DNA from: a virus
Virus record (IMG/VR): IMGVR_UViG_3300030118_000326
Coordinates: 1 to 22,981 of that record
Reading direction: 5' to 3' (one strand)
DNA length: 22,981 nt
Shown here: positions 1 through 22,981 of the stretch, piece after piece
How the letters are laid out: each line of letters opens with the position of its first letter
Position numbering within the stretch: position 1 is the first letter of the stretch
The notes under the pieces: generated by a model
What the model was told of the DNA's origin: nothing
Seen by the model: the letters and a program-made list of their open reading frames with translations, nothing else
Database searches by the model: none
Position numbers and translations under genes: made by a program

Positions 1-423
1 AACTCCTGAAAAATCTGCAAGATCATATTTATTAAAACCAAAAGTTCTTTCGTCTATAACTGTATTTTGTTCTAGCTGTTCCCCATTTTTTAAGGTGATG
101 GTTCTAATTTGATCGCCAAGACCAAGCATCTTCATGCCCTCTGGTGTTAGGGCTAGTTGTCCCGAAGAATCTACTGCGTATTCATTACCAACATACTTAC
201 TAAGTATTTTTTCTCTTTCTACTTCGTTTTCCGCTAATCCTAGGTCAAATCTAAGTTGTGCGTCTTTTACTCCACTATCATAATTAAAAAAAAGATTATC
301 TGCTTGTGGCGCTAAAGTTCTTTCTGCGATTATGGCTTTTACTTTAGCTCTAGCTTCATCAGGAGAGTTAGCTTCGACCTCTAGTGATTCTGTATCAGTA
401 ACATTAACTTTATACCTTTGCAT
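1..423 (-). CDS. Large internal virion protein, N-terminal part (partial)
   Basis: The reading frame opens with ATG at 423 and stays open for 141 codons to the window edge, so the gene is cut off at its 3' end. It starts four bases after the TAG stop of the preceding gene (428-430), with only a weak AGTGAA upstream. The protein begins MQRYKVNVTD and continues with a charged helix (SPDEARAKVKAIIAER), then a segment containing EKILSKYVG, a short strand-rich stretch with LTPEGMKMLG, and DLADFSG at the edge. From memory this layout resembles the first 150 residues of very large internal virion (ejection) proteins in marine podovirus-like phages. Its place after three other internal-protein candidates fits. 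The name is an inference from layout; the open frame itself is certain. Confidence 0.6.
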   Translation of the reverse strand, partial: MQRYKVNVTDTESLEVEANSPDEARAKVKAIIAERTLAPQADNLFFNYDSGVKDAQLRFDLGLAENEVEREKILSKYVGNEYAVDSSGQLALTPEGMKMLGLGDQIRTITLKNGEQLEQNTVIDERTFGFNKYDLADFSGV

Positions 424-427
424 TTCA

Positions 428-2320
428 CTAATAATTTATTTCTTGTATTTTTTTTATTATTTCTGCAGCTTTTTCAGCATCTTTAAAAGTATTAGTAGGA
501 TCAAAATTTATAGCATCTTGCATAGCTTTTGAATGATTCAAAGCTCTTCCTTGTCCAAACTCACCAGCTTCTTGTAAGAAAGAAAAATTTGTTTCCATAT
601 TATTTCTGTATCTATTCATACTGTCTAAAAGTGTCTGCCTAGAAGCTTTTAATTTTTTTTCAACAATTTTTGGGTTAGTAAAAAGATCAAAAGAACCAAA
701 AACTTCTTTAACTATATCCCTATCTAAATTAGAAATGGTTCTTCCTGATTCGCCAAGTATGTCTTTAATCTTTTGGTTTCTTAAAACATTAAGTATTGAT
801 GCTACTTGACTTGCAGCACTAGGATCTCTTTTAACACCAGCAGCTGCAAATGCACTATCTTTAATAATATCAAACTTACCTTTTAAACCTCCAAGCTGTG
901 CAGCCCCTTGTTCTTTTGCTTTTTCTACATATTCTAGAACTTCATTTATTAAAGCTACGGCAGCTCTAGCACCTGAAAAATTACCAGCGTTTTCATTAAA
1001 ATCTATTGATGCTTCTTTAATAGTTTTCAAATCCCTTATCGATGGGCCAGTATCTTTGCCTGTTTGTTTGATTTGTTCTTTTCTTAATTCTATTTCTGCT
1101 TCAGCTTCAGCTGCACGTTTTGCTGTTTCAGAATCTACAAAGTCTGCTGTACCTAAAGGTATGCCCATAAATGATCCAGTCCTTACTAATTGCTTACCCA
1201 TACTGCCTAAAAAGTCTTTGAATTTTTGACCGCCAAAAGTATCTGCAATAGCTAAATCTTTTATGTATTTATCTTCGTCAGCTAAAAATTGATTTCTTTG
1301 CTCTTGAGTCAGCTCAAAAGTAGTATCGTCTAAATCTTCTCTAATCCTATCTTCTTTTTCTTTTTTAGTTAATGTAGATCTATCCACTTTATCTAATGCA
1401 GCTTGTGCCTCACCCTCTTTTATTCTTCGCTCTAAATCAGCTTGGGTATCTACATCAGGGGGAAGCTCATCAACACTATCTTGTGTTTCAATAGTGTTAG
1501 CAGCTATAGTTTCTGTTGGTAATTCTTCAGATACATCAGCTTCCATTTGAGTTTGAGAAGGGACATCTAAATCATCTATTTCGCTTTGTAATCTAGCAGC
1601 TCTGAAAAGATCATCTAAAGATTTTTTGCTTCTAAAACCACTTTGCAAAGCTTCTCCAATATTTTTACCTTCATCTGCTATTGGTGAAGTAAAAAAATCA
1701 TCAATTTTTTTAAAAGGCTCAACTTCATCCCTAGCAATTTTTCTTCTCATATCTCTTGCTCTTTCAGGACTAAATATCGCTAAAAAATCAGGATTGTTTT
1801 TAGCCATATAACCTAATTTTCGATACAAATTCATTAACTCTTCACCACCCTCTACTAAAACATCTTTAGCCATTCTGTAAGGAATTAGTGGATTTCTGTG
1901 CAAATCTCTTATACCCCCTCTATTTTCTAAAGCTTGGCTTATTATTCTTTCTACATTACTACCTAAAAGAACATCAGGACTATTTAACATGCCATAAACA
2001 TCTAAAGTAAAGTAACTATCGCCATTAACTATATTTGATAAATACGAAGGATCGACAGTAATAATTTCACCAGTAGATAGTCTTATTTGGTTTTCGCCTA
2101 ATCCTGAATCTGTAATTACTTCAGGGGTATTTGTTACCACATTATCAATAATGGGATTTACTTCAAACTCAGGTCTTTCAAAACTACCAATACCTATTTC
2201 AGCAGTAGGAGGTGGCATGTTCATTTGTGGTCTTGCTCCGCCTCCGCTTTCACCAATAACAGTAACATCAGGACTTACTGCTGAAGTTTGTCGAAACATA
2301 TTTCTATCAAAAATTGACAT
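428..2320 (-). CDS. Probable internal virion / ejection protein, 630 aa
   Basis: The start is fixed by a TAATG overlap with the stop of the upstream gene. No catalytic motif is visible. Residues 1-60 are Pro/Gly-rich. The middle is strongly acidic and helical (around residues 240-350, many Asp/Glu/Lys and Gln, likely coiled coil), followed by a long charged helical region (AAEAEAEIELRKEQIKQTGK) and a helical C-terminus that ends in EKAAEIIKKIQEINY. Long, soluble, helix-rich proteins placed between the tail nozzle and a giant last gene are typical of podovirus internal core or ejection proteins, which leave the virion with the DNA. I cannot name a family; the role is inferred from composition and gene order. 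Confidence 0.6.
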   Translation of the reverse strand: MSIFDRNMFRQTSAVSPDVTVIGESGGGARPQMNMPPPTAEIGIGSFERPEFEVNPIIDNVVTNTPEVITDSGLGENQIRLSTGEIITVDPSYLSNIVNGDSYFTLDVYGMLNSPDVLLGSNVERIISQALENRGGIRDLHRNPLIPYRMAKDVLVEGGEELMNLYRKLGYMAKNNPDFLAIFSPERARDMRRKIARDEVEPFKKIDDFFTSPIADEGKNIGEALQSGFRSKKSLDDLFRAARLQSEIDDLDVPSQTQMEADVSEELPTETIAANTIETQDSVDELPPDVDTQADLERRIKEGEAQAALDKVDRSTLTKKEKEDRIREDLDDTTFELTQEQRNQFLADEDKYIKDLAIADTFGGQKFKDFLGSMGKQLVRTGSFMGIPLGTADFVDSETAKRAAEAEAEIELRKEQIKQTGKDTGPSIRDLKTIKEASIDFNENAGNFSGARAAVALINEVLEYVEKAKEQGAAQLGGLKGKFDIIKDSAFAAAGVKRDPSAASQVASILNVLRNQKIKDILGESGRTISNLDRDIVKEVFGSFDLFTNPKIVEKKLKASRQTLLDSMNRYRNNMETNFSFLQEAGEFGQGRALNHSKAMQDAINFDPTNTFKDAEKAAEIIKKIQEINY

Positions 2321-3333
2321 TAATAAATTAATCCTCTTGAATCTGTTTGTTGTGGATTATATATATTAACTGCTGGAGTCATTTGTGGTTGTTGATTCTG
2401 ATTTTGATTTGTTGAATATACAGTTGGATCTTGCGGTCTTTGTGCAAATGTATTTATGTTTGGCATGAATTGCGAGAAAGTATTTAAGAAGCTTCCAAGA
2501 CCAACAGCCCTAGGATCAGGTGCTCTGCCAAACTGAGAAGTTATGTTTGCAGTCGTAGGAGAATAAGATGGCAATATTGTCGATAAGATTCGCATAGTTT
2601 CTAAAGGATCATTTCTTTGTGCAGTTGCTCTATTAAATTCTGCTGCGCTTCTTATATCGTCTAATTTTCTTTGTGTGCTGCCAAGACCTAATAAATTCTG
2701 AATACCAGTTTGCGTTAATCTTTGCGTGTCGCCAGCAAGATCTCTAAAATCACCAAACAGATTTCTTCTGTCTGTAATCTCATCTCTAAGTCTAGATATA
2801 GAATCTCTATAACCAGCTTGGCGTATGCCAGCAAGTTCTTTACCTAAACCTCTACTAAATTCCTCTAATCTGTCTTGTGCTCCTAGTCTAGCTCTAGAAC
2901 CAAAAGCAGACTCACCAGCACCTAAAGCGTTAAATCTTCTTTGGTTTTCAGACATATCAAAAGCTTTTACAGCGTCTTTTGTATATTGGTCAATAACCGC
3001 TTGTTGATAGGGATCTTCAAACTTTTTGTAAGCAAAAGGATCTTGTAGATCTCTTATAGCACTAAGTTGATCTTCACCAGACGTTAAGAATCTTTCAAAA
3101 TTACCTATACCACTTCTAAGTCGATCTAAGCCAGCTTGTTCTAAATCAGTAAGATCTGCAAATTTTTGTTCTGGTAAAGGAGTTTCAAATCTTTTTCTAG
3201 CTATTTGTTGGAGTTGATTAATAAAACCTGGAGTCTCTTCTGTACCAAAGAAAAGACTTCTTAGATAAGGATCGCCTACTGTATCAACTACTTGTTGATT
3301 TGGCCTTAATATTGGTCTGCTGTAAATAGCCAT
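2320..3333 (-). CDS. Probable internal virion protein, 337 aa
   Basis: The ATG overlaps the previous stop as TAATG and its own stop overlaps the next start in the same way, so it is embedded in a coupled block. The protein is Arg/Asp/Gln-rich and mostly helical. A central segment (about residues 120-235) with ENQRRFNALGAGES, RLEEFSRGLGKELAG and RRNLFGDFRDLAGD looks like long amphipathic helices. The last 50 residues are low-complexity Asn/Gln/Pro. There is no signal peptide or membrane span. The pattern of N-terminal Pro-rich start, helical core and disordered Q/N tail fits a soluble internal virion protein. The function is inferred from position between two other such candidates; no catalytic motif is seen. 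Confidence 0.6.
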   Translation of the reverse strand: MAIYSRPILRPNQQVVDTVGDPYLRSLFFGTEETPGFINQLQQIARKRFETPLPEQKFADLTDLEQAGLDRLRSGIGNFERFLTSGEDQLSAIRDLQDPFAYKKFEDPYQQAVIDQYTKDAVKAFDMSENQRRFNALGAGESAFGSRARLGAQDRLEEFSRGLGKELAGIRQAGYRDSISRLRDEITDRRNLFGDFRDLAGDTQRLTQTGIQNLLGLGSTQRKLDDIRSAAEFNRATAQRNDPLETMRILSTILPSYSPTTANITSQFGRAPDPRAVGLGSFLNTFSQFMPNINTFAQRPQDPTVYSTNQNQNQQPQMTPAVNIYNPQQTDSRGLIY

Positions 3334-4484
3334 TATGCGTAACCCTCGTTGTATTTTTCAAAAGTTTTCATTAATTTCATCATATTTTTTGCACCTTTTT
3401 TTCTACTTGGTTTACCAGTAGGAGTGAGACATAACACTCCTTTTTCTTTGTGCGTTTTGTCTGGGCTTATTTTATAACCGCCTAATCCTTTGTTGGCAGA
3501 AGCAGTCATAACAAACTCACCATCGGACAACATAGCTGGTATATCATCAGAAGTTCCAGTTCCTGGGCCTTCAGATTCTCCACCATCTCTCATATCTAAA
3601 ACTTCTCCGCCTTCAGCAAAACCAAGATCAAAACCACCTTTACCAAAGGTGCTACCTAATTTTAAATCTGGTCTTAAAGTATCTCTTACATCTTCAAGAG
3701 GATTGTCTCTTTCTTTTTTAGCTGCTAAATAACTTAATATGCCAGCTGGTACTGCTAAACCAGCAGCAGCTCCCATACCTTTGTTATAAAAATTTTGTAA
3801 TCTTTGTTGGTTATAAATATCATCCTCACCCGTAATATTACTTACTAATTGCATCAAAGGATTATTTTGACCTAAACTCATAATACCTGATTGATTACTT
3901 ACATTTTGACTAAGACCACTAAAAGGGTTTATGGCTTTTTTAAAAGAATCAAAAGAAGAAAAAGGATTGCTACCAACTGGTACATTAGGAGCCATTCCAG
4001 GTCTTAATCCGCCAGCTAATCCTCCTAAAGTTCCAGTTAAAGCTCCTGCTAAACCAGATTTTAGTCCTCCACCACTAGCTAATCCTGATAATCCACCACT
4101 TAATGCCATAGATGCAAGTGGCCCTAAACCTGGTATAAACATAGCTCCTATAGGCGCTAATGTTTTGAATAAATCACTTTTTACAACTTTTTTTACTAAG
4201 CCTGTTTGTGCTTTGACTACTTTTTTTACTGGCTTGATTATTTTTTTTACTAATTTTTTGAGAAAAAACTCAGGTAAACCAGAATAAGGATTTATACTAT
4301 TAGAACTGCCAACAACATAATTAGCTGGATTTATACCAGCATCAAGCATATCTTTAAATATCTGTCTTTTAGTAGCTAATGATATAGCTAATGGCGGAAT
4401 AACCATTTCCCCATCAGCAACATGTGCAATTTTGTTATCTTCGAATCTTCCTAAACTTGCAAGACCACTTATTTGTTCATTCAT
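3333..4484 (-). CDS. Putative membrane-active internal virion protein with DGE(F/M)V motifs, 383 aa
   Basis: The gene starts 30 bases after its upstream neighbour and overlaps the next start as TAATG. Residues 74-107 are a cationic amphipathic run (FLKKLVKKIIKPVKKVVK and on). Residues 109-162 are a Gly/Ala/Leu-rich hydrophobic stretch rich in GxxxG spacing (GGLSGLASGGG, GGLAGG), and 236-255 is a second hydrophobic patch. Residues 22-30 read VADGEMVIP and residues 318-328 read MLSDGEFVMTA, apparently two copies of one motif. The second follows GPGTGTSDDIPA, a stretch I recall from many phage virion proteins. The C-terminus is basic. The composition suggests insertion into the host membrane during DNA ejection, with the DGE motifs as possible assembly tags. 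This is inference; nothing here is catalytic. Confidence 0.6.
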   Translation of the reverse strand: MNEQISGLASLGRFEDNKIAHVADGEMVIPPLAISLATKRQIFKDMLDAGINPANYVVGSSNSINPYSGLPEFFLKKLVKKIIKPVKKVVKAQTGLVKKVVKSDLFKTLAPIGAMFIPGLGPLASMALSGGLSGLASGGGLKSGLAGALTGTLGGLAGGLRPGMAPNVPVGSNPFSSFDSFKKAINPFSGLSQNVSNQSGIMSLGQNNPLMQLVSNITGEDDIYNQQRLQNFYNKGMGAAAGLAVPAGILSYLAAKKERDNPLEDVRDTLRPDLKLGSTFGKGGFDLGFAEGGEVLDMRDGGESEGPGTGTSDDIPAMLSDGEFVMTASANKGLGGYKISPDKTHKEKGVLCLTPTGKPSRKKGAKNMMKLMKTFEKYNEGYA

Positions 4485-4514
4485 CTTGTTATTTTATTAT
4501 AAGCATTAGTGGGA

Positions 4515-4850
4515 CTACAACTCTATTATTATGCCACCACTACGTTTTACGTCTATTTTCAACGTACCTACTGAGCCAAGCAGTTCAAAACCAGCACCCG
4601 CTACGGTAGGTTCTGTTAACTGAACAAATCTGTTGCCTATATAAGCTTGTAAAGAGCCAACAGTTGTATTCCATATTACATCACCTTCTTGGAAATCTAA
4701 AGAACTTATTTCGCTATCTGTATAGTGTGGAGTCCTATCAGGATCGAAGGTGCCTATATTTAATTCAAGTAATCTAACTAATCTATTGTATAAATCTGGC
4801 GAGACATCTCTTGTGGCTAAAGGTAGAGCAGTTTTGATTAATCTTGTCAT
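4515..4850 (-). CDS. Small conserved virion-type protein next to the tail nozzle, 111 aa
   Basis: The ATG at 4850 overlaps the stop of the 620-aa tail protein as TAATG, so the two are probably made together. The N-terminal 35 residues (ending RLVRLLELNIG) look helical. The rest is strand-rich, with FQEGDVIWNTTVGSLQAYIG followed by a C-terminal strand VKRSGGIIIEL. I recall similar NTTVGxLQxY segments at the tips or hinges of small phage tail proteins, but cannot name a family. Its coupling to the nozzle gene suggests a neck or tail accessory role; this is inference. Confidence 0.55.
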   Translation of the reverse strand: MTRLIKTALPLATRDVSPDLYNRLVRLLELNIGTFDPDRTPHYTDSEISSLDFQEGDVIWNTTVGSLQAYIGNRFVQLTEPTVAGAGFELLGSVGTLKIDVKRSGGIIIEL

Positions 4851-6712
4851 TAGCGTCTGCCATCTGTTTGCACATCTAGTCTTGTATCACCTAATCTCCA
4901 ACCCACACCATTATTACCTGAATCACCATCATTTGATTTGATTTTAAATACCACTTGCCTACCTCTACCCCTAATGTGTGATTGTTTTGTTGTAGGCGAT
5001 ACTGTAGAAGTAGCAACTGAAGAAAGACTATCGCCAGGGAAGTTTCTCACTTTGGTTTCTATATTTACATTAGTCGAAGTATCAGAGGTTAGAAACTTAA
5101 CATCAGGTATTAATCTTCTTAGAAAAGAAAAGCTTTCTCCATCTTGTATATCTAAATCACCTGATTCAATAAATACATTTTGCATCTCGCTACCGTCATC
5201 ATTAAATCCTACTTCGTGTTGATATAAGTAATTATTACCTGTAGCTTGTGGATAAGCTGAAACACCAATATCTAACCAAGCTGTTCTTGTTAACTGTCCA
5301 TAATACCAAACCCCTTCTTGATAATTATAAATGACATATCTATCTATTTCCTGAGATGAGCTAGATGGATAAAACCAACCTATTTCAGAATGCTTTTTAT
5401 TTGTAAAAGCGAAAGTTTTCAGTCTTTGCTCTGTATTGAAATCAGAAAATACATAATTTTTAACTGTACAAGGTAGTTCGCTAACGGATCCTTTATATAC
5501 ATAAAAAGCATCTTTACCCATAAAATAAACACCCTCAGGGCCATTAATACAAGCATTAGGGCCTATAAGTCCTGTAGCTTCATCAATAAGGTTAATAGCA
5601 AAAACCAAAGGTGGCCCAATATTTGTCATACTATAAATAGAAGTATCTGTAAAAATTATAATTTCTTGTCTTGATTTAATACCGCCAACTATTTGTGAAC
5701 CTGATGAAAGTCTTACACTACCAGCTGTATTAGTGCTTCTTGGCTCAAAATCTAATAAATCTTCAGAAGAAGAAAAAGCAACCAACATAGGATCTAAAGA
5801 GCCAGTTCTTGCACCAGCTGAAATTGGGTCTGCACCTAGTACTATTAAATGTCTGTTAGTCTCAGAAGTTAAAACTTGTATGGCTTTAGTAGGAACTAAA
5901 TTAGCTCCAGTTATTGAGCTTAATTCTTGAGCTCTTGTGCCTGTACCTGATGATTCGTCCCATCTAAATATGCCACCCCCTCTAACAGCCATTACTAAAT
6001 CTTCACCATAGTTATCTTGCGACCATATTCTTAGTTGATTTGCAGAAGATAGTGGACTAGAAGATCCCCACCCCCCTGCACTCCAAGCACCTGAACCCCA
6101 ACCAGTACCATCTACAAATACATCTAGACCAGTTACTATTTGATATACGCCATTTGCACTACCGCTTGTATTATCGCTAGAAGTTGCTGTTACTGCATTA
6201 CCGCTAGTATCGACTGCATTTATAAAATACTCATTACCGTTTGTAGTAGATATAGATTGTATTTGGTACTCTTGATTTAAAACTGTAGCAGTTATTGCTC
6301 CGCCTAAAGTACTAGCTCCGCTAAAGGTTACAAAATCATTAGGGTTAGCGCCATGATTATTATCTGTAACTTTAATAGAACTTGAACCATCTGCTACTTT
6401 GGTAAAAGTTATAGATCCTGATACTGTTCTTCTTATGGGAGTTATATCTTCAAAAGTGTTACCTGATTGTATGTAAAATTTTAAATGTGTACCTATACCT
6501 AAATATTTACTACCATCTAAAGAAATCCAATTAAATATAGATCTTGCAGTACCTTTGAATGTAGCTGATAAAAGTTTCGCCCAACCGCCAAATTTTTCAG
6601 GTAAACCCATCCTAAATCTCACTAAGTTACAATCGAACCAACCTCCTTCATTAGAATAAGAAGTGCCCTCTCTATCTATACCTGGTTTGAATTTATATTT
6701 AATTAAAGCCAT
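4850..6712 (-). CDS. Tail nozzle / DNA-stabilisation protein candidate, 620 aa
   Basis: The protein opens with MALIKYKFKPGIDREGT and then GGWFDCNLVRFRMGLPEKFGGW, an N-terminal pattern I associate with podovirus tail hub or nozzle proteins (P22 gp10-like, T7 gp12-like). The body is almost entirely beta-strand with repeating blocks (LGIGTHLKFYI, YFMGKDAFYVYKG, RYVIYNYQEGVWYYGQL), as expected for a beta-propeller. There is no signal or membrane segment. Such proteins close the lower end of the short tail and hold the packaged DNA. The start overlaps the last 14 bases of the nuclease gene. It lies more than 10 kb from the adaptor genes with which it would assemble. The family assignment is from memory of sequence style and needs profile confirmation. 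Confidence 0.65.
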   Translation of the reverse strand: MALIKYKFKPGIDREGTSYSNEGGWFDCNLVRFRMGLPEKFGGWAKLLSATFKGTARSIFNWISLDGSKYLGIGTHLKFYIQSGNTFEDITPIRRTVSGSITFTKVADGSSSIKVTDNNHGANPNDFVTFSGASTLGGAITATVLNQEYQIQSISTTNGNEYFINAVDTSGNAVTATSSDNTSGSANGVYQIVTGLDVFVDGTGWGSGAWSAGGWGSSSPLSSANQLRIWSQDNYGEDLVMAVRGGGIFRWDESSGTGTRAQELSSITGANLVPTKAIQVLTSETNRHLIVLGADPISAGARTGSLDPMLVAFSSSEDLLDFEPRSTNTAGSVRLSSGSQIVGGIKSRQEIIIFTDTSIYSMTNIGPPLVFAINLIDEATGLIGPNACINGPEGVYFMGKDAFYVYKGSVSELPCTVKNYVFSDFNTEQRLKTFAFTNKKHSEIGWFYPSSSSQEIDRYVIYNYQEGVWYYGQLTRTAWLDIGVSAYPQATGNNYLYQHEVGFNDDGSEMQNVFIESGDLDIQDGESFSFLRRLIPDVKFLTSDTSTNVNIETKVRNFPGDSLSSVATSTVSPTTKQSHIRGRGRQVVFKIKSNDGDSGNNGVGWRLGDTRLDVQTDGRR

Positions 6713-7130
6713 TTTTTATTTTATTAAGAGCATCTTGCAAACTTTCTTTTGAATCAATGTTTTTCATAAGCGAGTCTTTAAAAGTTATTTTTGTTCTTTT
6801 GCCATCCTTAAAAATTTTAAATATTATTGTATTGTATTCCAAACAATAAAAAGCATAAAGGTCAACCATACCTTTTTTATAGTCTCTAAGCTTTGTATTA
6901 GCCCCTCTACGCATGTCAAAACACCAGTTTACTCTTTTATGAGTTTTATGACACATTTTCTTCTTAGAGCAGGTTTTTACTTGGCACTTGTACATAATGT
7001 CATTTATTTCAAATATTATGTCAGCATGACTACCATGTGGTAAAACGTGTACTGTATCGCTTTCTAAACTTAAAAAACTAGCTACAGCGTATTCGCCAGA
7101 TCTTCCAATACGTTCTGTTTGGCGAGTCAT
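6699..7130 (-). CDS. PD-(D/E)XK-type nuclease, 143 aa
   Basis: Visible motifs are E13 in GRSGEYAVASFL, D37 in HADIIFE, and Q50-V-K52 (CQVKTC). This E...D...QxK order is that of the PD-(D/E)XK fold in which the motif Glu is replaced by Gln, as in the family that includes the I-Ssp6803I homing endonuclease. A downstream block with Y84 and D90 (DYKKGMVDLYAF) also fits that family. Residues C49, C54, C60, H61, H64 and C70 are clustered and could bind a metal; that is only a possibility. The gene starts 2 bases after the lysozyme stop and runs into the nozzle gene. A role in host DNA degradation, packaging or homing-like transfer cannot be told apart from sequence alone. Confidence 0.7.
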   Translation of the reverse strand: MTRQTERIGRSGEYAVASFLSLESDTVHVLPHGSHADIIFEINDIMYKCQVKTCSKKKMCHKTHKRVNWCFDMRRGANTKLRDYKKGMVDLYAFYCLEYNTIIFKIFKDGKRTKITFKDSLMKNIDSKESLQDALNKIKNGFN

Positions 7131-7132
7131 AT

Positions 7133-7555
7133 TTAAAAAGGGTATTCATCAGACTCCATCATCTTAGAAAGCCTAACAGCTCTTTGACCAACTTGGCCAG
7201 CCCATTTACTGTTTAACATTTCTTCTGAGGCTTTAGTAAAATTTTTGTTTTTAATATGTTCAAGCGTCTTTTCAAATTTAAACAATCTGTTCCCCATATT
7301 AAAATACATATCAATCAAAACAGTTTTTCTTACTTCTGATAGATCTGAAAAAAAATTTAATTTATTTTGCAAAACAATTACAGATTTATCTACATCATTT
7401 TTAAGTAGATATTCTGCTTCTTCTTCTGTTATACCTCCTCCTAATTTTTTATCAATAAGCCTACCAAAACCAATAGTTTTGTAACCTTCACTACAATCAT
7501 AACAATGGCTCACAAAGCCTTCATGTAGCTTCAATAAATTGATAAGTTCTTGCAT
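7133..7555 (-). CDS. Endolysin, T4-type lysozyme (GH24) with Cys in the catalytic Asp position
   Basis: Hydrolyses the MurNAc-GlcNAc bond of peptidoglycan at the end of infection. The N-terminal catalytic region HEGF...YDCSEGYKTIGFGR aligns directly with T4 lysozyme DEGL...YKDTEGYYTIGIGH. That gives E12 as the acid, C21 where T4 has D20, and T27 for T26, so the spacing E-x8-C-x5-T is kept. Cys at this place is known to be functional in some relatives (for example P1 Lyz). A second Cys, C18, lies three residues before it. At 140 aa it is slightly shorter than T4 lysozyme (164). There is no signal peptide or N-terminal anchor, so it should need a holin, and two small membrane proteins are encoded immediately upstream. 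Confidence 0.92.
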   Translation of the reverse strand: MQELINLLKLHEGFVSHCYDCSEGYKTIGFGRLIDKKLGGGITEEEAEYLLKNDVDKSVIVLQNKLNFFSDLSEVRKTVLIDMYFNMGNRLFKFEKTLEHIKNKNFTKASEEMLNSKWAGQVGQRAVRLSKMMESDEYPF

Positions 7556-7765
7556 TTAAAAAAAGATAACTTTTGTTAAAAATCCAGTTATTCCTAAAAA
7601 TATAGTGAGAGAGAAAATTAAACTATTTCTAATTAATTTATTCAGAGAAGTTATACCATTTTCTATATTTTCTAATCTTCTCCAATTTTCTCGCCAACGC
7701 TGTTCACAAGCGGCTTCATGTGCTGAAAGTCTTTTGTCAACTTCGTTTACAGTTGATCTTGCCAT
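7556..7765 (-). CDS. Holin-like small membrane protein, 69 aa
   Basis: The start at 7765 overlaps the stop of the 44-aa gene as TAATG and has a clear AAGGAG about 8 bases upstream. Residues 1-46 are charged and helical (DKRLSAHEAACEQRWRENWRRLENIE, probably coiled coil). Residues 48-69 form one hydrophobic span that reaches the C-terminus. This architecture, with a cytosolic coil plus a C-terminal anchor just before the endolysin, matches XhlA-like phage lysis proteins and other accessory holins. It may be the holin itself or a partner of the 44-aa protein. Assignment rests on topology and position, not on a recognised signature. Confidence 0.65.
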   Translation of the reverse strand: MARSTVNEVDKRLSAHEAACEQRWRENWRRLENIENGITSLNKLIRNSLIFSLTIFLGITGFLTKVIFF

Positions 7766-7899
7766 TAAAAATAACTCCTTAAATTATCCCAATACTCTTT
7801 GATTTTCTCTTCTAGAGCTTTGTTAGTATAAGGAGCAAAAGCTTTTAATAAAAATTTACCAATTACTAAAAAAAATACTATCCAAATAATAATTTCCAT
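7765..7899 (-). CDS. Tiny membrane protein, possible holin or lysis accessory, 44 aa
   Basis: This short gene fills the space between the fibre chaperone and the holin-like gene. Its ATG directly abuts the upstream TAA (7900-7902) and its own TAA overlaps the next ATG. The product starts MEIIIWIVFFLVIGKFLLKAF, a single membrane span at residues 2-21, and continues with a charged helical tail containing ALEEKIKEYW and ending in LRSYF. The gapless packing and coupling on both sides argue that it is a real gene. Its place at the head of the lysis cassette suggests a role in membrane permeabilisation, but single-span peptides of this size are too generic for a firm call. Confidence 0.6.
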   Translation of the reverse strand: MEIIIWIVFFLVIGKFLLKAFAPYTNKALEEKIKEYWDNLRSYF

Positions 7900-8235
7900 T
7901 TATTTATCTAAATTACTTATAGTTTCTCGAGCTTCTGCTCTTTTTGTTTTTATATCACTAGGCATTTCTTTACCTGAATCAGCTTCTCTTATTACATACC
8001 AATCTGTTTCAGATAGATATACTTTTGCTTCTATTATTTTTTGTTCCGAAGTAAGAGCTTGTTCTACTAATTTAGTAGAACCATCAGATTCGACATAATT
8101 GTGTTGTTTTTCTATAGCTTTTACGTGTTGTTCTTCAGAAACTTTTATTTTAGGTTCTGGTATAGAATTATGTACTTCGTCATCATACCAACCTAATAAT
8201 TTATTATTTTCATCTACATGTGCAAATTTAGCCAT
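7900..8235 (-). CDS. Tail fibre assembly chaperone (Tfa / Caudo_TAP-like), 111 aa
   Basis: The C-terminal half carries the hallmark of phage tail fibre assembly proteins: helix SEQKIIEAKVYLSETDW, then YVIREADSGKEMP, then a basic helix DIKTKRAEARETIS. The core pattern TDWYVIREADSGKE is very close to the family consensus. The N-terminal part (AKFAHVDENNKLLGWYDDE) is a short beta region. The gene begins one base after the last tail fibre gene, the normal arrangement for a chaperone that helps its neighbour trimerise. It is likely specific for the 352-aa fibre immediately upstream. Confidence 0.85.
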   Translation of the reverse strand: MAKFAHVDENNKLLGWYDDEVHNSIPEPKIKVSEEQHVKAIEKQHNYVESDGSTKLVEQALTSEQKIIEAKVYLSETDWYVIREADSGKEMPSDIKTKRAEARETISNLDK

Positions 8236-8236
8236 A

Positions 8237-9295
8237 TTAATAACCTACCGCTATTAAAGTTTTATACCCAGTACTACCACTCACAAAAGAAACACTTGAA
8301 GTAGAAATGTTATAAACATAGTTTTCACCATTACCAGTTGAACTGCTGAGTTCATCATGTTTTGAAACCCCAACACAAGCATTAGGAAAAGATAAAGGGA
8401 AAGTCCAAGTACCCGCAAAAGTTGAGGTAATCCTAGCCCAACACATTTGAAAACCGTTAGCAAATCTTATGTACCCAGATAGACTAGTGCTTGAGTAAGA
8501 ACTAGCTAAAGTTGAAGAAGTTAGGTATCCAGCTCCATTAGATAATTGATTATTGTTTGTCGGTATTGTTGGTTTGTTTGATAAATCTGTATAACTACCA
8601 CTAAAACTAGATGTGCCTTTAGTATTTAATTGAGTTTGTATTGCAGAAGTTACGCCATTTAAATATTGAAACTCTGTGTTGCTAACAGTTCCATTTGCAA
8701 TTTTAGCAGCGTCTATTGCTGCGCTAGATTTTATGTTTGCATCTTCAATATTTGTAATACTGTTACCTGTGCCATCCGCATCAATTGTTTTATTAGTAAA
8801 TGTATCTGTACTAGAGGCTGTAACAAAAGTTCCTCCATTAAAAGTCGCACTAGCGCCTAAGTCTATTTTTTCAAATAGATCATAAACTACAGCTCCAGAA
8901 CCACCACCATCTAAAATACAACCTTTGGTTTTACCGTTAGCTATAGTTACACTTGCTCCTGAACCTTGCGAAATTGTTATAGATTGACCGCCTGATGTAG
9001 CATTTTCTATAAAAATTACTTTAGATACTGTATTTGGTAATATTGTTAAAGTTTTTGTTGCATCTAAAGTAGCGCTTGAGGTAACTTTTAAATAAAAAGC
9101 TCTTCGTTTATCTGACTGGCCGTTTTGTATAGTAACTTCTTTATTAGCGTTTGCATCAAAGGTTGCTTCTGTTTGATAAGAAAAAGCCTCTGCTATAAGG
9201 CTTAGATTAGTGTTTGTAGTAGTACCCCAAGAACCAATCTGTTCTCCAGTACCCATTTCCTCCAATCGTAAATCATTATCGTATGAACTAGCCAT
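8237..9295 (-). CDS. Tail fibre with gp53-like C-terminal domain, 352 aa
   Basis: The N-terminus (SSYDNDLRLEEMGTGEQIGSWG) is the attachment-type start seen in many marine phage tail fibres. The middle has strand repeats and the typical linkers FTNKTIDADGTGNSI, IKSSAAIDAAKI and NKPTIP. The last 80 residues (from GYIRFANGFQMCW through TWTFPLSFPNACVGVS) match the gp53-like tail fibre tip, a likely receptor-binding domain. AGAGGT upstream supports the ATG at 9295. A short AT-rich gap of 37 bases separates it from the upstream repeat protein. The assembly chaperone follows immediately. The fibre role is well supported; its receptor cannot be read from sequence. Confidence 0.85.
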   Translation of the reverse strand: MASSYDNDLRLEEMGTGEQIGSWGTTTNTNLSLIAEAFSYQTEATFDANANKEVTIQNGQSDKRRAFYLKVTSSATLDATKTLTILPNTVSKVIFIENATSGGQSITISQGSGASVTIANGKTKGCILDGGGSGAVVYDLFEKIDLGASATFNGGTFVTASSTDTFTNKTIDADGTGNSITNIEDANIKSSAAIDAAKIANGTVSNTEFQYLNGVTSAIQTQLNTKGTSSFSGSYTDLSNKPTIPTNNNQLSNGAGYLTSSTLASSYSSTSLSGYIRFANGFQMCWARITSTFAGTWTFPLSFPNACVGVSKHDELSSSTGNGENYVYNISTSSVSFVSGSTGYKTLIAVGY

Positions 9296-9332
9296 TATTA
9301 ACCTCTACCAAATTATAATTAAATTATCATAT

Positions 9333-10223
9333 TTAAGCTACTTCTTCCCAAGAAGGCGTTTCTGAATCATCTATTTCAGACCATCCAGGCGTTTGTGTAT
9401 CTGAGATAGCACTAAAGTTAGAAGTTTGACTATCATCTATTTCTGACCAAACTAGAACAATACCTACTTCACCATTAGCTGATACAGAAGAAGGAGTTAC
9501 ATTAGCTTTTCCTATTGTAACAACCGTGCCTAATCCAGACGTTAAACTGTAACCGCTTATTGAAATATTATTATTGGTTGAAAGCGAAGCTGTTCCAAGG
9601 GAGCTAGAAGCTGATTGACCGTTAGGAGTTACGTTAGCTTCTGCATCTGTAGTTACAGATACCGAACCAACAGTTCCTAATAAACTAGGTAAGGTAGCAA
9701 CCGCTTGTGCGTTTACTCCTACTCCTGCTACGGCAGAGGTTGCGTTTTGACCAGTTACAGAAACATTAGCTTCTGCATCAACTGTTGAGTTACCAAGAGC
9801 AGATGTGGATGATTGACTAGGTAAAGTTAAATTAGCTTTACCAGATACAGTTAGAGATCCTAATCCTCCCGTTGCTGCTAGACCAGTTACTCCTATCTCA
9901 CCACCAGCTATAATCGCTACGCCAGATAAAGCAGAAGTTGCTGATTGTCCAGTTGGCGTTACATTAGCTTCAGCGTCAGTAGTTACTGCTACTGAACCTA
10001 CAGTAGATACTAAGCTTGGTAAAGTTGCTACTGCTTGAGCATTTACCCCAACACCAGCTACAGCCGAAGTACCTACTTGGCCAGTTGGCGTTACATTTCC
10101 TAGTCCAGTTTGTGTAGTAGTGCCTAAAGCAGAAGTGGTTGCTACACCAGATATTTCTACGCTTACAGAAGTTCCGCCTAATGCTGCAAAAGGAGATTGA
10201 GCAAATGCGGATATACCAAACAT
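9333..10223 (-). CDS. Low-complexity beta-repeat virion protein with WSEIDD tail, 296 aa
   Basis: The protein is almost entirely Ala/Gly/Ser/Thr/Val and built of a loose repeat of the form TGQxATSAxG plus a strand. Residues 52-99 and 162-209 form a near-exact duplication (42 of 48 residues equal, offset 110). From residue 259 to the end runs an 11-residue repeat W/F-S-x-I-x-D-S/T-Q/E-T-x-x in about 3.5 copies. The same TSA(L/I)GS repeat is found in the middle of the zinc-ribbon/cupredoxin protein (18017-18811). No signal, membrane span or catalytic motif is seen. It starts 1 base after the upstream stop. A fibrous or surface virion role is plausible given its place in the fibre block; I recall the WxxIxDxQTPxW motif from other marine phage proteins, function unknown. 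Confidence 0.65.
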   Translation of the reverse strand: MFGISAFAQSPFAALGGTSVSVEISGVATTSALGTTTQTGLGNVTPTGQVGTSAVAGVGVNAQAVATLPSLVSTVGSVAVTTDAEANVTPTGQSATSALSGVAIIAGGEIGVTGLAATGGLGSLTVSGKANLTLPSQSSTSALGNSTVDAEANVSVTGQNATSAVAGVGVNAQAVATLPSLLGTVGSVSVTTDAEANVTPNGQSASSSLGTASLSTNNNISISGYSLTSGLGTVVTIGKANVTPSSVSANGEVGIVLVWSEIDDSQTSNFSAISDTQTPGWSEIDDSETPSWEEVA

Positions 10224-10224
10224 T

Positions 10225-10446
10225 TTAGCCCTCCGCTACTTGTTTAGTTTCTACCTTTTCTTTTTCTAAAGAATTTTTAAGTTGTGCTACTAAAACTTGA
10301 TTAGCAGCAGTTGCTACATCTATATCTTTTCTAGCTTGAGAAATTTTTATTTGTTGTTCTTGGACTAAAGATACTAGATATTTCTGTTCATCAGACATCT
10401 CATCTACATAGTAATCTTTACCGTCTAAATTAATTTTATTTGCCAT
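10225..10446 (-). CDS. Small coiled-coil protein (DUF6447-like), 73 aa
   Basis: The N-terminus NKINLDGKDYYVDEMSDEQK matches a small phage family I recall as DUF6447 (a short strand hairpin with LDGK-x-Y followed by a helix). The remainder is one long helix with Gln, Ala and Lys in heptad-like order, up to LEKEKVETKQ. It is 2 bases from the preceding gene and 1 base from the next. Proteins of this type occur beside tail fibre genes in marine phages; the role is unknown, possibly an oligomerising accessory protein. Confidence 0.6.
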   Translation of the reverse strand: MANKINLDGKDYYVDEMSDEQKYLVSLVQEQQIKISQARKDIDVATAANQVLVAQLKNSLEKEKVETKQVAEG

Positions 10447-10448
10447 AC

Positions 10449-10805
10449 TTAATCACCTATAGTTTTTGTTTGTACTATTGGATTAACTAACTCATTAATC
10501 TGAGCATCAAGATTATCTTTTTTAACTTGGACTTCATCTTCGCCCATAGCTTCTTCGACCCAACCTTGTACATCGCTTGTAGTTAAATCTGCAAAAGCAG
10601 TAAAGTCTGATAAATCAGAAGTATCTAAAGTTTGTGTGCCATATACTGAAATAGAGATAGGTACATCATTACCAAAATCGTCTTTTACAGTATTAGCATC
10701 ATCTTCAGCTTTTAGTCGCCAATGAACATTAAAGACAGTATCAGCTTTGCCGTCTATTTCTTTAACATCTACAGTTTTGACATCCCATGTATAATTAATT
10801 GCCAT
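10449..10805 (-). CDS. Small conserved phage protein near fibre genes (DUF7936-like), 118 aa
   Basis: The protein begins AINYTWDVKTVDVKEIDGKADT, a strand pair, and later has the motif FTAFADLTTSDVQGWVEEAM, then a helical tail (LDAQINELVNP). The combination of an N-terminal YTW strand, an F-x-x-F-x-x-LT region followed by WVE, and an Asn/Gln-rich helix is common to a small family next to fibre genes in tailed marine phages, which I believe is the DUF7936 group. A GAGGT sequence upstream supports the start. Function unknown; a virion accessory is the best guess. Confidence 0.6.
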   Translation of the reverse strand: MAINYTWDVKTVDVKEIDGKADTVFNVHWRLKAEDDANTVKDDFGNDVPISISVYGTQTLDTSDLSDFTAFADLTTSDVQGWVEEAMGEDEVQVKKDNLDAQINELVNPIVQTKTIGD

Positions 10806-10819
10806 TTTTCACCTCGTTA

Positions 10820-11635
10820 TTAGTCTGCTCTATAAATACCTTGAAATAAGATAAGTTGATTACCACCACTTACTTTATTGTAAATATAGCTATTGACTAT
10901 ACTACTCACTCCAGATGCACCATCTATTCTATGAAAATATATGTATGAAGAATTTCCTGGAATTATCGGAGCTCCAAACTCTGTAAAATCTGAGGCATAA
11001 GTATATCCGATGCTACCACCTCCGTATGCAGTTTGGTTCTTTGAAGTAAAAGGTAATGCACCTATACGAAATTGATCTGAATTATTTTGTGTAGCACCTG
11101 CAATATAGGCTTCAACCATTACTAGCTGACCTATTTTAGTATAATGTGCTCCATAAATTGCTGCTGCTGCAACTCCTGCAAATGTAGGTGTCCAAGTACC
11201 CTCTTCATAATCATCTAAAGCATTTGCTGCTGTTGTAGTGCCGTCAAAACTAAGGCCATCACTTAAATAAGAAACTCCATTACTGTCAAACCTTATTTCT
11301 TCATTTTGTGCAGAATCATGAATACTTAATCTACCATGACCTGATATTTCCGTTACTGAAAATAAATTGTTCTGTGTTGAATCATCACTACCGCTTTTTA
11401 AAACTCTTAATGCTGTAGATGTAGTACCTGTAGAGAGGATTTCACAAGGCACTATAGGACTTATACCAGCACCTATCCTTGTTGTTTTTATATAACCACT
11501 TACATCTAATTTTTGAGCTGGACTTGAAGTACCAATACCCACCTTTTCATCACTTGTAATAGTGATAGCTGTAGCATCAGAACTGTCCGATATTCCTGGA
11601 GTGCTTGATAATTCTACAGGTATTTTAGTTGTCAT
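10820..11635 (-). CDS. Tail fibre-like protein A, 271 aa
   Basis: Begins TTKIPVELSSTPGISDSSDATAITITSDEK, followed by the fibre-shaft motif KVGIGTSSPAQKLDV, which is also in the two fibre proteins encoded at 11943-12662 and 12689-13639. Near residue 137 is NALDDYEEGTWTP, which introduces a beta-rich C-terminal domain likely to bind a surface ligand; the 239-aa protein has the same junction. There is no S74 domain and no visible catalytic residues. Its ATG overlaps the stop of the 95-aa gene as ATGA, so the two are coupled. It is shorter than classical fibres and may form a side fibre or a distal segment. The fibre role is inferred from the shared modules. Confidence 0.75.
   Translation of the reverse strand: MTTKIPVELSSTPGISDSSDATAITITSDEKVGIGTSSPAQKLDVSGYIKTTRIGAGISPIVPCEILSTGTTSTALRVLKSGSDDSTQNNLFSVTEISGHGRLSIHDSAQNEEIRFDSNGVSYLSDGLSFDGTTTAANALDDYEEGTWTPTFAGVAAAAIYGAHYTKIGQLVMVEAYIAGATQNNSDQFRIGALPFTSKNQTAYGGGSIGYTYASDFTEFGAPIIPGNSSYIYFHRIDGASGVSSIVNSYIYNKVSGGNQLILFQGIYRAD
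11184..11578 (-). repeat. Fibre-gene homology patches, copy 1
   Basis: Two short stretches inside the 271-aa fibre gene, 11184-11232 and 11536-11578, are nearly the same as 12286-12334 and 12560-12602 in the next fibre gene (by eye 43 of 49 and 41 of 43 bases equal). The DNA between the patches is not similar. They encode the DYEEG(T/L)WTP junction and the ATAITITSDEKVGI segment. Such patches can serve as sites for recombination between fibre genes. Confidence 0.7.
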
Positions 11636-11919
11636 TCATCACCTAAAACAGTTTGAGCATCCTTCATTTCTTGATAAGCAGTTTTGACTTGATCAGTCCA
11701 TGTTGCGTTACAGATCGCTTGAACTTTTGGATCTTCGCCAGATATGTCTGTATCTTCCCAAGTATCACTATTTTTAATACTTGGTTCTAAAACATGTCTA
11801 TGAAAAGTACGGTTAAGTTCATTACCATCTTCCATAATTTTAGTAGCAGTTCTAACTTGTACTTGACCCATTTCAAGTACTTCAATTTTATCTACTACTG
11901 TTTCTTTTGTTATTGCCAT
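11632..11919 (-). CDS. Small conserved phage protein within the fibre block, 95 aa
   Basis: The sequence KIEVLEMGQVQVRTATKIMEDG, then NRTFHRHVLEP, then a helical end, belongs to a compact family I recall from many marine tailed phages without a known function. It has SD-like AGAGGT before the ATG and overlaps the following fibre gene by four bases (ATGA). A strand-rich N-terminal half and a C-terminal helix (WTDQVKTAYQEMKDAQ) suggest a small folded virion or assembly factor. The coupling to the 271-aa fibre suggests it may work with that product, as other small proteins do for fibre attachment. Confidence 0.6.
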   Translation of the reverse strand: MAITKETVVDKIEVLEMGQVQVRTATKIMEDGNELNRTFHRHVLEPSIKNSDTWEDTDISGEDPKVQAICNATWTDQVKTAYQEMKDAQTVLGDE

Positions 11920-11942
11920 TTTTTACCTCTTTTAAAAAATCT

Positions 11943-12662
11943 TTACCCATGTCCATATACTAAGTTTATTATTAAATTAAAACCAGAAGGTACTTCATTA
12001 TGAGTTACAGAATCATAACCAGAACCACTCCAATAAGCGAATAAACTAGAGCCACCGCCAGACCCAGACCAAAAATAAACTGCTTTACCTTGTGTGCCTG
12101 TATCTCCCCAAGCAAAACCTATATTTGAATCTGAATGCATACTGTAAGGCAATCCACCGATTGTCAAATGTGTACCATCAACGCTTGTAAAACTAAAACT
12201 TGACAGTCTTGCAGTTGCACGAACTATATTACCTATTTTTGTATAACGTGCTGATGTAGAAGTAACACTACCACCACTAGCTATTGTAGGTGTCCAAAGA
12301 CCCTCTTCATAATCGTCTAAGGCGTTTGTTGCTGCGGTATCTGAGCCAAACTTTAAACCATGAGAATCAAAAGCAGCTATGCTTGTGCCTGAACCTGTGC
12401 CATTTAAAAACTGTATGCGTTCATCACCATGAGCCCAAATTTTAATATCTCCGTCAGTATTAAGTACAAAGACTCCTAATTCAGAACCATTTTCTAACCT
12501 TAAATGGTTTTCACTACTAGATTTAACTGTAAGCATATAAGAAGGAGAAGTTGTATTAATACCCACCTTCTCATCACTTGTAATAGTAATAGCTGTAGCA
12601 TCGCTGTTATCTACGATCCCTGGAGTGCTTGATACACTTTTATCTACTTTAGTTAATGCCAT
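11943..12662 (-). CDS. Tail fibre-like protein B, 239 aa
   Basis: Carries the same N-terminal block as its neighbour fibres (STPGIVDNSDATAITITSDE, then KVGINTTSPSYMLTV), a middle shaft, and NALDDYEEGLWTP leading to a C-terminal domain rich in Gly/Ser and aromatic residues (YFWSGSGGGSSLFAYWSGSG). The Gly/Ser/Trp-rich loop region is what one expects of an exposed receptor-binding surface. It lacks an S74 chaperone. There is a 26-base gap before it, with AGG poorly placed upstream of the ATG, so initiation may be weak. The shaft shared with fibre A marks these two as duplicates with different tips. Confidence 0.75.
   Translation of the reverse strand: MALTKVDKSVSSTPGIVDNSDATAITITSDEKVGINTTSPSYMLTVKSSSENHLRLENGSELGVFVLNTDGDIKIWAHGDERIQFLNGTGSGTSIAAFDSHGLKFGSDTAATNALDDYEEGLWTPTIASGGSVTSTSARYTKIGNIVRATARLSSFSFTSVDGTHLTIGGLPYSMHSDSNIGFAWGDTGTQGKAVYFWSGSGGGSSLFAYWSGSGYDSVTHNEVPSGFNLIINLVYGHG
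12286..12602 (-). repeat. Fibre-gene homology patches, copy 2
   Basis: Counterpart of the patches at 11184-11578. Segments 12286-12334 and 12560-12602 match the other copy at DNA level while the sequence between them has diverged. The order and protein frame are the same in both genes. Confidence 0.7.
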
Positions 12663-12688
12663 TTTTTTATTATACCTATATTATTAAA

Positions 12689-13639
12689 TTATACTGACTG
12701 CCAACTTGTCCAAGTGCTACCAGTATTAGTACTATATCTTGTGTGTATAGCACCTGTAATACTTGTTGCTGTCTGAGTTATGTAAATACTACTTCCACCT
12801 GTATTTACTGTTCTTGATATTACGTGCCACCAATTAGAACCGCCTGGATTATTAGAAGGTTGGAATCCACTTGTGCCTTCAAATATACCTCTATTTTCAG
12901 ATACATACGCTTCATCAAAATCTGTAAAAGGCACACCTTCTCTATTAACGCCACCATTTACTACAGCAACAGCATCACCTGCATTTGAACCGCCAGAAAA
13001 ATGAGATGTTGTGCCAATAAACACATCGCCAGTAGAATCAATTCTCATTCTTTCTGTATTTGCAGTACGAAATATCATATTAGCTGATTCACGTTGTATT
13101 AAATACATATCTGAACCAGATAAAGTAATAACAGAACCATCTGTTCCTGAACGACCTGTAGTATCATTTACCATTACATAAGCTACAGATGTCAAAGAAC
13201 CGCCATCTAAAACAACTTGTTTATTTGCCCATCCTGTTAATGTAGTACCACCAATACCAACATTTCCTACATCTCTATCTATAACTATTCTGTCATTCAC
13301 GGTAGTTTGTGAACCTGATTTTAATCTTAATGTATTATCAGCACCATTAAGTTTTAATCTAAAACCATAAACACCTGTTTGCCCAAAAGTATTTGTAGCA
13401 CTAGCATAACTTGGTTGTTTTTCTATTAAATCTAAAGCTGCACCATCGGTAGGATTACTGTCGCTATAATTAGCTACTTCTATTACAGGAAAAGTTGCAG
13501 ATTGAACATTAAGTAATTGACTAGGATCTGATGTACCTATTCCAACTTTTTCTGCACTTGTTATAGTTATAGCAGTAGCATCAGAACTGTCTGATACGCC
13601 TGTGTTTAATAAATTTCTTGATACTTTTGTGATCGCCAT
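12689..13639 (-). CDS. Tail fibre with pyocin-knob-like C-terminus, 316 aa
   Basis: The N-terminal block (GVSDSSDATAITITSAEKVGIGTSDPSQ) is shared with fibres A and B. A second shaft motif, RIDSTGDVFIGT, occurs near residue 200. The last 70 residues contain FTDFDEAYVSENRGIFEGTSG, then SNWWHVISR, ITQTAT, and the end HTRYSTNTGSTWTSWQSV. A terminal R-Y/R...G-S-W-x-x-W preceded by an N-W-W-x-V block is the signature of the pyocin knob domain that contacts host surfaces in R-type pyocins and phage fibres. The start overlaps the stop of the S74 fibre as TAATG. It likely forms a separate fibre, or an alternative tip. Confidence 0.8.
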   Translation of the reverse strand: MAITKVSRNLLNTGVSDSSDATAITITSAEKVGIGTSDPSQLLNVQSATFPVIEVANYSDSNPTDGAALDLIEKQPSYASATNTFGQTGVYGFRLKLNGADNTLRLKSGSQTTVNDRIVIDRDVGNVGIGGTTLTGWANKQVVLDGGSLTSVAYVMVNDTTGRSGTDGSVITLSGSDMYLIQRESANMIFRTANTERMRIDSTGDVFIGTTSHFSGGSNAGDAVAVVNGGVNREGVPFTDFDEAYVSENRGIFEGTSGFQPSNNPGGSNWWHVISRTVNTGGSSIYITQTATSITGAIHTRYSTNTGSTWTSWQSV

Positions 13640-15837
13640 TACTCTATTTTACCTTCTAATTCTTCTACTTTTGCTGATAGTTCTTGAATTGCTTTTATAA
13701 GTCTTGCTTCCCACCTTCCAAGAGTTGCAAGTGTTTTCATTCCGTCCGCTCTTTCTCCTACTAAGTCTGGATAAACTTCTTCTATTTCTTGAGCTATAAA
13801 TCCTTCTTGGTGTCCGCCGCCTTCTTCTTCAATGTAGTCAAACTCACGTGGACGTAGAGCTTTTATTTTTTCTATTTGAGAAGGTAAGTCTGTAATATTT
13901 TCTTTTAACCTTCTATCAGAAAAACTGCCAAAAGCACATTGACCTGAGCCATTTGCATTAATTTGCCCAGAACCTGCATTGTATTGATTAATACCAAATC
14001 TTACAAAAACATTAGAAGTTGTATTGTCATTTGCAGTTTTAGCCGCTGCAAAAGCACAAGATGAAAGGTCGCTTCCTGTTGTCTGAAATCTTGCTACCCC
14101 AACATTATCGTTTTGAGAAGCAGTTTTTACATATAAACCACCAACAACGCCAGTTTCAGTCGTACCTATCAGCAAACGACCAGAAGAATCAATTCTTGCT
14201 GCTTCTGTAAAACCGCCTTTAAAAAATCTTAAATCTTTTGTGTCGTTTTTAAATAAAATACCGCCATCTAACTCAGCATCGTCATCACCAAAAGCTATAC
14301 CAGCATTACCATCTGTAGCACCTATAACTTTTAAATAATTACTAGTAGTAGCATCTCTTACCACTAATGGAAAATCAGGACTTGTATGACCAATACCAAT
14401 ATGGCCATCTGAATCCATAACTAATTTTTGATTTGAACCTACTGTAGAACCTGTGCCGATAACTAAATCATCAGCTGAATCGTCTAAACCTATATGAAAA
14501 TCTTGTGCGTTACCGTCAAATATCAAAGCTGTATCTTCTGCACCACCATCACCAATTGTTATTTTTGGTGTTGTCCCTTTCAAAGTCATAGCACTATTAG
14601 TTAGTGTTAATACTTCAGTACCAGCAATATCCATTCTAATGGTATCTTCATCAGAAGATTTTTCGACCATAACTTTAGTATCACCATCTGCGTCTGATAA
14701 CTGTATGGCGGAATTAATTTGTCCTACGGCTACAGATACTACTTCAATAGATACAGTATTAGCTGGTGCTTCAGAAAAAGTTAAAGTCGTACCACTTATA
14801 CTGTAAGTTGCTTTTTCTTGATAAACACCACCAACAAAAACTTGCGTATTGTTTTCATTTGCTGGCGCTGCTGATAAGGTAAAAGTTGTATCAGATCCAT
14901 CGCCAGTAAATTCATCTACTAAAATACTTGAGGCCGCTGCTGCTAAATCTGTAACAGTAAGTGTTATAGCTTCTACTGCTACGCCAGTTGGTGGAGCTAC
15001 ACCAAAAGTTAAAGTTTCTCCAGAAATACTAAAACTATCTTTGTTTTGATAGACACCATCAAAATAAACTTGTACTGCGTTTTCGCTTATTGGTGTAACA
15101 CCTAATGCTAATGTTGTATCACTATTGTCCCCAGTCATAGTGGCCTTAACTACGTTGGCTCCCTGGATATTATTTAGTGCAGAATAAACTGTAATTACTC
15201 TTCCATTTGCGGGAGCTGTAGCAAAAGTTAATGTAGTGCCAGATATTGAATAAACATTTTGTGCTTGAAAAACACCATCAATAAATACTAATAAATTATT
15301 CTCATCTGCGACTGCATTTGAAATGGTAAAGGTAGTATCACTACCGTCTCCTGTAAAAGTATTAGTAACTAAAAAATTACCTACACCAATATCACCCCAA
15401 GCCGAACCAGAGTAACCTTCAAACTTTGAAGTTGTAGTATTAAATCTAAGATCACCAGCTGCTGGAGATCCAGCTCTTTGCGCTGTAGTACCAGTTGGCA
15501 CATTCAAAGCAGTATCGACTTCTCTTATGGTTTTACTAGCTGGCAGAGTACAAAATACATCTTTGGTTCCAGCTGAAAAATTAACAGCACTATCACTATT
15601 AGAACTACTTAGTATAGTTGTTCTTGATAGTGTATCTGGAGAAGCGTCAGTAACAGTACCTATACCTACTTCAAACTCTGCTGTACCTTGGCCAGCAATA
15701 CAATAATATGTTGTATTTGAATTACCTATACCAGCTACAAAAGTTTCAAAACCAGTAGCAGCACCACCTAAGTTGATGGTGCCAGTACCAGTTGTAGTGG
15801 TAGTTTCTTTTACCCTATCGTTTAGGACAAGAGCCAT
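13639..15837 (-). CDS. Tail fibre/spike with C-terminal S74 self-cleaving chaperone domain, 732 aa
   Basis: Residues 1-155 hold an attachment-type start (NDRVKETTTTTGTGT) and a strand-rich region. Residues 161-220, 233-293 and 310-368 are three repeats of FTGDGSDTTF...VFIDGV(F/Y)Q...YSISGTTLTF. Shaft motifs DSDGHIGIGHTSP and RIDSSGRLLIGTT follow. The C-terminal domain starts SDRRLKENI, with S640 and K645 in the spacing of the Ser-Lys dyad of the endosialidase-type intramolecular chaperone. It continues through ALRPREFDY and FIAQEIEEVYPDLV to a coiled-coil end. After trimer folding the chaperone (about 93 residues) should cut itself off. This is the largest fibre and the best candidate for the main host-binding protein. 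Confidence 0.92.
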   Translation of the reverse strand: MALVLNDRVKETTTTTGTGTINLGGAATGFETFVAGIGNSNTTYYCIAGQGTAEFEVGIGTVTDASPDTLSRTTILSSSNSDSAVNFSAGTKDVFCTLPASKTIREVDTALNVPTGTTAQRAGSPAAGDLRFNTTTSKFEGYSGSAWGDIGVGNFLVTNTFTGDGSDTTFTISNAVADENNLLVFIDGVFQAQNVYSISGTTLTFATAPANGRVITVYSALNNIQGANVVKATMTGDNSDTTLALGVTPISENAVQVYFDGVYQNKDSFSISGETLTFGVAPPTGVAVEAITLTVTDLAAAASSILVDEFTGDGSDTTFTLSAAPANENNTQVFVGGVYQEKATYSISGTTLTFSEAPANTVSIEVVSVAVGQINSAIQLSDADGDTKVMVEKSSDEDTIRMDIAGTEVLTLTNSAMTLKGTTPKITIGDGGAEDTALIFDGNAQDFHIGLDDSADDLVIGTGSTVGSNQKLVMDSDGHIGIGHTSPDFPLVVRDATTSNYLKVIGATDGNAGIAFGDDDAELDGGILFKNDTKDLRFFKGGFTEAARIDSSGRLLIGTTETGVVGGLYVKTASQNDNVGVARFQTTGSDLSSCAFAAAKTANDNTTSNVFVRFGINQYNAGSGQINANGSGQCAFGSFSDRRLKENITDLPSQIEKIKALRPREFDYIEEEGGGHQEGFIAQEIEEVYPDLVGERADGMKTLATLGRWEARLIKAIQELSAKVEELEGKIE

Positions 15838-15846
15838 GCTCCTCTC

Positions 15847-16275
15847 CTACGCTATTCTTATAATAGCTGTACTTGCTGCTGCTGCAGGAAAAACTATTGT
15901 AAAGTCTCCAGCGGTTGAAGTTTTGTCTCCACCAAAATCTATAGTAGCTACTGATTTGTTAGAATCAGAACTATTATAAATCATACATCCTCTAGCCGTA
16001 ATTGTAGCTGTGCTAAAAGTCAGATCTGAAAAATCTGTAATAGCAGTAGTGCTATCCAACGTAGGAGTAACATTTGTTAGTGTTCCGCCTCCCGAAGAAT
16101 AATTAGTACCACTAGCTTCATTAGTGGTAGTAAAGGAAGTTGTAGTGGCTCCAAGAGTTGCAGAGCTTGTGTATAAAGCTAGTTTATAAGTATCTCCCGA
16201 ACTATTGGTAAAATTGTGATTACCAAGTAGCAACTCTTTCTTAAAACTAGAGGTTAATGTAGATGTAATAGCCAT
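15847..16275 (-). CDS. Conserved phage virion-type protein, 142 aa
   Basis: The protein begins with a short helix and then NHNFTNSSGDTYKLALYTSSATLG, a Thr/Ser-rich beta pattern I recall from many tailed phages in which it sits just before the fibre genes. The middle (NYSSGGGTLTNVTPTL) and C-terminus (GDFTIVFPAAAASTAIIRIA) are strand-forming. There is no signal or membrane span. AAAGGT upstream supports the ATG. The fold and place suggest a tail or fibre-attachment component that forms oligomeric beta structure; direct function is unknown. Confidence 0.65.
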   Translation of the reverse strand: MAITSTLTSSFKKELLLGNHNFTNSSGDTYKLALYTSSATLGATTTSFTTTNEASGTNYSSGGGTLTNVTPTLDSTTAITDFSDLTFSTATITARGCMIYNSSDSNKSVATIDFGGDKTSTAGDFTIVFPAAAASTAIIRIA

Positions 16276-16290
16276 AATTTACCTTTAATT

Positions 16291-16584
16291 TTATTTTATA
16301 GTTTTTGCTAATTCGTTTTCTCCACTTTTAATCAAATCTTGTTTCAAAGTGGATTGATATGATTTTATAGCATTTTTTATGTAAATTAAACAAACTTTAT
16401 AAATAACATCCTTAAAAGCTTTAGCTTGTTCTTTTACATGCGGTTCATTATCTTCAGAATAACCAACAATTTTTTCTGTTAATCTTTCCGCCCAAAACTC
16501 AGGAGTATGTCCTCCGTAGTTTGTTGTTTTTGTTTCAACTATACCAAGCTCAAAAGAAACTCCAGGGGTTATTTCATCTACCAT
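16291..16584 (-). CDS. Small helical phage protein (GGHTPEFWAERL family), 97 aa
   Basis: The motif TTNYGGHTPEFWAERLTEKIVG is a short block I recall from many marine tailed phages. It is followed by EPHVKEQAKAFKDVI and a C-terminal helical region. The protein is soluble and largely helical. It overlaps the upstream gene by seven bases, so translation is probably coupled. No activity can be assigned. Its repeated occurrence next to structural genes suggests a virion or assembly role. Confidence 0.6.
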   Translation of the reverse strand: MVDEITPGVSFELGIVETKTTNYGGHTPEFWAERLTEKIVGYSEDNEPHVKEQAKAFKDVIYKVCLIYIKNAIKSYQSTLKQDLIKSGENELAKTIK

Positions 16585-17315
16585 TTTTTTGGCTCTCCAA
16601 GAACATTAGGATCATTTCTATCTACCATAATAGGTGTTCTTTCTGGCCTAACTATGGAAGATTCATACTCACTTTTTTTCAAAACTTTTAATTTTTTTTC
16701 TTCGTCTAAAACAACCACCATAGGGTCTTTCAATCTATGGTAGCCATATAATTTATCTTGAGCATCCTCATTAGAATCTAATAAAGCAGAACTATTAGCC
16801 ACTTCTACTTGTATATCTTTGTGCATACATTTATCTAACCAAAATTCACAACAGCCTCTACCAGCTTCTGCAAAGTGCAAGTTTCCTTTGTAACTGAAAT
16901 CAATACCAAACAATTTTAAATTACCCACCTCATTCCAATAAGCAAAAGCTATTGCGTAAGCAACAGTATTATTTAAATAGTAACAATGACAGTCTCTGAC
17001 AATTTGTTGTATTGGATATTCAACTACTGGCGGACACCTTTCATCGACTACACAAGAATATATTGGTTTGTCATGTTCTTGAAGAAGTTTTCGCATAGTT
17101 TCTGTTTGACCACCAGCATCATCACTATCTAAAAATCTTGATGGCGGATCCATCATAAAAACTCTGTCATGAAAAATTACACTTGCGACTGAGTTTATAG
17201 CCCAAACTTCATCAAAGTGTATTCCGTGTGATTTAGCTAAGTTGTAATCGTGCCAACTTTTTCCCATACCTACTATAGCTATGGTTTTCCCTTTTAGGGA
17301 TTCTATCTTCTCCAT
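16578..17315 (-). CDS. Rossmann-like protein, resembling DUF115/MptE-type enzymes, 245 aa
   Basis: Starts with a strand-loop-helix TIAIVGMGKSWHDYNLAK (G16-x-G18-K-S), then a second unit with VWAINSVASVIFHDRVFMMD, and a third unit NNTVAYAIAFAYWNEVGNLKLFGIDFSY at about 115-142. That order, a G-x-G-x-S nucleotide-binding-like loop, W-A-x-N, MxDP, and a helix followed by LFGIDFSY, is what I associate with DUF115 / 6-hydroxymethylpterin-pyrophosphokinase-like folds, which are related to sialyltransferase-type glycosyltransferases. Many Cys are clustered later (GRGCCEFWLDKCMH). Whether it is an enzyme that modifies a sugar or nucleotide, or a structural relative, cannot be told. The presence of such a gene between adaptor and fibre genes is unusual in a purely structural block. 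Confidence 0.55.
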   Translation of the reverse strand: MEKIESLKGKTIAIVGMGKSWHDYNLAKSHGIHFDEVWAINSVASVIFHDRVFMMDPPSRFLDSDDAGGQTETMRKLLQEHDKPIYSCVVDERCPPVVEYPIQQIVRDCHCYYLNNTVAYAIAFAYWNEVGNLKLFGIDFSYKGNLHFAEAGRGCCEFWLDKCMHKDIQVEVANSSALLDSNEDAQDKLYGYHRLKDPMVVVLDEEKKLKVLKKSEYESSIVRPERTPIMVDRNDPNVLGEPKKW

Positions 17316-17325
17316 TTTACCTCCT

Positions 17326-18000
17326 CTAAGTTGTTTGTGAACGTAGGGAGTCGTAACGGTATTCGTCTCTTCTTCCTCTACCTTCTGCTCTATTTTTTAG
17401 TCTTGAAATTTCTTCTTGGAATCTTCTTTCATATTGTTCTTGTAATTGTGCATCACCTTTCATAAATAAATATGCTTCAGACAAACAAGCAAAAAGTAAA
17501 CCATTTCTAGCATTTTGAGATAACCAAGTGCCAGTTGTACTAGAAACAAGTGATGCTGGTTTATAAATATATTGTAATTCTACGGTGTAATTACTATCAG
17601 GTACTGGCGCTAAAACTAACGTAGAACCATTACTAGATGCAGTAGATAACTCTTTGTCATAATCTGCATAATACAAAGGCTTACCTCTTAAAGAGCTATC
17701 TGTTGGATCTACAGTATATTCTTGCATGAAAGAAGAATGTTTTTTTTCTAAATATGTGTAATCTCCACTACCATCGACAACTGCAAGATAGGTGCTCAAA
17801 ATATAGTCTGAGGGCGCAGTTAAAAATCTATTACCAAGAGTTACATTACCTGAAACATTTTTTTTAAAAAAATCAAACTGAACTAATTCAAATATTCTTT
17901 CTTCTGCATTTTTAATAATGTCATCAAGGGTGCTGACAAAAGTAGTTTCATCATTCTCAACATAATTTTGTATCAAAGTTTTTAATTCAGTTAAGGTCAT
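17326..18000 (-). CDS. Head-tail adaptor-like protein 2 (SU10 adaptor / gp11-like), 224 aa
   Basis: The protein has an N-terminal helical region (LTELKTLIQNYVENDETTFV and IIKNAEERIFELVQFDFF), then LTAPSDYILSTYLAV, a Ser/Thr strand block, the segment LVLAPVPDSNYTVELQYIYKPASL, and C-terminal helices ending in an Arg-rich tail (AEGRGRRDEYRY). This alternation with P-S-D-Y and P-x-P...Y-I-Y-x-P is the style of podovirus adaptors that connect portal to nozzle. A second, differently sequenced protein of equal length is at 19368-20039. They would sit at the neck. Assignment to the family is by pattern, moderately sure. Confidence 0.7.
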   Translation of the reverse strand: MTLTELKTLIQNYVENDETTFVSTLDDIIKNAEERIFELVQFDFFKKNVSGNVTLGNRFLTAPSDYILSTYLAVVDGSGDYTYLEKKHSSFMQEYTVDPTDSSLRGKPLYYADYDKELSTASSNGSTLVLAPVPDSNYTVELQYIYKPASLVSSTTGTWLSQNARNGLLFACLSEAYLFMKGDAQLQEQYERRFQEEISRLKNRAEGRGRRDEYRYDSLRSQTT

Positions 18001-18016
18001 AATTTATTATATCAAA

Positions 18017-18811
18017 TTAAGGAGTATTTGCTTGTCCACCCATACCTGAGTGATTTGTACAATAGTAATAAAGTGTTGGCGCACCTACGGCTACAGTTAT
18101 TTGAGTGTAAGCACCTGAGCTACCAGGAGTACCATTGGTTGTTACGCCAGTTGTATATTCACTTCCACCGCCATGAGTGCCGTTGGCAGTAGTAGAAAAT
18201 CTTAATGGGTGCCCACCATTAGAAGAATCAGACTGATCAAATCTATAAGTCTCGCCTTCAGATAAGTTCAAAGTAGGACTTACTGAGCCATTTATATAAT
18301 ATTTATTACCGTAACCATACGAGTTAGTACCAGAAGCAACTGTTACTGTGTAAACAGTATCAGCACTAACAGTAGGACTACCTATGGCAGAAGTACCAGC
18401 TTGTCCACTTACTGAAACACTTTCAGTTATGTTCCCAGATACAGTAATAGAACCTAAAGCAGAGGTAACAGCTTGAGAATCTAATGTTTGAGTTACAGTA
18501 TTATCATTTTCTATAATACTGACAGAACCAACAGATGTATTACTTATTAATCCAAGTATTGTCCTACCAACTAAATCGTTGTTAGTTGAAACTCTGCCAT
18601 TACCAACCTCTAAATCTGTATCTGGTCTAGCCTCGTACAAAGCCTCGGGATCTATTATATTTCTTGTAGTTTCTAGTTGTGGGTGTTTTTCTTCATAACA
18701 AGAAGGACAAGTTTTTGCCCCATTCCATTCTTTTCTTAAATCTTTATATTTGTATTTAAAACCACATCTATCACATAAAGCGTATGCAAATTTGCCACTA
18801 GCATAAGCCAT
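18017..18811 (-). CDS. Zinc-ribbon protein with C-terminal cupredoxin-like domain, 264 aa
   Basis: Residues 13-38 carry two Cys pairs (CDRC at 13 and 16, CPSC at 35 and 38), a zinc ribbon. Residues 112-150 hold two TSA(L/I)GS strand repeats of the same type as the 296-aa protein at 9333-10223. Residues about 155-264 look like a cupredoxin: YTVTVASGT, LNLSEGETYRFDQSD, GGHPLRF (H201), and YYYCTNHSGMGG (C251, H254, M257). The spacing C-x2-H-x2-M is that of amicyanin. All four type-1 copper ligands are therefore present, though copper binding is not shown. I recall similar copies without a known role in marine phages. The gene overlaps the previous one by TAATG; it is probably a virion protein. 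Confidence 0.75.
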   Translation of the reverse strand: MAYASGKFAYALCDRCGFKYKYKDLRKEWNGAKTCPSCYEEKHPQLETTRNIIDPEALYEARPDTDLEVGNGRVSTNNDLVGRTILGLISNTSVGSVSIIENDNTVTQTLDSQAVTSALGSITVSGNITESVSVSGQAGTSAIGSPTVSADTVYTVTVASGTNSYGYGNKYYINGSVSPTLNLSEGETYRFDQSDSSNGGHPLRFSTTANGTHGGGSEYTTGVTTNGTPGSSGAYTQITVAVGAPTLYYYCTNHSGMGGQANTP

Positions 18812-19089
18812 TAGACTTTCCTCGTTTTTCTAATATCTTCTTTGCCTTTTTTAAATATATTTACAACTTGGTTCTTACCCATAACTTTAGCTCTTTGTTC
18901 ACCAACTGTTAATATTTGTATTTTTCTTGCAAATGGCTTATTGATTTTTTTTACTTTTGCAACAGTAGCTCTTGCATCTTTTGGGGTCGCAAATTTAATT
19001 TTTACGGTATCTTTAGGATTTTCATCCGTATATAAACGTCTGCCAGATCCTTTTGGTTTTTTTCCCGTTCCTTTTTTTGGGTCAGTCAT
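18811..19089 (-). CDS. Small basic protein, 92 aa
   Basis: The product is very rich in Lys/Arg, with a Gly/Lys/Pro N-terminus (TDPKKGTGKKPKGSGRRLYT), then TVKIKFATPKDARATVAKVKKI, KPFARKIQILTVGEQRAKVMG, and a Lys-rich tail. It is soluble, with no membrane span. It overlaps the upstream small membrane gene by 8 bases and the downstream cupredoxin gene by TAATG. The charge suggests nucleic acid contact or packaging in the capsid. No family can be named. Confidence 0.55.
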   Translation of the reverse strand: MTDPKKGTGKKPKGSGRRLYTDENPKDTVKIKFATPKDARATVAKVKKINKPFARKIQILTVGEQRAKVMGKNQVVNIFKKGKEDIRKTRKV

Positions 19090-19267
19090 TTTTTCTAGGC
19101 CCGTTACCTTTGTTATTGCCAGAGTCGTACTCAGTTAAAGCTTTATAATACTTTCTAGTTTCTATAGAAACTTTATACCAAAAAATATTCATACCTCTAG
19201 GATTTGAATTTTCACCTATCATAACAATAATGCAAAAAAATAAAATTATAAATAAAAGAAAATCCAT
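19082..19267 (-). CDS. Small membrane protein, 61 aa
   Basis: Residues 2-17 (DFLLFIILFFCIIVMI) form a membrane span at the very N-terminus; the remainder is polar, with KYYKALTEYDSG and a Lys/Asn tail. No Shine-Dalgarno is visible before the ATG, but the start lies only 2 bases after the stop of the 32-aa gene, so re-initiation is likely. The tight linkage on both sides makes this a likely real gene. Its function is unknown; it is not next to the lysis genes, which sit 10 kb away. Confidence 0.5.
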   Translation of the reverse strand: MDFLLFIILFFCIIVMIGENSNPRGMNIFWYKVSIETRKYYKALTEYDSGNNKGNGPRKND

Positions 19268-19269
19268 TT

Positions 19270-19368
19270 TTAAATATTACATAGTAGTTGTTGTTGCTTG
19301 ATAAGCTCTTCAAGTTCAACAAAATTTATCTGTTGTACTTGTTGAGGGCGACTTTCTGAAAAGCCCAT
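19270..19368 (-). CDS. Tiny Gln-rich peptide gene, 32 aa
   Basis: ATG at 19368 overlaps the stop of the adaptor gene as TAATG and has AGAGGTG upstream at good spacing. The frame encodes MGFSESRPQQ, then VQQINFVELEELIKQQQ, and ends LLCNI. Gln-rich with a helical C-terminal half. It fills the space between the adaptor and the membrane protein with no spare bases, which is the best argument that it is translated. No family or role can be assigned. Confidence 0.55.
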   Translation of the reverse strand: MGFSESRPQQVQQINFVELEELIKQQQLLCNI

Positions 19369-20039
19369 TAAACACCTCTTAAATGTGGCCTTATCCTAAA
19401 ACTAGCTCTATCTTCGTCCTGGTCAGCAGCCCTTCTAAATTCCTCTTCATAAATTGCTTTTAGTTCTGCTGTTCTTTGTGGAGCTCTTTTTATGCTTATG
19501 TAATAAGCAAGACCAGCTGCAAAACAAGGGTAAAATCTAAAAGGTAAATCCATAGTATTAGTTGCAGTATCAGCATCATCCATTCTAACTAATTTATTAA
19601 AAACCAATATGTCTGTGGAATTTTCAGGCGTTGGATAAATTTTAATAGCTGGAGTTGTTTGTTTATCAAAAAAGAATTGATTAGGTCTAGCCTTTGTATC
19701 TTTGTTTGGAATATTTAAATACTCGCTTCTGCTGATTCTACTCATATTGGTGTCTGTATTTACAGAGTTAGTTGTTCTTCTAACAACCATATCCAATATA
19801 TCAATTACATTAGTATTTAAACTATAACTATTTGTACCTTCCGTTACTGTTTGAGTAGTTTGCTCAATAGTCCATTGATTCAAACCTCTGTTAGCCCATT
19901 CAGCTAACATAATGTTTATGGATCTTTTGGCGGTTTTTAAATCATAACCAGTCCTAAGTTCAATACCACATCTTTCAAAAGCTTCTTCTATAAACTCTGT
20001 AACATTTGGTTCAAAATTTGTACTGCCTGATAACGCCAT
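19368..20039 (-). CDS. Head-tail adaptor-like protein 1, 223 aa
   Basis: N-terminal helices contain EFIEEAFERCGIELRTGYDLKTAKRS and then INIMLAEWANRGLNQWTIE, a block I know from podovirus adaptor proteins. After a strand region (TNSYSLNTNVIDILDMVVRR) comes the segment IKIYPTPENSTDILVFNKLVRM, and the C-terminal helices PFRFYPCFAAGLAYYISIKRAP and ELKAIYEEEFRRAADQDEDRA. The layout equals that of the 224-aa protein at 17326-18000, so there are two adaptor-like genes. It starts with TAATG overlap and its stop overlaps the 32-aa start in the same way. Role: the ring below the portal; which of the two contacts portal is unknown. Confidence 0.75.
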   Translation of the reverse strand: MALSGSTNFEPNVTEFIEEAFERCGIELRTGYDLKTAKRSINIMLAEWANRGLNQWTIEQTTQTVTEGTNSYSLNTNVIDILDMVVRRTTNSVNTDTNMSRISRSEYLNIPNKDTKARPNQFFFDKQTTPAIKIYPTPENSTDILVFNKLVRMDDADTATNTMDLPFRFYPCFAAGLAYYISIKRAPQRTAELKAIYEEEFRRAADQDEDRASFRIRPHLRGV

Positions 20040-20713
20040 TAATCTTCATATAAGTTATTAAAAGTTATTGCAGGATCTAAGTAACTTTCGTGTCCTTCAG
20101 CAGAATGTGTCCATTGTGAAGGTTTAAAGTCAGGAGCACCATCTCCTGTTACCCAAAGAGCTGGACTTGTAGCCCTTACTCTATTGTTTGGTAAGGCTAC
20201 TAAGTTACCTTTCCATTTACAATCTTCTGTTATATATAATACATGAGATTGTTTATGTTGTGCACTATCGTCAGCAATATCGGAGTCAGTATAATCAACA
20301 GTAAACAAATATCTGCCTTTAAAAAATTCGCCATCTAATTTACAAAGCCAAGGTGATGAGCTTACTCTATCCATAACTATTACTGAATGGTTTCTAGATT
20401 CACAATCCCAAGGTTGTGCAATATGATCTTCCATCGGTTCAGGAAAATCATCCATAGGAATATCAGCCACTAAAGCTTGGATAGGCATTCTAGCCCACAT
20501 AGCTCCGCCATGGATATTTGGCTCGTTGTTATCTTCACAATCTGACTCACAACCCGTAAAGACTACTTGAAAACTCAAAGACCTATCAGGAATAGTATTA
20601 ACTGCAATTACTAAAGCATGTAAATACTCGTCATGGTATTTTTCGTGATTGTGAGTAAATTCCCTTCTTACCCAACATTTAAAATGTGGGACATTACTAA
20701 GTAAGTATGACAT
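20039..20713 (-). CDS. Conserved marine phage protein of unknown function, 224 aa
   Basis: The start MSYLLSNVPHFKCWVRREF and the blocks YLHALVIAVNTIPDRSLSFQ, GGAMWARMPIQALVAD and QPWDCESRNHSVIVMDR are conserved in my memory of marine podovirus and cyanophage genomes, where the gene is always near the head and neck genes. There are several Cys and His residues, but no arrangement that I can call a known metal site. No signal, membrane span or coiled coil. No Shine-Dalgarno is visible before the ATG, and the 29-base gap is AT-rich. I cannot give a function. Confidence 0.6.
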   Translation of the reverse strand: MSYLLSNVPHFKCWVRREFTHNHEKYHDEYLHALVIAVNTIPDRSLSFQVVFTGCESDCEDNNEPNIHGGAMWARMPIQALVADIPMDDFPEPMEDHIAQPWDCESRNHSVIVMDRVSSSPWLCKLDGEFFKGRYLFTVDYTDSDIADDSAQHKQSHVLYITEDCKWKGNLVALPNNRVRATSPALWVTGDGAPDFKPSQWTHSAEGHESYLDPAITFNNLYED

Positions 20714-20742
20714 AAATGTAAGTTGTTTTTTAAACTAAAAAG

Positions 20743-21015
20743 TTATTTCTTTTTACTGTTTAGATTTAAAGCTCCGCCCTTAGATTTTTTCATCATAGAA
20801 CCCCCTTTTGATTTCTTCATTAAAGAACCACCTTTTGATTTCTTTAATATAGAACCACCTTTAGATCTCTTCATCATAGATCCGCCTTTTGATTTTTTCA
20901 TCATAGCTCCGCCTTTTGATTTTTTCATCATGGCTCCGCCCTTAGACTTCTTCATTAAAGCTCCGCCTTTGGACATCTTTCTTACGCTATAGCCTTTAGT
21001 TTTCTTATAAGTCAT
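20743..21015 (-). CDS. SKGG-repeat lysine-rich protein, 90 aa
   Basis: After a short start (TYKKTKGYSVRKM) the protein is made of repeats of nine residues, K-K/R-S-K-G-G-A/S-M/L/I-M/L. There are seven full units and a partial one, then ALNLNSKKK. Charge is strongly positive, with a Met/Leu pair in each unit. It has no known fold. It follows two basic proteins with GGFV/G-x-GA motifs that resemble the SKGG pattern, so a common role is possible. Nucleic-acid binding inside the capsid, or a Met-rich internal-virion peptide, are possible; neither is shown. Confidence 0.6.
   Translation of the reverse strand: MTYKKTKGYSVRKMSKGGALMKKSKGGAMMKKSKGGAMMKKSKGGSMMKRSKGGSILKKSKGGSLMKKSKGGSMMKKSKGGALNLNSKKK
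20771..20974 (-). repeat. Tandem 27-bp coding repeat
   Basis: Seven full 27-base units plus a partial unit, in frame within the SKGG-repeat gene. Units differ at several positions, mostly silent or conservative. Each full unit codes for nine residues. Confidence 0.85.
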
Positions 21016-21022
21016 TTTTACC

Positions 21023-21481
21023 TCAAGATATACTGGTTACTTTTTTACGGTCTTTCATGATGGCACCGCATCCATTGGCAACAAATCCGCCATTACTCAT
21101 TTTAACTCTATTTTGTTTCGACATAGCACTTTTAATTGCTTTATCTCTTGAGCCAAAATATTCATCTTTAGATGATTCTATTTTGCCATCGCCATCATAA
21201 TCTCTTTTTGCTTTTTTCATCGTAACCTCGCCTCCAGCGTTTAGTTTGTTAGAAACATTTATTGGTTTGCCTTTTCTTCTTGGGTTGGGATCTTTCTTTC
21301 TTTTTCTAGCTACTAGCTTTGCTCTTTCTTCTTTACTAAGACTGTTTGCTCTATTCCTTGGTAAACACTTAGGTTTTCCTTCTGATTTTTTTCTATCTCC
21401 ACATTTGCCTTTTATAGAACCATCAGCTCCAATTCTTACCCAATCTTCGTCTAACCAACTTTGTAATTGTCCTTTACTCAT
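21023..21481 (-). CDS. Basic protein with GGFV/GCGA C-terminus, 152 aa
   Basis: The start QLQSWLDEDWVRIGADGSIKG is followed by CGDRKKSEGKPKCLPR and basic helix RANSLSKEERAKLVARKRKK, an arrangement I recall from marine phage and virus proteins, though I cannot name the Pfam entry. Next is DYDGDGKIESSKDEYFGSRD, which resembles an EF-hand calcium loop. The C-terminus reads NGGFVANGCGAIMKDRKK. The ATG overlaps the upstream TGA as ATGA. Cys residues (CGD...KCLP) may form a metal or disulphide site. Function unknown; a capsid-internal basic protein is possible. Confidence 0.6.
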   Translation of the reverse strand: MSKGQLQSWLDEDWVRIGADGSIKGKCGDRKKSEGKPKCLPRNRANSLSKEERAKLVARKRKKDPNPRRKGKPINVSNKLNAGGEVTMKKAKRDYDGDGKIESSKDEYFGSRDKAIKSAMSKQNRVKMSNGGFVANGCGAIMKDRKKVTSIS

Positions 21482-21696
21482 CTTATTTTCTCTTTTAAAA
21501 CTGCTCCTTGTCCAGGAATAGAAACAAAACCACCATTTCTTTTTTTTGATTTACTAGCATAATTTGGATCCTTACAATATCTAGAAGCTGCTAAATTAGC
21601 ATAAGCACTTGGATAGACATCAAATGTTCTTTTAGCCCAAGCCTTACCTTCTGGACATATTTTTCCTTTACTTTTTGGTTTTTTATTATCACTCAT
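21478..21696 (-). CDS. Small basic protein with GGFV/GQGA C-terminus, 72 aa
   Basis: I chose the ATG at 21696 (MSDNKKPKSKG), one base after the stop of the 92-aa gene, rather than an in-frame ATG at 21735 that would overlap that gene by 38 bases. The conserved block KICPEGKAWAKRTFDVYPS followed by AYANLAASRYCKDP is one I recall from small marine phage proteins. The end is NGGFVSIPGQGAVLKEK, related to the end of the next protein. Two Cys residues are present. The stop overlaps the next ATG (ATGA). No function known. Confidence 0.6.
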   Translation of the reverse strand: MSDNKKPKSKGKICPEGKAWAKRTFDVYPSAYANLAASRYCKDPNYASKSKKRNGGFVSIPGQGAVLKEKIR

Positions 21697-21697
21697 A

Positions 21698-21976
21698 TTA
21701 ACAATCCCAATCTTTTCTAGCCCAATAGTTTGCACTACACCTATCGGTAGTGCCTTTCATACCAGCACTCCTTGAGCAATAAGATTTTTTTCTTGATTTA
21801 TCCCTTTTGTGCATACCTAATTTAGCATCACCAAAGGTAATTCTTTTTACTCTTTTGCTTTCGCTACTACACCCCATAACGAAAACTACTTTTCTTTTTT
21901 TTCCATAGCCAGGCTCCCCTTTACGGAGAGCTCTTGGACTATTTAAAGTTACTTTTTTGCCTTTATACTCAGCCAT
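21698..21976 (-). CDS. Small Lys/Arg-rich Cys protein, 92 aa
   Basis: Layout: KKVTLNSPRALRKGEPGYGK, then a strand KVVFVMGCSSES, VKRITFGDAKLGMHKRDKSR, and a Cys-rich C-terminus (YCSRSAG...DRCSANYWARKDWDC). The blocks K-G-E-P-G-Y-G-K, I-T-F-G-D and the Y-W-x-x-x-W end are a recurring pattern I recall from marine phages and large viruses. Four Cys residues (one in VMGCSS, three in the last 30) may hold a metal or disulphides. It overlaps the previous stop as TAATG. Function unknown. Confidence 0.6.
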   Translation of the reverse strand: MAEYKGKKVTLNSPRALRKGEPGYGKKRKVVFVMGCSSESKRVKRITFGDAKLGMHKRDKSRKKSYCSRSAGMKGTTDRCSANYWARKDWDC

Positions 21977-22383
21977 TATTCGTAGTCTTTTACTAATTCT
22001 AAAATTATAGAATAAGTATCGCCTGAACTATGTCCTACTGTAGTGAAGTCTATATCGCCAGTTTTACCTGATCCAGCATTGTTTGGAATACCAGTAAAAA
22101 CGTCAGAATAATATTCATCACCAGTAGAGTCAGCAGGTAAGCCTGTTATTAGAACATTAGTAGAAGCGTCAAATTCAATATTAACGCCCATACCTCTACA
22201 AGCCCACCATATTTTAGCTACTTTGACCGCAGTACATGCCTTGCCTTGACTACTACTAGCCAAAGCAGAGACATCTACTTTTTTTACAGCAGATTCACCT
22301 GTTCCGTCAGAAACATTAGTGAATTTCATAATAGCAACTCTTTCACCATCTTGGATGGTTTGTGATGTTACTGTATCAGCCAT
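21976..22383 (-). CDS. Virion-type beta protein, 135 aa
   Basis: Contains blocks VTSQTIQDGERVAIMKFTNV, ESAVKKVDVSALA, KVAKIWWACRGMGVNIEFDA, a Gly/Asp-rich turn and strand SIILELVKDYE. The predicted structure is all-beta. From memory, proteins of this style are found just after the major capsid protein in marine phages and are annotated as structural. The preceding SD, AAGGAG, overlaps the upstream stop codon (TAAGGAG), which suggests high and linked expression. The name remains inferred. Confidence 0.6.
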   Translation of the reverse strand: MADTVTSQTIQDGERVAIMKFTNVSDGTGESAVKKVDVSALASSSQGKACTAVKVAKIWWACRGMGVNIEFDASTNVLITGLPADSTGDEYYSDVFTGIPNNAGSGKTGDIDFTTVGHSSGDTYSIILELVKDYE

Positions 22384-22393
22384 AATTTACTCC

Positions 22394-22900
22394 TTATGCG
22401 TCAGCAAACATAGTTGCTAAAGTACCTGATCCTAAGACAATACCTTCAACGGCATACTTAGCAGAAGCAACTGCTGTTACTTTAATAATACTTCCAGCAA
22501 TTCCACCTTGAGTTGAACCATTTAATGTAATTACATCATTAGATGCTCCAGAAATAAAAGTTTTACCTGTGCTGTTGTTTACACCTATGTATAAACCTCC
22601 AACAAATTTGTCAGTACCGTCTGTTTTAATATCTAAATCAGTAGCAGCAGTTTCTATAACAAATAAGAAAGAAGCTCCTAAATTATTAGCTTGGTTAGGA
22701 TCTGTTGGATCTGAAGGGCTTGTAGTAACAATACTTGGTAAAGTAAATTTACCGTCTGCATCATTACAAGTTAAAATTTTACCTGCGTGAGCATCAACAG
22801 TTAAAGATGTGTCAGCAGTTAAGCTTACTACTGATGTACTACCAGCAGTTATAAAACCAGAGATAGATTTAACTGGCCCTGAGAATGTTGATTTTGCCAT
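22394..22900 (-). CDS. Probable capsid decoration or other abundant virion protein, 168 aa
   Basis: Starts AKSTFSGPVKSISGFITAGS, then an Ala/Ser/Thr/Val/Gly-rich beta protein (TSLTVDAHAGKILTCNDADG, FTLPSIVTTS, DVITLNGSTQGG, GSGTLATMFADA). STFSGPVKSxxGF is a start I recall from capsid-associated proteins encoded beside the major capsid gene in marine phages. The best Shine-Dalgarno of the window (AAGGAGG) precedes it, as expected for an abundant virion part. No membrane or signal sequence. A decoration or cement role is an inference. Confidence 0.6.
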   Translation of the reverse strand: MAKSTFSGPVKSISGFITAGSTSVVSLTADTSLTVDAHAGKILTCNDADGKFTLPSIVTTSPSDPTDPNQANNLGASFLFVIETAATDLDIKTDGTDKFVGGLYIGVNNSTGKTFISGASNDVITLNGSTQGGIAGSIIKVTAVASAKYAVEGIVLGSGTLATMFADA

Positions 22901-22901
22901 A

Positions 22902-22919
22902 ATTTCCTCCTTCGGAAAT
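22902..22919 (-). promoter_or_regulatory. Strong Shine-Dalgarno within a small hairpin
   Basis: On the minus strand ATTTCC and GGAAAT pair as a 6-bp stem with loop GAAGGA. The Shine-Dalgarno AAGGAGG occupies the loop and the first stem bases. The ATG is two bases after the stem. The hairpin is weak and may hold the site partly exposed. Confidence 0.5.
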
Positions 22920-22921
22920 AA

Positions 22922-22963
22922 GTCTTATAGTCTTGGCTTGTCTGCTAGGTCAGTCTATAAAAC
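22922..22963 (-). promoter_or_regulatory. Leader inverted repeat upstream of the first gene
   Basis: On the minus strand GTTTTATAG (22963-22955) can pair with CTATAAGAC (22930-22922), nine pairs including one G-U, around a 24-base loop. No frame is open through this part of the minus strand, so it is non-coding. It could be an mRNA-stabilising leader, a processing site or part of a phage promoter; no bacterial -35/-10 pair is convincing. Confidence 0.35.
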
Positions 22964-22981
22964 AATTAATTAATCCTAGAT

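Follow-up and report, generated by a model that had tools for sequence, protein, structure and literature searches.

For T7 and DEV, the parts of the published accounts drawn on here (PMC8954989, PMC10925440) place gp14 in the outer membrane and argue that gp73 lies there too, and both are small membrane proteins encoded beside larger ejection proteins. A comparable arrangement at the envelope has been put forward for the tape measure protein of T5: in the sections of that study used here (PMC10038345), the hub holds the modelled C-terminal residues of the protein after its expulsion, and a 46-residue hydrophobic stretch beside these anchored residues is proposed to enter the outer membrane. 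Here we describe a phage gene whose product resembles both kinds of protein.

The window, a virus record of 22,981 bases, carries its main genes on the minus strand, where all features described below between 428 and 6712 lie. The gene at 3333–4484, an open reading frame (ORF) with relatives found by profile, has an ATG start and 383 codons, and encodes our candidate envelope-penetrating ejection protein. Its stop codon overlaps the start of the next gene in the sequence TAATG (3331–3335). This downstream neighbour (2320–3333, 337 aa) matches the phrog_4287 ‘DNA ejection protein’ family (E = 1.8e-4), and the third gene of the run (428–2320) encodes a 630-aa protein with no family match below E 0.2, which is probably an ejection protein, judged by position only. 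Upstream, a small 111-aa gene with weak PHROG matches only (4515–4850) separates the 383-aa gene from one for a 620-aa tail ‘stabilization’ or virion structural protein (4850–6712; phrog_3287, E = 1.2e-63). Relatives of the latter occur in DSL-LC04, CRP-901, HTVC027P and others, and in named phages carry the labels stabilization protein, virion structural protein or hypothetical protein. At 7133–7555 there is a lysozyme gene, adjoined at 7556–7765 by a small gene whose product has a hydrophobic end.

A near-identical record of 55,002 bases contains the 383-aa protein at 100% identity, in two pieces at the record’s ends, and has a large 971-aa ORF after the 337-aa and 630-aa genes. It also encodes a portal, a terminase, a major head protein, two SU10-type adaptors and one stabilization protein. 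Across the window and this record, the families found were portal, terminases, major head protein, SU10-type adaptors, stabilization protein and fibres; no tail-tube family was present among the ORFs scanned, a subset of those in the longer record. The genome is of the podovirus type, that of a short-tailed marine phage.

Relatives were collected from viral contigs in two rounds. An initial search gave 27 loci, and a second, alignment-based scan, from which the best 80 of 533 confirmed relatives were kept (2 already in the set), was seeded with the C-module peptides SDDIPAM and SDGEFVM. Presence of the C-terminal module in these loci, and to a lesser degree of both terminal domains, is therefore partly by construction, while counts of amphipathicity, Lys to Arg ratio and synteny are free of this bias. 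Profiles of residues 1–107 and 284–383 detected the N-domain in 105 ORFs, the C-domain in 111 and both in 102, over 118 records (117 loci and the window). After one of 92 distinct sequences was dropped for lack of the NPxTG pattern, 91 distinct relatives were analysed.

In 64 of the 65 loci with at least 3.5 kb of upstream sequence, a stabilization relative was found 293–1847 bases before the gene and on its strand. Of 100 family genes, 76 have a stop codon that shares a base with an ATG or GTG following it. A single family supplies the next gene in 93/96 loci, as counted with an iterated profile that replaced a noisy first regular expression (44/90); the three misses are ORFs cut by a contig end. 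One locus duplicating the window (L028) was left out of these counts. Within the downstream family, 17 of 25 aligned members match phrog_4287, and one member, phiM5 Sm_phiM5_27, carries the record note ‘detected in phage particle proteome’; a profile search of the fetched phiM5 region found neither the N- nor the C-domain of the 383-aa protein. Genes of the gp14/gp7 type open the ejection operon as a small gene behind the tail nozzle or stabilization gene, a description that draws on the order of ejection genes relative to tail genes in T7 and P22. The 383-aa gene holds the corresponding place after its stabilization gene. By this analogy, its position between the stabilization gene and the ejection family is the place of T7 gp14.

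Residues 74–107 (4164–4265), FLKKLVKKIIKPVKKVVKAQTGLVKKVVKSDLFK, form a putative lysine-only amphipathic helix, as judged from hydrophobic moment and predicted structure. The moment peaks at the helical angle of 100 degrees and reaches 0.81 in an 18-residue window, a value that only one shuffle in 5000 of the segment attains, and AlphaFold2 predicts a helix over residues 75–101 at a pLDDT of about 50–60. The Gly-rich, almost uncharged run that follows (residues 108–162, 3999–4163) opens with a LAPIGAMFIPGLGP turn, in which P111 is at least 90% conserved (alignment A2), and has K142 and R161 as its only charged residues. Its best 50-residue stretch has 49 residues drawn from GASLIVFMTP, matched by none of 2000 shuffles of the protein, and GxxxG occurs eight times within residues 108–165; Gly content alone (16/50) is less unusual, being reached by 37 of 2000 shuffles. 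Both the cationic amphipathic stretch and the hydrophobic Gly-rich region proposed in a preliminary description of this sequence are thus borne out. A second hydrophobic segment, which that description had missed, lies at residues 236–256 (3717–3779) inside a predicted helix (223–260). It contains the most hydrophobic 19-mer of the protein (237–255; 19-residue hydropathy, KD19, of 1.56, versus 1.44 in the Gly-rich region, 108–165), both values being borderline for a membrane span on the hydropathy scale.

Structure prediction for the full protein is of low confidence (mean pLDDT 55.5, pTM 0.24), and residues 111–160, at a pLDDT of 31–44, are not a confident soluble core, the outcome that would have spoken against membrane insertion. 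Comparison of the full model with BFVD gave no match at E ≤ 0.001 among 18, and none of nine aligned PDB chains reached Z ≥ 2. The middle of the protein is variable, with a mean information of 1.9–2.2 bits over 121–260 versus 3.2–3.6 bits in the blocks 16–35, 57–73 and 291–335, and in two of 48 members (L044 and L109) it contains a LysM domain.

The helix is preserved across the family. All 67 distinct 20-mers that follow NPxTGxxEF have a hydrophobic moment matched by at most 5% of their own shuffles, and 60 of them one matched by at most 1%; among control 20-mers with at least six Lys or Arg, taken like the hydropathy controls from mechanical ORFs rather than curated genes, 27/300 pass at the 5% level. 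The 20-mers comprise 446 Lys, 18 Arg and 7 acidic residues in 1340, and the rest of the same proteins 1642 Lys, 1210 Arg and 3572 acidic residues in 32650. Over the 34 residues after the motif, net charge is at least +5 in 87 of 91 distinct relatives. This indicates that the amphipathic helix is kept by selection. With its high moment, abundant Lys and near absence of acidic residues, it appears to fit the class of cationic amphipathic membrane-active helices, with no homology implied.

The hydrophobic run is less constant. A KD19 of at least 1.3 occurs within 100 residues of the helix in 51/67 cases versus 36/506 background ORFs; 71 of the 91 distinct relatives reach this value in their middle region, and 20 have no such 19-residue stretch. 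Helix plus hydrophobic run is thus the usual design, with the helix as its constant part and the Gly-rich run, on these hydropathy values, common rather than universal. Because the run is weak in 20/91 relatives, the function that the family conserves must involve more than a Gly-zipper channel.

The C-terminal module (residues 291–383, 3336–3614), identified from PHROG and PDB matches and an AlphaFold2 monomer model, consists of GPGTGTSDDIPAMLSDGEFVMTA followed by a predicted helix (328–334), two strands (337–341 and 351–355) and a second helix (361–382), with a pLDDT of 71–87 over residues 331–380. Siphophage tape measure proteins dock a trimer of C-terminal helices in the tail hub; the model here, of a single chain, ends in helix 361–382. 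The pattern GPGTGTSD..IPA.LS.GEF is typical of many, not all, tape measure proteins. Tape measure PHROG families were matched by all 48 aligned members, and the module is spread over several kinds of PHROG. With the C-terminal part of one relative (L017), 1323 phage records were retrieved at a lax E of 10; among the matches listed, 53/60 bear a tape or tail measure label, and many of the 53 have E 0.5–3 and are near-duplicates. A search of PDB sequences identified the tape measure chains 8rk3 (E = 2.1e-4) and 8zdo (E = 3.1e-4). The module’s motif occurs twice in the 8zdo chain (gp16), which we take, from chain length and name, to be that of Douge. The 8rk3 chain is the JBD30 tape measure protein according to its paper, and there the equivalent of DGEFV falls in a hook, itself a prediction, which has been proposed to keep that protein anchored in the tail tip after its expulsion. 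In the open-licence literature, we found no paper on GTGTSD in connection with tape measure.

Among 11 named-phage regions the C-terminal module was present in six, in five of which it adjoins the downstream ejection family, and the N-domain was detected in DSL-LC04 only, weakly (E = 0.0012). HTVC104P gp81 has the C-terminal motif and no basic helix, and is annotated between portal and capsid genes. Among relatives, between 209 and 580 residues separate the basic helix from the C-terminal motif.

The N-terminal domain (residues 1–73, 4266–4484), delimited from alignments A4 (22 sequences) and A5 (15) and the AlphaFold2 model, contains DGEMV and ends in NPxxGLPEF. Invariant residues in these alignments are G12, R13, D16, H21, E26, G59, N65, P66, G69, E72 and F73, and helices are predicted at 36–48 and 53–56, with a pLDDT of 82–93 over 31–50. 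The domain of the window protein had no Pfam match and no PDB sequence match below E 0.5, and its model gave 0/14 PDB folds with Z ≥ 2 and 0/47 BFVD matches at E ≤ 0.001, the best of which was an uncharacterised 409-aa phage protein (E = 0.03, probability 0.99). No paper containing the string HVTPGE was found in the open-licence literature. This domain, with the consensus AH(V/L)xxGExVxP...SINPxTGxPEF, is undescribed so far.

A pattern scan of bacterial and archaeal assemblies identified 13 loci with the N-domain. Two of these (L120 and L121) have N-domain, C-domain and downstream family together; in others, the N-domain heads different C-terminal parts. Matches over the Pfam cut-off were Peptidase_M23 (E = 6e-20) and Glucosaminidase (4e-8), both behind the N-domain in L159, DUF6973 in L153 (9e-18), Hydrolase_2 in L126 (1e-6), Gly-zipper_Omp in L132 (1.6e-8) and, in front of the N-domain, PG_binding_1 in L129, L131 (twice) and L132. 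Under the cut-off were CHAP (L131), Peptidase_M74 (L159), PBECR1 (L132), Lnb_N (L122) and a second Hydrolase_2 (L155), and 9 of the 20 N-domain proteins scanned had no Pfam match at E 0.01. By these domain matches, the N-domain precedes peptidoglycan hydrolases in some alphaproteobacterial assemblies, and the fusions support, though they do not establish, a function in delivery to the envelope or across it.

Five bacterial assemblies, mostly Rhodospirillaceae, hold two to seven N-domain matches each. The domain is otherwise rare, being found in 4/289 genomes of the class with the centre genome included (3 further of 288); in two of the three further genomes (L164 and L166) a stabilization-like ORF lies just upstream, as seen by eye. 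We rejected a contractile machine as carrier of the bacterial N-domain proteins, as neither the T6SS sheath (PF05943, 0/5) nor the phage sheath (PF04984, 0/5) was detected in the five assemblies, which are possibly incomplete. A VirB4-type ATPase is present in one of the five.

The preliminary description had also noted two copies of a DGE(M/F)V motif flanking the hydrophobic run. Both motifs exist, DGEMV at residues 24–28 (4401–4415) and DGEFV at 321–325 (3510–3524); ‘flank’ is a loose term, because the second lies about 160 residues beyond the Gly-rich run, and their descent as copies is not borne out. An alignment of the N (1–73) and C (284–383) profiles places the motifs in register unforced, at a score of 11.8 that 9 of 40 column shuffles also reach. 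When anchored on GE, the two share D at −9, A at −5 and V at +3, and the register score is reached by 366 of 20000 permutations, a count that ignores the choice of anchor. N-domains alone gave weak matches to tape measure PHROGs in 2/10 cases (phrog_8927, E = 0.21; phrog_991, E = 0.44). DGEMV and DGEFV lie in two different domains, whose likeness is at most suggestive.

We consider the 383-aa protein to be most plausibly an envelope-acting podoviral ejection protein that is stored in the virion, inserts into a membrane and is docked in the tail, with a probability of roughly 0.55. The amphipathic helix is family-wide, the hydrophobic run is frequent, and the operon position and C-terminal module are shared. 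The protein would be the first of a podoviral ejection operon, expelled from the virion ahead of the DNA. Its Lys-rich amphipathic helix would bind the anionic membrane surface, and the Gly-rich run and segment 236–256 may insert into, or line a passage through, the envelope. The predicted C-terminal hook would stay docked in the tail tip while the rest of the protein enters the envelope, as proposed for T5 and JBD30, keeping tail lumen and passage in line. The membrane crossed would most likely be the outer one, by analogy with T7 gp14. The preliminary description had favoured a channel across the inner membrane, which is disfavoured since T7 gp14 and DEV gp73, at the equivalent position, are described as outer-membrane proteins. 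Its broader view of an ejection protein fares better: the gene stands first in the run of ejection genes and the helix is conserved, while the hydrophobic run is found in 71/91 relatives rather than in all.

LysM domains in two members would fit a stay in the periplasm, and an N-domain that appears to head peptidoglycan-active bacterial proteins supports an envelope role. Several observations count against the envelope-acting ejection protein. HTVC104P gp81 carries the module without the basic helix, between portal and capsid genes; the weak hydrophobic stretch in 20/91 relatives suggests that insertion via a Gly-rich helix is not universal; and the named-phage regions have the C module in only 6/11 and the N-domain only in DSL-LC04. 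The predicted model is of low confidence, and Pfam, PHROGs, and PDB sequences and folds contain no similarity to gp14, gp7 or another known ejection pore protein.

An internal virion protein, whose Lys-rich helix attaches either to packaged DNA or to an acidic partner such as portal or scaffold and whose Gly-rich part is a flexible linker without membrane activity, is a minority possibility of some weight. It would account for the strong positive charge, the near absence of acidic residues, the relatives that keep the basic helix with a weak Gly-rich run, and the low pLDDT. The regular hydrophobic face and near-absent Arg (446 Lys, 18 Arg) suit membrane-active helices better, and neither the hydrophobic run after the helix (51/67 against 36/506 background ORFs) nor the LysM domains in 2/48 members are what a DNA-binding protein with a linker would lead one to expect. 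The HTVC104P gene and the occurrence of the C module in PHROGs of several kinds could instead point to an assembly factor, recruited by this module to portal or tail during morphogenesis and never ejected. Such a role is improbable: the window family adjoins ejection-family genes and not portal or scaffold, and this role would account for neither the basic helix nor the hydrophobic run.

A late, holin-like membrane protein for lysis or host takeover, absent from the virion, is suggested by the cationic and hydrophobic composition and by the nearby lysozyme gene. We regard it as very improbable for a 383-aa gene coupled to an ejection family and carrying a tape-measure-type module, and the small gene beside the lysozyme gene is, by position, the better holin candidate. 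Least credible of all is that the phage is long-tailed and the protein a genuine tape measure, for which the shared C-terminal module and the annotation of the DSL-LC04 relative would speak; the scanned ORFs of the window and the 55,002-base record include no tail-tube family, and the distance from helix to motif is variable, at 209 to 580 residues.

If the envelope-acting ejection protein is the correct reading, its kind is known, and what is new is the combination of a tape-measure-type end with an undescribed N-terminal domain. The hook in a podovirus suggests that a single device secures penetration proteins in the tails of long- and short-tailed phages alike, and the shared N-domain links phage ejection to bacterial peptidoglycan-active proteins. 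A more speculative idea, which we hold only tentatively and think unlikely, is that the C-terminal hook and the N-domain serve as docking or delivery modules on either side of a membrane-penetrating core. Should both do the same job, one delivery signal would be common to the ejection proteins of podoviruses, the tape measure proteins of siphoviruses and a set of bacterial envelope-attacking effectors. To our knowledge, envelope crossing by many short-tailed marine phages is largely unassigned at gene level. A term search of a pelagiphage paper (PMC9599517) returned no mention of ejection or tape measure. The present family offers a candidate for the first protein to penetrate the envelope, and its putative active segment is small enough to be made as a synthetic peptide.

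Like T7 gp14, DEV gp73 and P22 gp7, a type of small first ejection protein described as an outer-membrane pore, the 383-aa protein is small, has hydrophobic segments and is encoded by the first ejection gene, with larger ejection genes next; unlike a homologue, it has no detectable sequence or fold relation to them. With the siphophage tape measure proteins JBD30 gp46 and Douge gp16 it has the C-terminal GPGTGTSD..GEF module in common, and these two and T5 pb2 have hydrophobic parts thought, in the portions of the literature used, to insert in the host envelope. Tape measure proteins of siphophages fill a long tail, whereas the 383-aa protein is short and belongs to a podoviral ejection operon; in place of tail-tube, chaperone and distal tail genes, it has a stabilization gene upstream and an ejection family downstream. 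Among named phages, a further counterpart is WJZ48115.1 of the metagenome-assembled DSL-LC04 (759 aa, annotated as tail tape measure protein), in which a weak N-domain (E = 0.0012), a basic amphipathic stretch, a Gly-rich run, the C module and then the downstream ejection family follow in the same order; it differs in having double the length and a middle part with tandem repeats. Proteins gp82 of the cultured Pelagibacter phage HTVC027P and URG13127.1 of phage 023Pt_psg01 have a Lys-rich start, a hydrophobic Gly-rich part and the C module, and their genes lie, like the 383-aa gene, directly upstream of the downstream ejection family; they differ in that the N-terminal domain was not detected. 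As its gene context sets it apart from tape measure proteins and its sequence from gp14 and gp7, we file the 383-aa protein as one that would work like them rather than as a member of either family.

Within the family of the candidate envelope-penetrating ejection protein (window 3333–4484, minus strand), the variable middle of the protein contains a LysM peptidoglycan-binding domain at around residue 191 in locus L044 and around residue 243 in L109. At L015:6001–8131 the family gene is broken into two overlapping frames at a FSSLLGGGSGTGG repeat run; this split is a frameshift or assembly error. A single protein at L164:1357–2886 appears, by eye, to join the N-terminal domain to sequence resembling the family encoded directly downstream, which matches phrog_4287 (DNA ejection protein).

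The tape-measure-type C-terminal module is also borne by HTVC104P gp81 (L038:5855–7156). As this protein is encoded between the portal and capsid genes, the module is not confined to tail or ejection genes. The tape measure protein chain of PDB entry 8zdo, which the module matches, has a GPGTG.SD..GEF type motif twice, at about 958–1000 and 1413–1448.

Elsewhere in the window, a PD-(D/E)XK nuclease-like gene (6699–7130) lies between those for the stabilization protein and lysozyme; its match to Pfam family PF11645 (E 4.9e-5) falls slightly short of the cut-off. A 90 amino acid protein built of (M)KKSKGG(A/S)(M/L) repeats (20743–21015) adjoins other small basic proteins at 21023–21976, and may act in DNA condensation. 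In the near-identical 55 kb record, a GroES-like ORF, recognised by eye (L118:3415–3906), sits between portal and scaffold-like genes.

The phage N-terminal domain also heads a multi-copy set of proteins in bacterial assemblies (L122–L127 and L145–L161). What follows it towards the C-terminus varies and can be an M23 peptidase, a glucosaminidase, a cell wall hydrolase, DUF6973 or a Gly-rich tail. Neither a T6SS sheath nor a phage sheath was found in the five such assemblies searched. The proteins of L129–L132 run from PG_binding_1 through the N-terminal domain to Gly-rich segments (Gly-zipper_Omp in L132), with CHAP or PBECR1 nuclease matches, under the cut-off, at their C-termini. This order of PG_binding_1, N-terminal domain, Gly-rich region and CHAP or PBECR1 resembles the architecture of polymorphic toxins.
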